Assembly: GCA_003280135.1 (NCBI GenBank)
Contig: QCFW01000001.1
Location: 62,001 to 126,000, forward strand
Source: Prochlorococcus sp. AG-363-N16
Lineage (GTDB): Bacteria > Cyanobacteriota > Cyanobacteriia > PCC-6307 > Cyanobiaceae
DNA length: 64,000 nucleotides
Direction: 5' to 3'
Under the pieces are notes generated by a model. It was not told the DNA's origin. It saw only the letters and a list, made by a program, of their open reading frames with translations, and ran no database searches. A program made the position numbers and the translations under genes. Of this stretch, positions 1 through 64,000 are shown piece by piece. Every line of letters begins with the position of its first letter. The stretch's first letter is position 1.

Positions 1-216
1 AAGGGGGCGGCTGTAAAGAAGGCTGCACATAAAAAGCGTGTAGTAAAGAAGAAAACAACTGCAACGAAGGTGGCTCCTAAGAAAGTGACTTCTAAAAAAA
101 TTGCTGGAAAGAAGACAACTGCCAAGAAGGTTTTAGTGAAGAAAGTAGCTCCAACTGTAGCTACTAAGCCAAGACGAGCCAGGAGAGCTAAAAGAGCTAC
201 AGCCACTGCTAAGTAG
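1..216 (+). CDS. Histone-H1-like basic protein, C-terminal tail (copy 1, cut by left window edge)
   Basis: The frame opens on a codon boundary at base 1 and runs 71 codons to TAG at 214-216. It encodes a tail of Lys, Ala, Thr and Val made of KK-spaced blocks, ending in an Arg/Ala patch. It is identical, base for base, to the C-terminal part of the gene ending at 4037. Such tails bind DNA non-specifically in H1-like proteins, so a nucleoid or DNA-condensing role is inferred. Whether a complete copy exists upstream cannot be seen. Confidence 0.8.
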   Translation, partial: KGAAVKKAAHKKRVVKKKTTATKVAPKKVTSKKIAGKKTTAKKVLVKKVAPTVATKPRRARRAKRATATAK

Positions 217-239
217 TTTCAGCTTTTATGGAAATGTTT

Positions 240-269
240 AAAGGGGGATATCGCTACCCCCTTTTTTTT
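240..269 (+). terminator. Rho-independent terminator of the copy-1 histone-like gene
   Basis: An AAAGGGGG / CCCCCTTT stem (G run 243-247, C run 257-261) with a nine-base loop is followed directly by eight T, 24 bp after the stop codon. An identical copy lies at 4061-4090. Confidence 0.9.
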
Positions 270-326
270 ACCTTCAAGGCCTATGACTTTTAGAGAATAG
301 AAGTTTACTTAATTTGTTTTCTCAAA

Positions 327-368
327 ATGATTGAAATCAAAACAGTAGCCTGGATTGGGGCTCAGTGA
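327..368 (+). pseudogene. Truncated 5' fragment of the membrane-protein gene at 4148
   Basis: The ATG at 327 and the next ten codons are identical to the gene starting at 4148. Loss of one G after base 360 then shifts the frame into GCT CAG TGA, leaving 13 codons. Sequence after 368 is unrelated to the intact gene. This is the broken right-hand edge of repeat copy A. Confidence 0.85.
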
Positions 369-390
369 CTACGCTATAGCTTTCTAGGTC

Positions 391-408
391 ATTACACTGA
401 GGTGTAAT
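391..408. other. Perfect short hairpin just right of the repeat edge
   Basis: ATTACAC (391-397) and GTGTAAT (402-408) are a 7-bp inverted repeat with a four-base TGAG loop, 31 bp beyond the end of the 360-bp identity. There is no T tract, so it is not an obvious terminator. It could be a recombination or RNA structure at the junction; no function can be assigned. Confidence 0.45.
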
Positions 409-553
409 TGCTCGAGCGTTAAGACGGATTTACTTATTGGTTCTATTTAGATAGACCGAGAGAAGACTCTTGGGAAAATTTTTGGGGTTATTAACTCAGG
501 GTCTTAAGAAGGTTTTTCTACTTAGGGGATCTTCAGTTAATTTCACCAGGAGC

Positions 554-787
554 ATGGCTATGAGTAATCAGTTCAGTGAGCCACCAGAAAAAAAATTATC
601 TAAAAATTTAGTTGTAGAAGATAACCGGAGTAGGCGACTAATGGAGATGTATAGGAGGTTCAAATCTTTGCAATCGCAGCGATTTTATTTGAGAAATCAG
701 CTAGTAGCCGTTGAGAAGTATTTGGATTCTCTTGATAGTCAAATAAAATGCTATGAATCTTATGAGCAATTAAGTTTGGAAAAATAG
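554..787 (+). CDS. Small basic coiled-coil protein, unknown function
   Basis: 77 residues from ATG 554, which has an AGGAGC-type ribosome site just upstream; the frame is open from a TTG at 470 but without such support. The C-terminal two thirds (from about residue 25) are charged and heptad-like, with Arg/Lys-rich stretches followed by EKYLDSLDSQIKCYESYEQL, consistent with one amphipathic coiled-coil helix. No membrane segment or signal. I do not recognise a family. It lies directly right of the duplicated segment. Confidence 0.6.
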   Translation: MAMSNQFSEPPEKKLSKNLVVEDNRSRRLMEMYRRFKSLQSQRFYLRNQLVAVEKYLDSLDSQIKCYESYEQLSLEK

Positions 788-871
788 TTTTTGAAGACAC
801 CTTGTAAAAACTATTTTGTAGAGAGGCTATTAGTTCAAGTTCTAATCTTTTTTAAAGAGGATTGGTTCGCC

Positions 872-1126
872 TTACCCAAAACTCTTGTTAGCGCATTCAT
901 AGCCCGATTCTCTTATGTCTTTTTTCTGATCAAAGATTAGGTTAAGAGCGCAATCACAGTATTTTTCTATAGACTTCTCTGAAACACCTTTTATTAATGC
1001 ATTCTCCTTTGCACTAAGCATGCATTCTGCAAGTTGATCTTGCTCATAAGCCCTTGTTGAAGGAGTAAATAAGATCAGAATCCAGACCAGGAGAAGTAAA
1101 GGTACTAAGTTTTTAAGGATTTTCAT
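872..1126 (-). CDS. Small secreted cysteine-containing protein
   Basis: 84 residues. The first 25 form a classical signal peptide: MKILKN, a long Leu/Ile/Val core, then STRA before the mature chain. The mature part is acidic and has four cysteines (AECML, KYCDCAL, YECAN), a spacing that could give two disulfides in the periplasm. ATG start at 1126. No family recognised; similar short secreted proteins with paired cysteines are common in marine picocyanobacteria. Confidence 0.65.
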   Translation of the reverse strand: MKILKNLVPLLLLVWILILFTPSTRAYEQDQLAECMLSAKENALIKGVSEKSIEKYCDCALNLIFDQKKDIRESGYECANKSFG

Positions 1127-1214
1127 TTATGCAATCACTCTTTTTGTTTCATAAATTCTATTGAAAAGCAATTAACGTTTCGTCTTTTTTCTTTCTTGTA
1201 ATTATTTTTTAAGT

Positions 1215-1430
1215 TCAATGGGCTGATTCTTTCCCTTTTTTTACCTCTATAACAAACTGATCTTCGACCAATCGCACCCATTCTCCTTGGAGGGCTTCTC
1301 TTGCTTTGGGAGGACAATCGAAGTTTTGCTTAATATTTAATGAAGTTGCTTTAACCTCAGGTGCTAAGGGGATAGATGTGACACTTTGCGGTTGATTAAG
1401 ACGGTTGTTTTTTTGTTTACAGAAAGACAT
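1215..1430 (-). CDS. Hypothetical 71-residue protein
   Basis: ATG at 1430, stop at 1215. The composition is ordinary and soluble, ending EWVRLVEDQFVIEVKKGKES, which reads like a short beta-strand-rich domain. No signal peptide or membrane helix. A 60-codon frame at 1135-1317 overlaps it in another phase and looks like its shadow. No family recognised; coding nature rests on amino-acid composition and length only. Confidence 0.45.
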   Translation of the reverse strand: MSFCKQKNNRLNQPQSVTSIPLAPEVKATSLNIKQNFDCPPKAREALQGEWVRLVEDQFVIEVKKGKESAH

Positions 1431-1661
1431 AAAGCAAAGAAGGACAACATTGCACTTTTTCAGCTTCTAAGCAACAGCTTTATATCTGTTTTTGGAAGCT
1501 TAATTCTCCACGAAGGAGAGCTTGATTGCTAGGATTTAACCTGAAGAAAACCAAAGCAACTTAAGCATATATAGCAGAGAAGGGATGATATGCAAGCTAG
1601 CAAACACTATCAGTAGCGCTTTTGCCTATGACAGTTAATTAGGTGTTTTGACGGATTATGT

Positions 1662-1689
1662 TACCAAACCTAAAAAGTTAGGTTTGGTA
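1662..1689. promoter_or_regulatory. Perfect 12-bp hairpin in the leader of the 1706 gene
   Basis: TACCAAACCTAA (1662-1673) and TTAGGTTTGGTA (1678-1689) are perfect inverted repeats around AAAG, ending 16 bp before ATG 1706. There is no T run, so it is unlikely to be a terminator. It may be an operator or a 5'-leader hairpin. Confidence 0.5.
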
Positions 1690-1705
1690 TCCTCGCAAAT
1701 CTTAG

Positions 1706-1876
1706 ATGACAAACGAAGAGATTCAAATGGCTATGGATAGCCTCTTTCATGGTGCTGCCAGAGTTCGAGCCAAAAAACATGCCAATAAGATTTCTAAGAA
1801 TCTGCACAGACAATTTTCGTCCAGAATAATTAATCAAATGTGGGACGATGAAAAACAAGACCCATACGCAGCATGA
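1706..1876 (+). CDS. Small soluble basic protein, unknown
   Basis: 56 residues, ATG 1706 to TGA 1876. The protein is helical and basic (MTNEEIQMAM, then RVRAKKHANKISKNL, ending WDDEKQDPYAA). It is preferred over the antisense frame at 1670-1858 because this strand gives a balanced composition and a well-placed start after the leader hairpin. Its stop codon is followed immediately by the ATG of the broken frame at 1877, so the two were probably co-transcribed. Confidence 0.55.
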   Translation: MTNEEIQMAMDSLFHGAARVRAKKHANKISKNLHRQFSSRIINQMWDDEKQDPYAA

Positions 1877-2023
1877 ATGACTTTAAAAGATATATCTTGA
1901 ACTTTGTGAAACCAAGAAGCTTGCAAGTGATTTTATGAAGGAAGGGAATATTACTCACCTACAGTTGATAAACGTAGGAGAAGAAAAAGTAATAGAACAA
2001 GTCATCCTAAAGACTTTCTAAGC
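1877..2023 (+). pseudogene. Small gene broken by an AT-dinucleotide frameshift
   Basis: From ATG 1877 the frame stops at TGA 1898-1900, just after an ATATAT tract (1890-1895). Reading on with two bases restored gives about 50 residues: MTLKDIYLELCETKKLASDF, then MKEGNITHLQLINVGEEKVI and EQVILKTF before TAA 2021-2023. That composition is protein-like throughout. Either the gene is dead, the AT tract is a slippage switch, or there is a sequencing error. Confidence 0.45.
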
Positions 2024-2123
2024 CTAAAACCTGCAAAAATCAACTACAAATAATTTAAAAATAAACCAATATAGACTTATCGCTTATACATCATGGGAGT
2101 ATAGGAATGTTAAGAAATTATTC

Positions 2124-2348
2124 ATGCGGTTTAAAAAACTTTTGCGTAAGACCTCTAAATTAAATAAGAATGGAGCACTAACCGCATTAGCTTTGATTGC
2201 CATAACGATCACTCAAATTCCAGGAGCAATTAAGAGTACGGCTCAGGTTGCTTGTATTGCTCAAATGTCTAATAAAGTATGGAGGATAGAAAACAATCAC
2301 TCAGAAGCCAATATGGTTGCCGTTCAAAGATGTAATGGAGATAGTTGA
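2124..2348 (+). CDS. Small protein with N-terminal membrane anchor or signal
   Basis: 74 residues from ATG 2124. A basic start (MRFKKLLRKTSKLNKNG) is followed by a hydrophobic stretch from about residue 18 to 33 (ALTALALIAITITQIPGA), then a polar tail with two cysteines (VACIAQM, VQRCNGD). This fits either a signal peptide with a small exported domain or a single-pass protein. No family recognised. Confidence 0.5.
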   Translation: MRFKKLLRKTSKLNKNGALTALALIAITITQIPGAIKSTAQVACIAQMSNKVWRIENNHSEANMVAVQRCNGDS

Positions 2349-2489
2349 ATCAGGCCATCCTTTCTTTTAATACAGGCTTTGGTTGAAATTAATTAATCTT
2401 TTAAATTTTTTGAAATCATTAAGAATGAATTATCACTTGCTTTAGTTAATATCTGCACGATTATTGGTGAAGAAAAGGTAAGTAAAGTT

Positions 2490-2711
2490 ATGAATGATGA
2501 AAACTGGAAGCAAGAGCTGAAGGAATGGAAATCTAATCTAAAGCCGTTTCAAATTAAATTGCTTAATGAAGGCGCAAGAAGTCAAAGTCAGGCATTGTTG
2601 CTTAATGATATGTGGTGTGAATGGAAAGAACTTGCTAGTAAAAGAAGGATAGATGCAATTGACGGCATATTTTCAGGTATACCAGATCCATGGATTGAAA
2701 AAACAAGCTGA
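2490..2711 (+). CDS. Small soluble Trp-rich helical protein, unknown
   Basis: 73 residues from ATG 2490, with weak AAGGTAAG upstream. Charged and helical, with tryptophans at MNDENWKQELKEWK, MWCEWKELASKR and DPWIEKTS. No signal or membrane segment. The pattern is protein-like but I recognise no family. It is isolated, with about 800 bp of poorly coding DNA to its right. Confidence 0.55.
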   Translation: MNDENWKQELKEWKSNLKPFQIKLLNEGARSQSQALLLNDMWCEWKELASKRRIDAIDGIFSGIPDPWIEKTS

Positions 2712-3454
2712 AGAATTCTCACTGAGAGATAACTGATAAATGGAATAGGAGCTTTAGCATAGAAGTAATTTCAAATTTTCATTGCATGAAGCCAAGCTTA
2801 TAGATGACTTGAATGCAGTACTTTTTTAGCTTAAAGATCTAGCCTCCTCTTAAAGATGTTGACATTCAGACCATCTTTCTATTAGTATAGATGTACTACT
2901 GTGGAATCTATGGCCTCGGCTTCTTCGCCTTATGTTGTCTTCAAGGCTTCTGACTGGAGTTATCCAGTCTCCTCTCCTATTGGAATTGGTCAATGTATAA
3001 GGGTAAAACCCACAAAATATTATCAAAGAAAAACTTCTCAAAAGAAAAAAACTAGCAATATCTCGAAAAAAGAGTGCTTTAAAAAGCATGTTCAGCTTGC
3101 GTTTGCATGACGTGCGTTCATTTTTGCTATTTACTCGATAATCATTCTGAGGCTCTTCTTTAATGCCATAAGCACCTATTGTTAATCCCTCAAGCCAATC
3201 GTCTAACAAGTCTTTTCTCTCAATGGCATCTGAGTTATGGCGATAATTTTAACTTGTCTCCTGAAATTTCTTAACACTATGACTAAAGGTTCACTAGCAT
3301 TGAGCCCCCTTGCTAATCCATAGAATCACTGCATAAGCTTAATTTCTTTTTGGCAACATCCCAATATTTATAACTGTTTATCGAATTTCTCTTAGATCTA
3401 TCAATTGAGGAGGTGGGAGCCGTATCAAGTCTATATTGCGTATCGTTTTAACCT
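2712..3454. other. 743-bp stretch without a confident gene
   Basis: Two opposed frames overlap here (69 codons on + from GTG 2901; 119 codons on - from TTG 3209) and neither is convincing over its length. The first third of the minus frame, running right to left from about 3235 to 3050, reads like real protein (DDWLEGLTIGAYGIKEEPQN) and then degenerates. It may be a decayed gene. No RNA gene or repeat was seen. Confidence 0.4.
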
Positions 3455-3510
3455 CTTATATGTCTTAGACACGGTTTGTATGTTGTATTTTACGCCTTAT
3501 ATGTGTTAGA
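3455..3510 (+). promoter_or_regulatory. Direct-repeat pair upstream of the histone-like gene
   Basis: CTTATATGTCTTAGA (3455-3469) and CTTATATGTGTTAGA (3496-3510) differ at one base and start 41 bp apart, close to four helical turns. They end just before the start of the histone-like gene. This is a plausible operator or paired activator site. The equivalent region of copy 1 is outside the window. Confidence 0.45.
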
Positions 3511-3536
3511 GGTAGATATTGGACTTAACTACTCAC

Positions 3537-4037
3537 ATGGGACAACTATCTATAAAAGTTTCAGCAAAGGCTGAGGCTATGATTGCCACTCTGCAGAAAG
3601 AGATTTTTAATCGCCGTCGTAAAAAAGTTACTGCACAAGGTGTAGTTGAAACTCTTGTTGAATCTGGTGCAAAATCTCAATCTGATAAGCGCTATGCAGC
3701 TTCTTGGAAAAACCTAATCAAGGATATAGAGAAAGCAGCTAAGCAATCAGAAGTACATGGCACTAAGCCAGCCAATGTTTCCGCTGAAGAATGGGCATTA
3801 ATTGTTGCTTATCGTACGCGTAAGGGGGCGGCTGTAAAGAAGGCTGCACATAAAAAGCGTGTAGTAAAGAAGAAAACAACTGCAACGAAGGTGGCTCCTA
3901 AGAAAGTGACTTCTAAAAAAATTGCTGGAAAGAAGACAACTGCCAAGAAGGTTTTAGTGAAGAAAGTAGCTCCAACTGTAGCTACTAAGCCAAGACGAGC
4001 CAGGAGAGCTAAAAGAGCTACAGCCACTGCTAAGTAG
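3537..4037 (+). CDS. Histone-H1-like DNA-binding protein (full copy)
   Basis: 166 residues from ATG 3537; a TTG at 3519 is in frame with an AGAGG-like site before it and would add six residues. Residues 1-95 form a soluble helical domain (MGQLSIKVSAKAEAMIATLQ, NRRRKKVTAQGVVETL, EEWALIVAYRTRKG). From about 96 the chain is a Lys/Ala/Thr/Val tail with repeated KK spacing, ending in PRRARRAKR. H1- or HctB-like tails compact DNA by charge; a nucleoid role is inferred, not proven. Its last 72 codons are duplicated exactly at 1-216. Confidence 0.8.
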   Translation: MGQLSIKVSAKAEAMIATLQKEIFNRRRKKVTAQGVVETLVESGAKSQSDKRYAASWKNLIKDIEKAAKQSEVHGTKPANVSAEEWALIVAYRTRKGAAVKKAAHKKRVVKKKTTATKVAPKKVTSKKIAGKKTTAKKVLVKKVAPTVATKPRRARRAKRATATAK

Positions 4038-4181
4038 TTTCAGCTTTTATGGAAATGTTTAAAGGGGGATATCGCTACCCCCTTTTTTTTACCTTCAAGG
4101 CCTATGACTTTTAGAGAATAGAAGTTTACTTAATTTGTTTTCTCAAAATGATTGAAATCAAAACAGTAGCCTGGATTGGGG
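3822..4181 (+). repeat. Exact 360-bp direct repeat, copy B
   Basis: Second copy of bases 1-360, here in its intact context: tail of the histone-like gene, terminator, spacer and first codons of the 4148 gene. Because both flanking genes are whole here, this is probably the parental copy and 1-360 the derived one. Confidence 0.97.
4061..4090 (+). terminator. Rho-independent terminator of the histone-like gene
   Basis: Same AAAGGGGG / CCCCCTTT stem and T tract as at 240-269, placed 24 bp after the stop at 4037 and 58 bp before ATG 4148. Confidence 0.9.
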
Positions 4182-4507
4182 GCTCAGTGATTACTTTTTT
4201 TGCGTTTGTTTTTATATATCTAATTCAAGTTAGAATAAATAATTTTAAACAAGAAAAGATTTCACCTTTACCACTTGAGGGGATCTTGACAGTTGGAAGC
4301 TATTGTTCAGTGCTTGCAGGATTTACGATTATGTTCACAGCTGCTTTAGAGATCTTTACTTTTTCATTTTTTCACTCATTAATTGCATCATTCTTATTAG
4401 CCTTTGCAACAGGCGCTCCAATGTGGAAAGTAGTTATTGCTTTCTTGAGAGAAGTTGAATCTGGTGAATTAAAAGAAATTGTTCCAGAATCAAAAATCAA
4501 TTTTTGA
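4148..4507 (+). CDS. Small integral membrane protein, unknown
   Basis: 119 residues from ATG 4148. Three hydrophobic helices are visible: about residues 7-27 (VAWIGGSVITFFAFVFIYLI), 44-66 (GILTVGSYCSVLAGFTIMF) and 70-90 (TFSFFHSLIASFLLAFATGA), then an acidic tail. No family recognised. It follows the histone-like gene after a strong terminator, so it is likely transcribed separately. A 13-codon truncated copy sits at 327-368. Confidence 0.7.
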   Translation: MIEIKTVAWIGGSVITFFAFVFIYLIQVRINNFKQEKISPLPLEGILTVGSYCSVLAGFTIMFTAALEIFTFSFFHSLIASFLLAFATGAPMWKVVIAFLREVESGELKEIVPESKINF

Positions 4508-4582
4508 AGTTTGCCCAATTATCGTGCTGCATCTTGGCTTATGAAATACATTTATATTGGTTTCTTGGGAAATAATCAGTAA

Positions 4583-4768
4583 TTAGCCTTCATCTTGAGG
4601 ATAAAAACTCCAAATAATGATTGCGATGCAAATGGCTATTGCAGTTAGCCCCATCCATCCCCAGAACTTGTTTTGAGTAAATAAATCAGTCAAAATAGAT
4701 TGTTCTTGATACTTCGATTCCATTTGATTTTGGTACGTATCAATGACTGATAATAGAAAATATTTCAT
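4583..4768 (-). CDS. Small single-pass membrane protein
   Basis: 61 residues, start ATG 4768. The N-terminal half is polar; residues about 36-55 (FWGWMGLTAIAICIAIIIWS) are one membrane helix, followed by FYPQDEG. No family recognised. The layout, a short tail-anchored protein, recurs many times to the right. Confidence 0.55.
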   Translation of the reverse strand: MKYFLLSVIDTYQNQMESKYQEQSILTDLFTQNKFWGWMGLTAIAICIAIIIWSFYPQDEG

Positions 4769-4819
4769 ATGACTTTGGCCTATCTGAAATTTTTACTTAT
4801 TTTGCCGTAATCAAATGAT

Positions 4820-4921
4820 ATGTCAGAAAAAACAGCATCACTATTTTGCATTGTTATTAGCAGGTGCTGGTTAGTGGTAATTCGATGGATAAGTCTGCTT
4901 TTATTTGCCCAAGCCGAATAA
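4820..4921 (+). CDS. Possible 33-residue membrane peptide
   Basis: ATG 4820 to TAA 4921: MSEKTASLFCIVIS, then an aromatic hydrophobic stretch to LLLFAQAE. One helix could span the membrane. No convincing ribosome site; the next gene converges on it from the right. It could be chance. Confidence 0.3.
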   Translation: MSEKTASLFCIVISRCWLVVIRWISLLLFAQAE

Positions 4922-4939
4922 CTATAGATTGAATGATTT

Positions 4940-5323
4940 TTATACTTTTTCAATTGAAGAAGATGATCCTTTTGATTCAGCTAATGCTTTGAATGGGGAA
5001 AACCTGTTTGATTGCAATTTTACGAGGTCTGACTCAAGTAATTTAAGTCGATCTTTTGTTTCTTCTAGCTCACTCTTTGTTTTTTTTAATTCTTTGATTT
5101 CATCAACTCTTAACTTCTCATTCCAGCTTGAAAAAAACCATGCTCCAAAGGAACCAACACCAGCAGAAATGATTACCAAAACGGCAGTAGGGACTGAACC
5201 ACTTGCTCCTGGGAGTAAGGTTATAGTTGTCGACGCCGTATTCTGTAAGGCGAAATATGTGGTTCCCAGGGCTAGAGTAAAAAGTAATACAAAGTTAAAT
5301 ACCTTGAGATTGAGTTGCTCCAT
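4940..5323 (-). CDS. LapA-like (DUF1049-type) membrane protein with coiled-coil tail
   Basis: 127 residues. Two N-terminal helices (about 7-26, FNFVLLFTLALGTTYFALQN, and about 46-66, AVLVIISAGVGSFGAWFF) are separated by a short loop; the FALQN turn at the end of helix 1 is typical of LapA-domain proteins. Residues 72-107 are a charged heptad region (EIKELKKTKSELEETKDRLK), a coiled coil on the cytoplasmic side. In other bacteria LapA proteins act in envelope assembly; the cyanobacterial role is unknown. Confidence 0.7.
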   Translation of the reverse strand: MEQLNLKVFNFVLLFTLALGTTYFALQNTASTTITLLPGASGSVPTAVLVIISAGVGSFGAWFFSSWNEKLRVDEIKELKKTKSELEETKDRLKLLESDLVKLQSNRFSPFKALAESKGSSSSIEKV

Positions 5324-5672
5324 TAGAAATAAAGTGTTTCTTAGAGACTAGTTATTGATTTTAAAGAATCTTAAAAGCGATATAAAAATATAAAGATAGA
5401 CACTTGTAGTTTGGTTGCTAGAACTATATTTGTTAAGATAATAGACATACAAACCATATATTTTGGGTTTTTGACCGACTTTTAATTGGGGCTTGGGCTT
5501 TAAGGGCTCATTGAGTCTTGAAATCTAAAGCTATAACTTTTCAGTGCAAGTATTTATATTCGCCTTCGATGTCCCTTTAGATCGCCTTATGACGTTGCCT
5601 CTGCCTAGCAGACTTAAAAGAAAAAATTTCATATTTTTTCTTTAGATTATTCCAGATGAACTAAAAGCAAGA
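5324..5672. other. 349-bp AT-rich spacer before tRNA-Gly
   Basis: No frame longer than about 20 codons with good composition, no T-tailed hairpin and no repeat recognised. It is the left flank of the flexible island. Confidence 0.5.
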
Positions 5673-5744
5673 AGCGGATGACCAGATTCGAACTGGCGAC
5701 ATTCAGCTTGGGAAGCTGACGTTCTACCACTGAACTACACCCGC
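5673..5744 (-). tRNA. tRNA-Gly (anticodon CCC)
   Basis: On the minus strand a full cloverleaf can be folded: acceptor GCGGGTG / CATCCGC, D arm with AGTTCAGTGGTAGAAC, anticodon stem TCAGC / GCTGA around loop TTCCCAA, and T arm with GTTCGAATC. Loop positions 34-36 read CCC. The discriminator base is U, as expected for glycine; CCA is not encoded. tRNA genes commonly mark the edges of Prochlorococcus islands, and the flexible region begins here. Confidence 0.96.
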
Positions 5745-5862
5745 ATAGTAAAAATTTATCCGAATGTACTTGATTTTTTTATTAACTCTACTAATTTTAA
5801 GAATTTAATTCTATAATATCGCCTTTAACAATAAATTGACTCTATAGACACAACTCTGGAGA

Positions 5863-5895
5863 GTGGCTAGAAAAACCTATTTTCTGTTTAGCCAC
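5863..5895. other. Long imperfect hairpin between tRNA-Gly and the 5983 gene
   Basis: GTGGCT AGAAAA (5863-5874) pairs with TTTTCT and AGCCAC (ending 5895) with a four-base bulge, a 12-bp stem. On the plus strand it is followed by a weak T-rich stretch. It may terminate transcripts between the two minus-strand genes, but T tracts are poor on that strand. Confidence 0.4.
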
Positions 5896-5982
5896 CTTTC
5901 TTATTTATATACTTTTGTTAGTAATCAAGATATATGCATGCTATTAATTAAGATCTATTTGTCTTGATGCGAAGAATGGTAT

Positions 5983-6672
5983 CTATTTTAAGTTCTTAGC
6001 AATAATTGTGCATTTATAAGTTGCGGATAGGAAGAATGTTGAAGCAAAAATCTTGAAAGACTCTTCAATTATTAATAATATTTTAGTGAATATTTTTGCT
6101 AACGAATATGGTAATATTAAATTCAAGAGATCTGAACGATTTGAGATTATATCTAGACCAACCATAAAAGCAGTTAAATAAAGACCTATGATGACATATC
6201 CTTTTGATAGGTAGAATTTAGAGACTTCTCTTTTTGATTTTATTATGAAATAAATGCCTATAAATAAATACATTAAAACTAATATATCATCTATTCTGTC
6301 ACTAAAACCATTTTCTTTGAACCCATGCCAATTAAATAAGACTGAATGAATTAGGTAATCAACCTTTTCATGTATTCCCAATAAGTCATCTAATGCTAAA
6401 AAGAGAAAACCTAATGAAAGTATTAGCCAGAAACTATAACCAGGTTGGAATATATTTCCTAAAATGAACTTATTACTTGACTTTATTCTGTAAACCCATA
6501 AACAACCAATTGATATTATAATAAGCTTTAGAACACTAAGAATTGTTATTAAGCTTCCTTCTCCAAAGTCAATTTCAATTTTTCCAATCAACAGGCCTTT
6601 AATTATGGCATTTGTAATAAAAATAAGATCTATACCTAGAAGATAAGCCGTTAACCTATTGACCTTGTTCAT
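5983..6672 (-). CDS. Multi-pass membrane protein, unknown
   Basis: 229 residues with about six hydrophobic helices: near 8-27, 40-62, 79-97, 128-146, 154-175 and 200-220. Charged loops hold KSSNK, DDLLGIHEKVDYL and RIDDILV. The pattern D-D-L-L-G-I-H-E-K in the third loop could be a functional motif. I recognise no family; the AT content and isolated setting suit a horizontally acquired island gene. Its 5' flank carries a 9-bp tandem repeat. Confidence 0.65.
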   Translation of the reverse strand: MNKVNRLTAYLLGIDLIFITNAIIKGLLIGKIEIDFGEGSLITILSVLKLIIISIGCLWVYRIKSSNKFILGNIFQPGYSFWLILSLGFLFLALDDLLGIHEKVDYLIHSVLFNWHGFKENGFSDRIDDILVLMYLFIGIYFIIKSKREVSKFYLSKGYVIIGLYLTAFMVGLDIISNRSDLLNLILPYSLAKIFTKILLIIEESFKIFASTFFLSATYKCTIIAKNLK

Positions 6673-6709
6673 ATACCATTGTCTTTATTCAAACTATAAT
6701 TGTATAAAC

Positions 6710-6754
6710 CGTTATTTTCGTTATTCTCGTTATTCTCGTTATTTTCGTTAATTT
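6710..6754. repeat. Five tandem copies of a 9-bp unit
   Basis: Units beginning CGTTA start at 6710, 6719, 6728, 6737 and 6746; the first four differ only at the last two bases (CGTTATTTT or CGTTATTCT) and the fifth is degenerate. The array begins 38 bp upstream of the minus-strand start at 6672, in its probable promoter zone, so copy-number change could alter expression. Confidence 0.8.
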
Positions 6755-6832
6755 TTTAAAAGCTAATCCCTTGTATTTTTTTTTATGAACCTTGAAGTCC
6801 TATAAAGAAAAGGTTGTTTTGAAAGAATTCTT

Positions 6833-7012
6833 ATGGGAGAAGCTAGAAGGCGAAAAGAGCAAGGGTTAGCTCCTAAAGGTCCAAAGAAATCAGATTCAAC
6901 TGTAAAGCGACAAAATATATTGGTTAAGTATCCGAGGCTCCCCCTTTATGTAGGAATTATTTTTGCTATCTACCTTATTATTGATTGGATAAGACTCAAT
7001 TCAACTGGATGA
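6833..7012 (+). CDS. Small conserved cyanobacterial membrane protein (DUF2839-like)
   Basis: 59 residues, ATG 6833 to TGA 7012. It begins MGEARRRKEQGLAPKGPKK, the MGEAxRRK opening seen in a family of small cyanobacterial proteins (DUF2839, from memory), and ends with one membrane helix (residues about 38-54, LYVGIIFAIYLIIDWI). A basic cytoplasmic head with a C-terminal anchor suggests binding to something anionic at the membrane. Function unknown. Confidence 0.65.
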   Translation: MGEARRRKEQGLAPKGPKKSDSTVKRQNILVKYPRLPLYVGIIFAIYLIIDWIRLNSTG

Positions 7013-7171
7013 GTATTTTTGTTAATATGCAAATGAGATTCTTTTTAGGCTATTTTTCACTAGCTTTTTTTATGAGTAGATAATCTCTTAAATATAGCAA
7101 CTCACTAATAACATCCTTATGACTTTTGTTTGATTTATTGATAAATTTTATTTATCAAGGAAAAATGCATA

Positions 7172-9922
7172 ATGAATGCTTTTGGGACAGAGCAAAAAGT
7201 TATTTCTTTATCGAGTAAAACGTTTGATAGTCTTAACTTTCCATATAATTTTTTAGAAACTTTTGGAATCGAGCGTTCAATTATAAAAAGTTTGCGTTTA
7301 GGTGATACGAATAAATCCGACATGGGAGGAGTTCTGCTGAAAAATCAAATTCATATAGCTGTATGCAACCTGGGACAGGTAAAAGAAACTTTTGAAGAGT
7401 TGAAAGAGAGTTCAGCTACCTCTAAGTTTCATGCGAAATATATCTTGGCTACAGACGGTTTTACTTTAAAAGCAGAAAACTTGCATTTAGATGAGAAAAT
7501 TTCATGCGATTTTTGCGAGCTACCTTTTTATGTATGGTTCTTCCTCTCAATTGCTGATTCGCCAATTGTAAAGAACGTTACTGGGAATGCATTTGATATG
7601 AATGCTATTCGACTTCTTAGTCAGCTTTATTTCGATTTAATAAAGATCAATCCTGAATGGGGAGTTCAAAAAAGTAGAGAGGATATGAATTACTTAATGA
7701 TGAGGTTAATTTTTTGTTTCTTTGCTGAAGATACAGGAATTTTAGGAATTAAGTCATTCTTTACTAGCACTATTAAAGAGATGACAGATAAAGACGCATC
7801 AAGCACTAATGAGATTATTACTAAAATTTTCAGGGCAATGAATACACCTAAGGAGCAACGCTTTAAGCTTAATTTGCCTAAATGGCTAGATCTAGTTCCA
7901 TATGCTTATGGAAACCTTTTTGCTGAAAATATTAAAGTCCCTGAATTCAATAAAAGTGCACGTGCATCCCTACTTAATGTAGGCAATCTTGATTGGAAAC
8001 AAATTAACCCTGATGTCTTCGGGATTATGATTCAGTTGATTGCTGGAGATGAGGAAAGGTCTTCTTTGGGAATGCATTACACAAGTGTTCCAAATATTTT
8101 AAAGGTAATCCGACCTCTTTTTATTGATGACCTGCTCCAGCAACTTAAAGAGGCTGGGACTAATCATCAAAAGCTTTTAAATCTAAAAAATAAATTGGCC
8201 AAAATAAGAATCTTTGATCCAGCATGTGGTTCAGGTAATTTCCTTATAACTTCATATAAAGAAATTCGTTTAATTGAAAATCAAATCAATCGTCGACTGA
8301 ATGTAGTGGCAGGTAAAACATTAATCCCTCTAACAAATTTCCGTGGCATTGAAATTAGAAGCTTTTCATCTGAAATTGCAAGGCTCGCATTAATTATTGC
8401 CAAGTATCAATGTGATGTTCTTTATTTTGGAAAAATTCAAGCCCTGGATGACTTTTTCACTCTCAATACAAGCAATTGGATAGTTTGTGGTAATGCCTTA
8501 ATCTTTGATTGGGTTACTATCTGCCCTCCATTAGGAACTGATTTCCAAGACTCGGTTGAGATTAACCATGATTTCAATAGCAAGGATGTAGGGGATGTAT
8601 ATATTTGTGGAAACCCTCCTTATAAAGGCAGTAAATGGCAAACAAAAGGTCAGAAATCTGCTCTAGCAAATGCTTGGCTCAATCATCCCAACTTAGCTAA
8701 GACTACTGATTTAGCTTCTGGTTGGATTGCTAAATATCTGCAGTTTTCGCAGAAAGTTACTAAGGTTACTGCGGCTTTTGTGACTACAAGCAGCCTTTGT
8801 CAAGGGCAGCAAGCCTCAGAGATTTGGCCTGTTATTTATAAATATGGACAAGAAATTACCTTTGCCTACAAGCCATTTGTATGGAGTAATTCAGCGGCTA
8901 ATAATGCAGGTGTAACAGTTATTATTGTTGGATTAGGAAAAAAATCTTCTGCCAGTAAAACTCTTTTCGAAAAAGACCAGAGACGTATATGCTCAGCAAT
9001 AGGACCTTATCTTGTGCCAGACTCTACTGACGTTGTTGTCAAATCAAACGTACCACTTGGTCAGCATGGGAGAATGTTTTTTGGGAATATGCCCAGGGAT
9101 GGTGGTCACTTAGTTCTTTCACCAGATGAGGTCACTGAAATAAGTAAAGATATAAAAGCATGTAGTTTTGTACGACCCTTTGTGGGAGCAAGTGAGCTTA
9201 TAAATGGTAGGAAACGATATTGCTTGTGGATAGATTATAAGAATGTAGACCAGGCAATGAGGCATCCCTTAATATCAGAGAAATTACGTCTTGTTGCAAA
9301 AAGTCGAAGAGATTCAAAGGCTAAGTCGACAAGGGATTTTGCTGATCGTCCATATCGCTTTGTTCAAATTGGAGGAGTCGCCAAAGAAAATGTAATTTTA
9401 GTAGCTGGTGTTAGCTCCAAGAAACGAGAATATTTGCCTGCAGATTATTTCAGTGATAATAGTATTTCTTCAAATAAATGTTTTGCTCTTTACGATGCTC
9501 CTCTTTGGAATTTTTCGTTAGTTGTATCAAGATTACATATGATTTGGATAAGTACAGTATGTGTTCGAATGAGGTCTGATTTCTCTTACTCAAATACTTT
9601 AGGTTGGAATACTTTCCCAATCCCTAAGCTTACGGAGGCTAATAAGGATGACTTGACCAGATCTGCAGAAAAGATTCTTTTAGTTAGGAGATCTTTTGCT
9701 CCTAGAACACTTGGGGACCTTTACGATCCTCAGAGAATGCCTTCTAGGCTTCGTGATGCTCATGAATACAATGATGAAACTGTTGAAAATATATTTATTG
9801 GCCGCCGCTTTCAAAGTAATAGTGAGCGCTTAGAAAAACTTTTTGAACTTTATAAAAACATTATAACAGCCTCAAAAGAGTCAATTCGAGGAGACAGATT
9901 TTACAAGAATCGAACGACTTAA
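7172..9922 (+). CDS. MmeI/YeeA-family adenine DNA methyltransferase, no nuclease domain visible
   Basis: 916 residues. Residues 20-130 match the MmeI N-terminal accessory domain (NFPYNFLETFGIERSIIKSL, then KYILATDGFTL). The catalytic core has AdoMet motif I FDPACGSGNF at 348-357, preceded by the GMHYTS helix at 300, and catalytic GNPPY at 480-484. The remaining 430 residues fit target recognition and a C-terminal domain. Type IIL/IIG relatives carry an Asp/Glu-x-Lys nuclease upstream of this start; here nothing precedes it, so it resembles methylase-only YeeA-like proteins. It would make N6-methyladenine at a specific sequence. No restriction partner is adjacent, though a PD-(D/E)XK-like protein lies at 14245. 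Confidence 0.88.
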   Translation: MNAFGTEQKVISLSSKTFDSLNFPYNFLETFGIERSIIKSLRLGDTNKSDMGGVLLKNQIHIAVCNLGQVKETFEELKESSATSKFHAKYILATDGFTLKAENLHLDEKISCDFCELPFYVWFFLSIADSPIVKNVTGNAFDMNAIRLLSQLYFDLIKINPEWGVQKSREDMNYLMMRLIFCFFAEDTGILGIKSFFTSTIKEMTDKDASSTNEIITKIFRAMNTPKEQRFKLNLPKWLDLVPYAYGNLFAENIKVPEFNKSARASLLNVGNLDWKQINPDVFGIMIQLIAGDEERSSLGMHYTSVPNILKVIRPLFIDDLLQQLKEAGTNHQKLLNLKNKLAKIRIFDPACGSGNFLITSYKEIRLIENQINRRLNVVAGKTLIPLTNFRGIEIRSFSSEIARLALIIAKYQCDVLYFGKIQALDDFFTLNTSNWIVCGNALIFDWVTICPPLGTDFQDSVEINHDFNSKDVGDVYICGNPPYKGSKWQTKGQKSALANAWLNHPNLAKTTDLASGWIAKYLQFSQKVTKVTAAFVTTSSLCQGQQASEIWPVIYKYGQEITFAYKPFVWSNSAANNAGVTVIIVGLGKKSSASKTLFEKDQRRICSAIGPYLVPDSTDVVVKSNVPLGQHGRMFFGNMPRDGGHLVLSPDEVTEISKDIKACSFVRPFVGASELINGRKRYCLWIDYKNVDQAMRHPLISEKLRLVAKSRRDSKAKSTRDFADRPYRFVQIGGVAKENVILVAGVSSKKREYLPADYFSDNSISSNKCFALYDAPLWNFSLVVSRLHMIWISTVCVRMRSDFSYSNTLGWNTFPIPKLTEANKDDLTRSAEKILLVRRSFAPRTLGDLYDPQRMPSRLRDAHEYNDETVENIFIGRRFQSNSERLEKLFELYKNIITASKESIRGDRFYKNRTT

Positions 9923-10043
9923 CATTAAAGATGGTTTTTTGCATTAATGGTGCCTCCTATCCAATAGCTGATGGACACTCTATACAACCCGGTATCTTTG
10001 TTGAATAGTAAGCATCTGGGAACGACTTCAAAGGTGTAGTCGT

Positions 10044-10105
10044 AGAAACTTTCTTTAGTTTCTAAAGTTAATTAAAAGGCCTAGTAGATTCGGTAAGGGC
10101 TTTTT
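10044..10105 (+). terminator. Two hairpins after the methyltransferase, probable terminator
   Basis: AGAAACT/AGTTTCT (10044-10063, six-base loop) is followed by a bulged AAAAGGCC / GGCTTTTT hairpin (10074-10105) ending in five T. They lie 120-180 bp after the stop at 9922. The second has terminator form but a weak stem. Confidence 0.45.
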
Positions 10106-10174
10106 AACTTCGCGTCTAAATACAAAGCAAGGGCTAGATTTGTGTAATTAGTTAAATTTATGCATATTTAACTG

Positions 10175-10888
10175 TTGCCACGCCTGATAATAAAAGTCCA
10201 ATGTAATATTTCAGTGTGCAATAAGGCAATCAAGAAGCTAGAATCAAATTTATATAGAATTAACACAAGAAATAGTAGCTATAAACTCAAGCTTAAGTTA
10301 TTAACTTTAAATCATGGTACTCATAAACAATGGTTAAAGGAAAACTTGCTTCCAAATACTAGGTTAATTATTGAGCCTAAAATAGCTGGATTGCCAGCCG
10401 TTCTTTTTTATAAGGAGGGTATCTTACGAAATATCATTATTCAAGAAAGTATTTTTAATGCTAATGATTTTAAAAGAATAAAGATTATACCTAATAAACT
10501 TGCAATAGATAAAGATATTGCTATTAGAGGTAATTTATATAATCCAAAATTAAAGTTACAAATAAACAGTACTATTAAACCTCAAAGAAGTCAGGAGCTT
10601 TTGCAACTAGAGAATCTTTCTTTTTGTCCTTATCAAATATGCAATTCAAACCAGAATCAATATCAAGTACTTTTAGGCCTAAAACAATTAGGCTTTGAGA
10701 TTCCGGAAACACATTTTACTATTTTTATAAATCAAGTAGATTTATACGTAAACTTATGGAAGGAAGGTAAATTATTTGAGAGTTATCCAGCAAATGGCAT
10801 TGTATTAAAAGTCAATTCAAGGAAACTTCAAAAACAGTTGGGTGAGAACAGCTTATGTCCTAATTGGGCTTTTTCTATTGAGTGCTAG
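10175..10888 (+). CDS. Degenerate NAD-dependent DNA-ligase adenylation-domain-like protein
   Basis: 237 residues from TTG 10175; no ATG is available in frame. The order of ligase A motifs is visible: EPKIAGL (67-73) for EPKLDGL, IRGNLY (117-122) for VRGEVF, YPANGIVLKV (204-213) for YEIDGVVIKV, a QLG pair, and WAFSIEC (231-237) for WAIAYKF. The adenylated lysine (K69) remains, but the motif I Asp is Ala71, the motif III Glu is Asn120 and the motif V Lys is Glu236. The OB, zinc, HhH and BRCT domains are absent. It is unlikely to seal nicks; nucleotide sensing or structural DNA binding is possible. The chain ends right after motif V. Confidence 0.72.
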   Translation: MPRLIIKVQCNISVCNKAIKKLESNLYRINTRNSSYKLKLKLLTLNHGTHKQWLKENLLPNTRLIIEPKIAGLPAVLFYKEGILRNIIIQESIFNANDFKRIKIIPNKLAIDKDIAIRGNLYNPKLKLQINSTIKPQRSQELLQLENLSFCPYQICNSNQNQYQVLLGLKQLGFEIPETHFTIFINQVDLYVNLWKEGKLFESYPANGIVLKVNSRKLQKQLGENSLCPNWAFSIEC

Positions 10889-10944
10889 GAATAAAATTAT
10901 AATATAGCTCATTAAAAATCATTGAAAAATTTTTATATATTTAT

Positions 10945-11040
10945 TTAGTCGTAAGTAAAAATGTAGTAAAGGCACCATATGACTCCTGATATCAGGATTA
11001 AAATCAATATATTTACTGACCATACCACTTCAGTATTCAT
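10945..11040 (-). CDS. 31-residue single-helix membrane peptide
   Basis: MNTEVVWSVNILILILISGV continuing IWCLYYIFTYD, start ATG 11040, stop 10945. It is almost entirely one membrane helix. No family recognised. It sits in a minus-strand run of similar tiny membrane proteins between 10.9 and 12.6 kb. Confidence 0.5.
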   Translation of the reverse strand: MNTEVVWSVNILILILISGVIWCLYYIFTYD

Positions 11041-11203
11041 TTGTGGGAGCAGAGATAATCAATAAACTTTATAACATAATAATCCTTGTAATTTGTTATG
11101 TGATCTTATTTTAATGACTACACTATGATTAATTAAAATATTTTCTAGAATTTACTTTGCATTCGCTGCTTATATTTCTCTTTCGAAACCTGCACTCTTT
11201 TGC

Positions 11204-11437
11204 TTAATTTTTAGCTTTTTTGGGATATAGAGAAGCAATCCTTTTTAGTCGGTCTTGATTCTCTTGAAGATGAGCCTGTTTCTCCATTCTTCTTTTATCA
11301 TCGTTAATTTTGTTGTTTCTATAGCCAATCCACAATCCAATGCATGTCATGCAACCTATGAGAGAAATAGTCGCATATTGCCAAGACCACTGAAGCTCTG
11401 CTTGCGAATATTGAACGTAAGAAAAAAACAGGTCCAT
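11204..11437 (-). CDS. Small membrane protein with basic cytoplasmic tail
   Basis: 77 residues. One helix at about 20-40 (WQYATISLIGCMTCIGLWIG), then a charged helical tail (RNNKINDDKRRMEKQAHLQE, QDRLKRIASLYPKKAKN). ATG start 11437. The overlapping plus-strand frame at 11255 is rejected on composition. No family recognised. Confidence 0.6.
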   Translation of the reverse strand: MDLFFSYVQYSQAELQWSWQYATISLIGCMTCIGLWIGYRNNKINDDKRRMEKQAHLQENQDRLKRIASLYPKKAKN

Positions 11438-11513
11438 ACTCTAAACCTACATTATGATGTTTATTTACAACTTTTTAAATAAATATAAAGCATAATCTTT
11501 CAATGTATCCTTT

Positions 11514-11675
11514 TCAGCGAGAATTGCTTCTCTTAAGAGCAAAAACTAATATGCCAATAGTTATTGGGCCCAAGAATGCTGCCGTAAAAAGTAAACCCAG
11601 GGCTTTGATTGTGTCAGTAGTAGAGATAGCCTGTAAGCTCCCTAAAAAAAATATTTGAGTTTGTAAAATAGTCAT
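11514..11675 (-). CDS. 53-residue membrane peptide
   Basis: Start ATG 11675, stop 11514. MTILQTQIFFLGSLQAISTT is followed by a helix (IKALGLLFTAAFLGPITIGI) and a basic end, KRSNSR. It lies between two other tiny membrane-protein genes on the same strand with a 12-bp gap to the upstream one. No family recognised. Confidence 0.6.
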   Translation of the reverse strand: MTILQTQIFFLGSLQAISTTDTIKALGLLFTAAFLGPITIGILVFALKRSNSR

Positions 11676-11686
11676 CTGAATAACTT

Positions 11687-11887
11687 TTAATAAAAGCCTT
11701 GAGGTTTTTTACTGCTAGGACTAATGGGTTTATTTTCTTTAGATGCAAGAAGACGGAATTGCTTGAAGAAAGCGATTCCAATACCTCCAATAAGGATTAC
11801 CAGAAAAGCAATCATTGTCCATAAAATGTATAAAGTTGTGGAATTTGAACCATTTAACGAAAAAATATTTGAGAAAGAAACATTCAT
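11687..11887 (-). CDS. 66-residue single-pass membrane protein
   Basis: Start ATG 11887. A polar N-terminus with Ser/Asn is followed by one helix (about 19-42, LYILWTMIAFLVILIGGIGI) and a basic tail ending KKPQGFY. Ends 12 bp before the 11675 start, so probably one transcript with it. Confidence 0.6.
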   Translation of the reverse strand: MNVSFSNIFSLNGSNSTTLYILWTMIAFLVILIGGIGIAFFKQFRLLASKENKPISPSSKKPQGFY

Positions 11888-11988
11888 GTTAATGACTTAT
11901 TAGTTAATTGAAAATGTTTATTGATAGACCATACTTGATTACTTTGGATGGTCCTATTCTTATAAAAGGATCATTACTAGAGGTTACC

Positions 11989-12135
11989 TTAACTCGATTT
12001 CAACTGTTCTTCTAGCTCAAGTTTTCTATTTTGAATTTTCTTTTCATTGTGAATTAGCTTTAGACCTAATAAGGTGGCACTAATTCCAATAAGAGTTGGG
12101 AAGCTAATAATTGTCAATTTAGTAATGCTATTCAT
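11989..12135 (-). CDS. 48-residue membrane protein with coiled tail
   Basis: Start ATG 12135. One helix (KLTIISFPTLIGISATLLGL, 6-25) then a charged helix (HNEKKIQNRKLELEEQLKSS). Same architecture as the 11204 gene: short anchor plus cytoplasmic coiled segment. No family recognised. Confidence 0.6.
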   Translation of the reverse strand: MNSITKLTIISFPTLIGISATLLGLKLIHNEKKIQNRKLELEEQLKSS

Positions 12136-12232
12136 TTATTTAACTTTGAAAGGCTTAGGAGATTGTTGAATTGATCTTACTAGAACAATATTTGGGAAAT
12201 GAATTTGGGTTTCAACTTATTAGGTTAATCAT

Positions 12233-12550
12233 TTAATAAGAGTCTAAACCTGCTGCAAAAGGAAAAACTTGGTCATCTCCTAGATCAGGATACGGAGTAG
12301 TTTGATTTTGACTGTTTGGAGCTGCTAATTCCTGAGAGGAGTTTTTTTCATTGCTTTCAGATGGTTCGATTACTATTTCCAGGGGATTGTCTCCATTCGC
12401 CTCAGGAGAAAGAGCATGGACACTAGAAAAACTTGTAAAAAGGATGCAAGGAAATAGTGCTACTGATAAAAGTGTAAAACCAATTTTGCGAAAGCTTTTA
12501 AGCAAGAAATCTCTAGATTGATTTTTTTGAAATTGAAATTGTTTTTTCAT
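12233..12550 (-). CDS. Exported acidic protein with signal peptide
   Basis: Taken from ATG 12550 (105 residues); ATG 12562 and TTG 12589 are in frame. The basic start MKKQFQFQKNQSRDFLLKSF leads to a hydrophobic core and a probable cleavage after SSVHA. The mature part is short, acidic and proline-rich (SPEANGDNPLEIVIEPSESN) and ends PYPDLGDDQVFPFAAGLDSY. It should be periplasmic or membrane-tethered by an uncleaved signal. No family recognised. Confidence 0.6.
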   Translation of the reverse strand: MKKQFQFQKNQSRDFLLKSFRKIGFTLLSVALFPCILFTSFSSVHALSPEANGDNPLEIVIEPSESNEKNSSQELAAPNSQNQTTPYPDLGDDQVFPFAAGLDSY

Positions 12551-12803
12551 TTTAGATCTCATCTTTTTACATGCTTTTAATCTAAGCAAATAGAAGACGG
12601 AATCAAGTATTTTACAATGTGTTGAAAAGATTCTAATAATTGTTTCCCAAGGACTGCTTTCTGCTCAAATCTTTCCAAAACAACCTCTGTGAAAAAAACA
12701 AAATTCTAGTGGTGATATCTATCTAATGACTTTTTAATTTATAGTATTGAAAATTTCTTGCCAATACTTATAGGCGTTAGAATCAGTTAAAAATTAAATC
12801 TTA

Positions 12804-12989
12804 TTATGACATTGTGGATTCTTGCCATCTCCCAATAAGAAAGCTCAATAAAGTATCTATATCTTCATCAGGACAACCGGTTTCGTTTTGTAATTCCCGG
12901 CAAGCAGTTCTTATCCTTTCATATGATTCTCTCACTATTGGATTTTGGCTAACTACCGACATCATTTGCTCATCTGTAAATTGACCCAT
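12804..12989 (-). CDS. 61-residue soluble helical protein
   Basis: Start ATG 12989. MGQFTDEQMMSVVSQNPIVR, ESYERIRTACRELQNETGCP, then DEDIDTLLSFLIGRWQESTM. It reads as a compact all-helical domain with two cysteines. No membrane segment. No family recognised, but the composition strongly suggests a real protein. Confidence 0.65.
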   Translation of the reverse strand: MGQFTDEQMMSVVSQNPIVRESYERIRTACRELQNETGCPDEDIDTLLSFLIGRWQESTMS

Positions 12990-13216
12990 TCTTATTGCCT
13001 GAGTGTTGAGCTGATGTTCCTATTTTACCTATCATTAAAACGATTGTGAAGAAGCAGGCTGCTATAGAAGCATTTCCACGTATAGCTTATTTATTTTAAA
13101 GGTCGAATTTTCTAGGGAAAATTTTTACCTTTCTGCGTTATAAACTGTTCTAGTATCAAATACTGATTCCTTGATAGAGATCATTTGCTAGACATAAAGT
13201 AGCGGCTTTTTCTCCC

Positions 13217-13342
13217 ATGGAGAATAATTTTTTAATGAATATTGCAGTCCCTTTAGTAGGGCTATCTCCTTTACTTATTTTTCTAATTTTAAGACCGAAG
13301 AAGAAAATAAAAGAAAAAAAGATATGGACAAGACCTAATTAA
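13217..13342 (+). CDS. 41-residue single-pass membrane peptide
   Basis: ATG 13217 to TAA 13342. One helix (MNIAVPLVGLSPLLIFLILR, from residue 7) followed by a very basic tail (KKKIKEKKIWTRPN). The positive-inside rule puts the tail in the cytoplasm. No family recognised. Confidence 0.55.
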   Translation: MENNFLMNIAVPLVGLSPLLIFLILRPKKKIKEKKIWTRPN

Positions 13343-13443
13343 CTTCATTCCCTTCAGGCGCTTCTATCTGATATGTCTATAATATGATAGGGGAAAGCAA
13401 TAAGAAATTGTTTTAGTTAGCCAAGTAACCAACGATAAAAAGT

Positions 13444-13680
13444 ATGAATACTAAATCTTTCCAAAAAGAGGAGGCGCAAGGAACTTTCAAATTGATTGCT
13501 ATTGGCATTGCTCCTAGAGCGATAGTAGCTATTGGGATTGTACCTATGGGTGTTGTTTCGATAGGTTGTGTTTCTATGGGTGCAATAACTATATCTGCAG
13601 TAGGTATGGGGATAGTGAATCTATCTTTAGTAGGTTGTGGCTTACTTGTTTATGGAATCAGAGTTATGGGACTTGTTTGA
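13444..13680 (+). CDS. Decapeptide-repeat hydrophobic protein
   Basis: 78 residues from ATG 13444. After 16 polar residues the chain is six consecutive ten-residue units: LIAIGIAPRA, IVAIGIVPMG, VVSIGCVSMG, AITISAVGMG, IVNLSLVGCG, LLVYGIRVMG. Position 10 is Gly in five of six, position 9 Met in four, position 5 Gly or Ser in all. A period of five to ten small and beta-branched residues suits a beta-solenoid turn rather than ordinary membrane helices. Function unknown. It converges on and overlaps the 13642 gene by 39 bp. Confidence 0.65.
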   Translation: MNTKSFQKEEAQGTFKLIAIGIAPRAIVAIGIVPMGVVSIGCVSMGAITISAVGMGIVNLSLVGCGLLVYGIRVMGLV

Positions 13681-13875
13681 AAGACTTATTAAAGAATGAT
13701 TTTTATTGACCAAATGGTATAAATAGTATGTTCCGAAGCCAATCAAGACATATGGCATTAGATCATGTAATGCCAATAAAATTACATATAGAATAAAACC
13801 ACCGAGAAGAGTTTTCTTAAGTAATAATTGATTTTCTTTGCTAAGGTTTCCCCATGTTTTGAGAAGTACATCCAT
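13642..13875 (-). CDS. 77-residue membrane protein
   Basis: Start ATG 13875. MDVLLKTWGNLSKENQLLLK is followed by two adjacent hydrophobic segments (about 25-58, LLGGFILYVILLALHDLMPY and VLIGFGTYYLYHLV), then a polar Ser/Asn tail. The last 39 bases overlap the end of the convergent 13444 gene. No family recognised. Confidence 0.55.
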   Translation of the reverse strand: MDVLLKTWGNLSKENQLLLKKTLLGGFILYVILLALHDLMPYVLIGFGTYYLYHLVNKNHSLISLSNKSHNSDSINK

Positions 13876-14066
13876 TTTGAAGTTATTTTTATATTCATAA
13901 TTACATCTCTAGTGCTAATAGCAATAAATTTCTAGAATTAAGACATTAATCTAAAAATATCACTTGAGTTTTCTAGACAAGAAGTACCTTAAAGACTCCT
14001 AAATATGCCTGTACCTTTTTTAAGAGTCTTTATCTCTAAGGTTCACTTTGAGGCCATCTCATTAAT

Positions 14067-14177
14067 CTAAGTAAACAGAAAACCTTTTAGCCAAATTAAA
14101 GCTGTAACAATAACTGAGGCTATATACAAGTAAGCTAAAAAATCTTTCCACGAGGTTTTTTTATAATCGTCTCTCAT
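14067..14177 (-). CDS. 36-residue membrane peptide
   Basis: Start ATG 14177, stop TAG 14067. MRDDYKKTSWKDFLAYLYIA then SVIVTALIWLKGFLFT: a charged head and one helix. It lies 3' of the DUF2130 gene on the same strand. No family recognised. Confidence 0.5.
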   Translation of the reverse strand: MRDDYKKTSWKDFLAYLYIASVIVTALIWLKGFLFT

Positions 14178-14244
14178 GAGAATTCTATATTTATGCTGCC
14201 TACATTATATATCTTAGAATTGATAGTTTACTTTGAGAAAAATA

Positions 14245-15537
14245 TCAGGCAACTTTGTTTTTCTTTAATGATTTAAATTTTTCAGACATGGTGGGGTTAT
14301 TGCGAGTGAGTCTCTTTACCGTAATATCTTGGGCCTTATCATTGGCAAGTCTAAGATTGCGATCGGCGCCAAGTAATGCATCTTTAGTTTTTTGTAGATG
14401 GTCAATGGATTTATCAATTTCTTGTATGGCTGCTTCAAACCTTCTTGATGCAAGAGCATAATTTTTATTGAATCCATTTTTGAATGTTTCAAGATTTTCT
14501 TCGAAATTAGTTATATCAATGTTTTGAGATTTAATAGCAGCAAGCTCTGATTTGTACTTAGTTGACTGAAAAGCAGCATTGCGTAGGAGAGTAATCATAG
14601 GAAGGAAACATTGGGGACGAACTACGTACATTTTTGGATATCGATGAGATACGTCTACAATTCCTGAATTAAATAAATCACTATCTGGCTCGAGTAACGA
14701 AACCAAAATGGCGTATTCACAATGCTTTGTTTGACGATCTTTGTGTAATTCCTTCAGGAAGTCTTCGTTCTTTTTCTTGGTAGCTGTTGTCTCAGATTCG
14801 TTTTTCATTTCAAACATAATCGATATAATCTCAGTTCCCTCTTCATCCGATTCACGGAAAATATAATCTCCCTTACTACCACCTATTACTTCATTATCTT
14901 TTTCAAAATATGCATATGGGAACGCTGAAGAACGAATGCGATTGAACTCATTTTCACAGTGCTTTTCTAAACTTTCGCCAACCATCTTTGTTGACAACTT
15001 AAGCTTCATGTCTCTAAGGCGTTCAATCGCATTATCTCTATCCTGAATTTGTATCTCATATTTTTCTTTCAGTGAGGTTTCAGCCAATTTGTTTTCCAGT
15101 TCAGCTTTTTCAAGCCTCGCCTTTAAAGCACTATTTTCTTTCTGAGAATCGATCATTGCTTCTGTAATTGCGAGTTTCTGAGTGATTTCAATATTTTCTT
15201 TAAATTGCTGCAGTTTATTTGCAATGTCATCACGCTCTTTCTCGATAGATTTTTTAATCTCTGTAATTGCTAGATTCTTTTCTAATTGAGCCTTCTCAAG
15301 CTTTGCTTGTAATGCTTGTATTAATGCTTCTTTTTCAAGAGATGACTTTTGCATTGCAATCTGTAAGTCTTGCTTGGCAATTTCAATAGACTTAAATTTG
15401 TCTTTCTCAGCCAGTTCAAGCCTTTCTTTTATTTCTTTATTGAATTCCGAATCCTTGACTTGCTTTAACAGTTCTAAGTAGCCTGTCTCGTCAATTTTGA
15501 AAATCTTCCCGCATTCTGGGCAGTTAATTTGATGCAT
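14245..15537 (-). CDS. DUF2130 coiled-coil protein with PD-(D/E)XK-like signature
   Basis: 430 residues. An N-terminal CPECGK half zinc ribbon (6-11) is followed by about 150 residues of continuous coiled coil rich in KAE, then a globular domain. That domain carries [12 protein letters not shown] (187-198), SKGDYIF (221-227) and IMFEMKNE (240-247): Glu, Asp and Glu-x-Lys in the order and spacing of PD-(D/E)XK nucleases. A second coiled coil lies at about 340-400. The overall plan matches DUF2130 proteins as I remember them. Nuclease activity is inferred; it could degrade DNA in defence or repair. Confidence 0.75.
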
Positions 15538-15772
15538 TCGTTTGAAAACCTTTGAGAATTCATTCTAATGGTCATGCCTTTTTTAACTTACTAACTTATA
15601 GAAGCAAGAAAATTGTCACGACTATGAAAGTGCAGTAAATAGCTTATAGTAATCAATTACTCTAATATCAATAACGGGAACTCTAGAGTAGCGATTGAAA
15701 ACTTCCAGATAGAAGTTTTTTATAGCCTTCCTCTTTAATGACTCTGGTAATAGTTGGGAATCTTAAAAAGTT

Positions 15773-15916
15773 TTAATCTCTTCCATGGACATCTCTTAAG
15801 TTTCCAAAAAACTTATATTGTTCAAAATTTGAACCTAAATTTTGTATCATCTTATTCGAAGCAAATGCAGATTGCTTTGCGAATGATTTGTTATCTTGTT
15901 TTTTTGCTACAGGCAT
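15773..15916 (-). CDS. 47-residue soluble basic protein
   Basis: Start ATG 15916. MPVAKKQDNKSFAKQSAFAS, NKMIQNLGSNFEQYKFFGNL, RDVHGRD. Basic and aromatic, no hydrophobic helix. Composition is protein-like; no family recognised. Confidence 0.45.
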   Translation of the reverse strand: MPVAKKQDNKSFAKQSAFASNKMIQNLGSNFEQYKFFGNLRDVHGRD

Positions 15917-16472
15917 AACAATTAGATTAAGTTCTAGTAATAGATTTAACTTAAATAAGTCTTGAAGAAAAGAAATCTTTTTAAAGATTTACGTTCTTAA
16001 TCAGTTAGAGAAATAGTGTTTATATTTCAAAGCTCCTTCCCATGAGCTTAAGCAAGTAATTTTACCTATGCTAATCGTTTTTCTAAGTCATATCTGCCTA
16101 AATATAAAAAAGATCTTTTTCAAGTATTTGATAATTTACATCTTTGATTTGTCGGCAATGAATATTAGTATGACAAAAATGTTGCATCCGGCAGACTTTT
16201 TAAGAGAAGTTGAGAATAGCATGAAATATAGAGGTGATTATCATTTCTAGTAACTAGTAAGAGATTAGCGGTAGTAATGGATTTCTAACTAAATAACAAG
16301 CTAATAAATTGCTTTTAGAACATGTGCATACATTTGATTAGTTTTAGAAGAGCTCTATGATAAAGACCTTAAAAACTTGAGTCAAGGAATACACCTGAAT
16401 TACTCCTATGGCTAGGTTAATAATTTTCTATAAAAGTTCTGATGTTCAGTTTAAACTTCAAAAATTGGTTAA
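15917..16472. other. 556-bp stretch without a confident gene
   Basis: A 60-codon plus frame at 16068-16250 has mixed composition and no good start; its last 30 codons from ATG 16159 are slightly more protein-like. No RNA gene, repeat or strong terminator recognised. Confidence 0.4.
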
Positions 16473-16781
16473 TCAATGAGGCATTTTTTTTACTTCATGT
16501 AGCATTTGAAAAACTTTATCTTTTTGTGAGTAAAGAAGGACTTTGTCTTTTCCATTAAGTTTTAGTCCAGTTTGGAACTCTAATAATTCAAAGGATGTGA
16601 GAGCTACACCCCCAGTTTTTACAAATAAAACGGGTAAAATGCCATCTTTAGATTGCATGTTTTGCAAATCTAAAGCTTGTCTCACTAGTTGAGTTGCTTT
16701 TTCAATGCCAAATGACTTAATTAAGTCTGACCATAAATAGTTTGCCGGCTCACAATTGAATAAGTCTAATGAATTGTTCAT
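16473..16781 (-). CDS. Soluble hypothetical protein (102 aa)
   Basis: Start ATG 16781. NNSLDLFNCEPANYLWSDLI, GIEKATQLVRQALDLQNMQS, then DGILPVLFVKTGGVALTSFE. A mixed alpha/beta domain, Leu-rich, with no membrane helix or signal. I do not recognise the family. It is one of few soluble proteins of this size in the island. Confidence 0.65.
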   Translation of the reverse strand: MNNSLDLFNCEPANYLWSDLIKSFGIEKATQLVRQALDLQNMQSKDGILPVLFVKTGGVALTSFELLEFQTGLKLNGKDKVLLYSQKDKVFQMLHEVKKMPH

Positions 16782-17051
16782 TACGCTTGATTTTAACTAA
16801 TGATCTTAAAGTAAAAGCATGGAGAATTTTGGCTCGCCATATTTCTAAGATCAAAGTTTAATAATAAAATTATCTTAATTTAATTGCACATTATTAACTA
16901 TATAGAGATAAATCATATTGAATATGAATTCCATTAAAGATATTTTTATGTGTAATTAGTAAAATAATTTTCGCATAAAAAATCTAACAAGTAACTGAGA
17001 ATAGATCGCAATTACTCTTATCTATCAATAGTAAAAAAGAAAAAACCTGAC

Positions 17052-17198
17052 TTAACTTTTGTTTTCTACGTCAAACTTTTCAAGGTTTGGTCCTGCGATG
17101 ACACCTACAACTGCAAATAGGATTAAAGCTGCTACACCCAGAAAAGCTGCTGAAGGAGCAGAGCCAATAGCAAAAGTTGAGAGCGAATGAAAACCCAT
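17052..17198 (-). CDS. Small membrane protein with APSAAF motif (paralogue of 25648)
   Basis: 48 residues, ATG 17198 to TAA 17052. MGFHSLSTFAIGSAPSAAFL, one helix GVAALILFAVVGVIAG, then PNLEKFDVENKS. It shares APSAAF, the Gly/Ala helix and a GP exit with the 49-residue protein at 25648-25797. Size and topology resemble small thylakoid subunits, but I cannot assign it to a known photosystem or cytochrome subunit. Confidence 0.65.
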   Translation of the reverse strand: MGFHSLSTFAIGSAPSAAFLGVAALILFAVVGVIAGPNLEKFDVENKS

Positions 17199-17321
17199 GG
17201 AATTAGCCAGACTTCATGTTAATAACATGCAGAGCCTACAAACTAAAGGCTCAGTGTTAATGGATTTCAATTAAATCTTCGTATTAATTGACGTATTGAT
17301 GAAAATTCACTTTGTGGCTCA

Positions 17322-17438
17322 TTAAATCAACCCTAGTGAACCTGCTGTAAAACCTATCCCACAGAAAAATATAAACTCTAATAGTTCTCTGCTCCCTATT
17401 GGAATTTGATTTAATGCAACGGAAATGCGTTGACCCAT
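17322..17438 (-). CDS. 38-residue peptide with C-terminal hydrophobic helix
   Basis: ATG 17438 to TAA 17322: MGQRISVALNQIPIGSRELL, EFIFFCGIGFTAGSLGLI. An amphipathic head precedes one short membrane helix rich in Gly. No family recognised. Confidence 0.5.
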   Translation of the reverse strand: MGQRISVALNQIPIGSRELLEFIFFCGIGFTAGSLGLI

Positions 17439-17582
17439 TAGAACTTGAACTCTCAGAAGAAAATACGATAATAATTAAAATTTTTTTTATCTGAGAGGGA
17501 GAAGGAACAATTTAAATTTTTTCTTTTGATTTCAACTTTCTTTTTTAATGCACTCTTCTTCTAACTAGCACGTTAAAAACAA

Positions 17583-17744
17583 ATGCTTTCAAGCCAGAAT
17601 TTCTCAAATCATAAGCTCTTAATCATTTATCCGAGTCCATTTCTTTTACTTATATTCTTTTGCATTTTTCATTACCTTTATATAAAGGTCCCAATAGCCG
17701 AAGAACTTGGCGATTCTTTAAGAGTACCAGCAACTTTTGATTGA
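17583..17744 (+). CDS. 53-residue single-pass membrane peptide
   Basis: ATG 17583 to TGA 17744: MLSSQNFSNHKLLIIYPSPF, LLLIFFCIFHYLYIKVPIAE, ELGDSLRVPATFD. One aromatic helix then an acidic, soluble-looking tail. No strong ribosome site seen. Confidence 0.45.
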   Translation: MLSSQNFSNHKLLIIYPSPFLLLIFFCIFHYLYIKVPIAEELGDSLRVPATFD

Positions 17745-17892
17745 TAACTATTTTCATGTTTTTTAAAGACTAAAAAGATGAATTTTAAGTTCTTCTACCA
17801 GTGCCGATTATTAATTTGCTGGAATTTAGGAATTTATGCTAATTACAAAAATTCTTCATAATTGCTAGAAATGGATTATAAGAGGATTAGCC

Positions 17893-18036
17893 ATGGAATC
17901 TATTTCTGCTAACAAACCATTATTTTGTAAACTTCCACGTAGAACTGAAGCAATAAAAGCAGTGCTTTCATTGCTCTGGAAAAAGCAAAAGAAAGACATA
18001 CCTAAATGGATATTGAAAGAAGTAAGTACCTACTAA
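17893..18036 (+). CDS. 47-residue basic soluble protein
   Basis: ATG 17893 to TAA 18036: MESISANKPLFCKLPRRTEA, IKAVLSLLWKKQKKDIPKWI, LKEVSTY. Cationic and amphipathic. GAGGATTAGCC lies just upstream as a possible ribosome site. No family recognised. Confidence 0.5.
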   Translation: MESISANKPLFCKLPRRTEAIKAVLSLLWKKQKKDIPKWILKEVSTY

Positions 18037-18079
18037 GATTTACTTTTCACTTAGACATTTGTTATTGATTCAGCAGTGA

Positions 18080-18319
18080 TTATAAAGAACCTTCTGATAT
18101 CAGGGAAAGCTCTTCTTCAAAAAACCATTGTACAGGTCCTATATCAAGTTTTAATACTAAGCCAAATTGATTGCCATCAACCATTTTATAGCCAATTAAT
18201 TTGCCTTTTGGGCAATTTTTCAGATCCATCCAAAGTGATTTGGGGAGACGATCATTAACTTTTTCAAGGTCTACTTTCAATGATTGCCCTTTTTTAAGCT
18301 TTGAGGAATCTTTAATCAT
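18080..18319 (-). CDS. DUF2862-like small protein (paralogue of 23533)
   Basis: 79 residues, ATG 18319. The core reads LKKGQSLKVDLEKVNDRLPK, GKLIGYKMVDGNQFGLVLKL, then VQWFFEEEL. The pattern 'xGYKxxDGxxxGxxxxL...WFFxxEL' is that of the cyanobacterial DUF2862 family. The protein at 23533-23913 has the same core with DYKLTDGTGIGFLLEL and NWFFSHEI. An SH3-like beta barrel is likely; function unknown. Confidence 0.75.
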   Translation of the reverse strand: MIKDSSKLKKGQSLKVDLEKVNDRLPKSLWMDLKNCPKGKLIGYKMVDGNQFGLVLKLDIGPVQWFFEEELSLISEGSL

Positions 18320-18443
18320 TTAAAAATAACTTTAAGAAAACTTAGATTATCTTTAGAATACACAATTTTAACTTTGAATACACCTCTATATAATTAGAAA
18401 CTTTGTGGGAAACTTATAAATGTCTTTGATTCTATTCATTACT

Positions 18444-18566
18444 CTAAAAAGGAGTACTTGGAATAAAATGAAGTATAAGCAAGCCGACTCCAGCAGCAAA
18501 GACAACTGAAATTGCAATTGCCAATAGACCTTGAACCATACCTCCCTCAGTTTCTCCAGTAGCCAT
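18444..18566 (-). CDS. 40-residue membrane peptide
   Basis: ATG 18566 to TAG 18444: MATGETEGGMVQGLLAIAIS, VVFAAGVGLLILHFIPSTPF. A ten-residue acidic head and one helix. Reminiscent in size of small thylakoid subunits but without a diagnostic motif. Confidence 0.55.
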   Translation of the reverse strand: MATGETEGGMVQGLLAIAISVVFAAGVGLLILHFIPSTPF

Positions 18567-19097
18567 TTTAATTTAACGATAAGTATGTATATAATTTAAC
18601 TAATTTTATACGTTACTGCGAGAAGCTCAGCGAATATTTTTTAATTAATCAAGCCATAGTGCACATACTTAATAATTACTAAAATTAGATTTTAGATTTA
18701 TATATGCTTAACCTGAGAAAATTGAGTATTCATTCGGATTGAAGTATCTCAATGAATACGCTTTTTATAGAATTAATTAAGTTCTAAAAATGCTTCGACC
18801 ACTCTTTTGGGGAATGCTAGAAGTTTCTTCAAAGTTCTATGGAGACTCAATAGGCCTAGCACCTATAGCTCTCGGCCAAAAACATTTGAAAAAAACAATA
18901 AATCCTTCAATTAATGACTTTTGGACAAAGGAGTGCTCCCTTAAGCCTCATAGAGTTGCATGCTTAAATTATGATTCCTAGATTGATTTTCATGAATATT
19001 TAAATAACCAAGTTTAAGCATAAATTCTATATGTTTTAATTTCCAGATTAATCATACAAAAACAAGGAAGAATTATGTAAATTTTAGAAAAACTAAA
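18567..19097. other. 531-bp stretch without a confident gene
   Basis: A 63-codon plus frame (18790-18981) has passable composition but no ribosome site and is left uncalled. The only clear structure is the hairpin at 18726-18759. Confidence 0.4.
18726..18759. terminator. AT-rich hairpin, possible terminator
   Basis: GTATTCATT (18726-18734) and AATGAATAC (18751-18759) are perfect 9-bp inverted repeats with a 16-base loop, followed on the plus strand by GCTTTTTAT. No plus gene lies immediately upstream, so the assignment is weak. Confidence 0.35.
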
Positions 19098-19217
19098 ATG
19101 ATTAACTCCACAGAAATACTAATTGATTCTTTAGGTGATGAACCATTTGAGGTCCTTGGCTTTGAAAACGAACAAGACCTTGAAGTTGTTTTATCTGAAT
19201 TAATGGAACAAGCCTAA
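19098..19217 (+). CDS. 39-residue acidic soluble peptide
   Basis: ATG 19098 to TAA 19217: MINSTEILIDSLGDEPFEVL, GFENEQDLEVVLSELMEQA. Strongly acidic and helical, with no membrane segment, unlike nearly all small proteins around it. No family recognised. Confidence 0.5.
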   Translation: MINSTEILIDSLGDEPFEVLGFENEQDLEVVLSELMEQA

Positions 19218-19320
19218 ATCAGTAAAAATTATGGTTATTTATAAAACCTTTTATTTATTTTTGATTAGAACAAATAAATAAACAAATTATAGATAGTGAG
19301 TTGGATTAAACTTTAGTTAA

Positions 19321-19446
19321 TTAAGCAGTAGATTTCTTATTAAAGGCTACCGATGTCTCCTTGAATAATTCTCTAAGGCCAACTAATACAAACCAGCCTA
19401 AACCACCGCCTATAACGATAGGTATTATTTGATCAATGTTTCTCAT
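19321..19446 (-). CDS. 41-residue membrane peptide with strong ribosome site
   Basis: ATG 19446 with GGAGGTT close upstream (minus strand), stop TAA 19321. MRNIDQIIPIVIGGGLGWFV, LVGLRELFKETSVAFNKKST: one Gly-rich helix and a basic tail. A strong G/C hairpin occupies the leader. No family recognised. Confidence 0.6.
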   Translation of the reverse strand: MRNIDQIIPIVIGGGLGWFVLVGLRELFKETSVAFNKKSTA

Positions 19447-19468
19447 GATAACCTCCTGATGAAAATTA

Positions 19469-19503
19469 AAGGGGGCAATTATTTAAACTTCTTATGCCCC
19501 CTT
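19469..19503 (-). terminator. GC-rich hairpin between minus-strand genes
   Basis: GGGGGCA (19471-19477) and TGCCCCC (19495-19501) with flanking AA/TT pairs form the only GC-rich stem in this neighbourhood, followed on the minus strand by TTTAATTTT. It probably ends the transcript of the 19615 gene and sits 23 bp upstream of the 19446 start. A 14-nt palindrome, AAGCCTTAAGGCTT, lies beside it. Confidence 0.6.
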
Positions 19504-19614
19504 AAGCCTTAAGGCTTTTACTAACAAACCTTTAGGCTCCATTAAAGTTCTAATTGAATATTGATTATTTGTCTACCGGAGAAATTACTCAGGTATTTAT
19601 TACTTGCCAGCAAT

Positions 19615-19923
19615 TTACTCTGATATTTTTTTGGCGTGCTTAACTGCAATCCATGCTTCAAAAGAAGTAATTACAGCAATTAGAAATAAACCCAGAAATG
19701 AAATTGAATCATTGCTAGTTTCAAGAGGATCTAAATGATCTATAGTAAGGTCATTATAAAAAGTGTAAATCAGCCATATTATTGAAGTAAGGGTGGTAAT
19801 CCAGTATGCCCGCCATCGTCTTTGGTAGATGTAACCTACACCTAATCCAGGGAAGAAATTTAATAAGGCAGATACCCAACCGGATGAAGAGGCAAGTATC
19901 TCTTTCTTTAGATTCTCATTCAT
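19615..19923 (-). CDS. TM2-like membrane protein (102 aa)
   Basis: Start ATG 19923. Residues 14-35 (SGWVSALLNFFPGLGVGYIY) carry the FPGLGxGYxY motif of small TM2-type proteins, followed by QRRWRAYWITTLTSIIWLIY and a third helix near 75-92 (FLGLFLIAVITSFEAWIAV), then KHAKKISE. Function of this group is unknown; the FPG turn suggests a helical hairpin in the membrane. Confidence 0.6.
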   Translation of the reverse strand: MNENLKKEILASSSGWVSALLNFFPGLGVGYIYQRRWRAYWITTLTSIIWLIYTFYNDLTIDHLDPLETSNDSISFLGLFLIAVITSFEAWIAVKHAKKISE

Positions 19924-19969
19924 AGATATAATATTTTTAAATTAAGTTAGTGCTTAAATTTTTTGCAAG

Positions 19970-20503
19970 TCAAGAAGCAATATCTTCTTTTTTTTCAATA
20001 ACTTCTGTAAAAACATCTGAATCTTGATGATCTTTTTCAATTTTCTCATGCAGACTCTCTCCTTCTAATGATGAGCCAATACTTTCATCGATCTCGCTTT
20101 CGGATGGCATATCTAGATTTTTAGGTGAATTAACTTCAACTTCACTCTCTTTGTCAACTACTTCATTTGCTTTTGCAGCTTCAGGTTCTTGATTCTCTCC
20201 ATCAATCCCCCCAGCTGGAGTTGTAGTAGGGTCATTTTTTAATTGATTAGCGTGCTCTTGCTCAACTACTTGCCTGGTTTCTTGTGCTGAGTAAGTTTCG
20301 GCAGATTTTTCTTGTATTTTATCTTGAATTAAATTCTTTAATAAAATAATCAAGTTTTTTATATTTACAAATAGCTTTTTTAGATTCACAAAAATATCTT
20401 GAAGAATCGATTTTATTTCTTCTGCTTCTTTACTTTTATTGGTTACGAGAAAAATGCCTGAACCTATTGCTACAAGAAAAATAAAGGAAATAAAAACAAT
20501 CAT
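19970..20503 (-). CDS. Membrane-anchored acidic low-complexity protein
   Basis: 177 residues, ATG 20503. Residues 1-19 (MIVFISFIFLVAIGSGIFLV) are a membrane anchor. Residues 25-68 form an amphipathic Leu/Ile/Lys helix (SILQDIFVNLKKLFVNIKNL). From about 70 to the end the chain is disordered and rich in Glu, Asp, Ser and Gln (AETYSAQETRQVVEQEHANQ). It might be a scaffold or spacer at the membrane. No family recognised. Confidence 0.6.
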   Translation of the reverse strand: MIVFISFIFLVAIGSGIFLVTNKSKEAEEIKSILQDIFVNLKKLFVNIKNLIILLKNLIQDKIQEKSAETYSAQETRQVVEQEHANQLKNDPTTTPAGGIDGENQEPEAAKANEVVDKESEVEVNSPKNLDMPSESEIDESIGSSLEGESLHEKIEKDHQDSDVFTEVIEKKEDIAS

Positions 20504-20745
20504 TTAATTGGTAGGATATCTTCTATTATAAGGTGTCTTAATTTTTCCTTTTTTCAAGAGTTTGTTAACATCATTTGAATTTCTTCATCCCATTTCATGC
20601 TGTTACCTTTTTTGCGTTTCATGCAGTAATACTTAAAGCCTTTCATAGCTGCTAATTTTTGTAAGAATATGTGGTTATTATCTTTTCTATTTTGGGTGAT
20701 TTTTGATACAGATATAATTGCTAGGAATTATATGCTAAGGAACTT

Positions 20746-20880
20746 CTAAATTATATTAATAATCTTTGTTTTCATAACCCAAGCTAGTAAAGCTAGAGAG
20801 CTTATAGATATAATTATTCCAATTAATGTTTGAAGATTAAACTTTTTAGCTTTAGTAGAGACAGTGTTTTTACTCTTCAT
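20746..20880 (-). CDS. 44-residue basic membrane peptide
   Basis: ATG 20880 to TAG 20746: MKSKNTVSTKAKKFNLQTLI, GIIISISSLALLAWVMKTKI, INII. A Lys-rich head and one helix. No family recognised. Confidence 0.5.
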   Translation of the reverse strand: MKSKNTVSTKAKKFNLQTLIGIIISISSLALLAWVMKTKIINII

Positions 20881-21009
20881 CCTTCTGGCTTACATTAGAA
20901 GCTTACATAAGAATAACCAAAAAGTCGACTTGTCACAAAAAACATTTTTTTTGTTTATTTAGTGCATATTCTTTTGATCAATGCTAATTCTATAGAGCGA
21001 CTAAAAAAA

Positions 21010-21183
21010 ATGACAAACTCTCAACCCGACAATAATGAGCCTAAATGGGATTACACCTCAAGTAGGCAGAACCTTATCACAGGAGCCTTGGTTGTAGGTG
21101 GAAACCTATTGGTATTAGTACTGTATTTTTTGTATAGAACAGTTCCGGCTGTCCATCAAATCATCTCAGGAAAGCCCCTTTAG
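21010..21183 (+). CDS. 57-residue single-pass membrane protein
   Basis: Taken from ATG 21010; a GTG at 20962 in frame would add 16 residues. MTNSQPDNNEPKWDYTSSRQ is soluble, NLITGALVVGGNLLVLVLYF is the helix, and the end is LYRTVPAVHQIISGKPL. No family recognised; followed after 43 bp by another small membrane-protein gene. Confidence 0.55.
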   Translation: MTNSQPDNNEPKWDYTSSRQNLITGALVVGGNLLVLVLYFLYRTVPAVHQIISGKPL

Positions 21184-21226
21184 AAGCTTCTCTTGTCCTT
21201 ACGAATTAACCTTAATCATTAATCCA

Positions 21227-21430
21227 ATGTCATCATTTAGAGAAAGAGTTAATGCTCACCTTCCTATAGTTCTTCAATTATTAAGCACGCTTTCTTTGGT
21301 AATAATTGCTGGAACAGCACTTTGCGGCTCACAATCGCTTAAAAAATTAGCTGCTAGTCATTCTCCCAACCTACAGAATGAAACAAATAACGTACATAAA
21401 AACATTCACATGAATAAACACAGTCATTAA
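21227..21430 (+). CDS. 67-residue membrane protein with His-rich tail
   Basis: ATG 21227. MSSFRERVNAHLPIVLQLLS, TLSLVIIAGTALCGSQSLKK, then a polar tail with five histidines (LAASHSPNLQ, NNVHKNIHMNKHSH). The histidine cluster could bind metal. No family recognised. Confidence 0.5.
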   Translation: MSSFRERVNAHLPIVLQLLSTLSLVIIAGTALCGSQSLKKLAASHSPNLQNETNNVHKNIHMNKHSH

Positions 21431-21466
21431 CCTTTCATGCAATGTAATTTGATTGTTTTAGTTAAA

Positions 21467-21958
21467 TTAACTTTTTCTAAAGCTTTGAAAAGAAACTATT
21501 GCGATCATAGTTATTATTAATATAGGGATAATAGATAGAGATGCAATTATTGCCATTATTAAAATTGCTGTAGCAATGAGAGATATAGAGATTAATAAAA
21601 GGAGATTAGAGAAGTTTTCAATTCTTCTAGACCAGACCTTTCCAGTACAAGCATCTATTGCGCGTTGCAGTTGTCTTCTTTCATTTCTTAAATCTTTTAG
21701 CTTAATAAAATGCCACTCCATCGATTTTTTTATATTGGATTCGATCATTCTTTTTTGTAGGGCTAAGAAAACATTATTGTTTGATGAAAAGAAAGATCTA
21801 ACTTTTACAGCTTGAGCATCTATGATGGCTTTATTAGTTATTTCGATCTGCCTATTAATATGATTTAGCTCTTCAGTTAAATTTTGAATGTATTGGGTTT
21901 GATTATAGGACCTTGATTTTTGAATTGAATAACTTTTGTTTGGATTTTTGGAAAACAC
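21467..21958 (-). CDS. Coiled-coil membrane protein (163 aa)
   Basis: ATG 21958. Residues 20-110 are charged and helical (YIQNLTEELNHINRQIEITN; SNIKKSMEWHFIKLKDLRNE), then two hydrophobic helices near 117-137 and 140-157 (LLLLISISLIATAILIMAII; SIIPILIITMIAIVSF). The last residues are RKS. The plan is a cytoplasmic coiled coil with a C-terminal helical-hairpin anchor. No family recognised. Confidence 0.6.
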   Translation of the reverse strand: MFSKNPNKSYSIQKSRSYNQTQYIQNLTEELNHINRQIEITNKAIIDAQAVKVRSFFSSNNNVFLALQKRMIESNIKKSMEWHFIKLKDLRNERRQLQRAIDACTGKVWSRRIENFSNLLLLISISLIATAILIMAIIASLSIIPILIITMIAIVSFQSFRKS

Positions 21959-22022
21959 GTTCCTAAAAAACTATTGATGTTAATTAAGCCTAACTCTTTT
22001 CTGATCAGAGAGTTATAAATGG

Positions 22023-22068
22023 AATTCCATAAAAGAAGGAGCCTTAAGGCTCCTTCTTTTATGGAATT
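22023..22068. terminator. 46-nt perfect palindrome, probable bidirectional terminator
   Basis: Two 23-base arms are exact complements with no loop offset: AATTCCATAAAAGAAGGAGC followed by CTT, mirrored around position 22045/22046. Folded, it gives a long stem with AAAAGAAGGAGCC / GGCTCCTTCTTTT at its tip and T-rich flanks on both strands. It separates the 21467 gene from the structured region on its right. Confidence 0.85.
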
Positions 22069-22330
22069 ATGAAGCTTCTGTGTTCAGGCACCTGGGGCCA
22101 TTTTTCCAGGTGATAGGCATTACTTCTTTAAGGGCACCTAGGACGATGCATAGAAGCTACGACTGATATAACGCACCTTAATCATTGATCCTTGTTATAT
22201 CAGACGAATTGCCTGCTTTTGCTTGAGAATGTTGGAGCAGGAGCCAGAAGCCAGTTAGCTTCAAATTAATACTCAGGTGGAGTGTCTACCATTTGGTGCC
22301 TCCGAGTTAGATGTTTTTATGTTTGCTCTT
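22069..22330. ncRNA. Candidate structured RNA locus (strand unknown)
   Basis: There is no reading frame here, but four stems lie in a row: CACCTGG/CCAGGTG (22089-22112), CTGATATAAC/GTTATATCAG (22163-22203), CCTGCT/AGCAGG (22212-22241) and ACTC...GAGT with internal pairs (22271-22307). GC content is visibly higher than the surroundings, and the block ends at the 46-nt palindrome. A small RNA on the minus strand ending at that palindrome is the simplest reading. I looked for tmRNA, SRP RNA and RNase P signatures and saw none; 6S-like RNA cannot be excluded. Confidence 0.4.
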
Positions 22331-22434
22331 TTTTGAGTGAAATGCAATCAGTTTTAATGCCCATTGCTTTTTTTGTGTTTTTCAACGATATTGGAAGATT
22401 GGTTGTTCTCAGAGAGGAGATCATTTCTTACTGT

Positions 22435-23208
22435 TTACAGGAATGCTTTGGCAATTAAAGAGATACCCATTGAGATTGCAATTATCTCAAAAGCCTTTTT
22501 TACTACACTTTCACTTTTAATTAATGAAAAATGCGCCCCTAGATAACCGCCAATAAGAGAACCAAATATTAGAGTAGGTAACCAATTCCATTGAACTTCT
22601 CCATTGGTTACGAGAATTAGAGCTCCTGTTCCATTCCAGAAAATACCTACTAATACAAGTGTATAACCGATTGCTTTTGTATATGAAAATCCAAACCAAT
22701 TGACCAACCATAGCGTTACAAATAAGCCAGTCCCTGAAGTTATAGACCCATTGATAATTCCAATTATGAAAATTACAAATCCTCCAAATAAGATTTCAAT
22801 AGCATTTAGATTCTTTGGAGATTGTTTTTTTTGATTTGACGCTCTTTTACTTGAGAAAAAACCAATCAGCAAAGTAAATAGACCTAATGCGAATGTAGAA
22901 ACTTCATTTGGGATTAGAAAAATTATATTAGAACCAATTAGAACTCCAGGTAATCCGCAGCCAAGTATCAATGTTGTATGGAGCTTAGAGAAGTCTTTTT
23001 CTTGAAAATGTCGAATGCTAGCTCCTATGCCTAAGGCAATACTTGCTAATTTATGAGTTGCAAGTGCTTTAGAAAAAGGAAGACCTAATAAGATTAATGC
23101 GGGAAGTTGAACTAGCCCTGCTCCACCTCCTGAAAATGCAGACAAAAAATTTGCACAAACTGCTATCAAAGTTAAAAGAAAAATCAAGCTCAGTTCATTG
23201 AGATACAT
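22435..23208 (-). CDS. TauE/SafE-family sulfite/organosulfonate exporter-like permease
   Basis: 257 residues, ATG 23208, eight hydrophobic helices. The family hallmarks are a first half with FLSAFSGGGAGLVQLPALIL (24-43), then KALATHKLASIALG, and a second half with GIINGSITSGTGLFVTLWLV and GYTLVLVGIFWN. Members export sulfite, sulfoacetate or related anions across the plasma membrane; the substrate here cannot be told. It is the only clear transporter in the island. Confidence 0.85.
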   Translation of the reverse strand: MYLNELSLIFLLTLIAVCANFLSAFSGGGAGLVQLPALILLGLPFSKALATHKLASIALGIGASIRHFQEKDFSKLHTTLILGCGLPGVLIGSNIIFLIPNEVSTFALGLFTLLIGFFSSKRASNQKKQSPKNLNAIEILFGGFVIFIIGIINGSITSGTGLFVTLWLVNWFGFSYTKAIGYTLVLVGIFWNGTGALILVTNGEVQWNWLPTLIFGSLIGGYLGAHFSLIKSESVVKKAFEIIAISMGISLIAKAFL

Positions 23209-23331
23209 TTACTTATTTAAGTAACAATAATTAGAAGGAATGAATGTTAGCGATTTTGTCCTTTACTTTAGATAGTAACTTTTAATCCTATCGCTTTATA
23301 AGTTAATCTTAGAACTATTTATAAAAGCATA

Positions 23332-23442
23332 CTAGGAGACTCTTCTTAAAGTCTTCTCCTTATAGCTTTTCCATATATATATAATTGTATAAGGGCATAA
23401 AATAACTCCTAATATTGGAATGATTAAGTAGTTAGAAGACAT
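23332..23442 (-). CDS. 36-residue membrane peptide
   Basis: Taken from ATG 23442; the frame is open to 23517 but the extra 25 residues look random. MSSNYLIIPILGVILCPYTI, IYIWKSYKEKTLRRVS: one helix with a basic tail. No family recognised. Confidence 0.4.
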   Translation of the reverse strand: MSSNYLIIPILGVILCPYTIIYIWKSYKEKTLRRVS

Positions 23443-23532
23443 TTTAACTTTGACTCTTATGCCTATTGATAGCAAGGATTTATATCTTGGGAAGTAATAT
23501 GTCTGAATTGGAAACACTCTTAAAAATAAGCT

Positions 23533-23913
23533 TTAGAAAATATCACTAGTCACAGAGATTAGCCAGTTAATAAAATTAATTGGGTTGGCAACATAAGAAA
23601 TTTTATCGCCAAAATAAAGATTTTGTTGGGATTGGTTATTGATACTTTGTGGTTTTTTGAATTTAACTATTGCATCTCCTTTTGCCGAAGTGATTTCATG
23701 ACTGAAAAACCAGTTTTTAGTACCATCATTTAATTCTAAGAGAAATCCTATCCCAGTACCGTCTGTCAGCTTATAATCTAGGATTCGTGCACTTGAATTC
23801 TCAGTAAGCTTGAGCTTTAAGCTTTCAGAAAGCCTATCTTCAATTCTGTTGATATCAATACTTACACTTGATCCAATCTCAAGAAGATCACCAGTACTTT
23901 TTATTTCCTGCAC
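23533..23913 (-). CDS. DUF2862-like protein with C-terminal extension (paralogue of 18080)
   Basis: 126 residues, ATG 23913. Residues 10-75 repeat the DUF2862 pattern (IGSSVSIDINRIEDRLSESL; ILDYKLTDGTGIGFLLEL; NWFFSHEI). Residues 80-126 are an extension absent from the 18080 protein, ending in an aromatic, mildly hydrophobic stretch (NPINFINWLISVTSDIF) that could touch the membrane. Two diverged copies 5 kb apart suggest an old duplication. Confidence 0.72.
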   Translation of the reverse strand: MQEIKSTGDLLEIGSSVSIDINRIEDRLSESLKLKLTENSSARILDYKLTDGTGIGFLLELNDGTKNWFFSHEITSAKGDAIVKFKKPQSINNQSQQNLYFGDKISYVANPINFINWLISVTSDIF

Positions 23914-24007
23914 AACTCGAATGTAATAAAAACAAATTTTACCCTAACTGGTACTCATTAGAGACTTGGATTGCTCATTGCTTTTACAGCTATGCAAAAT
24001 AATTTGC

Positions 24008-24208
24008 TCATTTAATAATCTTAAAACCTTTGTCATTGCTATCTTCGCTTTCATTTTTTATAGGTTGACCTTTTTTTAGCTTTTTAAGTAGTGTTGATAC
24101 GCCCAGGATTAAAAGTCGAAAAACAAGTGCCCCAAAGGCTACAAATCCTGCAGATAAGGCAATTGAGAGAATCGTTGAACCTAAATCCATTTGACTCAGC
24201 TTATCCAT
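24008..24208 (-). CDS. 66-residue membrane protein
   Basis: ATG 24208 (ATG at residue 7 is an alternative). MDLGSTILSIALSAGFVAFG and ALVFRLLILGVSTLLKKLKK form one long or two short helices, followed by a charged tail ending NDKGFKIIK. No family recognised. Confidence 0.55.
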   Translation of the reverse strand: MDKLSQMDLGSTILSIALSAGFVAFGALVFRLLILGVSTLLKKLKKGQPIKNESEDSNDKGFKIIK

Positions 24209-24483
24209 AGTGGTTAATTTATCTTTTACTAATCTATTGCTTTATTTAGAATCTTCTCGTTTAATTCAAATAATGCCAAATCTATATGGAATTGTTTTTT
24301 ATAGCAAAGAAAGCTTCAAAAAACTACTAATAACAATCTATTGGGACGATCTATCTTTTTTTGAGTCTTTTCATTTCCCAATCGGCCTTTAGTTAAATTT
24401 TAAATCTCATTAGCTTCTTGAATTAATTGGCATTTTAGGAGAAAGTATTTATAAAGATACAAATAACTACTTAATGGTTGTTA

Positions 24484-24804
24484 TTAAAATCCTTTTATCT
24501 CAAGTTCTTTATTATGCGACTTTTGCATCTCAACCATTTCTGAGCATGTCATGGCAGGGCGGTAAAGAAATTCGCAACCAAATGCTGAACGCCAAAACAT
24601 AAAATGCTTAAAAAGTGCCTTAGTGTTGGAGGCTTTGCAAATTATACAAAGTTCTCCTGACTCAGGCATGTGAAGCCTTGCAATTAATTCAAAGCCATCA
24701 AATTTATCCATTAGAGCCCCATCTTCCATGTATTTGATAAAAGCGGTATAGCCTTCATCCTGAGTTTCTGATGGAACAACACAAGTGACTACATAAAATT
24801 GCAT
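24484..24804 (-). CDS. DUF3303-like small alpha/beta protein
   Basis: 106 residues, ATG 24804. MQFYVVTCVVPSETQDEGYT, then ALMDKFDGFELIARLHMPES, ELCIICKASNTKALFKHFMF and WRSAFGCEFLYRPAMT. Alternating strands and helices with a DGFxxIxR core look like the dimeric ferredoxin-like DUF3303 family, assigned from memory. Soluble, no signal. Function unknown. Confidence 0.6.
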   Translation of the reverse strand: MQFYVVTCVVPSETQDEGYTAFIKYMEDGALMDKFDGFELIARLHMPESGELCIICKASNTKALFKHFMFWRSAFGCEFLYRPAMTCSEMVEMQKSHNKELEIKGF

Positions 24805-24847
24805 GGAAGATTCTTTAAACTTTTATTCTAAATTTTAATTTTAATAA

Positions 24848-25000
24848 GACTTTTCAAATAAACTATTAAAACTTTCCAAAAGCGCTCTTATTTATGAGCT
24901 TTATGAAAGCCAAAAACCTCCCTTACCTACAAGTGAGAGAAAGTCTGCATTCGAAAGTTTAGAAGTAGTCCTTTTTATCTTGCTATCTGGCTTGATATGA
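24848..25000 (+). pseudogene. Remnant of a small gene without a start codon
   Basis: An open stretch between TAA 24845-24847 and TGA 24998-25000 encodes convincing protein (SKSALIYELYESQKPPLPTS, ERKSAFESLEVVLFILLSGL, I) but contains no ATG, GTG or TTG in frame. One base to the side, MIENELFYIFK follows at once, as if the C-terminus had been shifted out of frame. It may be a decayed gene or start at ATT. Confidence 0.35.
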
Positions 25001-25369
25001 TTGAAAACGAACTTTTTTATATATTCAAATAAATCTATAAAAAGAGGATTCTTTTTTTTTGTTTTACTACCTTCATCCAGTTAAATTAAACCGCTAATAA
25101 TATTAATAGCTAATTTCTATTAATATAGCTATCAAATATTGTCAATGCAGGTTTGCGAATGGGACGATTTTTTTGGGACCTTTTAATTATAACGCCTTCT
25201 GAGAAAAATTTTTTTCATTCTGAACCTATGAGATGTGCGTAATTTTTTGAGAGAATTCTTTCCTTAATCAATTTGTTTTTATGTGGTGTTGGCAACCGAA
25301 CTTGTAAAGTAAATTCTTTGTCTTTATAAAAAATATGTTTTTAAGGCATTAGTTAAAACCTTTGAGTTT
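25001..25369. other. 369-bp stretch without a confident gene
   Basis: Long T runs and short frames only (27 codons from ATG 25157 is the best). No terminator, repeat or RNA recognised. Confidence 0.4.
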
Positions 25370-25507
25370 ATGGACGATGCAAAAAGCACTTTTATCAGAA
25401 AAGCCATAGAAGAAGTAAAGGGAAAAGGTAATGAGGCTATTACAAAGGCTCTTATAGAGGCTTTGGAAAAGCGACAATGTGATTTAAAAAGAAGAGAAGC
25501 AGCATGA
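25370..25507 (+). CDS. 45-residue basic helical peptide
   Basis: ATG 25370 to TGA 25507: MDDAKSTFIRKAIEEVKGKG, NEAITKALIEALEKRQCDLK, RREAA. Two amphipathic helices around a Gly turn, no membrane segment. Composition strongly suggests a real soluble protein; no family recognised. It converges on the 25648 gene across a palindromic terminator. Confidence 0.55.
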   Translation: MDDAKSTFIRKAIEEVKGKGNEAITKALIEALEKRQCDLKRREAA

Positions 25508-25593
25508 GTACAAAACTCTTCTTGTTGATTATGAACTGTGCTTAAAAAAGCAATAAAATTTCTTTGAAGAAAAGATGTGCTTAATTTTTGGTA

Positions 25594-25637
25594 TTAAAAA
25601 AGGTAAGGCATTTAAATGCCTTACCTTTTTTAATAAA
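25594..25637. terminator. 44-nt perfect palindrome, bidirectional terminator
   Basis: Arms of 22 bases mirror exactly around 25615/25616 (TATTAAAAAAGGTAAGGCAT, then TT). It lies between the convergent genes at 25370 and 25648, with the A/T tracts of the arms giving six T after the stem on either strand, as expected of a two-way terminator. Confidence 0.85.
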
Positions 25638-25647
25638 AGGGTCCTAA

Positions 25648-25797
25648 CTAGTCTTTCTTCGCTGGATAATTCATCTGATCATAGTCTGGCCCAACTAGAA
25701 CACCCATTACGGCTAAAAGGGCAATTGCCCCTATTCCAACGAAAGCTGCTGAAGGAGCTGGAGTGCCTAGAAGAGAAGCAAAGGTTAAAGAAATCAT
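25648..25797 (-). CDS. Small membrane protein with APSAAF motif (paralogue of 17052)
   Basis: 49 residues, ATG 25797 to TAG 25648. MISLTFASLLGTPAPSAAFV, GIGAIALLAVMGVLVGPDYD, QMNYPAKKD. It shares the APSAAF(V/L)G turn, the Gly/Ala helix and the GP exit with the 17052 protein. A small thylakoid or photosystem-associated subunit is possible from size and topology only. Confidence 0.68.
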   Translation of the reverse strand: MISLTFASLLGTPAPSAAFVGIGAIALLAVMGVLVGPDYDQMNYPAKKD

Positions 25798-25961
25798 GGC
25801 TATTAGTAAACAGTGCTATTAATACAACAAAAACATCATTTTTAGTGTCCCTTTATTTACATTTGGTTAGATCAATCAAGTCAAGGTTAGTAATCATCAG
25901 GTTTGTTCAAGAAAAATTTAGGGAAAATGAATATTTCCCCTCTTGTTGTATTGCTTAATAA

Positions 25962-27170
25962 CTATGTTTTTGTGAGAGATGTTTCAGCAATACCTGCATT
26001 TGCTAAATCTTCTTGAAGATTCTCTTCGCAAGCTAGAACTCTTGCCCAGGAAGGCAATTGTTGAGTTACTGGAGAATCAAGGAAATTGATTACAGCTGGT
26101 TTGATAATTGATGCGAATTTTTGAACAGAAAGCTCTTCTTCATGACGGTCATAGGGAATTTGATTCACTAATGAATCCAATCCAAATTGCTTCACACGAT
26201 CTTGCCCTACGCGTCGATATAGAACTTCAAGGTTAGCTATTTGTGGTGGCGTAAGTGTTTCTGCCTGATGCTCCATTAAGCCCCTTAAAACACTAGAAAG
26301 AATTTCGGTACACATTTTTTGTAGTCCTTCACTTGGAGATTGACCTATGGTTTTATGTTTATGGTCAAAAATGCCAAGATCTACTTGTGCAACTCTAGAA
26401 ATTCTTACATTTTTATAGACCTCGGATAACAATCCAATTTCCAAGCCCCAATCGCAAGGAATTCTAAGATTCATTCCTAGGTCTTTTGTGAAAGCAAATT
26501 CCCCTGCCAGTGGATATCTGAAGGCTCTTAAATATTGTAGAAAAGGTCCTGTACCAACAAGTTGTTCAAGAGAAGTTAACAACGGCCCTACAAATAATCT
26601 TGTAGCCCTACCTTGAAGGGCATGGTTTTCTAAGGAAAGGCGACTATAAAAAGCTTTGACGTATGAAATTCCATTAGAGGGGTCTAGAAGGGGTTGCAGC
26701 ATTCTTGAAGGGTACGAAGGGCTGAATGTTTTTATATCTGCATCAAAAAGAGCAACAACCTCTGAGCTTTTCATGGCGACTCCAATTCCTTGCCAAACTG
26801 CCCATCCTTTACCAGGATTTCCTAAAAGTTGAAGTCCATTTTTTTCTTGACTTTTTAAAACCTCTAGAACCGATGGGCTATTGGTCCATTGCACATGAAC
26901 TGGGAAAGGCATTGAGGAGAAGAATTTTTCTGCTTCTAAAGCTTCATTCTTCGAATTGGCAGCAAGAGCTATAACAAGTTGATTAAGACCTTTGACCTCC
27001 TTTAGGACGTCTTTGATCAATGTTAAAGCAGGTCTCTTAAACTCTTCATAAAGACAAGGGATCAATAAAGAAGTGGGACGCTTGACAAGAGCTTTGCTTA
27101 ATTGGCCTAGAGAATCTCCTCCAAAGCCATATTCATGAATTGTCGTTATCAACCCCTGCTGAAAGTCCAT
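25962..27170 (-). CDS. gpgS: Glucosyl-3-phosphoglycerate synthase
   Basis: 402 residues, ATG 27170. A GT81-type nucleotide-sugar transferase: PCLYEE (38-43) opens the Rossmann-like domain, GKGWAVWQG (120-128) is the donor-binding helix and LFDADIKTFS with the metal-binding DAD at 143-145 is diagnostic. The second half holds FGLEIGLL-type (WGLEIGLLSEV) and FDHKHK motifs. It transfers glucose from a nucleotide sugar to 3-phosphoglycerate, the first step to glucosylglycerate, a compatible solute that marine picocyanobacteria use when nitrogen is scarce. It is divergent from the catabolic genes across 69 bp. Confidence 0.9.
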   Translation of the reverse strand: MDFQQGLITTIHEYGFGGDSLGQLSKALVKRPTSLLIPCLYEEFKRPALTLIKDVLKEVKGLNQLVIALAANSKNEALEAEKFFSSMPFPVHVQWTNSPSVLEVLKSQEKNGLQLLGNPGKGWAVWQGIGVAMKSSEVVALFDADIKTFSPSYPSRMLQPLLDPSNGISYVKAFYSRLSLENHALQGRATRLFVGPLLTSLEQLVGTGPFLQYLRAFRYPLAGEFAFTKDLGMNLRIPCDWGLEIGLLSEVYKNVRISRVAQVDLGIFDHKHKTIGQSPSEGLQKMCTEILSSVLRGLMEHQAETLTPPQIANLEVLYRRVGQDRVKQFGLDSLVNQIPYDRHEEELSVQKFASIIKPAVINFLDSPVTQQLPSWARVLACEENLQEDLANAGIAETSLTKT

Positions 27171-27239
27171 TCGGTTATAAGTGCAACAGAATTAAGTGAG
27201 TAAGTAGAAGAACCTGTGCGTAGTATATAAAAGTACAAA

Positions 27240-28991
27240 TTGACAGGGATTGATCCACAGTTGGAGAAACTGAGGTCGCTTCTTAAAGAAATCTACATTG
27301 AGCACTCTGCAGAAGAAATAGATTCTCTGTGGTCTCAATTAATGCAGATTTTAAGAACCAATCATGATATAGGAATTTCGAAAGAAACTTTATCTAAGAA
27401 TAATTGGAGCTCTTCTAGTGTAATTTTAATAACCTACGCTGATGGGATTAGGAAAAGAAATGAACCTTCATTGATAACATTAAAAAAACTGATTGATAAT
27501 TACTTTGGAGATTCTTTTTCAATTATTCATATCTTACCTTTTTTGATGTCAACAAGTGATGGCGGTTTTGCAGTATCTAACTACAAAGAATTAGAACCTA
27601 GATTTGGAACTTGGGAAGATTTGCATGCTATTTCTAAAGATTGTATTTTAATGGCTGACTTGGTCTTAAATCATGTATCTTCCTCTCACCCCTGGGTTCA
27701 AAAATATAGACAAGATAAGTATCCTGAGGCTAATTATATACTGTCTCCAAACATAGATGAAAACTGGTCAAATGTAACAAGGCCTAGGAATAGTTCTTTA
27801 TTTACAAGTTTGCTAACTGTTAATGGCAAGAAAGATGTTTGGACAACATTTGGTCCAGACCAAATAGACCTTAATTGGAAAGAACCAGGAATATTATATG
27901 AGTTTCTCAAGATAATAAAAATTTATATGAGTTATGGAATTACTTGGTTAAGATTGGACGCTGTTGGTTTTATTTGGAAAGAATCTAAAACAACATGCTT
28001 ACACTTAGATTCAGCTCATAAGATTGTCAGGGTATTAAGGATACTTTTGATGAAACTTAACCAATCAGGGATTCTTATAACAGAAACAAATGTTCCTCAA
28101 AAAGAAAATCTTTCATATCTTCAATCTGGAGATCAGGCGCATCTTGCATATAATTTTCCTTTACCACCTCTTTTGCTTGAGTGTTTATTTTCTAACAAAG
28201 CTGACTTAGTTAATCAATGGTTACTTGATTGGCCAGAAATGACTATTAATTCAGGGTTTATAAATTTTACTGCTTCTCATGATGGGATAGGCCTTAGAGC
28301 TTTAGAAGGATTAATGGGTACTAAAAGAATTAGGCAATTGCTTGTTTCTTGCGAGAGGCGAGGTGGTTTGATTAGCCATAGGAGAATGCCTAATGGAGAG
28401 GATCAACCTTATGAATTGAACATTAGTTGGTGGAGCGCTATGGCTGATATTGGTAGAGACCCTTCTCTTTATCAAATGGAACGTTTCCTTTTAAGTCAGA
28501 TTTTTGTAATGTCATTAAAAGGTATTCCAGCATTTTATTTTCAAGCATTAATGGGATCTGAAAATGATATAAAAACCTTCTCTTTAACTGGTCAAAGAAG
28601 AGACTTGAATAGAGAAAAGTTTGACGCAAAAACTTTGAATCTTGCATTACAAGACCCAAATTCAATTGCTAGTAAAAGTTTAAAAGCAATAAAACATGCA
28701 ATTGATGTAAGAAAAAAAATAGATGCATTTCACCCTGATCAACCAATGTCTTGCTTAAGTAAAAACAGAAGTGATATTGTTATTATTCAAAGAGGTCAAG
28801 GAAAAAATGTACTATGGGCTTTGCATAATATGACAAACTCAAAATTATGCATTTCACTTTTTGATGATTTAAATTTAGAGAGAGAAAAGAACTTTTTATG
28901 GAAAGAATGCCTTAGTAACTTAGAGATCTCCAATAGTAGAATTTACCTACCCCCTTATTCAGTTTATTGGATAACTAAATTAAAACAATGA
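27240..28991 (+). CDS. GH13_18 sucrose-phosphorylase-like enzyme, probably glucosylglycerate phosphorylase
   Basis: 583 residues from TTG 27240; no early ATG exists. The (beta/alpha)8 barrel motifs are all there: DLVLNHVSSSHPW (140-152), nucleophile D240 in WLRLDAVGF, acid/base E282 in LITETNVP, and the transition-state pair HD (347-348) in FTASHDGIG. The length and the DLVLNH box are those of sucrose phosphorylases. Beside gpgS, a phosphatase and glycerate kinase the substrate is most likely glucosylglycerate, released as glucose-1-phosphate and glycerate; sucrose remains possible. Its end overlaps the next gene by 4 bp (ATGA). Confidence 0.82.
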   Translation: MTGIDPQLEKLRSLLKEIYIEHSAEEIDSLWSQLMQILRTNHDIGISKETLSKNNWSSSSVILITYADGIRKRNEPSLITLKKLIDNYFGDSFSIIHILPFLMSTSDGGFAVSNYKELEPRFGTWEDLHAISKDCILMADLVLNHVSSSHPWVQKYRQDKYPEANYILSPNIDENWSNVTRPRNSSLFTSLLTVNGKKDVWTTFGPDQIDLNWKEPGILYEFLKIIKIYMSYGITWLRLDAVGFIWKESKTTCLHLDSAHKIVRVLRILLMKLNQSGILITETNVPQKENLSYLQSGDQAHLAYNFPLPPLLLECLFSNKADLVNQWLLDWPEMTINSGFINFTASHDGIGLRALEGLMGTKRIRQLLVSCERRGGLISHRRMPNGEDQPYELNISWWSAMADIGRDPSLYQMERFLLSQIFVMSLKGIPAFYFQALMGSENDIKTFSLTGQRRDLNREKFDAKTLNLALQDPNSIASKSLKAIKHAIDVRKKIDAFHPDQPMSCLSKNRSDIVIIQRGQGKNVLWALHNMTNSKLCISLFDDLNLEREKNFLWKECLSNLEISNSRIYLPPYSVYWITKLKQ

Positions 28992-29773
28992 ATAATAAAA
29001 ATCCAATATGGGTAGTTACTGATATAGATGGAACTTTGATGGATCATAACTATGATTTAAGTCCTGCTCTAGAGACAATTTCTTTTTTAAAAAAGAAGAA
29101 AATACCACTTATACCTTGTACAAGTAAGACTGCAGCGGAAGTTAGACACTTGAGGAATCAAATAAGTATAAATGATCCTTTCATAGTCGAGAATGGTGGT
29201 GCAATTTATGGAGATAAAACAAATATTGAAGAAGAATGGAAAATTATTTTAGGGAAATCTTTCAATGACTTGAGATTAAAGCTAGACGTTATTTCAAAAG
29301 ATATTGATTATCCATTAACTGCCTTAAATGATCTTAATCATAAACAGATAGAGGAATTAACTGGTCTTAAAGGCGATTCAATACTAAAGGCAATTGCTAG
29401 AGAATGGAGTGTCCCTTTCTTAACACCGCCAGAATCTTGTGTCGAAAAAATTAATCAAATCGCAAAAAAATATGATGTCAATGTTTATCAAGGCAATAGA
29501 ATGAGCCATCTCCTTGGTAATGGAAGCCATAAAGGAAATGCTGTAAATGAGCTTAAGGCTTTCTTGAATCAACCTAATGCAAATGTTATTGCTTTAGGAG
29601 ATTCACCAAATGATATACCTTTACTAAAAGTTGCTGATATAGCAGTTGTTGTTCCAGGAGTAAGTGGTCCAAACCCATGTTTCTTGGAAGGAATAAAAAA
29701 AGGAGACTATTTATTGGCTCCATACCCTCACGCAGAGGGTTGGGCTTCAATTGTAAATAGTTTAATTAAATAG
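28988..29773 (+). CDS. HAD phosphatase, mannosyl/glucosyl-3-phosphoglycerate phosphatase type
   Basis: 261 residues. HAD motif I is VVTDIDGTLMD (nucleophile Asp and Asp+2), motif II is PCTSKT, and motif IV is ALGDSPNDIPLL; the insert with SHLLGNGSHKGNAV is typical of the Cof/MPGP (HAD-IIB) branch. In this context it would dephosphorylate the GpgS product to glucosylglycerate. Start ATG 28988 overlaps the stop of the phosphorylase gene, so translation is probably coupled. That it is co-transcribed with catabolic genes instead of gpgS is notable. Confidence 0.85.
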   Translation: MNNKNPIWVVTDIDGTLMDHNYDLSPALETISFLKKKKIPLIPCTSKTAAEVRHLRNQISINDPFIVENGGAIYGDKTNIEEEWKIILGKSFNDLRLKLDVISKDIDYPLTALNDLNHKQIEELTGLKGDSILKAIAREWSVPFLTPPESCVEKINQIAKKYDVNVYQGNRMSHLLGNGSHKGNAVNELKAFLNQPNANVIALGDSPNDIPLLKVADIAVVVPGVSGPNPCFLEGIKKGDYLLAPYPHAEGWASIVNSLIK

Positions 29774-29784
29774 AATTTTTCCGT

Positions 29785-30831
29785 ATGAGTCCCTTTTCTG
29801 AAAGTAAACAAGTAGTAAATGAAAGCTATTTTTTTTCAAGCAATTTTGGTGATAATGAAAGTACCTTTTCATCAAATAGTTTTAAATTACTATTGAAAGA
29901 CTTAAATTTTGAATGTAATGATTGGATCAATTATTGGAAGGCTAGAGGAGGTGAAAAACTGGCTTTTAATTATTGGTCAAATGGGATAAGGCCAGATTGG
30001 ATTTGGGGGTTAGCATTTCCTTTATTAACAGAAATTAAAAATGCTTTTGACAAAACCAATGAAAAGTTCTTATTAGGTATTTCTGCTTTACCTGGATGTG
30101 GGAAATCTACGTTAGGGAAATGGTTGGAGGCCGCATCCAGTGAATTGAATTGGCCAATAAAAGTTGTTTCTTTAGATGATTTTTATCTTCCAGGAAGATT
30201 GTTGGATAAGGAAATGTCAGATAACCCTTGGGGTGTACCTAGAGGACTACCTGGTAGCCATTCAATTGAACTATTAAATGAAACTATTGATATATGGAAA
30301 ACCACAGGAAATCTTAAAGCACCTCAATTTGATAAGGCCCTAAGGGGGGGGAGAGGAGATCGCTCAGGATGGATCACCGCCAACCCAAAAGTTCTAATAA
30401 TTGAAGGATGGTTTTTGGGATGCAAGTCACTTAATACATCTCAAAAAGGAGATTTTTCGATAGAGAAATTAAACCCTATTCTTTCTATTCAAGAAGTAAA
30501 TTATAGGGAAAGGGTGCAACAACTATTAGAAGAATATACTTCTATATGGCAACAATTTGAAAGAGTATGGCATATAAAACCTGATAAATTTTCTAACACT
30601 GGAGAATGGAAAATAGGTCAAGAAAATGAAATGTATAAAAGCAGAGGAAGTTCTTTAAGAGGTAAAGCTCTATCTTCTTTTTTAAGGATGATACAAGCTG
30701 CAATTCCTCAAGAGTCTTTAATGAATATTCAATGTGATGCTCTTGTAAAGATTAGCCAATCACGTCAAGTCCTTTGGACTGGAAGAAAAGAGGATGAACC
30801 TTTAGAAAGACCAGAGACCCGTTCTTTATAA
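29785..30831 (+). CDS. Glycerate 3-kinase-like P-loop kinase
   Basis: 348 residues, ATG 29785, 11 bp after the phosphatase. Walker A is GISALPGCGKST near residue 100, Walker B-like VVSLDDFYLPG follows, then the GVPRGLPGSHS lid and a KVLIIEGWFLG strand: the phosphoribulokinase/uridine-kinase fold of plant-type glycerate kinase (GLYK). It would phosphorylate glycerate released from glucosylglycerate, and photorespiratory glycerate, to 3-phosphoglycerate. A run of eight G (30344-30351) lies inside the gene. Confidence 0.85.
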   Translation: MSPFSESKQVVNESYFFSSNFGDNESTFSSNSFKLLLKDLNFECNDWINYWKARGGEKLAFNYWSNGIRPDWIWGLAFPLLTEIKNAFDKTNEKFLLGISALPGCGKSTLGKWLEAASSELNWPIKVVSLDDFYLPGRLLDKEMSDNPWGVPRGLPGSHSIELLNETIDIWKTTGNLKAPQFDKALRGGRGDRSGWITANPKVLIIEGWFLGCKSLNTSQKGDFSIEKLNPILSIQEVNYRERVQQLLEEYTSIWQQFERVWHIKPDKFSNTGEWKIGQENEMYKSRGSSLRGKALSSFLRMIQAAIPQESLMNIQCDALVKISQSRQVLWTGRKEDEPLERPETRSL

Positions 30832-30930
30832 AGATTTCATTGTCAGATATTTCGTGATTTCGATTTAGTTGTTTTTTATACAGTTAATTTGTTAAGCAGA
30901 AGATTAAATAGATTTATTGAACCACTTTTT

Positions 30931-31158
30931 ATGGCTGATTTTTCATATCAAAATCAAAGTGACAGTATGGTTGTTCTTAGATGTATTGGTTCAAAAGGTT
31001 TTTACCTTGAAAGAGTTTTATTCCCTTTAGAGTCAATTCTTTTTGAAGCACCTGAAGAATCTAAAGTTGAGGTATGGGGCAATGAGCTTTATGGACCTAG
31101 GCTTGAGGAAAGGATAAGGGTGAGTCCTGAAAAGGAAGATTTACCAATTGCTTCTTGA
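30931..31158 (+). CDS. DUF1830 family protein
   Basis: 75 residues from ATG 30931; a TTG at 30889 in frame adds 14 unlikely residues. The core MVVLRCIGSKGFYLERVLFP, LESILFEAPEESKVEVWG matches the cyanobacterial DUF1830 pattern (FxERVxFPxxxxxFEAP...EV). A small beta-rich soluble domain; function unknown. Confidence 0.72.
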   Translation: MADFSYQNQSDSMVVLRCIGSKGFYLERVLFPLESILFEAPEESKVEVWGNELYGPRLEERIRVSPEKEDLPIAS

Positions 31159-31292
31159 CTTTCTTTAAATCTATTAACAGTTATTTAAGATTTAACTCTT
31201 AAGCAATAAGCAGTGATAATTAGAGTAAATTTTATTGGACTTCTCTAATTGCTTTATTAGGATAATTAAAAGTAATCTTTGAATAAGCACGA

Positions 31293-31673
31293 ATGAAATA
31301 TTATGTTTACCTTTTTCAGAACAAAGATATCTTTAATATTGGATTTTCGAATAATTTGGAAAATGCAAAAAAAAAGTTAACTCCAGGAGAACTTCTAGCT
31401 TACTTAAAGACAGATGATCCTGATACTATTTGCAAGAAGCTTTATCTAAGATATTCAGAAACAAGGATACCTCAGTCGGATTATTTCAGGTTATCAAAGC
31501 CACAAGTTTTAGATTGTAAGCTTATGTTGCAAGAAGTTGGAGGAAAGGATTACTTTCAGCCTTTTTTTAGAGGAATAACACTTTTTATAACAATTCTTTT
31601 AAGCTGGGTTTTAATCTCATTTTTGATAATAAATTTTGGAATAGACCCTATCTTCGAAAAGTTTAATTTATAA
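31293..31673 (+). CDS. GIY-YIG-like (T5orf172-type) domain with membrane anchor
   Basis: 126 residues, ATG 31293. MKYYVYLFQNKDIFNIGFSN (1-20) has the Y-x-Y...x-I-G pattern of GIY-YIG/T5orf172 domains; LYLRYSETRIPQSDYFRLSK follows. Residues about 90-118 are a membrane helix (FFRGITLFITILLSWVLISF). The usual catalytic Arg and Glu of nucleases are not clearly placed, so it may be inactive. A membrane-tethered GIY-YIG-like domain is unusual. Confidence 0.5.
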   Translation: MKYYVYLFQNKDIFNIGFSNNLENAKKKLTPGELLAYLKTDDPDTICKKLYLRYSETRIPQSDYFRLSKPQVLDCKLMLQEVGGKDYFQPFFRGITLFITILLSWVLISFLIINFGIDPIFEKFNL

Positions 31674-31748
31674 TTTATTTGCACTTGATCAATTTTAGCT
31701 TAAGCTTATTAAAATCATTAATTATTTAATTGACATTTATTTAAAATC

Positions 31749-31883
31749 ATGAGTTTAGCAAATTTATTGTTCTGGGTTGCAATACCCTTTGTAATCATTA
31801 CAGCTTATTTTGGAACTAGGAATGGTTACTACGATAGTGAAAAGTATGATGGTGATGGTTGCGCTCATGATGTTAAGCGTTAA
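31749..31883 (+). CDS. 44-residue membrane peptide with acidic tail
   Basis: ATG 31749 to TAA 31883: MSLANLLFWVAIPFVIITAY, FGTRNGYYDSEKYDGDGCAH, DVKR. An N-terminal helix precedes an Asp/Tyr/Gly tail that could bind metal. Similar tiny proteins with an NGYYDS-like tail occur in marine cyanobacteria to my memory, function unknown. Confidence 0.6.
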   Translation: MSLANLLFWVAIPFVIITAYFGTRNGYYDSEKYDGDGCAHDVKR

Positions 31884-31940
31884 TTACTTAATTACTTAAT
31901 AAATATTTAATCTCATTACACAGAAGAATATTATTTTAAA

Positions 31941-32231
31941 CTAATTTTTGCCATTATATATACATGTCCAACGACTATCAAATTGCCATACTGGTTTATA
32001 AATATCCTTCAAAATCTTTTCTCCCGCCCGTTGACATACTTCTAATGAATTCATAGGAATGGCATATAAGGAGGGACTAGTTATACCACTTACTTCCGGT
32101 CTAGAACCAGGAGCTTGGCGATAACTCCCAATAACAAGCCAATAACTTGCTTTGGCGTCAACAGTTGTCGACAGCACAGCCAATAAAGGTGTTGCTAATA
32201 AAAAAAAGCACCTTTTAATTTTTCCTTTCAT
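31941..32231 (-). CDS. Secreted small protein (96 aa)
   Basis: ATG 32231. Signal peptide MKGKIKRCFFLLATPLLAVL with cleavage near VDAKA. The mature part begins SYWLVIGSYRQAPGSRPEVS and has two cysteines (EVCQRAG; RWTCIYNGKN), probably one disulfide. The WLVIGSY...KPVWQFDSRWTC arrangement is a compact beta domain seen in other picocyanobacterial periplasmic proteins. No function known. Confidence 0.65.
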   Translation of the reverse strand: MKGKIKRCFFLLATPLLAVLSTTVDAKASYWLVIGSYRQAPGSRPEVSGITSPSLYAIPMNSLEVCQRAGEKILKDIYKPVWQFDSRWTCIYNGKN

Positions 32232-32311
32232 ATAAAATGGTCTCTTTAATACTTAATATCATGTAAGCCTACAGTTAATCCTGAACAAACACTAATGACT
32301 TGTGCTTTTAT

Positions 32312-33187
32312 ATGAATTTTACTTTTTACACCTTTTTACACTTACCTTATTTTGATCTTGAGCAATGTTTGAGATTTTTGTTTTTAGGCTTAATACAAGG
32401 AATAACTGAATTTTTACCAATAAGTAGTACGGCTCACCTTAAAGTAGTATCAGTCGCTTTTGGATGGGGAGATCCAGGATCATCAGTCTCAGCATTTATT
32501 CAATTGGGAAGTGCCTTTGCAGTTATTTCTTACTTTTGGAGTGATCTTAAAAAAGTATTTAAAGGATCTATAAAAGTAATGTTTGAGGGAGAAGTTTTAA
32601 ACCCAAAAAGAATTTTATCAAGTTCAATAATTTTAGGCACTATACCTATTCTGATTGCCGGCGCACTATTAAAAGTTTTTTGGTTTGATTATGACGACTC
32701 TTTTTTTAGGTCAATACCCACAATTGCTTTAATTTCTATATTTATGGGATTATTGCTTGGCTTTGCCGAACAGAAAGGATCAAGGACTAAATCTTTTAAA
32801 GATCTAACTTTATTTGATGCAATTAAAATTGGTCTCGCTCAAGCTTTTGCTCTTATACCTGGAGTCTCCCGGTCTGGTATTACAATTACAGCAGCATTAT
32901 TAAATGGATGGGAAAGAGCTTCTGCAACTAGGTTTTGCTTTCTTCTTGGAATTCCAGCAATAACACTTGGTGCATTGGCACAGCTGAAATCTGCTTTTAT
33001 TTCTGACTATTCAGCTGGCTTCTTGCCTTTGATTATAGGAGTCTTTTCTGCAACTATTTCTTCTTGGGTTTCTATTCATTTTATGATACGGTTTCTAAAA
33101 ACTAATACAACAAATATTTTTGTTTTATATCGGATTATATTTGGATTTATGGTGTTAGGTTGGTGGTATTTCTTTCCTCATACATGA
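32312..33187 (+). CDS. uppP: Undecaprenyl-diphosphatase
   Basis: 291 residues from ATG 32312 (TTG 32300 is in frame). The BacA/UppP signature is plain: GLIQGITEFLPISSTAHLKV with the catalytic E-FLPISSTAH box, and the second box LIPGVSRSGITITAALLNGW. About eight membrane helices. It recycles undecaprenyl pyrophosphate to the monophosphate lipid carrier for peptidoglycan and other envelope polymers. The stop overlaps the next start by ATGA. Confidence 0.93.
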   Translation: MNFTFYTFLHLPYFDLEQCLRFLFLGLIQGITEFLPISSTAHLKVVSVAFGWGDPGSSVSAFIQLGSAFAVISYFWSDLKKVFKGSIKVMFEGEVLNPKRILSSSIILGTIPILIAGALLKVFWFDYDDSFFRSIPTIALISIFMGLLLGFAEQKGSRTKSFKDLTLFDAIKIGLAQAFALIPGVSRSGITITAALLNGWERASATRFCFLLGIPAITLGALAQLKSAFISDYSAGFLPLIIGVFSATISSWVSIHFMIRFLKTNTTNIFVLYRIIFGFMVLGWWYFFPHT

Positions 33188-33354
33188 TTTGTTTATTGTC
33201 ACTTACACTTGTTTTTGGAGTTAAATTTGGGGAATTAGATTTATCTTATTCCACGGTTTATATTCTTATAGGTATTAGCTCCCTTGTTTTTCTAGGTGTT
33301 GCTATAAGTTCAATTAAACTGATTGAAGCCGCATTACAAAATAATGAAGAGTAA
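33184..33354 (+). CDS. 56-residue membrane protein coupled to uppP
   Basis: ATG 33184 overlaps the uppP stop (ATGA), which fixes this start over the ATG at 33160. MICLLSLTLVFGVKFGELDL and a second helix, VYILIGISSLVFLGVAISSI, end in an acidic tail (LQNNEE). Two-helix membrane protein, probably translated with uppP. No family recognised. Confidence 0.6.
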   Translation: MICLLSLTLVFGVKFGELDLSYSTVYILIGISSLVFLGVAISSIKLIEAALQNNEE

Positions 33355-33571
33355 TAGTTTCATTATTCACCACTTTTTCTAAATTCGCACTTAAAAAATT
33401 TTTTCAAACAATTTCTCAAAACCATTAAATATTTTTATATAAGAATATGTGAATAGACTAGGAAAAATGTGAAAATAAAAAACTTATTTGATTAATTTTT
33501 CTTCTCTTTCTAGCTCATAAGAAGATTGGAAAATGCTATAAATACTATATATACAAATATAATCCTTTGTT

Positions 33572-34558
33572 ATGGTCTTTAAGAAGAGGGCTGTCACTGC
33601 ATTCTCTATAGTTTTTTTGTCTCCATTATTGACTGCGTGTGTATCAAATACATCTTCAGGGCTAAGAATTAGTGGTGCAGGAGCGACTTTTCCTGCAAAA
33701 CTTTATACAAGATGGTTTGCTGATTTGGCTCAGTCGGGTGGCCCTAGAGTTAATTATCAGGCTATTGGCTCAGGTGCGGGTAGGAAAGCTTTTCTTGATG
33801 AGACTGTAGATTTTGGAGCATCTGATGATCCGATGAAAAGCAATGACATAAAAAAAGTTAAACGAGGCCTTGTTCAAATTCCTATCGTGGGAGGGACAAT
33901 AGCCTTTGGATATAAGTACGATTGTGATTTAAAACTTTCTCAAGAAAAAGCAGTTCAAGTTGCAATGGGGATGATAAAAGATTGGAAAGAACTTGGATGT
34001 CCTCCAGGCAAGCTGACTTGGGTACATCGCTCAGATGGCTCTGGCACGACAAAAGCTTTTACTAATTCAATGCAGTCATTTTCTAAAACATGGACTATAG
34101 GAATAGGTAAATCTGTTAATTGGCCCGCGGGTGTAGGTGGAAAGGGAAATGCAGGCGTAGCTGGTGTAATTAGAAATACTCCTGGGGCAATAGGTTATTT
34201 AAGTCAGTCTTATGTGAAAGGAAATATTAAAGCAGCTTATCTACAGAATCTATCTGGTGAATTTCTTCAGCCGAATTTAGAAAGTGGAGCAAAAGCGCTA
34301 AATAATATTAAATTAGATTCGAATTTGGCTGGTACGAATGCGAACCCAATTGCAGAAGGGGCCTATCCAATAGCAACCCTTACCTGGGTATTGGCCTATG
34401 AAACAGGTAACGGTAGAAAAACACAGGCTATGCGTGATACATTAAGTACTCTTTTGAGTGATGAATATCAAGAAAAAGCCTATGATTTAGGATTTATCCC
34501 TTTAATCGGCAAGAATCTTTCTGCTGCACGTGAGGCAGTGTTCCGCATTGGTAAATAA
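33572..34558 (+). CDS. pstS: Phosphate ABC transporter substrate-binding protein
   Basis: 328 residues, ATG 33572. A signal peptide ends in LLTAC, a lipobox, so it is probably a lipoprotein of the periplasm. The PstS motifs are present: ISGAGATFPAKLYTRWFADL, YQAIGSGAGRKAF, FGASDDPM, and WVHRSDGSGTTKAF for phosphate binding. No pstCAB genes are adjacent in this window. Expression in relatives is induced by phosphate limitation through PhoB; I could not find a clear Pho box in the 217-bp leader. Confidence 0.93.
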   Translation: MVFKKRAVTAFSIVFLSPLLTACVSNTSSGLRISGAGATFPAKLYTRWFADLAQSGGPRVNYQAIGSGAGRKAFLDETVDFGASDDPMKSNDIKKVKRGLVQIPIVGGTIAFGYKYDCDLKLSQEKAVQVAMGMIKDWKELGCPPGKLTWVHRSDGSGTTKAFTNSMQSFSKTWTIGIGKSVNWPAGVGGKGNAGVAGVIRNTPGAIGYLSQSYVKGNIKAAYLQNLSGEFLQPNLESGAKALNNIKLDSNLAGTNANPIAEGAYPIATLTWVLAYETGNGRKTQAMRDTLSTLLSDEYQEKAYDLGFIPLIGKNLSAAREAVFRIGK

Positions 34559-34847
34559 AAAATCTAACCAGCATGAAAAATATTTTTTATTTATCATAAT
34601 TAGTTTAGGCAAGAGGTTACTTAGGATCCTCAAGTCATTATGCATACTTCAAAATAAATCACTAGATTCTCATTTTTTCTGTGAGTTAAATAGATGATAT
34701 TAAACTACTTTTTATATAAAAACCTTAATCAATTATCTTAAGCTTATATTAAAAATTAATTAGTTTTATTTGGATTATTTTTGTTTTGTTGGAATCATTA
34801 TTCTTTAATTATACTCACTTTCTTTACAACTTTATTATGAGTTTTAA

Positions 34848-34921
34848 TCGGAACGGCGGGATTTGAACCCACGACCCCCACTACCCCAAAGTGGTGCGCT
34901 ACCAAACTGCGCTACGCCCCG
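34848..34921 (-). tRNA. tRNA-Pro (anticodon GGG)
   Basis: Minus-strand cloverleaf: acceptor CGGGGCG / CGTTCCG, D arm GCGCAGTTTGGTAGCGC, anticodon stem CCACT / AGTGG around loop TTGGGGT (34-36 = GGG), T arm with GGTTCAAATCC. Discriminator A; CCA not encoded. Confidence 0.96.
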
Positions 34922-34977
34922 TTATTAAGAAATTAACATAGTTATGCATGAAAAACTTTTCTGATCACCACATTTAA

Positions 34978-35310
34978 TTATTTGCTTAACTTTCTAAGTA
35001 ATTTTCTATATAAGATTTCTTTTGTATCTCTTGTGTATTCTTTGTACCCTAATTCTTTTGCAAGCATCCTAAGCTCTTGAAATGTTAAATTAGAAAGCCA
35101 TAATTCAGGATTCTGCTTCCAGTCTGAACTTAAACTTCTAATTTGTTTGCTTTCGTTTATATTAAAAAAACCAATCACTGTCTCTGCAATAAACTCCGGA
35201 ATGACAACAATAATAATTGCAAGAAATGCATATAATCTCATTAATTGCTTTGAGACGGATTTGATCTCAAGTGCTAATTCTTGCTTTTCACTTTCACTAT
35301 TTTTAGTCAC
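34978..35310 (-). CDS. Membrane protein with SAP-like C-terminal domain
   Basis: 110 residues, ATG 35310. One hydrophobic stretch (about 25-48, LYAFLAIIIVVIPEFIAETV). Residues 70-108 (LSNLTFQELRMLAKELGYKE, then DTKEILYRKLLRKLSK) have the LxxLTxxELRxLAKELG pattern of SAP/Rho-N-like helix-turn-helix motifs, which bind nucleic acid or protein. A membrane-tethered nucleic-acid binder is a possibility only. Confidence 0.6.
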   Translation of the reverse strand: MTKNSESEKQELALEIKSVSKQLMRLYAFLAIIIVVIPEFIAETVIGFFNINESKQIRSLSSDWKQNPELWLSNLTFQELRMLAKELGYKEYTRDTKEILYRKLLRKLSK

Positions 35311-35355
35311 TTGGCTGTTTATTTGGTTATCATTTATAATGTTATTTTGTCTAAA

Positions 35356-35520
35356 TTATGATTGTAATTGTTCATAATTAATATTTGTAGCATCTTTCCA
35401 TTGTATTGAAGGCTCAATTTCATATCCTGAAGGTTTAAAGGAGAAAATAAAGCTAAAGACAATAAGCAATGTACATAATATTATTAGTATTATTGTTCGA
35501 TCTGGTAGATTATCATTCAT
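35356..35520 (-). CDS. 54-residue single-pass membrane protein
   Basis: ATG 35520 to TAA 35356: MNDNLPDRTIILIILCTLLI, VFSFIFSFKPSGYEIEPSIQ, WKDATNINYEQLQS. It begins three bases after the msrA stop, so probably lies in the same transcript. No family recognised. Confidence 0.6.
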   Translation of the reverse strand: MNDNLPDRTIILIILCTLLIVFSFIFSFKPSGYEIEPSIQWKDATNINYEQLQS

Positions 35521-35523
35521 TTG

Positions 35524-36246
35524 TTAGTCTAAAATAATTGGATCGTTGTTACTTCTTAGGACGCAATGACTAATATTCCAATCAAAGTTAAGCCACACTT
35601 TTTTATTAAGCTTATAGTTTGCACCTTTGAAATTACCAAGAAGAACCTTTGATGGCATTGCTGAACAGTAAGGCCTGCTTCCAGGTTTTGCTAGATATTG
35701 TTGATGATATTCTTCAGCAAAGTAGAAGTTAATGTTTTCTTGTATCTCTGTTGTTATGTCTCCAAAGCCCTTGTCCCTAAGAAGTTTTTGATATTCATTT
35801 TTACTTGCAAATGCCATATCAGTATGTCGTGATTTGTAAGTGTAAATTACAGAACGATATTGGGACCCTCTATCGTTGCCTTGACGGTTTCCTTGGGTAG
35901 GATCATGGCATTCCCAAAACATTTTTAAAAGATCACTTAAGTCTATTTTTTTTGTATCCCATGTAACCCTTACAACTTCTGCATGGTTTGTTCTGCCACC
36001 GCATACTTGTTGATAAGTTGGATTAATATTTTCCCCTCCTGCATATCCCACTGAGGTAGTTTTAACCCCTGGTAATTTCCAGAAGGATTTTTCAGCTCCC
36101 CAAAAACACCCGCATCCAAAAAGAATTTCTTCTTCAGTCGCTTGAAGAGGCTCATTAAGAGTAGTTTCAAGAATAAAATGTTTCAAGAATTTTGGCTTTG
36201 AAGACTTTTCATTCTGTATGAGTCTAGATAATAAATTATTTAACAT
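35524..36246 (-). CDS. msrA: Peptide methionine-S-sulfoxide reductase
   Basis: 240 residues, ATG 36246. The MsrA active site GCGCFWGAEKSFWKLPGV carries the catalytic Cys in GCFWGAE; GGRTNHAEVVRVTWD, FWECHDPTQGNRQGNDRGSQ and YFAEEYHQQYL are further hallmarks. It reduces oxidised methionine with thioredoxin. A 45-residue N-terminal extension and a C-terminal extension beyond the core make it longer than the E. coli enzyme core domain. Confidence 0.93.
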   Translation of the reverse strand: MLNNLLSRLIQNEKSSKPKFLKHFILETTLNEPLQATEEEILFGCGCFWGAEKSFWKLPGVKTTSVGYAGGENINPTYQQVCGGRTNHAEVVRVTWDTKKIDLSDLLKMFWECHDPTQGNRQGNDRGSQYRSVIYTYKSRHTDMAFASKNEYQKLLRDKGFGDITTEIQENINFYFAEEYHQQYLAKPGSRPYCSAMPSKVLLGNFKGANYKLNKKVWLNFDWNISHCVLRSNNDPIILD

Positions 36247-36259
36247 GGATGATCAATTC

Positions 36260-36520
36260 TTATAAAGAAGAATTCACTACTTCAGGACAGATTTGTATAT
36301 TATTTAGCAATGTAGTAACAAAGGCAAATAATAAGAATGGCAGACTTAGGACTAAGATCAAACCAACCCCTATCAAGGCGAATATTGGTCTTGATGATCC
36401 CATTAAGCCCAGTCCTCCGGCCAGACTAATGAATATAACTGCCATCCAGGCTAGAATCTGAATATAAATGTCTCCAAAAGTAAGGTTGCATTTTACTGTG
36501 TATTTAATAGGAGTGCTCAT
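36260..36520 (-). CDS. Two-helix membrane protein (86 aa)
   Basis: ATG 36520. Polar start, then two helices, about 18-40 (IYIQILAWMAVIFISLAGGL) and 47-72 (IFALIGVGLILVLSLPFLLF), with a short tail. It ends 13 bp before the msrA start on the same strand. No family recognised. Confidence 0.55.
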   Translation of the reverse strand: MSTPIKYTVKCNLTFGDIYIQILAWMAVIFISLAGGLGLMGSSRPIFALIGVGLILVLSLPFLLFAFVTTLLNNIQICPEVVNSSL

Positions 36521-36689
36521 CAGTTCATTTGACCTTTGTTATCTATAAATTAAAAGAATTCTTCTTGCTTGGTAATTAATTATGTCAATTTCAGTGATGA
36601 AGTTTAATGTTTGGCCTTTGTTTCAATGTTTTCATGGCCAGCGATTAATTGGAAATACCTAGAAGCAAGCTTTAGGACAATCAAACTAA

Positions 36690-38432
36690 TCAGGTTAGAT
36701 TTTCAACGGCCTTTTCTCTGTCCCATAAGTTTTTATAAATACCATTTGTTTTAATTAAATCTTCGTGCTTTCCTTCTTGAACTAAATAACCTTCGTCAAG
36801 GACCATGATCCTGTCGCAAGCAGCAGCAGCTGAGAGTTGGTGGCTAATCATTAATATTGTTCTATTGGTTTGACTTCTAATAGCATCGAGTATTGATGAG
36901 GCGGTTTTATTGTCCACACTTGCTAATGCATCATCCAGAACAATAACTTTTGAATTTACTAATAAAGCTCTTCCTAAAGCAGTTCTTTGCCGTTGTCCTC
37001 CACTTAAAGTTATTCCTCTTTCGCCAACAAGTGTATTAAAGCCATCAGGAAAGCCTTTTATGTCATCGATTAACCTTGCCTGAGTAGCTGAATTTGTAAC
37101 TTGTTTTGTTGTTGCAAGTGGATCGCCATATTTAATATTTTCAGCGAGTGTGTTTGTAAACAAGTAGCCCTCTTGAGGGACTAAAGCAATACTTTTTCTT
37201 AAATCTTCTAATCGAATCTCTACTACATCAAAATCATCAAGAAAAAGTTGACCTTTTTGAACATCAACCATTCTTCCAATGGCCCTAGCAAGAGTTGTTT
37301 TGCCACAACCAACAGGACCAACAATTGCAACAATTTCTCCAGGATTTATAACAAAACTTAGATCTCTAAGAACTTTTCTACCATTTTTTTCATAAGAGAT
37401 AGTAAGACTTTTGGCCTCTAGTTTTCCAAGCACAGGGGTTTTGATTTCTTTGCTATTTGGAGAGTTTGTTACTGTGGGTTTATGTGATAGTAATTCTTCC
37501 ACCCTTTCAAGACTTACTTGTCCAATTTGAAATGTGTTTAAGGTAAATCCTAAAAGAGCCGTTGGGAAAACTAGTCTTTCTACATAGAGAATTAATGCGA
37601 TCAAACCACCAATAGTAAGGGAACCGCTTTCTAGCAATCCACTGCCTAGTGCTATTAATAGAAGCAAGGAAATTGAAGAAATTCCTTGTAAAAGAGGGAA
37701 TAGAGTACTAGTTGTTCTGGCAAGATTAATAGCAGAATCTCTATAAGTATTATTTAAGTTTAAGAAAGCATTTTTTTCTGATTGTTCTTGACCATATATC
37801 TTGATTGCACTTATTCCAGAGAGGTCTTCTTGAATGAGTTCGCTTAAACGAGAAAGGGCTTCTTGCTGTCTTTTTCTTTGTCGCACCATTCTTTTACCAA
37901 ACAATCCAACTGTCCCTAGCATTACTGGATAAAGAGATATAGAAACAAGAGTAAGCAAAGGATCTATTGAAACCATTGCAGGAATGGTTAAGGAATATGC
38001 AAGCAATGTATTTGTGAGGCTAAGTACTGCAAAGCCCAAAAGCCTTCTGATATTTTCTATATCACTTGTGGATCTACTGATAACTTCACCACTACCTATT
38101 TGTTGAACCCATCCAGGATCTTGTATAAGCATATGATCAAACAAACGCTGCCTTATCTCAACTTCTACTTGACGACCTACTCCAAAAACTAACTGTCTTG
38201 AAATTAGTCTCGCGACCCCCATTGTGGAGGCAAGAATAATTATCCAGCTTGATTGTTTTATAACTTCGTTAAATGTAAAACCAATTTTTAACGAATCAAT
38301 GATTCTGCTAACTTCCATTGGTATGAGTACACTTAGAATATTAACTATTACAAGACTTATCGCTCCAATCGCTAAGGATTTGCGATGGGGCTTCAAATAT
38401 TTTTTTATCAGGTCAAATCGAATGCCTGTCAT
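36690..38432 (-). CDS. ABC exporter half-transporter (membrane domain plus ATPase)
   Basis: 580 residues, ATG 38432. Six membrane helices in residues 15-310, then an ATPase domain: Walker A GPVGCGKTTLAR near 372, Q-loop VPQEGYLF, signature LSGGQRQRTALGRAL, Walker B VIVLDDALASVD and H-loop ISHQLS. A type IV (MsbA/MdlB-like) half-transporter that works as a dimer to export lipid or drug-like substrates. No second half-transporter is adjacent, suggesting a homodimer. Substrate unknown. Confidence 0.92.
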   Translation of the reverse strand: MTGIRFDLIKKYLKPHRKSLAIGAISLVIVNILSVLIPMEVSRIIDSLKIGFTFNEVIKQSSWIIILASTMGVARLISRQLVFGVGRQVEVEIRQRLFDHMLIQDPGWVQQIGSGEVISRSTSDIENIRRLLGFAVLSLTNTLLAYSLTIPAMVSIDPLLTLVSISLYPVMLGTVGLFGKRMVRQRKRQQEALSRLSELIQEDLSGISAIKIYGQEQSEKNAFLNLNNTYRDSAINLARTTSTLFPLLQGISSISLLLLIALGSGLLESGSLTIGGLIALILYVERLVFPTALLGFTLNTFQIGQVSLERVEELLSHKPTVTNSPNSKEIKTPVLGKLEAKSLTISYEKNGRKVLRDLSFVINPGEIVAIVGPVGCGKTTLARAIGRMVDVQKGQLFLDDFDVVEIRLEDLRKSIALVPQEGYLFTNTLAENIKYGDPLATTKQVTNSATQARLIDDIKGFPDGFNTLVGERGITLSGGQRQRTALGRALLVNSKVIVLDDALASVDNKTASSILDAIRSQTNRTILMISHQLSAAAACDRIMVLDEGYLVQEGKHEDLIKTNGIYKNLWDREKAVENLT

Positions 38433-38516
38433 GACTTATGTAAGCTGTTATTAAACTTAGTGGCTGGAGCCTACAGATGTGATTAATTTGAACTTTTTGA
38501 TTGGTTTCTGAATTTT

Positions 38517-38822
38517 ATGAAAGATCAGAATCACCCTTTATATATTAATGATCGAGAAATAGTTAATCGCTTAATAGCAAAATCAGAGCCATCAGGTTCA
38601 GATTTTGTTGACTTGGCTCGTTTGTTTATTAGATATCAAGATTTTCCAGGAGCATATGACCTACAAGAAGATTTCATGAAAATTTTAAGACTATGGAATA
38701 TGTCTAGAGAGGACTTGAATTCTCGTGTGAAAGAAATTTGGAGCAAAGGATATCGTCCTGGAGATAATCTTGATGAGGTTGTTGGATCTGGATTTGATAC
38801 TACTGAAAGTGAAAATACATAA
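38517..38822 (+). CDS. DUF3288 family protein
   Basis: 101 residues, ATG 38517. KDQNHPLYINDREIVNRLIA, then DLARLFIRYQDFPGAYDLQE and KILRLWNMS...IWSKGYRPG match the cyanobacterial DUF3288 pattern. Soluble and helical; function unknown. Followed by a perfect terminator at 38898. Confidence 0.78.
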   Translation: MKDQNHPLYINDREIVNRLIAKSEPSGSDFVDLARLFIRYQDFPGAYDLQEDFMKILRLWNMSREDLNSRVKEIWSKGYRPGDNLDEVVGSGFDTTESENT

Positions 38823-38897
38823 AATTAGAAAATAATTTTAAGGTAGGTCGTCATAAAGCCTATTTTAGGTGATATTAGATAAGTTCCCATCATCTTT

Positions 38898-38925
38898 CCC
38901 CGGGTGCAGAGCTCCCGGGGTTTTT
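38898..38925 (+). terminator. Rho-independent terminator before trpD
   Basis: CCCCGGG (38898-38904) and CCCGGGG (38914-38920), a nine-base loop and TTTTT (38921-38925). It excludes the GTG at 38904 as the trpD start, since that codon lies within the stem. Confidence 0.92.
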
Positions 38926-38933
38926 CTGATGCT

Positions 38934-39980
38934 ATGTCTAATTTATTTCTCTCTTGGCCAAAAACTCTCGATAATCTTCTAGAGGGGATTGACCTAAACA
39001 ATCTTGAAGCTGAATCTCTTATGGAGGCATGGCTTAGTGAAGACTTGCAACCTGTCCAAACAGGGGCCTTTTTGGCAGCTTTAAGGGCAAAAGGAGTTAA
39101 TGGATCAGAACTTGCTTCTATGGCAAAAGTTCTTAGAGAAGCATGCAAATTTCCTTTTTCAGTTCCTGAAATGGATTTAGTTGATACTTGCGGAACAGGG
39201 GGAGATGGAGCTGATACCTTCAATATTTCAACTGCTGTGGCTTTTGTTTCAGCGTCTTTGGGAGCAAAAGTCGCTAAGCACGGGAACCGAAGTGCAAGTG
39301 GCAAGGTTGGTTCTGCGGATGTACTTGAAGGACTTGGAGTTAATTTAAATTCTCCTATTGAGTTGGTTCTTGAAGCATTAAATCAAAAAAATGTCACATT
39401 TTTATTTGCACCAGTTTGGCACTCTTCATTGGTTAATTTGGCTCCTTTAAGGAAAAACTTGGGAGTGAGAACTGTCTTTAATCAGTTAGGTCCATTAGTC
39501 AACCCTTTTAGGCCAAATTTTCAAGTTTTAGGAGTAGCGAAACCTAGTTTGTTAGATCCCATGGCAGAGGCTCTCCTCAAAATTGGTTTAAAGAGGGCTG
39601 TGGTTGTATTTGGTGCAGGTGGTTTAGATGAAGCTTCACTTGAGGGAATTAATCAGGCACGTTTTATTGAAAACAAGGAAATTATTTCTGCTCAGATAAA
39701 TGTTACTGATTTAGGGCTTTCAGTTGCTTCTAATGATGAACTTAAGGGAGGAGACCTGGAGAAAAACAAGCAAATCTTAACTTCATTACTTAGAGGTAAA
39801 GGGACAAAACCTCAAAGAGAAGTCGTAGCACTTAACACTGCTTTGGTTTTATGGGCATTTGGAATAGAGAGTGATATAAAAAAAGGAGTTAATAAAGCAC
39901 TTGCTTGCTTGGATAATGAAGATGCATGGAATAAATTAAATGAATTAAAGCAAGTTTTATCTAAAGAGAATACCAATTGA
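38934..39980 (+). CDS. trpD: Anthranilate phosphoribosyltransferase
   Basis: 348 residues from ATG 38934, chosen because the upstream GTG falls in a terminator stem. [19 protein letters not shown] holds the PRPP-binding GTGGD box; [19 protein letters not shown] and [20 protein letters not shown] complete the family signature. It transfers phosphoribose to anthranilate in tryptophan synthesis. The start lies nine bases after the terminator T tract, so its promoter must overlap or precede the terminator. carA follows after 12 bp. Confidence 0.95.
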
Positions 39981-39992
39981 ATCCACTCAATT

Positions 39993-41147
39993 ATGACTGA
40001 CTCATTGAATGATTACGCGATATTAGTTTTATCGGACGGAACTTTTTTTGAAGGTAAATCTTTTGGCTTTAGAAATACGGTTTATGGAGAGATAGTTTTC
40101 AATACTGGGATTACTGGTTACCAGGAAGTAATGACCGATCCAAGTTATCATGGTCAGTTGGTTGTATTTACTTATCCAGAGCTAGGCAATACAGGTGTAA
40201 ATAACCATGATAAAGAAGCTGATAATCCATATGTTAAAGGGGTTATTGCTAGAAACATTACAAACAAACCAAGCAATTGGCGCTTGACAAATAATTTGAA
40301 CAATTGGTTGAGCAAAGAAAAAGTTGTTGGCATTTATGACATAGATACAAGAGCGCTTGTAAGGCATATAAGAGAATTTGGAACAATGAATGCTGCTATT
40401 TGTAGTGATAGAAAATATACTCCCCAACAAATTCATGAGAAATTAAAAGACTTTCCTTCTATGGAAGGACTTGATTTAGCAAGCCAAGTTTCTACCAATA
40501 TTCGATATAGTTGGTTAATGCCAACTGAAGTTGAGTTTGATCAAAGATTAAATCATGCTGGGAATAACCCCTTAAAGGTTGCGGCAATAGACTTTGGTAT
40601 AAAAAGATCGATTCTCAATAGACTTGTATCTTATGGATGTGAGGTAGAGGTGTTGCCTTCCAATGTTCAGTTTGAAGAAATAATAAAGTCATCTCCTGAT
40701 GGAGTTTTCCTTTCTAATGGGCCAGGTGATCCTGCGGCTGTTAAGCATGGTATTTCTTTAGCTAAAAAACTGATTAATGAAACTGATCTTCCATTATTTG
40801 GAATTTGTTTAGGTCATCAAATCTTGGGGTTAGCGCTAGGTGGAACCACATTTAAGCTTCCCTATGGCCATAGAGGTTTAAACCATCCATGTGGCAATAC
40901 TGGTAAAATAGAAATCACGAGTCAAAATCATGGATTTGCATTAGATTCGTCGTCTTTGGATCCCAAGCTTGTTGAAATAACCCATTTAAATTTGAATGAC
41001 AGAACAGTTGCTGGAATTGAAATGATTGATAGATCAGTTTTTGGAGTCCAATATCACCCGGAAGCTAGTCCTGGTCCACATGATGCCGATTATCATTTTT
41101 CGCGTTTTGTTGCACTAATGTCAGATAGACCATTGAAGAATGGTTGA
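39993..41147 (+). CDS. carA: Carbamoyl-phosphate synthase small subunit
   Basis: 384 residues, ATG 39993. The N-terminal CPSase domain ([20 protein letters not shown]) is followed by a class I glutaminase: nucleophile Cys in [23 protein letters not shown] oxyanion region, and His/Glu in [12 protein letters not shown]. It supplies ammonia to the large subunit for arginine and pyrimidine synthesis. carB is not in the window, as usual in cyanobacteria. Confidence 0.95.
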
Positions 41148-41200
41148 GTTGCTTTTTGATAACTACACTTTCTTGGAGAAGTACAAGGAGGCTTAAACCC

Positions 41201-41566
41201 ATAAAAGATTTTCAGCGATTGACAGTTTCTCTGAGGGGAGGATTTGAGCGACGTAAAGGTTGCTTGATTTTCTCGTTCACAGGACAACTAGATGCTTATT
41301 CAGAAAAGCAATTCACAGATTTTATCAATGATGTTTTTAGTGCTAATGAATTGCCTATGGTTCTTGACCTCTCAATGATTGACTTTATAGACTCCTCAGG
41401 TCTAGGAGCAATGGTTCACACAGCAAAGAAATGCAAAAAATCTAAAAGGTCTTTTGTGGTTGTTGGTAATCCAAGGGTTATTCAAACTATTAAGTTGGTT
41501 AGACTTGAGAAATTTTTGCATTTAGTACCTGATCTGGATACAGCATTAAATGAGCTCGCAGCTTGA
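41201..41566 (+). CDS. STAS-domain anti-sigma-factor antagonist, likely ATA start
   Basis: About 121 residues. The domain reads LTVSLRGGFERRKGCLIFSF, TGQLDAYSEKQF, then LDLSMIDFIDSSGLGAMVHT with the phosphorylatable DSSG serine of SpoIIAA-like proteins. No ATG exists in frame. TTG 41144 overlaps the carA stop but adds a poor sequence ([15 protein letters not shown]). AAGGAGG at 41185-41191 sits nine bases before ATA 41201, which would give IKDFQRLTVSL, the natural domain edge. Start therefore uncertain. Partner-switch control of a sigma factor or other target is inferred. Confidence 0.8.
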   Translation: MKDFQRLTVSLRGGFERRKGCLIFSFTGQLDAYSEKQFTDFINDVFSANELPMVLDLSMIDFIDSSGLGAMVHTAKKCKKSKRSFVVVGNPRVIQTIKLVRLEKFLHLVPDLDTALNELAA

Positions 41567-41964
41567 CTGATTGGCTTAAAAAACTATCTCCTTCAGGAAA
41601 ACCTGATGAGTTAACACCTTTGCAACTAGCTTGGCTAGGGGATGCGGTTTGGGAAGTTCATCAGAGATTGCTGTTATGCAAGAAACCAGGAAGATTGAAA
41701 GATATTCATAGCTCTGTTGTTTTAAAAGTAAAGGCCGAAGCTCAAGCCAATGCTTTAAAGAAGTTAGATTTAGATTTAACAGATGAAGAGAAACAGCTAG
41801 TGAAAAGAGGCAGAAATAGAGTTGGTCGTGGTTCGCGTAAAATTGATGCAGCTATATATGCAAAGGCAACTGGATTTGAGACACTGGTTGGATGGTTGTT
41901 TTTAAGAAATCCAAAGCGCTTAGCGCAGATATTAGATTTTTTAGAAACATCTTCTAATTGTTAA
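41563..41964 (+). CDS. mrnC: Mini-ribonuclease III
   Basis: 133 residues from TTG 41563, overlapping the STAS stop by four bases. LTPLQLAWLGDAVWEVHQRL carries the catalytic GDAVWE box of the RNase III family, and there is no double-stranded RNA-binding domain, which defines the Mini-III type. VKRGRNRVGRGSRKIDAAIY is also typical. It trims 23S rRNA ends. It is followed by an rRNA methyltransferase. Confidence 0.9.
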   Translation: MTDWLKKLSPSGKPDELTPLQLAWLGDAVWEVHQRLLLCKKPGRLKDIHSSVVLKVKAEAQANALKKLDLDLTDEEKQLVKRGRNRVGRGSRKIDAAIYAKATGFETLVGWLFLRNPKRLAQILDFLETSSNC

Positions 41965-41973
41965 TATTAAAAA

Positions 41974-43215
41974 ATGAGACCTAGAGGACAAAATAAAAAT
42001 GATTCCTTCCGTTCCTCATATTCGCGGGATAGAAAAAGAAGGTATAAAGCCAATGAAAATAACTTTGGTCGTCGCAAAAGAGATGCAAGTGATATTAGAG
42101 AGAAAAATGCTCCATTTAAAACTAGAAGTCAAAAGCAGGAAAATTATGCCAATGAATCTTCTTCAGATGTTTTAAGAAGAAACAAAAACTCTTCTCGAGC
42201 AAGACGAGATACAAGAAATTTTGAGAAAAGCTCTAATACTGATAGACAATATCCAAGATTTGACAATAATTATTCAAAAAGAGAGAAAGACAACAATACA
42301 AATAAGCCACTCTCTAAAGGAAAATTTGCATCTGAAAAAAATAATTCTTTTATAAAAGATGGTCAATATAATCGTATTAGTCAAGGTGAAGTCTTTTCTG
42401 GGGAAAGTAATGAAAGGGATATTTTTTGGGGAAGACATGTAACTCAATCAATTCTTGAGTCTGGAAGGCCTCTCCATCGCATTTGGTGCACATCTGACCT
42501 AAGAACTTCTCAGCGATTCCTTCAGCTTCTTAAAGATGCTAAATCTATAGGCGTTTTAGTGGAAGAGGTGTCTTGGGCCAGGCTTGGTTATCTTACAAAT
42601 GGAGGCGTGCATCAAGGGATTGCTCTGCAAACTGCAGCATCTGAGACTTTTGATTTAACGACTCTTATTAAGGGATGTGAGAAGTTAGACGAATACCCCA
42701 TTTTAATTGCATTAGATGGCATTACAGATCCTCATAATTTAGGAGCTATTGTTAGATCGGCAGAAGCTTTGGGGGCCCATGGAATAGTCTTGCCTCAAAG
42801 AAGGAGTGCTGGGTTGACTGGTTCAGTAGCAAAGGTTGCCGCTGGAGCCTTAGAACATTTGCCTGTAGCTAGAGTGGTTAACTTAAATAGGTCATTAGAA
42901 ACTTTGAAGAAAGTTGGATATTCAATTATTGGTCTTGCTGAAGAAGGAAATGAGTCATCAAATAAATATAATATCGAAGGACCTTTAGTTATCGTTATAG
43001 GATCTGAAAGTAAAGGACTATCTCTTGTCACCAGAAGGTATTGCGATCAATTAATTCGTATACCTCTTAGAGGTGTTACTGCAAGTTTAAATGCATCTGT
43101 TGCCACTTCTATATTTTTGTATGAAGTCGCCAGGAGAACTTGGATGAGCAAGATCTCTGGAAATGCACCTTCACCAAAACTGATGCGTGCTCAACTTTCA
43201 AAGAATCTAGACTAA
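41974..43215 (+). CDS. rlmB: 23S rRNA 2'-O-ribose methyltransferase, TrmH/RlmB (SpoU) family
   Basis: 413 residues. The first 145 are Arg/Asn/Lys/Ser-rich and disordered, a likely RNA-binding tail. Residues 147-225 are the substrate-binding domain (RDIFWGRHVTQSILESGRPL). The SPOUT knot has DPHNLGAIVRSAEALGAHGI, VIVIGSESKGLSLVTRR and IPLRGVTASLNASVATSIFL. It probably methylates G2251 of 23S rRNA. It belongs with mrnC just upstream. Start ATG 41974. Confidence 0.9.
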   Translation: MRPRGQNKNDSFRSSYSRDRKRRYKANENNFGRRKRDASDIREKNAPFKTRSQKQENYANESSSDVLRRNKNSSRARRDTRNFEKSSNTDRQYPRFDNNYSKREKDNNTNKPLSKGKFASEKNNSFIKDGQYNRISQGEVFSGESNERDIFWGRHVTQSILESGRPLHRIWCTSDLRTSQRFLQLLKDAKSIGVLVEEVSWARLGYLTNGGVHQGIALQTAASETFDLTTLIKGCEKLDEYPILIALDGITDPHNLGAIVRSAEALGAHGIVLPQRRSAGLTGSVAKVAAGALEHLPVARVVNLNRSLETLKKVGYSIIGLAEEGNESSNKYNIEGPLVIVIGSESKGLSLVTRRYCDQLIRIPLRGVTASLNASVATSIFLYEVARRTWMSKISGNAPSPKLMRAQLSKNLD

Positions 43216-43443
43216 TCATTTTAATTCAAATATATCTTTTTATATATGTTATTTAGGCTAATCATAAGAAAGAGAGCTTATCCTAGGTGGATTTTGATTA
43301 CAGAGATATTTTTATCAGAATTAAAACTAAGATTTTCTATAAATTAATTTATATGTAAAGATTTAATCGAATAAATTTGAAAACATCTAGATTTGAAAAT
43401 TATTTTTTTTATTACTAGAATAAAAACAATTATTATTTTTCCT

Positions 43444-43674
43444 ATGAGCCCAGCGAGGGCATTTCGAGTTTTTTTCAACAGCTTAGGCCTTGCTTGGTGG
43501 GTAAGGGTTGAGACGAAAGAACCATCAGTAATTTATTGGTTTGGACCTTTTTTAACAAAAAGGACTCTTTATGTCAGACTTCCTCTATTCCTTGACGATT
43601 TAACAGAAGAAGGTTCTAAGTACATTGACCACAGACTTATACGAACACGTAAAGTTGAACCTCTAACTACTTAA
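43444..43674 (+). CDS. DUF1816 family protein
   Basis: 76 residues from ATG 43444 (the frame is open from 43393, but the added residues are hydrophobic noise). MSPARAFRVFFNSLGLAWWV, then YWFGPFLTKRTLYVRLPLFL, DDLTEEGSKYIDHR. Matches cyanobacterial DUF1816, related to the phycobilisome linker CpcD-like fold in my memory. Function unknown; constantly found near gatA in picocyanobacteria. Confidence 0.78.
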   Translation: MSPARAFRVFFNSLGLAWWVRVETKEPSVIYWFGPFLTKRTLYVRLPLFLDDLTEEGSKYIDHRLIRTRKVEPLTT

Positions 43675-43723
43675 CTTTTTAGTTATTCAACTGATAGTTT
43701 CTTATTAAACACCCTTATTTATA

Positions 43724-45187
43724 ATGTCTATTTCTGAATGGCGTAAAAAGTTGGTTCTAGGTGAGGTATCTTCTTTGGAGTTAGTTGAGGAGTATCTGTT
43801 AAGAATAAAATCAGTAGATCAAAAATTAAATTCCTTTTTGTTTGTTAATGAAGAAAAGGCTAAAGCACGAGCAAAACAAATTGATGAAGAAAGGTCTGCT
43901 GGCAAATCGCTTCCACCTCTTGCAGGTATACCTATTGCAATAAAAGACAATCTTTGTACGAAAGGAATAAAAACAACTTGCTCAAGCAATATGCTTAGCA
44001 ATTTTGTTTCACCTTACGAATCGACTGTTACTCAAAGGCTTTGGGACGCAGGAGCATTACTTGTTGGTAAAACGAACCTTGATGAGTTTGCTATGGGAAG
44101 TTCTACTGAAACTTCTGCATTTGGGACAACTTTGAACCCATGGGATATAGAACGTGTTCCAGGAGGGAGCTCAGGAGGCAGTGCTGCAGCAGTAGCGGCT
44201 GGTCTTTGTGTTGCATCACTAGGTTCTGACACTGGTGGTTCTATAAGACAACCTGCTTCTTTTTGTGGTGTCGTAGGACTTAAGCCTACTTATGGTCGAG
44301 TTAGTAGATGGGGGTTGGTTGCTTTCGCAAGCTCTTTAGATCAGGTTGGTCCTTTTGCTAGATCTGTTGCTGATGCAGCAGATGTTTTGCAAGTTATCGC
44401 AGGCAATGATACGAAGGATTCAACTTGCTTGGATTTACCTGTTCCAAATTTTGCGGGTTCATTTGAAAAGCCTATAAGAGGCTTGAAGGTAGGACTGATT
44501 AAGGAATGTTTTGATCAAGAAGGTTTAGATCAAGAAGTTAAAAAATCTGTATTGAGAGCTGCTCATCAATTGGAAGAACTTGGAGTTGAATTAATAGAAG
44601 TTTCTTGTCCTCGTTTTAACGATGGAATAGCAACTTATTACGTAATTGCTCCTTCAGAAGCTTCAGCTAATTTGGCTAGATATGACGGAGTTAAATATGG
44701 ATCTCGTTCTGAAGAGGAAGATAACTTAGTAGCAATGACTTCTTCAACAAGAGCTATGTCGTTTGGTCAGGAAGTTCAAAGAAGAATCCTTATTGGTACA
44801 TATGCTTTGTCAGCAGGTTATTTTGATGCTTATTACAAAAAAGCTCAACAGGTTAGAACCCTTATTTGTAGAGATTTCGAAAATGCTTTTAAAAAAGTTG
44901 ATGTCCTTTTGACGCCCACCTCTCCAACAACTGCTTTTAAAGCAGGTGCTCACGAAAACAACCCTTTGTCTATGTATTTATCTGACTTATTAACCATTCC
45001 AGCTAACTTGGCTGGTCTTCCTGCTATTTCACTGCCTTGTGGTTTTGACCACTCTGAACTCCCTATAGGCTTGCAACTTATTGGCAATGTTTTAGAAGAA
45101 GAACGACTTTTACAGGTCGCTCATCAATATGAGCAAATTTCAAATGTAATGAAAAACCGTCCAAAAGGAGATTTTATTCCTGGTTAA
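43724..45187 (+). CDS. gatA: Glutamyl-tRNA(Gln) amidotransferase subunit A
   Basis: 487 residues, ATG 43724. The amidase signature is complete: catalytic Lys in [15 protein letters not shown], and Ser pair in [20 protein letters not shown] with [17 protein letters not shown]. GatA releases ammonia from glutamine so that GatCAB can convert Glu-tRNA(Gln) to Gln-tRNA(Gln), the only route to Gln-tRNA in cyanobacteria. Length is normal. Confidence 0.96.
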
Positions 45188-45258
45188 TTTCAACACTATA
45201 TGTTGTGTTTTCTATCCGGAGGCACTCTTTATATTGTGTTAGGCATTAATATTATTGA

Positions 45259-48200
45259 ATGGCTTTTGTTCCATTACACAATCACAGTGATTACAGCCTA
45301 TTAGATGGTGCCAGCCAGCTTGATCGCATGGTTGCTAGATCTAAGGAGCTTGGCTTTCCAGCTTTAGCGCTTACTGATCATGGTGTTATGTATGGAGCCA
45401 TAGAGCTGCTTAAGCTGTGCAAAGCATCTGGAATAAAACCGATAATTGGCAATGAGATGTACGTGATAAATGGTTCGATTGATGAACCGCAACCAAAAAA
45501 AGAACGTAGGTATCATTTAGTTGTTTTGGCTAAAAATAAGATTGGATATCAGAATCTTGTCAAATTAACTTCTATTAGTCATCTAAAAGGAATGCGAGGA
45601 AGAGGTATTTTTTCTAGGGCATGTATAGATAAGAATTTGCTAGAGAGATATAGCGAAGGGTTGATAATATCTACTGCTTGTCTTGGAGGTGAAATCCCAC
45701 AAGCAATTCTGCGAGGTCGAGCTGATATAGCAAGAGATGTAGCCAATTGGTATAAGAAGATTTTTGGAGAAGATTTTTACTTGGAAATCCAAGATCATGG
45801 GTCGGTAGAAGATCGAATAGTGAATACTGAAATTTTAAAAATTTCAGAAGAGTTAAGTATTAATTTGATAGCAACAAATGATGCACATTATCTTACTAAA
45901 GATGATGTTGAAGCGCATGATGCATTGTTATGTGTTTTAACAGGAAAGCTGATAAGTGAAGAAAAAAGATTGAGATATACCGGAACTGAATATTTAAAGT
46001 CTGAGGAAGAAATGAAAAAGCTATTTCAAGATCACTTGCCTAAAGATATTGTTGATAAAGCCATTGAAAATACTGTTAAAGTGGCAGAAAAAGTCAAGGA
46101 ATATGACATTTTAGGAACTTATAAAATGCCTCAGTTTCCTATACCAGAAAATACTACTTCAATTAATTACTTATACACAGTATCTAAAAAAGGCTTATTG
46201 GATAAATTAGGCTTAGATGCTGAAGATTTGTTAAATAAGAATTATATTGAAAGGTTAAATACAGAGATAGAAATAATTAATAAAATGGGATTTCCTACAT
46301 ATTTTTTAGTTGTATGGGACTATATTCGTTTTGCTAAGGAAAATGGCATTACAGTTGGTCCGGGAAGAGGTTCTGCAGCAGGCTCATTGGTTGCATTTTC
46401 TTTAGGAATAACCAATATTGATCCTGTTGAAAATGGACTTTTGTTTGAACGATTTTTAAATCCAGAGAGAAAATCTATGCCTGATATTGATACGGATTTT
46501 TGCATTGAGAGGAGAGGTGAAGTTATTGACTATGTCACACGAAGATATGGCCAAGATAAAGTCGCTCAAATAATAACTTTTAATAGAATGACATCGAAGG
46601 CTGTTCTTAAGGATGTAGCAAGAGTGCTTGATATTCCATATGGAGAAGCAGATAGATTGGCAAAATTAATCCCTGTTGTTAGAGGTAAACCTGCAAAATT
46701 ATCAAAAATGATAGCAAAAGATTCACCTAGTAGTGATTTCAGAGAAAAATATCAGAAAGAACCATTGATAAAAAAATGGGTTGATATGGCTATAAGGATT
46801 GAAGGTACTAATAAGACATTTGGTGTTCATGCTGCAGGAGTTGTTATTTCTGCAGACTCTTTAGATGACTTAGTTCCTCTTCAAAGAAATAATGAAGGTC
46901 AGATAATTACTCAATACTTTATGGAAGATATTGAATCGTTAGGTTTATTAAAGATGGACTTTTTAGGTCTTAAGAACTTAACAATGATAGAAAAAACAGT
47001 TAACCTTGTTGAAGAATCTATAGGGACTAAGGTTGATATAGATAACCTATCTTTGGATGATGAAAAAACATTTGAACTTTTGTCTAGAGGAGATTTAGAA
47101 GGAATATTTCAACTCGAATCAAGTGGAATGAGACAAATAGTTAAAGACTTGCGACCATCTTCTTTGGAAGATATTTCTTCTATACTTGCTTTGTATAGAC
47201 CGGGTCCATTAGATGCAGGACTTATTCCAAAGTTTATTAAGCGAAAGCATGGGCGTGAAAAAATTGATTTCCCACATTCTTCTTTGGCTCCGATTCTAAG
47301 TGAAACCTATGGGATAATGATTTATCAAGAGCAAATTATGAGGATTGCTCAGGACTTAGCAGGCTACTCATTAGGCCAGGCAGATTTGTTGAGGAGAGCA
47401 ATGGGTAAAAAGAAAGTATCAGAAATGCAGAAACATAGAAATTTATTTATAGATGGCGCTACAAAAAAAGGGGTTAATTCTGAAATTGCAAGCGAATTGT
47501 TTGAACAAATGGTTCTTTTTGCTGAGTATTGTTTTAACAAGAGTCATTCAACAGCTTATGGAGCTGTTACTTACCAAACAGCATACTTAAAAGCTCACTA
47601 TCCTGTTGCATATATGGCATCATTATTGACGGTAAACTCTGGATCAAGCGATAAGGTTCAGCGCTATATAGCTAATTGTAATTCTATGGGCATTGAAGTA
47701 ATACCTCCAAATATTAACTCATCAGGATTAGATTTTACTCCTAGTGAAAATAAGATATTATTTGGCTTATCTGCTATTAGAAACCTTGGTGAAGGTGCTA
47801 TTAATCAGTTAATTAATAGTCGAGAACAAGATGGTCCTTTTCAATCTCTAGCAGAACTTTGTGACCGTATACCTACTAATATTCTGAATAGAAGAGGTCT
47901 TGAATCTTTAATCCACTGTGGAGCTCTTGATACATTTAATGAAGATGCAAATAGAGCACAATTGTTTGCTGACCTAGAACTCACCATTGAATGGGCAGCT
48001 TCTAGAGCGAAAGATCGAATTACGGGACAAGGAAACCTTTTTGATTCTATTTCTTTAAATAGTTCAGAGATTAATAATCAAAATCAAATAACATCTGCTC
48101 CTCATGCAGCCAAAGTTAATGATTACCCACCAATACAAAAACTACGTCTTGAAAAAGAACTTTTAGGCTTTTATTTATCTGATCATCCACTTAAGCAACT

Positions 48201-48777
48201 TTCTAAACCCGCTAAGTTGATTGCCCCTATAGGCTTAGCATCTTTAGATGATCAGAGGGATAAAGATAAAGTAAGTGTAATTGCCATGATAAATAGCATT
48301 AAACCAGTGACAACTCGCAAAGGAGATAAAATGGCAATACTGCAAATAGAAGATTTAACAAGTTCATGTGAAGCAGTAGTTTTCCCGAAGAGTTTTGAAA
48401 GATTAACTGATCATATAGTTACTGAGGCACGCCTTCTTTTTTGGGCATCAGTAGATTGTAGGGATGATCATGTTCAATTGATTGTTGAAGATTGTAGATT
48501 GATCGATGAGTTAAGGTTTGTTTTGGTTGACTTAGTGCCAGATCAGCTTAATAACATAGATGTTCAGTATCGTCTTCGAGAATGTTTATATAGCAATAGA
48601 CCTTCAAGAGAACAGCTTGGCATAAAAGTGCCTGTTGTAGCTGCTATCAGAGAAGGTGAAAATGTCAGATATGTTCGACTTGGGCATCAATTCTGTGTTA
48701 AAGATGCTTCTAAGGCTGTTGAATCTTTGAAAGGTCTTTCTTTTAAAGCCAGCTGCAGTGATAGCCTTGTTAATTAA
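45259..48777 (+). CDS. dnaE: DNA polymerase III alpha subunit
   Basis: 1172 residues, ATG 45259. N-terminal PHP domain ([30 protein letters not shown]), palm domain with [14 protein letters not shown] and catalytic PDIDTDF near residues 410-416, HhH and a C-terminal OB fold ([20 protein letters not shown]). It is the replicative polymerase. Unlike the split Synechocystis-type dnaE, it is continuous here with no intein. It is a single undivided frame and converges on the next gene with a 4-bp overlap. Confidence 0.97.
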
Positions 48778-49133
48778 TTTTCTTTAACCACTTTACTTGG
48801 TGATTTGGACTTAAAGGCATTACGCATTCTTTCAATATTTGGCTTGATATTTTCTATACCAAGAATACTTCCTGCTTGTTTATCCCAACTTGCTGAGAGA
48901 ATTCCATAGCTTAAACCTACTAGCCCAACAAAGAAACATAATGCTGAAGCGCTAAGAGTAAAAGCTGGTGGAACATCTAAAATTCCTTTTGTAATAAGCA
49001 AATAACTTCCTACAAATACACCCATGCCCGATAAAGTTGGCAGACCAGTAGTAAAAACAACTCTTCTAATCATTCTATTTGAAACTTCTTGAGGAATGTA
49101 AGGATCCCTCCGGGACTTCTTTTTCTTTGTCAT
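48774..49133 (-). CDS. PAM68 family protein (DUF3464)
   Basis: 119 residues, ATG 49133. A basic start ([20 protein letters not shown]), [20 protein letters not shown], two membrane helices near 37-55 and 63-82, and [17 protein letters not shown] at the C-terminus match PAM68, which assists photosystem II assembly and chlorophyll insertion into CP47 in cyanobacteria and plants. It is next to rpsO, as usual in this group. Confidence 0.88.
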
Positions 49134-49237
49134 AGTTTATATATTACCCCTACGCTTAGTCTCTTATAAACAGAAATTAATCTTGTAACCTTTTCTTTAT
49201 TTAAATCTTTAATGGCCTATAAATTTATTTAAAAACT

Positions 49238-49507
49238 TTACCCTCTGATGTTTAACTTTCCAATTAATTCATTGTAACTCTTTTGACTTTTATCTTTTAT
49301 ATAGTTCAGAAGTCTTTTCCTTTGACCAATCATTTTAAGTAAGCCTTGTCTGGAAGAGAAATCATGAATATTGTTTTGTAGATGAATGCTTAACTTTGAG
49401 ATTCTTTTTGTCAACATCGCTACTTGAACTTCGGCAGAACCAGTATCTGTTGGATGGATCTGATGGTCATTGAGAAGCTCTTGCTTTTCTTGGGTATTGA
49501 GCGTCAT
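49238..49507 (-). CDS. rpsO: Ribosomal protein S15
   Basis: 89 residues, ATG 49507. [60 protein letters not shown]: all S15 positions for 16S rRNA helix contacts, including HxxDTGSxEVQ and GLLxxxxxRRxLLxYL. Normal length. Confidence 0.97.
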
Positions 49508-49574
49508 TTTTGTTGATGATTGAAACTAGAAAACCACTTTAGTAGCTTCCTAATCTAACTCGAAAAGTACACTT

Positions 49575-50216
49575 CTATCCATTTTTTTGACTTAATAACA
49601 TCAGAGCCTCTTTTAAGAGGAAGTCAAAATCCTTTTGAACTTCATTTTCTGATGGATGTATTTTTGTACTATGAATCTCTGAAAGCCTAGTTATTACCTG
49701 ATTTATTTCGTGATCTTTGTATTCGAGATTCCTGAGGGTGCTTGTGATTTCATTGGAAATATCTGTTGAATGAAATTTTGCTTTAGAAAACTCAATACCA
49801 CTTATACCTGAGAGTTTGTTTCGTAATTCAAGAACAATCCTTTCGGCTGTTTTTTTTCCTACCCCTTGGGACTCGGTTAATTTTTTGATGTCTTTGTCTG
49901 AAATTGCCGAAATTAAAGAATTTGCATTATTTGCCTCAAGAAGTGAGATTGCCATTTGTGGCCCTATTCCACTAATGGCAATCAAAATTCTAAATAATTC
50001 TCTTTCTGACTTACTAAGGAAACCAAAAAGAGAATATCCATCATCTCTAATCACTTGGTGGACCCATAGGGTTATCTCTTTTGAAGATTTCAGATTGCTT
50101 ATTTCCCTTGGCAAAACCTGTACTTCATAACCAACACCTGAACAACTAAGTAGTAATAAAACATGAGAACCTTGTTCCCAGAGCTGTATTCTCTCTCCTT
50201 GAAGCCAGCCAATCAT
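49575..50216 (-). CDS. ruvA: Holliday junction DNA helicase subunit RuvA
   Basis: 213 residues, ATG 50216. MIGWLQGERIQLWEQG opens the OB fold; HQVIRDDGYSLFGFLSKSER, then the two HhH motifs (LIAISGIGPQMAISLL and LTESQGVGKKTAERIVLELR) for junction binding, and a C-terminal domain III that contacts RuvB. No SOS box was seen upstream, consistent with constitutive expression. Confidence 0.95.
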   Translation of the reverse strand: MIGWLQGERIQLWEQGSHVLLLLSCSGVGYEVQVLPREISNLKSSKEITLWVHQVIRDDGYSLFGFLSKSERELFRILIAISGIGPQMAISLLEANNANSLISAISDKDIKKLTESQGVGKKTAERIVLELRNKLSGISGIEFSKAKFHSTDISNEITSTLRNLEYKDHEINQVITRLSEIHSTKIHPSENEVQKDFDFLLKEALMLLSQKNG

Positions 50217-50254
50217 TCGGAGCCTAAATTTTTTCCCTAAGCTAAAGAGCTAAA

Positions 50255-50659
50255 TCAGCCTCCGTCAAGTTGGCAACCAATCATTGCGCCTGCGGCACCT
50301 CCTGCAGGGACTGCCCACCATCTGTCTTTACCTCTAGTCCCAGAAAGTGTTAGTCCTGCTCCTAGGAGAGCACCAATAAATGAACCTTCTTTACAATCAT
50401 TGTTGTCAACTTGGTTATTGATATTTGAGTTGGAAGAACCAGAAATTTTTCTTGAGTGGTTTATGGAATCACAAGGGACTTCAATTACTTCTGTCCAATG
50501 ATGAACATAACCTGGAGACTCTCTCGTCCCAGGTATATACTCTTCTCTATATTCATTTCTAGTACAGGTTCTAGACCTACTAAACCCTCTTTGATATTCA
50601 TTGCTTTTTGCTAAAGACCCTAAACTAAAGAACAAAACCAAAGAAAGGAAGAGTTTCAT
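50255..50659 (-). CDS. Secreted protein with glycine-zipper segment
   Basis: 134 residues, ATG 50659. Signal peptide MKLFLSLVLFFSLGSLAKS. Residues 25-65 hold YQRGFSRSRTCTRNEYREEY and HHWTEVIEVPCDS; the C-terminal third, FIGALLGAGLTLSGTRGKDR then WWAVPAGGAAGAMIGCQLDG, is a glycine-zipper like those of outer-membrane 17-kDa-type proteins. Cysteines at four places could form two disulfides. Located in the envelope; function unknown. Confidence 0.7.
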   Translation of the reverse strand: MKLFLSLVLFFSLGSLAKSNEYQRGFSRSRTCTRNEYREEYIPGTRESPGYVHHWTEVIEVPCDSINHSRKISGSSNSNINNQVDNNDCKEGSFIGALLGAGLTLSGTRGKDRWWAVPAGGAAGAMIGCQLDGG

Positions 50660-50686
50660 CGCAAACAGCTAACCTTATCTCTTTTA

Positions 50687-51580
50687 TTAATTTAGATCTG
50701 ATCTTGCACTTAAGCTAATCAATGTTGCTCCAAGTACACAAATAGCCCCTGAAAAGATAAAAATATTGAGTTTTTCTGAAAAAAACAGAACACCCCATAT
50801 AGTCCCAAATAGAACTTGCGTATAATTAATTGAAGTAGCTCTTGCTGCTGGCAATAGACTTAAACCCTTAGTTATATATAGTTGACCTAGTTGAGTAAAT
50901 ATGCCAACTCCTAAAATCAAGATCCATTCCCCCCCCCTTGGTATCACAGCATTGTTTATACAAAAAGGTATACTTGTAGGCAATGCTAAAAGAGGAAAAT
51001 AGTGAATAATTACTAAAGGATGTTCAGTTTCTGAAAGTTTACGTACGATTACATAAGCCAATGCAGTAAGAATGGCACCAATTAATGCAATGCTTACTGC
51101 TTTTATTGGGATATGTAATTCGGATCCACTTATGTTGGTTGGTTTTATTACAAGATTTACCCCTATCCATCCAAGGATGACAGAGAGGATTACTCTTTTT
51201 TTGAGTTTTTCCCTCAATATGACAAAAGCTATAAGAGCAGTGAATGTTGGATAAGTGTATTGAATAACTGTGGCTGTTGATAAAGGTAAAAAATTTAATG
51301 AGCTAAAAAAACAAAACAATGCACCTGTTCCTACAAAGCCCCTGAGTATAAGAAGTTTTTTATTGTTCCCCCATGGAGAAATTCCTATTCTTTTTAGATT
51401 TACCCATGTAATAATAAGGCTGATAACTGCTCTAGCTATTATTAACTCTGCGATTGGAATACTACCGTCTAGTTTCTTGACGCAAACTGTCATAAGACTA
51501 AAAGCTAGGGTGCTGGCAATTAAACTTTTTAGACCATTAATTTCATCTTTATGACTGGGTACTGTCAATTTAGGGCTCAT
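50687..51580 (-). CDS. EamA/DMT-family transporter
   Basis: 297 residues, ATG 51580, ten hydrophobic helices in two EamA repeats. The first repeat has PIAELIIARAVISLIITWVN and ATVIQYTYPTFTALIAFVIL; the second PAARATSINYTQVLFGTIWG. Members export amino acids or other metabolites; substrate unknown. A nine-C homopolymer (50929-50937, nine G on the coding strand) lies in the codons for PRGGEW, unusual in this AT-rich genome and a potential slippage site. Confidence 0.88.
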   Translation of the reverse strand: MSPKLTVPSHKDEINGLKSLIASTLAFSLMTVCVKKLDGSIPIAELIIARAVISLIITWVNLKRIGISPWGNNKKLLILRGFVGTGALFCFFSSLNFLPLSTATVIQYTYPTFTALIAFVILREKLKKRVILSVILGWIGVNLVIKPTNISGSELHIPIKAVSIALIGAILTALAYVIVRKLSETEHPLVIIHYFPLLALPTSIPFCINNAVIPRGGEWILILGVGIFTQLGQLYITKGLSLLPAARATSINYTQVLFGTIWGVLFFSEKLNIFIFSGAICVLGATLISLSARSDLN

Positions 51581-51654
51581 ACTTTAGTCTGTTTTTATGT
51601 TCGAGATTAGTTAATTAATTACACAAATTTCTTGAAGGGCATCAAAATAATTAA

Positions 51655-53697
51655 ATGGTAAACCAACGAATACATCCACGCACAATCGAAGCTGTCAAGG
51701 AAAGGGCAGATATTGTTGATGTCGTTGGTGAACACGTTGTTTTAAAGAAGAAAGGCAAGGAGTTTGTTGGAATCTGTCCTTTTCATGATGACAGTAGACC
51801 TTCTATGGCGGTCTCTCCTACCAAGCAATTTTATTATTGTTTTTCGTGTGGTGCTGGTGGTAATGCTATCAAATTTCTTATGGAGTTTGAGAAGCAGAAT
51901 TTTGTTGATGTAGTTTTAGATCTTGCGAGAAAATATCAGGTTCCTGTTGAGACACTTGAAGGACCACAACAAGAACGTCTACGTCAGAAGCTTTCACATA
52001 GAGAAAGTCTTTATCAAGTTATGAAGTTAGCTAAAGAATGGTTCTGTGATCAATTAAAAGAAAATAAAGGTAAGGATGCTTGTGATTATTTAATAAAGGA
52101 CCGTGGCTTTAACAAAACTCTGATTGAGGAGTTTGAGTTAGGTTTTGCTCCTAATGCATGGGATGAACTTCTTACATACCTTACTAAAGTTCAGAGAGTT
52201 CCTATCGATTTACTTAAGGAAGCTGGTTTAATTATTGCCAGGAAGGGAGGTATAGGTTTTTACGATAGATTTCGAAATCGACTAGTTATCCCTATAAATG
52301 ACAGACAAGGTAGAGTTATTGGCTTTGGTGGGCGCACTCTTGATGGAGCTGAGCCTAAATATTTAAATTCTCCAGAAACAGAAATTTTTGAGAAGGGTAA
52401 GAATCTGTTCGCTTTGGATAGAGCCTCAACTTCAATTCGCAAAGAAGATAGGGCTGTAATTGTTGAAGGATACTTTGATGTGATATCCCTTCATGCAGCA
52501 GGAATAACTAATGCTGTGGCGGCTCTAGGCACAGCACTCAGTAGCCATCAAATCACACAGTTATGTCGATGTAGCGAGAGTAAAAGAATAGTTCTAAATT
52601 TTGATGCTGATAATGCTGGAATCCGTGCTGCAACAAGAGCTATAGGAGAGGTTGAACATCTTGCAATGCAGGGTCAGTTGGAATTAAGAGTTCTTCATTT
52701 GCCCTCAGGGAAAGACCCTGATGAATATCTTAAGTCTTTTTCCTCAGTTGAATATAAAGCATTGATAGTTGATGCACCTCTTTGGATTGATTGGCAAATT
52801 GATCAGATTTTTAATGGTCTAGATCTTAGTAAAGCAGATGATTTTCAATTAGCTGTTAGTGGATTGGTTCAATTATTAAGTAAGTTACCTCAATCTGCTT
52901 TAAGAACTCATTATCTCCAAAAAGTAGCTGAACGCTTAAGCGGCGGCCAAGCCCGATTAGCACTTCAACTTGAAGATGATCTCCGTAATCAAGTTAAAGG
53001 GCAGCGTTGGCATGGCCGCTCTGAAAAGCTTAAAAAACCTATTGAAGTAACATCAAGAGAACGTAGTGAAGCAGATGTACTCCGACTTTATTTTCATTGC
53101 CCTTCCTACCGAGCGACTATTCGTAGTGAATTAAGACAGAGAGAATTGGATGACTTTGCCTTGCACCCTCATCGTCTTCTTTGGGCCGCTATTAATGAAT
53201 TAGAAACATCGATTGTGGGCACTAAATTGTTAGAAGCAATTTGTCGGGGTAATGAGCCTGGAGACGAGTTATCTGAGATAGATATTTCTGGATTGCTTCT
53301 GGAGAAATTCCTTATTGAAGACAATAGACCACTTTCTACTCTCCTAAGTACTCTTCTAAAGCCAGGAGAAGTGCAAATGGTATCAATGGCAAAACCAATT
53401 TTTCAATTACGTGGGTCATTAGCAGTATTGGAACGGCAAAAGTCTATTAAACGTTGCAACCATTTGATAGAAGCATGGAGCGGTCAAAGACTTGAAACAT
53501 TAGAAAGTTGTATTGCCTCGTTAATTGAACAAGAGCAACAAAAACCTGAAGAGTTATACGAGATGGAGAAAAAGATAGAGGATATGTTTGAGGAATTGAA
53601 TACTGATGCTCTGAAGTTTCAGGAGTTGTATTATAGCGAACGTAAACATATTTTATTTTTAGATCAACAACGCTGCAGCACATCTCATAATCAATAA
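51655..53697 (+). CDS. dnaG: DNA primase
   Basis: 680 residues, ATG 51655. The zinc finger (CPFHDDSRPS with FYYCFSCGAGGNAI) is at about residues 40-68, followed by the RNA-polymerase core (FEKGKNLFALDRA; TOPRIM VIVEGYFDVISLHAAG and LNFDADNAGIRAA). The C-terminal part is a helicase-binding-like domain with coiled ends. It makes Okazaki primers. Length is usual for cyanobacterial DnaG. Confidence 0.96.
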   Translation: MVNQRIHPRTIEAVKERADIVDVVGEHVVLKKKGKEFVGICPFHDDSRPSMAVSPTKQFYYCFSCGAGGNAIKFLMEFEKQNFVDVVLDLARKYQVPVETLEGPQQERLRQKLSHRESLYQVMKLAKEWFCDQLKENKGKDACDYLIKDRGFNKTLIEEFELGFAPNAWDELLTYLTKVQRVPIDLLKEAGLIIARKGGIGFYDRFRNRLVIPINDRQGRVIGFGGRTLDGAEPKYLNSPETEIFEKGKNLFALDRASTSIRKEDRAVIVEGYFDVISLHAAGITNAVAALGTALSSHQITQLCRCSESKRIVLNFDADNAGIRAATRAIGEVEHLAMQGQLELRVLHLPSGKDPDEYLKSFSSVEYKALIVDAPLWIDWQIDQIFNGLDLSKADDFQLAVSGLVQLLSKLPQSALRTHYLQKVAERLSGGQARLALQLEDDLRNQVKGQRWHGRSEKLKKPIEVTSRERSEADVLRLYFHCPSYRATIRSELRQRELDDFALHPHRLLWAAINELETSIVGTKLLEAICRGNEPGDELSEIDISGLLLEKFLIEDNRPLSTLLSTLLKPGEVQMVSMAKPIFQLRGSLAVLERQKSIKRCNHLIEAWSGQRLETLESCIASLIEQEQQKPEELYEMEKKIEDMFEELNTDALKFQELYYSERKHILFLDQQRCSTSHNQ

Positions 53698-53727
53698 ATA
53701 AGCTAATTTTTGACTCCTTCTATATGC

Positions 53728-54186
53728 TTAAAAGCAGTACTTCTTTAATACTGATATAACTTGACGAGCTTGATCTTCTATTAAATAAGCTTCATACTCT
53801 TTTTCTTCATTGCCTGTTAAAAGGGATGAGCCCTTATAGGCATTGATCTTTTGCTCACTTATCTTCTTTCTTTTATTCTTGGTTAAATTTAAAAGGTTGC
53901 CGTTATTACACTCTTGTGCAACATGAACAGCTTCATGCCTTAGGGCACGCCTTATCATTAATCCTGTTTGAAAATTATCTTCATGATTCCGTTGAAAATT
54001 GTATCCACCAAACTCCATTGCATTCTTTGTGCATATAACTACTTTTTTTTGTCTTTTCTTGAGAAAACCAAAGAATTTTTTATTGATAAGGCATAAAGGT
54101 GTATTCTCTTCTACGGTATAACCTGCTCTATTGACTAATTGAAGAATTTCTTTTTCCTGTGAATTCAAAAATAAAAGGAATTCCAT
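53728..54186 (-). CDS. Small HEAVH-motif protein, metallopeptidase-like
   Basis: 152 residues, ATG 54186. RRALRHEAVHVAQECNNGN has the HExxH zincin motif (HEAVH near residue 86), and a downstream acidic patch EKEYEAYLIEDQARQVISVL could supply the third ligand (Glu). Upstream it reads LVNRAGYTVEENTPLCLINK and KKVVICTKNAM. It lies downstream of umuC on the same strand with a 106-bp gap and may share the SOS-controlled transcript. An IrrE/ImmA-like protease role is one possibility; it is unproven. Confidence 0.6.
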   Translation of the reverse strand: MEFLLFLNSQEKEILQLVNRAGYTVEENTPLCLINKKFFGFLKKRQKKVVICTKNAMEFGGYNFQRNHEDNFQTGLMIRRALRHEAVHVAQECNNGNLLNLTKNKRKKISEQKINAYKGSSLLTGNEEKEYEAYLIEDQARQVISVLKKYCF

Positions 54187-54292
54187 TATGAATTTAGATT
54201 GATAATTGATTCTAGATAGTAAGTTCTTTTTCTATCTTTTAAAAATTTATTTTTGTTCTTGGTTTGTACATTAGTTAGAAAGGTATGGAATA

Positions 54293-55561
54293 TTATGCGT
54301 TTATTATAGGAATTTGTGTGAATTGTGTTGTAGAAGCATTGCTGAGGTATTTTCTTTGCATTGACCATTTAGGATTCACCCCACATGCTGCCCATGTCAC
54401 TATATTACGCCCATAGCGCTGATTCAGTCTATCAATTATTTGCATGAGTTCCTCTCGTTGAGATCTTTTTTTATCAGTCAGATCTTCAAACAACTTTAAT
54501 TGACAGTGGTCACTATTTACAAGGTCTTTCATGATGACACCTGCTTTGCTGAGTAATCGGTTGGGTTGAAAAAGTTTTGGTATCAGCTCAAGAGAGGCTT
54601 CTAAAAGGATGAAAGTATCATTGCTATGATACTCTAGACGTTTTGTGGCAGATTCACTGTAATAACTAGATGTATACATACTTGTACGTACAAATATGGT
54701 TATAGACCCTGCACATTGCTTTTGTTTTCTTAGTTTCTCACTTGCAAGAACACTATAGGTTGCTATTGCTTGCTTTAAATCATTAAGAGAGCAGATAGGA
54801 CGACTAAAGCTTCGACTTACGCAAGTCTCCTTTTTTGATTTTCGCTGAGTCAAAATAGGAAAACAACACTCTCCCCTCAATTCAGCCTGTAGACGTATAC
54901 CTTTGATACCATATTTTTTTTTTAATTTATTGCTTGGCATGTCCCTTAGTTGGCGGGCATTCTGAATCCCTTCAAGTTGACACCAGTATGCCAACTTACG
55001 CCCAATACCCCAGACATTTTCGATAGCTACTGATTCAAGCCAATACTCTTTATATTTACTAATTTCAAAGTCAAATACTCCGGCATGTTGAGCAAAATTC
55101 TTTGCTAAGTAATTAGCCAGTTTTGCTTGACTTTTGTTTATTCCAATTCCTATTGCGGTAGAGATCCCTAGGTTCTGATATATAAATGCACGCAAATTCT
55201 TTGCCCAAGGCCCTAAGTCCTTATTTATGGGACGTTGAATTTTTAAAAAGGCCTCGTCAATTGAATAAATCTCTATATCTTCACAGTAATTATTGAGAAG
55301 ATTCATAAATCGTTGGCTCATGTCACCGTAAAGTGCATAATTTGAGCTGCGTACTTCGACGCCAAGCGCATTTAACTGAGTATGTAGTTTAAAAAAGGGT
55401 TGCCCCATTTTAATTCCAAGCGTCTTGGCTTTTGCATTGCGAGCTATAACACATCCATCGTTATTGGATAAAATGACAAGAGGCTTCCCTTTGAGAGAAG
55501 GGTTCATTACTTCTTCGCATGATGCATAGAAATTATTGCCGTCTATTAATGCTATAGGCAT
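54293..55561 (-). CDS. umuC: DNA polymerase V catalytic subunit
   Basis: 422 residues from ATG 55561, where MPIALIDGNNFYASCE begins as in all Y-family polymerases; earlier in-frame codons overlap umuD and are rejected. Catalytic residues are in DGNNFY and YSIDEAFL; VWGIGRKLAYWCQLEGI is the HhH and the C-terminal little-finger domain includes RPICSLNDLKQAIATYSVLA. It performs error-prone translesion synthesis. Begins 14 bp after umuD, so co-translated or closely coupled. Confidence 0.94.
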   Translation of the reverse strand: MPIALIDGNNFYASCEEVMNPSLKGKPLVILSNNDGCVIARNAKAKTLGIKMGQPFFKLHTQLNALGVEVRSSNYALYGDMSQRFMNLLNNYCEDIEIYSIDEAFLKIQRPINKDLGPWAKNLRAFIYQNLGISTAIGIGINKSQAKLANYLAKNFAQHAGVFDFEISKYKEYWLESVAIENVWGIGRKLAYWCQLEGIQNARQLRDMPSNKLKKKYGIKGIRLQAELRGECCFPILTQRKSKKETCVSRSFSRPICSLNDLKQAIATYSVLASEKLRKQKQCAGSITIFVRTSMYTSSYYSESATKRLEYHSNDTFILLEASLELIPKLFQPNRLLSKAGVIMKDLVNSDHCQLKLFEDLTDKKRSQREELMQIIDRLNQRYGRNIVTWAACGVNPKWSMQRKYLSNASTTQFTQIPIINA

Positions 55562-55575
55562 AATTAGAATTATTT

Positions 55576-56010
55576 TTAATGCAAGGCGTGGATGGCGTAG
55601 ATAGCTACACCCCATATATAGGTGTGGTCAGAATTGTGCAAGTCGATTTTTTGTTGGGTAGGCGTTTCCGCTTCTAGGTATAGATTTCCTTTGTGTTGAG
55701 TTAATTTTCTTAAGGTGAAAACACCATCTAACACAGCAACAACTATATAGCCAGGTTGAGGATTGATGCTACGGTCAATAATTAGCAAGTCTTCTTGCTG
55801 TATACCTAAGCTGAACATTGAATTGCCTTTTACTCTTGCAAAGAAGGTGCTCGCTGGGTGCTGAATTAATTGCTTATTAAGATTGATTCTTTCTTCAACG
55901 TAATCATTGGCAGGAGAGGGAAAACCAGATGAGGATAATTTATGCGCGAGAGGAAGCGAGGATTTTGAGGAGACCGACTCTGGCGGAAAAATAGGGCCCA
56001 AGAAACTCAT
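55576..56010 (-). CDS. umuD: UmuD-type self-cleaving polymerase V subunit
   Basis: 144 residues, ATG 56010. LSSSGFPSPANDYVEERINL matches the UmuD cleavage region (Ser28/Gly29 at the C-G position of E. coli). The S24 catalytic Ser is S64 in GNSM. The expected Lys falls at Arg101 in FTLRKL, with Lys102 next to it, so either the lysine has shifted by one or activity is altered. Cleavage, stimulated by RecA, would activate UmuC. The start codon lies within a 62-bp palindrome carrying the LexA box. Confidence 0.9.
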   Translation of the reverse strand: MSFLGPIFPPESVSSKSSLPLAHKLSSSGFPSPANDYVEERINLNKQLIQHPASTFFARVKGNSMFSLGIQQEDLLIIDRSINPQPGYIVVAVLDGVFTLRKLTQHKGNLYLEAETPTQQKIDLHNSDHTYIWGVAIYAIHALH

Positions 56011-56064
56011 ACCAATAACCTATAGTGGTACTAATGTACCACTATAGGTTATTGGTATGAGTTT
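56003..56064. promoter_or_regulatory. LexA-type SOS operator inside a 29-bp-arm perfect palindrome
   Basis: Arms 56003-56031 and 56036-56064 are exact complements around TAAT. The centre GGTACTAATGTACC fits the cyanobacterial LexA box consensus RGTACNNNDGTWCB as I recall it. The umuD start codon (56008-56010) is in one arm, and the rlmH stop codon begins at the end of the other. TATAGT and TATAGG near the centre could serve as -10 boxes. On a read-through RNA the hairpin would bury the umuD start. Confidence 0.85.
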
Positions 56065-56501
56065 TACTCTCGGTGATAAGGACTTCCTTGCCTAATAGCT
56101 TTTGCTCGATAAAGCTGTTCGACTAACAAAAGACGAGCTATATCATGAGGAAATGTTAAACGCGAAAGACTGATATTCCAGTAGGCCATATTTTTTATCT
56201 CGGAACTTAGGCCATCAGCGCCACCTATTAGAAAGGCAATACGTTTGGAATTAAGTGTTTCGAGCTGTTGAGAAAAAGATAAGGATGTCATTAGTGTTCC
56301 TTCTTCGCTAAGAACTATAGGCAGTTCATTCCTTGTAATAGATTTGAGTAGTTCCTGAGACTCTTTGGCAATGCTTGAGTCGCGTAGTTCAGTAATAGTC
56401 AATCCAGGAAGCCTTTTGAGATAAAGATTTAAGCCGTTTTGTATCCATTTTTTACGAACTTTGCCTATTGCAATTATCCGCCAACGAGAAGGAGTAACCA
56501 T
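56064..56501 (-). CDS. rlmH: 23S rRNA pseudouridine-1915 N3-methyltransferase
   Basis: 145 residues from ATG 56501; the frame opens earlier at a TTG that overlaps the upstream gene. [34 protein letters not shown] and the SPOUT knot [56 protein letters not shown] are the RlmH signature, including the invariant end of the family. Its stop codon touches the SOS palindrome. Confidence 0.93.
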
Positions 56502-56514
56502 TATAAGAATTAAG

Positions 56515-56886
56515 TTAATCTTCTTCAAGTAGCAACATTTTGAAAGAAGTATATAGCTCTGACTCTGTTGAAGCTTGCTTATTTTTATTTACGGAACTTA
56601 AATCTTGATTATTAATATCATTTTGATCAAGATTAGAATCCTTCAATTGTTCCTTTCTCTCAAGTTCTTTAAGACGTTTGATTAGGTGGTCAGGCACCTC
56701 TCCGCTTCTACTTGCTTTAATAAGTTCTTGAAAAAGTTTAATTGGATCTTTTTCTGTTTCTATAGGGTGAAGTTTCGTTTTATCATTATTTTTTTTCTTT
56801 AACGAATTATTAGGTTTGCTTGAATTCTTGGAAATTTTCTCACTATAGCTACTTAGTTTTTCAAGGTTCTTAGAATCCAATGCCAT
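56515..56886 (-). CDS. Disordered, charged hypothetical protein
   Basis: 123 residues, ATG 56886. Rich in Lys, Asn, Ser and Glu ([20 protein letters not shown]), with one more ordered region at about 45-75, [20 protein letters not shown] and [14 protein letters not shown]. It lies 13 bp upstream of rlmH on the same strand. No family recognised; the conserved helical centre may bind a protein. Confidence 0.65.
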
Positions 56887-56989
56887 TTGTAAAGGAATTC
56901 AATTAAGGAATAAGATACGCTAACACGTTACTTTTAAAAAGATGGCCTTAAGGATATCGATTGGTTCATTCTCAAGTAGCATTTAAAAG

Positions 56990-57805
56990 ATGGTTTTTTT
57001 TAAACAAATTCCTAGAAAGCGTTTTGGGCAACATTGGTTAATTGATGAATCTATTTTAACTAGAATTGTTAGAGCAGCTGACATACAAGCAGGAGATCGT
57101 ATTTTAGAGATTGGCCCAGGGCGAGGTGCCCTTACTGAGAGATTGCTTGGCTCACAAGCAGAGTTGATCCATGCAATTGAATTGGATCGTGATTTGGTGC
57201 TTGGTTTAAAAAAACGTTTTTCTAGTCAGGAACGATTCTATTTACAAGAAGGGGACTTTCTCTCTAGTAATATTAATCAAGGCAATGGTAGGAGTTTAAA
57301 TAAAGTTGTTGCAAACATTCCATATAACATTACTAGTCCATTACTGGATAAGCTCTTAGGAAAACTTGGTAGTGCTCCAGAATCAACTTTTACAAAGTTG
57401 GTTCTTTTAATGCAAAAAGAGGTGGCTGATCGGATTATTGCAGTCCCTGGCAAGCATCAATTTAGTGCAATGAGTGTCAGAATACAGTTGTTAGCACATG
57501 CTTTTGCTATATGTGATGTTCCTCCTAAGTGTTTCAAGCCAATGCCGAAAGTAGACTCTAAAGTAGTTGTTTTAGAACCATTGCCACAAGATAAACGTCA
57601 AGATTTTAGTATTGAGCGCAAGGTGGATACGTTGCTAAAAAAAGCCTTTTTAGCGAGAAGAAAAAAACTGAAAAATACTTTGGTTGGCATTAGTACACAC
57701 TCCAAGCTTCAATCTGTAGCAGATAGCCTTGGTATTAGTCTGGATCAGAGGCCTCAAGAATTGTCTCCAACTATGTGGGTCAAGTTTGCTAAGGCCTTGG
57801 AATAA
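56990..57805 (+). CDS. rsmA: 16S rRNA A1518/A1519 dimethyltransferase
   Basis: 271 residues, ATG 56990. PRKRFGQHWLIDESILTRIV, AdoMet motif ILEIGPGRGALTERLL, and catalytic NIPYNITSPLLDKL are the KsgA signature. It dimethylates two adjacent adenines near the 3' end of 16S rRNA. ispE follows after 34 bp, a conserved order in many bacteria. Confidence 0.96.
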   Translation: MVFFKQIPRKRFGQHWLIDESILTRIVRAADIQAGDRILEIGPGRGALTERLLGSQAELIHAIELDRDLVLGLKKRFSSQERFYLQEGDFLSSNINQGNGRSLNKVVANIPYNITSPLLDKLLGKLGSAPESTFTKLVLLMQKEVADRIIAVPGKHQFSAMSVRIQLLAHAFAICDVPPKCFKPMPKVDSKVVVLEPLPQDKRQDFSIERKVDTLLKKAFLARRKKLKNTLVGISTHSKLQSVADSLGISLDQRPQELSPTMWVKFAKALE

Positions 57806-57839
57806 CTTTGATTACGTTACTTTCTTTTGCAAATATTTT

Positions 57840-58784
57840 ATGAAACAGTCCACTATGAAATCAGAAGATTCTTTTCAAGTAATCGCACCTGCAAAAATCA
57901 ACTTGCATTTGGAAGTTCTTGGCCTCCGACCTGATGGATTTCATGAGTTGGCAATGGTTATGCAAACTATTGACCTTTTTGATTGCATAACCATTCAGGA
58001 CAGAAGTGATTCGGAAATAGTTATTACTTCGACTGATCGAAACTTAAGTATGGGAGATGACAACTTGATAATGAGAGCGGCCAAATTACTTCGTAGGGAA
58101 TCTGGTAAATCAGATTTGGGAGCTTCAATTCATTTGGTTAAAAATATTCCTATTGGAGCAGGTTTGGCGGGTGGTTCTAGTGATGGCGCCGCAACATTGC
58201 GAGGGTTGAATTTGTTGTGGGGAATTAACTTTCCAATTGAATCTTTGGAAAGAATGTCTGCTGAGCTTGGATCAGATGTTCCGTTTTGTGTCTCAGGTGG
58301 TCTTCAATTATGTTTTGGCAGAGGAGAAATTTTAGAACCTTTAAATAATTCATTAGAGGATTTTGCAATTGTGCTTGTCAAGGATCCATCAAAAGAAGTA
58401 TCAACTCCATGGGCTTATTCAAGATATAAAGAGATAAATTCGAAAAATTATTTAGAGAATGAGATGGAATTTGAAAATAGACGAGAATTGCTTAGAAATT
58501 CACATTGGTTGAATCCTATAAAGGCATTAAGTGCACCTCCTTTAAGGAATGATTTGCAAGATGTTGTTGCACCGGTTATCCCTGAAGTTCAGAACGGATT
58601 AAAGTTTCTTTCTTCTTTAAAAGGTGTGCAATCAATAGCAATGAGTGGTTCTGGACCAAGTTGCTTCGGCCTTTTTGAAGATTACAAAACTGCTAAGAAT
58701 TCTTTAGATGAAAAGAATAGGACTCTTGATGAATATGGATTAAAAGCGTGGTGCTGCACCTTTCAATCTAAAAATCTTATTTGA
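57840..58784 (+). CDS. ispE: 4-diphosphocytidyl-2-C-methyl-D-erythritol kinase
   Basis: 314 residues from ATG 57840; ATG 57855 is an alternative and the longer frame from 57729 overlaps rsmA and is rejected. VIAPAKINLHLEVLGLRPDG, then IPIGAGLAGGSSDGAATLRG (GHMP kinase ATP loop) and AMSGSGPSCFG. It phosphorylates CDP-methylerythritol in the MEP isoprenoid pathway, which feeds carotenoid and chlorophyll side chains. Confidence 0.95.
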   Translation: MKQSTMKSEDSFQVIAPAKINLHLEVLGLRPDGFHELAMVMQTIDLFDCITIQDRSDSEIVITSTDRNLSMGDDNLIMRAAKLLRRESGKSDLGASIHLVKNIPIGAGLAGGSSDGAATLRGLNLLWGINFPIESLERMSAELGSDVPFCVSGGLQLCFGRGEILEPLNNSLEDFAIVLVKDPSKEVSTPWAYSRYKEINSKNYLENEMEFENRRELLRNSHWLNPIKALSAPPLRNDLQDVVAPVIPEVQNGLKFLSSLKGVQSIAMSGSGPSCFGLFEDYKTAKNSLDEKNRTLDEYGLKAWCCTFQSKNLI

Positions 58785-58856
58785 AGTATTAACAGAGATC
58801 AAGGAGAATATATTTTTAGAAAATTTCCGGTTTTCTCAGTCTGTAAAAAACACTTC

Positions 58857-59162
58857 ATGAAAACTACCGATAACGAAAAAGAGAATGTTAAAAAAGGGCC
58901 TTTAAGTTTTTTGTCAGGTTCTCTGACCAGTCTCCTTTTAGGATGGGTCTGCTTTCTTTTGAGTGAAAAGCTTGTAATTTATTTCAGTACGCATTCTTCA
59001 GATTATTCGTCTGCAATTGCTAACAGCATTGCATCAGGCTTTAAAACATTAGTTATTGGAATCTCCTTCCTGGCAACATTTACGTTCTTTTTTATTGGTA
59101 TAGGACTGTTAATTGTATTTGTTCGTAGCTTGCTTGCTGTCAAGGAAGTTGAAGTTGATTAG
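58857..59162 (+). CDS. DUF3082 family membrane protein
   Basis: 101 residues, ATG 58857. KKGPLSFLSGSLTSLLLGWV begins the first helix, followed by SEKLVIYFSTHSSDYSSAIA and a second pair of helices (TLVIGISFLATFTFFFIGIG). The GPLSFLxGSLTSxLLxW opening is the cyanobacterial DUF3082 pattern. Function unknown. Confidence 0.78.
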   Translation: MKTTDNEKENVKKGPLSFLSGSLTSLLLGWVCFLLSEKLVIYFSTHSSDYSSAIANSIASGFKTLVIGISFLATFTFFFIGIGLLIVFVRSLLAVKEVEVD

Positions 59163-59204
59163 CCTTTATACATTCCTTTTCATCAGCTTAAAAGAGGAGA
59201 AATC

Positions 59205-59300
59205 ATGACAGTTCATGATCTTGGATTACTAGTTCTTTTGCTCAGCCCTGGAATGCTTTTATCAGTTTTAATTCTTTCTACATTTGCTGAAGGCGGTTAA
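59205..59300 (+). CDS. 31-residue membrane peptide upstream of pdhB
   Basis: ATG 59205 to TAA 59300: [39 protein letters not shown] eight bases upstream is one of the strongest ribosome sites in the window. One helix with a Pro-Gly kink. Similar in size to photosystem and cytochrome b6f small subunits, but with no diagnostic motif. Confidence 0.62.
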
Positions 59301-59368
59301 ATTGGCACGGTTTTGTTATAGCTTGGCATAAACAAAGCAGGCTTTATCTGCATCCTCAAGTTAAAACT

Positions 59369-60352
59369 GTGGCAGGAACACTTCTTTTTAATGCACTTCG
59401 AGACGCTATTGATGAGGAAATGGCTAAAGATCCTCATGTTTGCGTTATGGGGGAGGATGTCGGTCAATATGGAGGTTCTTACAAGGTTACTAAAGATCTC
59501 TATGAGAAATATGGTGAACTAAGGGTCCTTGATACTCCTATAGCAGAAAATAGTTTTACAGGAATGGCTGTGGGAGCAGCCATGACTGGACTAAGGCCCA
59601 TTGTAGAGGGAATGAATATGGGTTTTCTTTTGCTGGCTTTTAATCAAATATCTAACAATATGGGAATGCTGAGATATACAAGTGGCGGAAATTTTACTAT
59701 TCCTACTGTTGTTAGAGGACCAGGAGGTGTAGGCCGCCAGCTGGGTGCCGAACATAGTCAAAGATTGGAGGCATATTTTCATGCTGTCCCTGGGATAAAG
59801 ATTGTTGCCTGCAGTACTCCTACAAATGCCAAGGGATTAATGAAAGCGGCAATTCGAGATAATAATCCAGTATTATTTTTTGAGCATGTACTTCTTTATA
59901 ATTTAAGTGAGGAATTGCCGAAAGGTGATTATATTTGTGCTTTAGACCAGGCAGATATAGTAAAAGAAGGCAAGGATATAACAATTCTTACATATTCAAG
60001 AATGAGACATCATTGTTTAAAGGCTTTAGAGCAATTAGACAGTAAAGGAATTGATGCTGAGTTAATTGATTTGATTAGCCTTAAACCTTTTGATTTAGAA
60101 ACTATTTCTAAATCAATAAAGAAAACTCATAAGGTTATTATTGTTGAGGAATGCATGAAAACAGGTGGTATTGGCGCTGAGCTTATTGCATTAATTAATG
60201 AGAACTGTTTTGATGAATTGGATTCAAGACCTGTAAGGCTTTCCAGTCAAGATATTCCTACGCCTTATAATGGGAAGCTTGAGAATCTAACTATTATCCA
60301 GCCTCATCAGATAGTAGAAACAGCAGAGCAAATGATCACACAAGGTCTTTAA
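59369..60352 (+). CDS. pdhB: Pyruvate dehydrogenase E1 component beta subunit
   Basis: 327 residues from GTG 59369. [60 protein letters not shown] and [20 protein letters not shown] are the E1-beta signature for thiamine-diphosphate and substrate binding. With E1-alpha, E2 and E3 (not in the window) it makes acetyl-CoA. secD starts four bases after the stop. Confidence 0.95.
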
Positions 60353-60356
60353 ATAT

Positions 60357-61829
60357 ATGTTTCGACAACAGGGATGGTTAGCACTTCTTTTGGCATTAGT
60401 TATTGCTGCTTTATCTGTTTGTATAAATTTGAATTTTCAACTTGGTCTTGACCTTCAAGGAGGTAGTCAACTTACTCTTGAGGTTCAACCAACAGATGAC
60501 ATCCAAGAAATTGGGTCAGAGCAGGTTGAAGCTGTTAAAGCTGTTCTAGATCGGAGAGTTAATAGTTTAGGAGTTTCAGAGTCGACCCTTCAAACAATAG
60601 GGACTAGCCAATTAATTCTGGAACTTCCTGGGGAACAAGAGCCTTCAAAGGCCGCCAGAGTTTTAGGTAAAACAGCACTTTTGGAATTTAGAGCGCAGAA
60701 GTCTGGAACGAAAGAATTAATGCGAACACTCCAAGGACTTCGGTTACAAGCCAGAAATGCTTTAAAGAATAATAGTGAAACTACTAATCAAGCCAAGTCG
60801 TCCATAAACAAGGAACAATTGCAATCTTTAAAATCTGCACTGAACTTATCAGATCTTAAAGGAACAGAGAAGGATCAACTTGAGGAAATAATTAAAACAA
60901 TCAATAATGGAATAGTGAGCCTTTTTGAACCTGCAACTCTTACTGGAAAAGATTTAGTTAGTGCAGGGAGACGCCAAGAACAGAATCTCGCTAGTTGGGA
61001 GGTGACTCTTACTTTTAATCAATTAGGTGGGGATAGATTTGCCGAATTAACGAAATCCATAGCTGGGACTGATCGTTTACTAGGTATTGTTCTAGATGGA
61101 GAGTCTATTAGTGAAGCAAACGTTGGAGAACAATTTAAGGTAGCTGGCATTACAGGCGGTGCTGCCACAATTAGTGGAAATTTCTCCTCAGATTCAGCGA
61201 GGGAACTCGAGGTCCAATTAAGAGGAGGTGCTCTTCCAATGCCTGTAGAAGTTATTCAAGTAAAAACTATTGGACCCACTTTAGGAGTGGAAAATATTCA
61301 ACGTAGTCTTTTTGCGGCTCTTTCTGGATTAGCTTTAGTGGCACTTTTTATGCTTGTGTTTTACCGTTTGCCAGGCTTTGTAGCTGTTGTTGCTTTAAGT
61401 GCGTATTCATTATTTAATTTTGCTATTTATGCTCTAATACCAGTTACTTTGACCTTGCCTGGCATAGCAGGTTTTATTTTGAGTATTGGAATGGCTGTAG
61501 ATGCTAATGTTTTGATCTTTCAAAGAATTAAGGATGAATTGCGAAGAGGGAATACATTGATTCGATCTATTGAAAATGGCTTTTCACAAGCCTTTTCCTC
61601 AATAATTGATGGCCATATTACAACGCTCATTAGTTGTACTGCACTATTTTATCTTGGCACAGGTTTTGTTAAAGGTTTTGCAGCAACACTTGGTATAGGA
61701 GTAGTGATAAGTCTGTTTACTGCACTTTCGTGTACACGAGTTCTCTTGAAGTTTCTTATGAGCTATAAGTCTTTAAGAACACCGGCTAATTTCTTGCCTA
61801 TTTCTCAACTCCCCACTTCATCTTCTTAA
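60357..61829 (+). CDS. secD: Protein translocase subunit SecD
   Basis: 490 residues, ATG 60357. N-terminal helix, then LGLDLQGGSQLTLEVQPTDD with the D1 motif, the P1 head domain, and five helices from about 310 (FRLPGFVAVVALSAYSLFNF; LPGIAGFILSIGMAVDANVL; FQRIKDELRRGN; GFVKGFAATLGIGVVISLFT). SecDF uses proton motive force to finish export through SecYEG. Pairs with secF nine bases on. Confidence 0.95.
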   Translation: MFRQQGWLALLLALVIAALSVCINLNFQLGLDLQGGSQLTLEVQPTDDIQEIGSEQVEAVKAVLDRRVNSLGVSESTLQTIGTSQLILELPGEQEPSKAARVLGKTALLEFRAQKSGTKELMRTLQGLRLQARNALKNNSETTNQAKSSINKEQLQSLKSALNLSDLKGTEKDQLEEIIKTINNGIVSLFEPATLTGKDLVSAGRRQEQNLASWEVTLTFNQLGGDRFAELTKSIAGTDRLLGIVLDGESISEANVGEQFKVAGITGGAATISGNFSSDSARELEVQLRGGALPMPVEVIQVKTIGPTLGVENIQRSLFAALSGLALVALFMLVFYRLPGFVAVVALSAYSLFNFAIYALIPVTLTLPGIAGFILSIGMAVDANVLIFQRIKDELRRGNTLIRSIENGFSQAFSSIIDGHITTLISCTALFYLGTGFVKGFAATLGIGVVISLFTALSCTRVLLKFLMSYKSLRTPANFLPISQLPTSSS

Positions 61830-61838
61830 GAGTATTTT

Positions 61839-62807
61839 GTGAGTTACTCCTCAAAGCAAATTCAAACAAATTTATTTTTAAATCTATGTCGCAATAGATA
61901 TAGAGTTTGGATCGCCTCCAGCTTGGCAGTAATTTTGAGCCTCTCTGGCTTAATAGTTTCTTGGATAAATCCTTCTATTGGATACCCTCTTAGACCTGGG
62001 CTTGACTTTACCGGAGGGACTCAAATAAAAGTTGAACGCGTATGTTTTAATCAATGCAATGAAATTAGTTCTAGTGATATTGGTACTTTTTTAAAAAACA
62101 ATTCATTAGCCACAAAAAAATTATTTAATGATGTAAACCTAACCTCTGCAAGAGTTCAGTCTTTAGATTCTTCAAAAACATTAGTTATTAGACTTCCTTT
62201 TCTTTCGGCGGCTCAGTCTGAGGAGGTATTGAAATCATTAGCCTCGTATGTAGGGCCTTTTGAACCTGGTAGTCAATCAATAGATACTATTGGACCTTCT
62301 TTGGGTTCTCGATTACTACGAAGCAGCTTGATATCTTTATTAGTAGCATTTTCAGGAATTGCTTTATACATAAGTTATAGATTTGATCGTCAATTCTCAC
62401 TGCTAGCAATAATAGCTTTGTTACATGATCTGATCATTGTCTCTGGTGTTTTTGCATGGCTTGGAGTCTTAATTGGTTTAGAGGTTAATAGTCTTTTCGC
62501 AGTAGCGTTGTTAACAATAGCTGGATATTCAGTTAATGATACTGTTGTCGTTTTTGATAGAATTCGAGAAATCAGTAAACTAGAACCTTCACTTTCTTTT
62601 AACCAAATGATTGATGTTGCTGTTTCGGCAACTTTATCAAGAACTTTGTATACCAGTGGAACTACGTTGTTACCTTTATTATCATTAATTTTCTTTGGTG
62701 GAGATACACTTTATTGGTTTGCTATTGCCTTAGGAATAGGAGTTATAGTTGGTAGCTGGTCAAGTATAGCTTTAGCACCTTCTTTGCTTAGCTTGAAAAG
62801 AAATTAA
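61839..62807 (+). CDS. secF: Protein translocase subunit SecF
   Basis: 322 residues from GTG 61839. LRPGLDFTGGTQIKVERVCF is the D1-like motif, LLIVSGVFAWLGVLIGLEVN and TIAGYSVNDTVVVFDRIREI the D4/D6 motifs, and SRTLYTSGTTLLPLLSLIFF the last helices. Works with SecD. Six membrane segments; length is usual. Confidence 0.95.
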   Translation: MSYSSKQIQTNLFLNLCRNRYRVWIASSLAVILSLSGLIVSWINPSIGYPLRPGLDFTGGTQIKVERVCFNQCNEISSSDIGTFLKNNSLATKKLFNDVNLTSARVQSLDSSKTLVIRLPFLSAAQSEEVLKSLASYVGPFEPGSQSIDTIGPSLGSRLLRSSLISLLVAFSGIALYISYRFDRQFSLLAIIALLHDLIIVSGVFAWLGVLIGLEVNSLFAVALLTIAGYSVNDTVVVFDRIREISKLEPSLSFNQMIDVAVSATLSRTLYTSGTTLLPLLSLIFFGGDTLYWFAIALGIGVIVGSWSSIALAPSLLSLKRN

Positions 62808-62837
62808 TTGATTGGCTTTAGATTACTGGATTTTAAA

Positions 62838-63059
62838 ATGTATCAATCGAATACTAATGTAATTAATTACCTAATTGCTATAATTATTTTTTTCTATGCA
62901 TTATGGAATCTGAGAGTAGAAATAAGACTAATTTTAGACCATTTAACAATTATGTCTTTGTTCTATGCATTGAGTGATCACCCATTTTCATTTATTTGTT
63001 TAATTTTGACACCTATTATTTTGTTTAATCAAATGAATTCAATTAAGAAAAAGAAATAA
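62838..63059 (+). CDS. Membrane protein downstream of secF
   Basis: 73 residues from ATG 62838 (a TTG at 62808 directly after secF would add ten). Two helices: NYLIAIIIFFYALWNLRVEI and HPFSFICLILTPIILFNQMN, then SIKKKK. Probably in the secDF transcript. Picocyanobacterial operons often end in a small gene here; no function known. Confidence 0.6.
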   Translation: MYQSNTNVINYLIAIIIFFYALWNLRVEIRLILDHLTIMSLFYALSDHPFSFICLILTPIILFNQMNSIKKKK

Positions 63060-63072
63060 AGAAGAAAACAAA

Positions 63073-64000
63073 TTAATTATAAAACTGCTTTCTTTGATCT
63101 AAGAAATCATGAATTAAGACTTCCTTTATCAGTATTTGGAAAATTACAGTTAATGGCAATGAAAGTATTAATCCAATTGGACCAAAAAAAACTGTAAAGA
63201 TAAATTGCGAAGTAAGAGTAAATGCTGGAAGAAGTTTGACTTGATGTTGCATGATTGATGGAGTTATTATATAACTTTCAATATTCTGAATAAATACATA
63301 ACTAATTAATACAGCTATAGATTTCCATGGTGTATCAAGTAACGCTACAGACATGGGGAAAATAGTACTAATTGTAGGGCCAACATTTGGAATTATGTTT
63401 AGCATCCCAGCTAATAATGCATTTGCGAAAACCAGCTTTACTCCTAGTAAGTAAAGACATAGACCTGCCAGAATTGCCACAAAAGAAGAACTAATTAATA
63501 CTCCTGTCATCCAATTGCTTAATGATTCTCCACACTTTAAAAGTATTGATCTAAACCTTCTTCTGTAAAATGAAGGTATTATTAAAATAAGAGCTTCTTT
63601 ATAGGATTCAGGTTGAACGGAAATCATTATTCCTATAGAGAATACAAAAATAAATTGAACAATTCCTATCCCAACATTCCCTGCTAAATTAACAATTTTC
63701 TTAAAACTATCAGTAATTCCATTAGCTAATGAAACGCCGTCAGGTAAAGAGCTTATATCAGTTTGAAGTAAATTTTCTTTTAAATTGTACTTACCACTTT
63801 CTCCATACAGAATTTCAGATAATTTATTTATATTTTCAATGGTTATATTTAATAATGCTCTAGCAGCAGTCGGGAGACTAATTATTAGTTCTTGAAATTC
63901 TTTACTAAATTGAGGAATAACAGTTATTAGTGAAAATATTAGTAAAAGAAGTACACTTGCAAGTGAAATTATTAATGCTATGGATCTAGGGATTTTAAAA
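63073..64000 (-). CDS. AI-2E/PerM-family permease (5' end beyond window)
   Basis: The frame runs from stop 63073 through the window edge; the ATG at 63627 is internal, because residues upstream are in frame and family-like (KIVNLAGNVGIGIVQFIFVF; RSIALIISLASVLLLLIFSL). The C-terminal PerM hallmark VFANALLAGMLNIIPNVGPT and IQNIESYIITPSIMQHQVKL is present, with about six visible helices. The family includes AI-2 exporters and Na+/H+ antiporters; the substrate here is unknown. Confidence 0.88.
   Translation of the reverse strand, partial: FKIPRSIALIISLASVLLLLIFSLITVIPQFSKEFQELIISLPTAARALLNITIENINKLSEILYGESGKYNLKENLLQTDISSLPDGVSLANGITDSFKKIVNLAGNVGIGIVQFIFVFSIGIMISVQPESYKEALILIIPSFYRRRFRSILLKCGESLSNWMTGVLISSSFVAILAGLCLYLLGVKLVFANALLAGMLNIIPNVGPTISTIFPMSVALLDTPWKSIAVLISYVFIQNIESYIITPSIMQHQVKLLPAFTLTSQFIFTVFFGPIGLILSLPLTVIFQILIKEVLIHDFLDQRKQFYN

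Follow-up and report, generated by a model that had tools for sequence, protein, structure and literature searches.

Stand-alone, catalytically altered LigA-type nucleotidyltransferase domain in Prochlorococcus and its picocyanobacterial family linked to phages and tRNA-integrated elements

Introduction

The first step of NAD+-dependent ligation requires subdomain Ia together with the nucleotidyltransferase (NTase) set of residues, and an OB fold is needed to complete ligation. In the window, that is, the whole stretch of 64,000 nucleotides from Prochlorococcus sp. AG-363-N16 analyzed here, one gene encodes a protein that shares with the LigA adenylation domain (PF01653; PDB 4glw, 1tae, 3jsl, and 7k72) the fold, the order of the motifs, the motif I lysine, and the glycine and lysine of motif IV. 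Compared with LigA, however, the window protein is without the Ia signature and without OB, zinc-finger, HhH, and BRCT domains, it differs at four active-site positions, and a full LigA of 705 aa is encoded separately by the host on another contig (G000:C2).

A NTase domain on a polypeptide of its own is also found in the phage-borne T5-like heterodimeric ligases, here represented by subunit A of Providencia phage PR1 (PDB 9hu3) and of Serratia phage Slocum. T5-like subunit A runs on into an OB fold (PF03120, 73-77 bits in two phages), whereas the picocyanobacterial family described below stops at motif V; the adjacent subunit B of the T5-like ligase has BRCT and weak zinc-finger matches. A preliminary description of the locus, made from its letters alone, knew of no system built on such a protein. 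None was found in the literature searched, but subunit A of the split T5-like ligase offers a precedent of closely similar architecture.

The LigA used in engineered NAD+ biosensors is catalytically dead and has a Lys-to-Leu change together with D289N (PMC10449634). We read D289 as the motif IV aspartate, which corresponds to the position of Asn207 in the window protein. The biosensor proteins keep Ia and the other pocket residues, whereas in the window protein Ia is degenerate and the equivalents of Asp117, Glu173, and Lys314 are changed as well.

Tycheposons are among the tRNA-integrated elements of Prochlorococcus. The likeness to such elements lies in the intact members of the family, which are located beside tyrosine recombinases at 44-45 bp tRNA-Pro(TGG) repeats; the window locus differs from such elements in that neither a tRNA repeat nor an element boundary was found there.

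Results

The window gene, its predicted fold, and its active site

The gene and the parts of its product recognized by alignment are given below in window coordinates, with strand and basis.

10175..10888, + strand: stand-alone LigA-type nucleotidyltransferase (adenylation) protein, catalytically altered (ORF, PF01653, AlphaFold, Foldseek)
10175..10252, + strand: what is left of subdomain Ia, its last helix (alignment column table)
10373..10390, + strand: motif I, E67-P-K69-I-A71-G72, with the nucleophile Lys kept and Ala instead of Asp (E. coli D117) (alignments, codons)
10526..10534, + strand: motif III, R118-G119-N120, with Asn at the site of Glu (E. coli E173) (alignments)
10793..10810, + strand: motif IV, N207-G208-I-V-L-K212, with Asn instead of Asp (E. 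coli D285) and Lys (K290) kept (alignments)
10880..10882, + strand: position of motif V, where Glu236 occupies the site of Lys (E. coli K314) (alignments)

The ORF at 10175-10888 on the + strand comprises 237 aa from a TTG start, and its reading frame is unbroken, as had been stated in the preliminary description. The other five frames across the same interval hold 15-30 stops each, and a run of 224 open codons has a chance probability of p ~7e-9 at the 29% GC base composition. The TTG start at 10175 is doubtful because homologues align best from GTG 10214, and judged by that alignment the latter codon, giving a protein of 224 aa, is more likely the start of the gene. Residues 1-11 have low confidence in the AlphaFold model.

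The window protein scores 53.9 bits against Pfam PF01653, whose cut-off is 27 bits, with the match divided over two stretches, and is also matched by the NCBIfam LigA models, in agreement with its original assignment as a stand-alone, catalytically altered LigA-type domain. The AlphaFold model (pLDDT 81.7, pTM 0.81, from a 20-row alignment) retrieved LigA adenylation domains from the PDB by Foldseek with E-values down to 8.9e-15, and the family profile likewise matches LigA adenylation domains by sequence. For L161, an intact member from a phage, the model (pLDDT 88) predicts the same order of elements, together with two N-terminal helices where Ia is expected. The predicted structure confirms a nucleotidyltransferase fold for the window protein; a model unlike a nucleotidyltransferase, the contrary outcome named when the comparison with LigA was proposed, was not obtained.

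Pfam matched none of the OB, zinc-finger, HhH, and BRCT domains in the window protein, and the NMN-binding Tyr/Asp/Tyr/Asp signature of Ia is absent in the alignment; the accessory domains are lost, as noted before, and the Ia signature is gone as well. Intact relatives mostly retain this signature, as Y-R...SD..FD. Residues kept relative to LigA are Glu67 (E. coli E113), Lys69 (K115, the nucleophile), Gly72, Gly208, and Lys212 (K290), as well as the stacking aromatic residue at the position of E. coli Y225. The full LigA catalytic set E113/K115/D117/E173/D285/K290/K314 is broken at four positions, with equivalents of D117A, E173N, D285N, and K314E, and the protein terminates one residue past Glu236. 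Retention of the nucleophilic lysine and the changes to Ala71, Asn120, and Glu236 had been recognized earlier and all three changes are real, but the list missed a fourth one, the motif IV Asp to Asn207.

The preliminary description also proposed that the protein might sense NAD+ and pointed to defence. A NAD+ sensor acting in an anti-phage defence system has a parallel in the dead-LigA biosensors (PMC10449634), and a gene directly upstream of the ligase-domain gene (7172-9922, + strand) encodes an MmeI-like type IIG restriction-methyltransferase. The NMN half of NAD+ is contacted by subdomain Ia, however, and since this subdomain is degenerate in the window protein, NAD+ sensing is unlikely. 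With respect to defence, the stand-alone ligase-domain family had no match in a PADLOC scan that covered the window protein, two of its relatives, and several neighbours, the neighbours vary between genera, and the MmeI-type gene was not matched by any same-locus counterpart in the congeners G001 and G002. A defence role was rejected on these grounds, the MmeI-type gene being local, and a defence-linked sensor is very improbable. Because the MmeI-type gene is unmatched at the locus in G001 and G002, the stretch that follows tRNA-Gly (5673-5744) resembles a flexible site of insertion.

Distribution of the family among picocyanobacteria

Stand-alone copies were identified in at least 66 of 300 picocyanobacterial genomes (the same family as the host), spanning 11 genera. 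The frames are mostly ~200-330 aa long, with up to five matches per genome, and all copies lack the OB fold, the sequence stopping at motif V. The window protein shares these features, being an OB-less NTase polypeptide within the ~200-295 aa range and kin to the phage and integrase-linked copies, and it shows up to 48% identity with its nearest family members. When 291 genomes were scanned class-wide, all matches outside the picocyanobacterial family, among the matches listed, were frames of at least 478 aa, and these are LigA-like, not stand-alone. A GTDB genome scan gave 540 relatives, a count that may include full-length LigA; the best 80 are Prochlorococcus or uncultured Synechococcaceae records, for example MIT 9401.

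HL Prochlorococcus has one conserved copy with a complete catalytic set, which is under strong purifying selection with a dN/dS of 0.13 (30 sequences sampled of the 81 in the group). This protein of 249 aa is encoded at 5965-6714 of L081, with L054, L059, L060, L065, and L076 in the synteny group, and no assigned function for it was found in the literature searched. Our literature search likewise found no paper on such proteins in Prochlorococcus; a viral family of NAD-dependent ligases has been listed in low-light strains, without further study (PMC11357015).

Additional copies were observed in several genomes. A second altered paralogue of 200-210 aa, without Ia and with a low dN/dS of 0.135, is present in L042, L043, L046, L048, and L067, and lies ~4-5 kb from the first copy on the opposite strand in all five examined loci of this one genus. 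In G204, near-identical LigA-like copies occupy several sites (L070, L071, and L073), some of them near a DDE transposase, which suggests recent amplification. Genes related to DNA repair were found near several altered copies, including a SRAP-type gene (matched by profile in L037, while L040, L041, and L050 hold similar sequences), a SbcCD-like gene (L045 and L055), and a photolyase (L056); these look like a shared neighbourhood more than operons.

Copies in phages and integrative elements

Intact versions of 239-280 aa are encoded by seven IMG/VR contigs (L157-L163). In L161 the ligase-domain gene adjoins genes for a helicase and a VapE-like primase, and the gene sets of L157-L160 are alike, with a gpA-type terminase also present in L160; in L162 a RusA resolvase gene directly follows the ligase-domain gene. 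L157-L161 are uncultivated phage contigs with a GC content of 0.31-0.34. L161 encodes a primase with 56% identity, over 57% of its length, to the primase of Synechococcus phage S-LBS1, a phage with an annotated integrase, and from this relationship we infer a cyanobacterial host for the phage contigs. It is possible that L157-L161 represent a marine lineage of integrase-bearing cyanosiphoviruses. A tblastn search of reference phages with the window protein gave only distant matches in Listeria and Enterococcus phages.

Aligned over 92-98% of the query, the phage versions share ~30% identity with T5-like subunit A, which would be in line with a subunit A of a T5-type split ligase that obtains its missing domains from a partner. 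T5-like subunit A includes the OB fold, however, and the cyanobacterial family ends before it. The same PF03120 model that finds the OB fold in the two T5-like subunits A gave no match in the cyanophage records holding L157-L163, which are possibly incomplete and two of which are 50-55 kb, and the window protein also lacks four of the active-site residues. With no OB fold in the protein or in the phage records, the assignment of the window protein as a split-ligase subunit A was rejected, and we regard it as hardly credible.

Intact copies in chromosomes adjoin genes for tyrosine recombinases, in divergent orientation in L066 (151 bp apart) and L071 (46 bp apart) and with a 4 bp overlap in L068. 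The integrases were identified by Pfam matches in L068 and L071 and by kinship in BLAST clustering in L066. At these integrase junctions, 44-45 bp of the 3' end of tRNA-Pro(TGG) are repeated; in L068 the repeat at 4551-4594 and the tRNA at 13990-14063 enclose a 9.4-kb stretch. The same tRNA-Pro repeat lies beside an integrase in L047, ~2.6 kb from an altered copy, and VapE-like, DUF3987, or AAA_25 genes are close to several copies. In the genome G129 (L066 and L068), two integrase genes lie ~9.7 kb apart, and next to each of them are both a repeat of the tRNA-Pro(TGG) 3' end and a LigA-like gene, which suggests two elements in tandem at one tRNA. Neither the tRNA-Gly mentioned above nor the tRNA-Pro at 34848-34921 has a repeated copy of at least 14 bases in the window.

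Selection on altered copies

Altered-type orthologues in one other genus are under purifying selection. The dN/dS ratio was 0.34 over 203 pairs of 22 such orthologues, 0.28 in five long loci of that genus, where neighbouring genes gave values of 0 to 0.35, and 0.18 (bootstrap 0.10-0.27) for the most divergent pair. The equivalents of Glu113, Lys115, Gly118, and Lys290 are invariant in all 22 sequences. In the same orthologues Asp117 is replaced by Ile throughout (22/22) and Glu173 by Val or Ile, while Asp285 is mostly Asn or Ser and Lys314 mostly Asn. Overlapping residues have been lost separately, with both lysines kept, in the copies of 200-212 aa (dN/dS 0.135) and in those of HL locus 2 (dN/dS 0.36, three pairs).

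The window gene is saturated at synonymous sites. Its differences by codon position from all relatives tested run 3rd > 1st > 2nd, and coding constraint has therefore acted on the gene, a pattern that does not gauge how strong the constraint is. The gene diverges faster than DUF2130, a larger neighbouring gene.

Tree position and history of the locus

In the tree, the window gene falls inside a clade of 19 rows (support 99/93). The motif I Asp is missing in every member of this clade, and all intact forms lie outside it. The motif I Lys is kept in 15 of the 19 rows and lost in four, and the motif IV Lys is present in 19/19. Several branches in the clade are long, that of the window gene having a length of 0.85, and the internal order is unsure. 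The genes flanking the window locus are common to other clade members. Since the flanks match on both sides in the congener G001, the gene is vertically inherited at this locus and not recently mobile. The same-locus orthologue in G001 is 40% identical to the window protein and has Ser at the nucleophile position; between the same two genomes the larger neighbours are 66-71% and the small flanking ORFs 43-64% identical. In the congener G002 both flanks are located on one contig and the gene itself is missing.

These observations bear on the earlier proposal that the protein adds AMP to something. An enzyme with altered chemistry would use the lysines of motifs I and IV to pass AMP from NAD+ or ATP to a protein or nucleic acid, in an AMPylation-like manner, and is consistent with the presence of Lys69 and Lys212 here and of their equivalents in 22/22 altered-type orthologues of one genus. 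The equivalents of Asp117, Glu173, Asp285, and Lys314 are nevertheless all changed, Ia is degenerate, and the four clade rows without the nucleophile include the same-genus orthologue, which makes such an activity improbable.

A further alternative is a decaying relic, i.e., a domesticated copy that has lost its function and drifts towards loss, so that the open frame is temporary. Loss of the gene in G002 with the flanks kept, Ser at the nucleophile in G001, the long branch, and the rapid divergence relative to DUF2130 all point in this direction, as do broken or fragmentary copies in other genera (G134 with five stops, G209 split over two frames, and fragments in G177, G053, and G028). Evidence against decay comes from frames that are open at orthologous loci in several genera, from dN/dS well under 1 in the 22 altered-type orthologues, from the order of codon-position differences between the window gene and its relatives, and from the parallel retention of two lysines, and we consider this alternative possible but somewhat doubtful. 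The preliminary view that selection keeps the gene holds in so far as purifying selection acts on orthologues that share the altered type; relaxed selection is also partly supported, some relatives being broken or lost.

Discussion

On balance, the window gene is probably a vertically inherited, fast-evolving pseudo-nucleotidyltransferase that derives from a stand-alone ligase domain of the mobilome and serves as a non-catalytic binder under weakened constraint. The ancestor would have been a stand-alone NAD+-dependent ligase adenylation domain, consisting of Ia and the NTase domain without an OB fold, a type that persists in intact form in cyanophages, in tRNA-Pro-integrated elements, and in Prochlorococcus chromosomes. 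To judge from their residues, intact members seem equipped for step 1 (Ia and the NTase set) but not with an OB fold. The ancestral protein may accordingly be pictured as moving AMP from NAD+ onto its own lysine, the first step of ligation, and, because it was without the OB fold, it would have been unable to finish nick sealing alone. The window protein would no longer perform this step-1 chemistry efficiently and may have been kept, with weakened constraint, as a non-catalytic binder of a nucleotide, a DNA end, or a protein, for which the retained pocket residues Glu67, Lys69, and Lys212 and the stacking aromatic residue would provide the contacts. Most likely the window protein either still serves in binding but no longer in catalysis, or is in the course of being lost.

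A more far-reaching scenario, which we consider unlikely, is that cyanophages and tRNA-Pro elements carry a minimal OB-less NAD+-dependent adenylyltransferase for recombination or packaging, which would adenylate a DNA 5' end or a protein, and that picocyanobacteria have repeatedly domesticated dead versions. With their substrate-binding lysines, these versions, the window gene among them, would act as decoys or dominant-negative partners against the same elements.

Stand-alone LigA NTase domains without an OB fold do not form a described class in the literature searched, and here they constitute a picocyanobacteria-wide family. The whole OB-less family and its repeated catalytic loss are of more interest than the single copy in the window, and the phenomenon is more general than a reading of that one sequence could show. 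The family is tied to cyanophages and to tRNA-Pro integrative elements, which are agents of gene exchange in Prochlorococcus, and it raises the testable question of what role a ligase domain unable to ligate may have, and why hosts retain dead copies of it.
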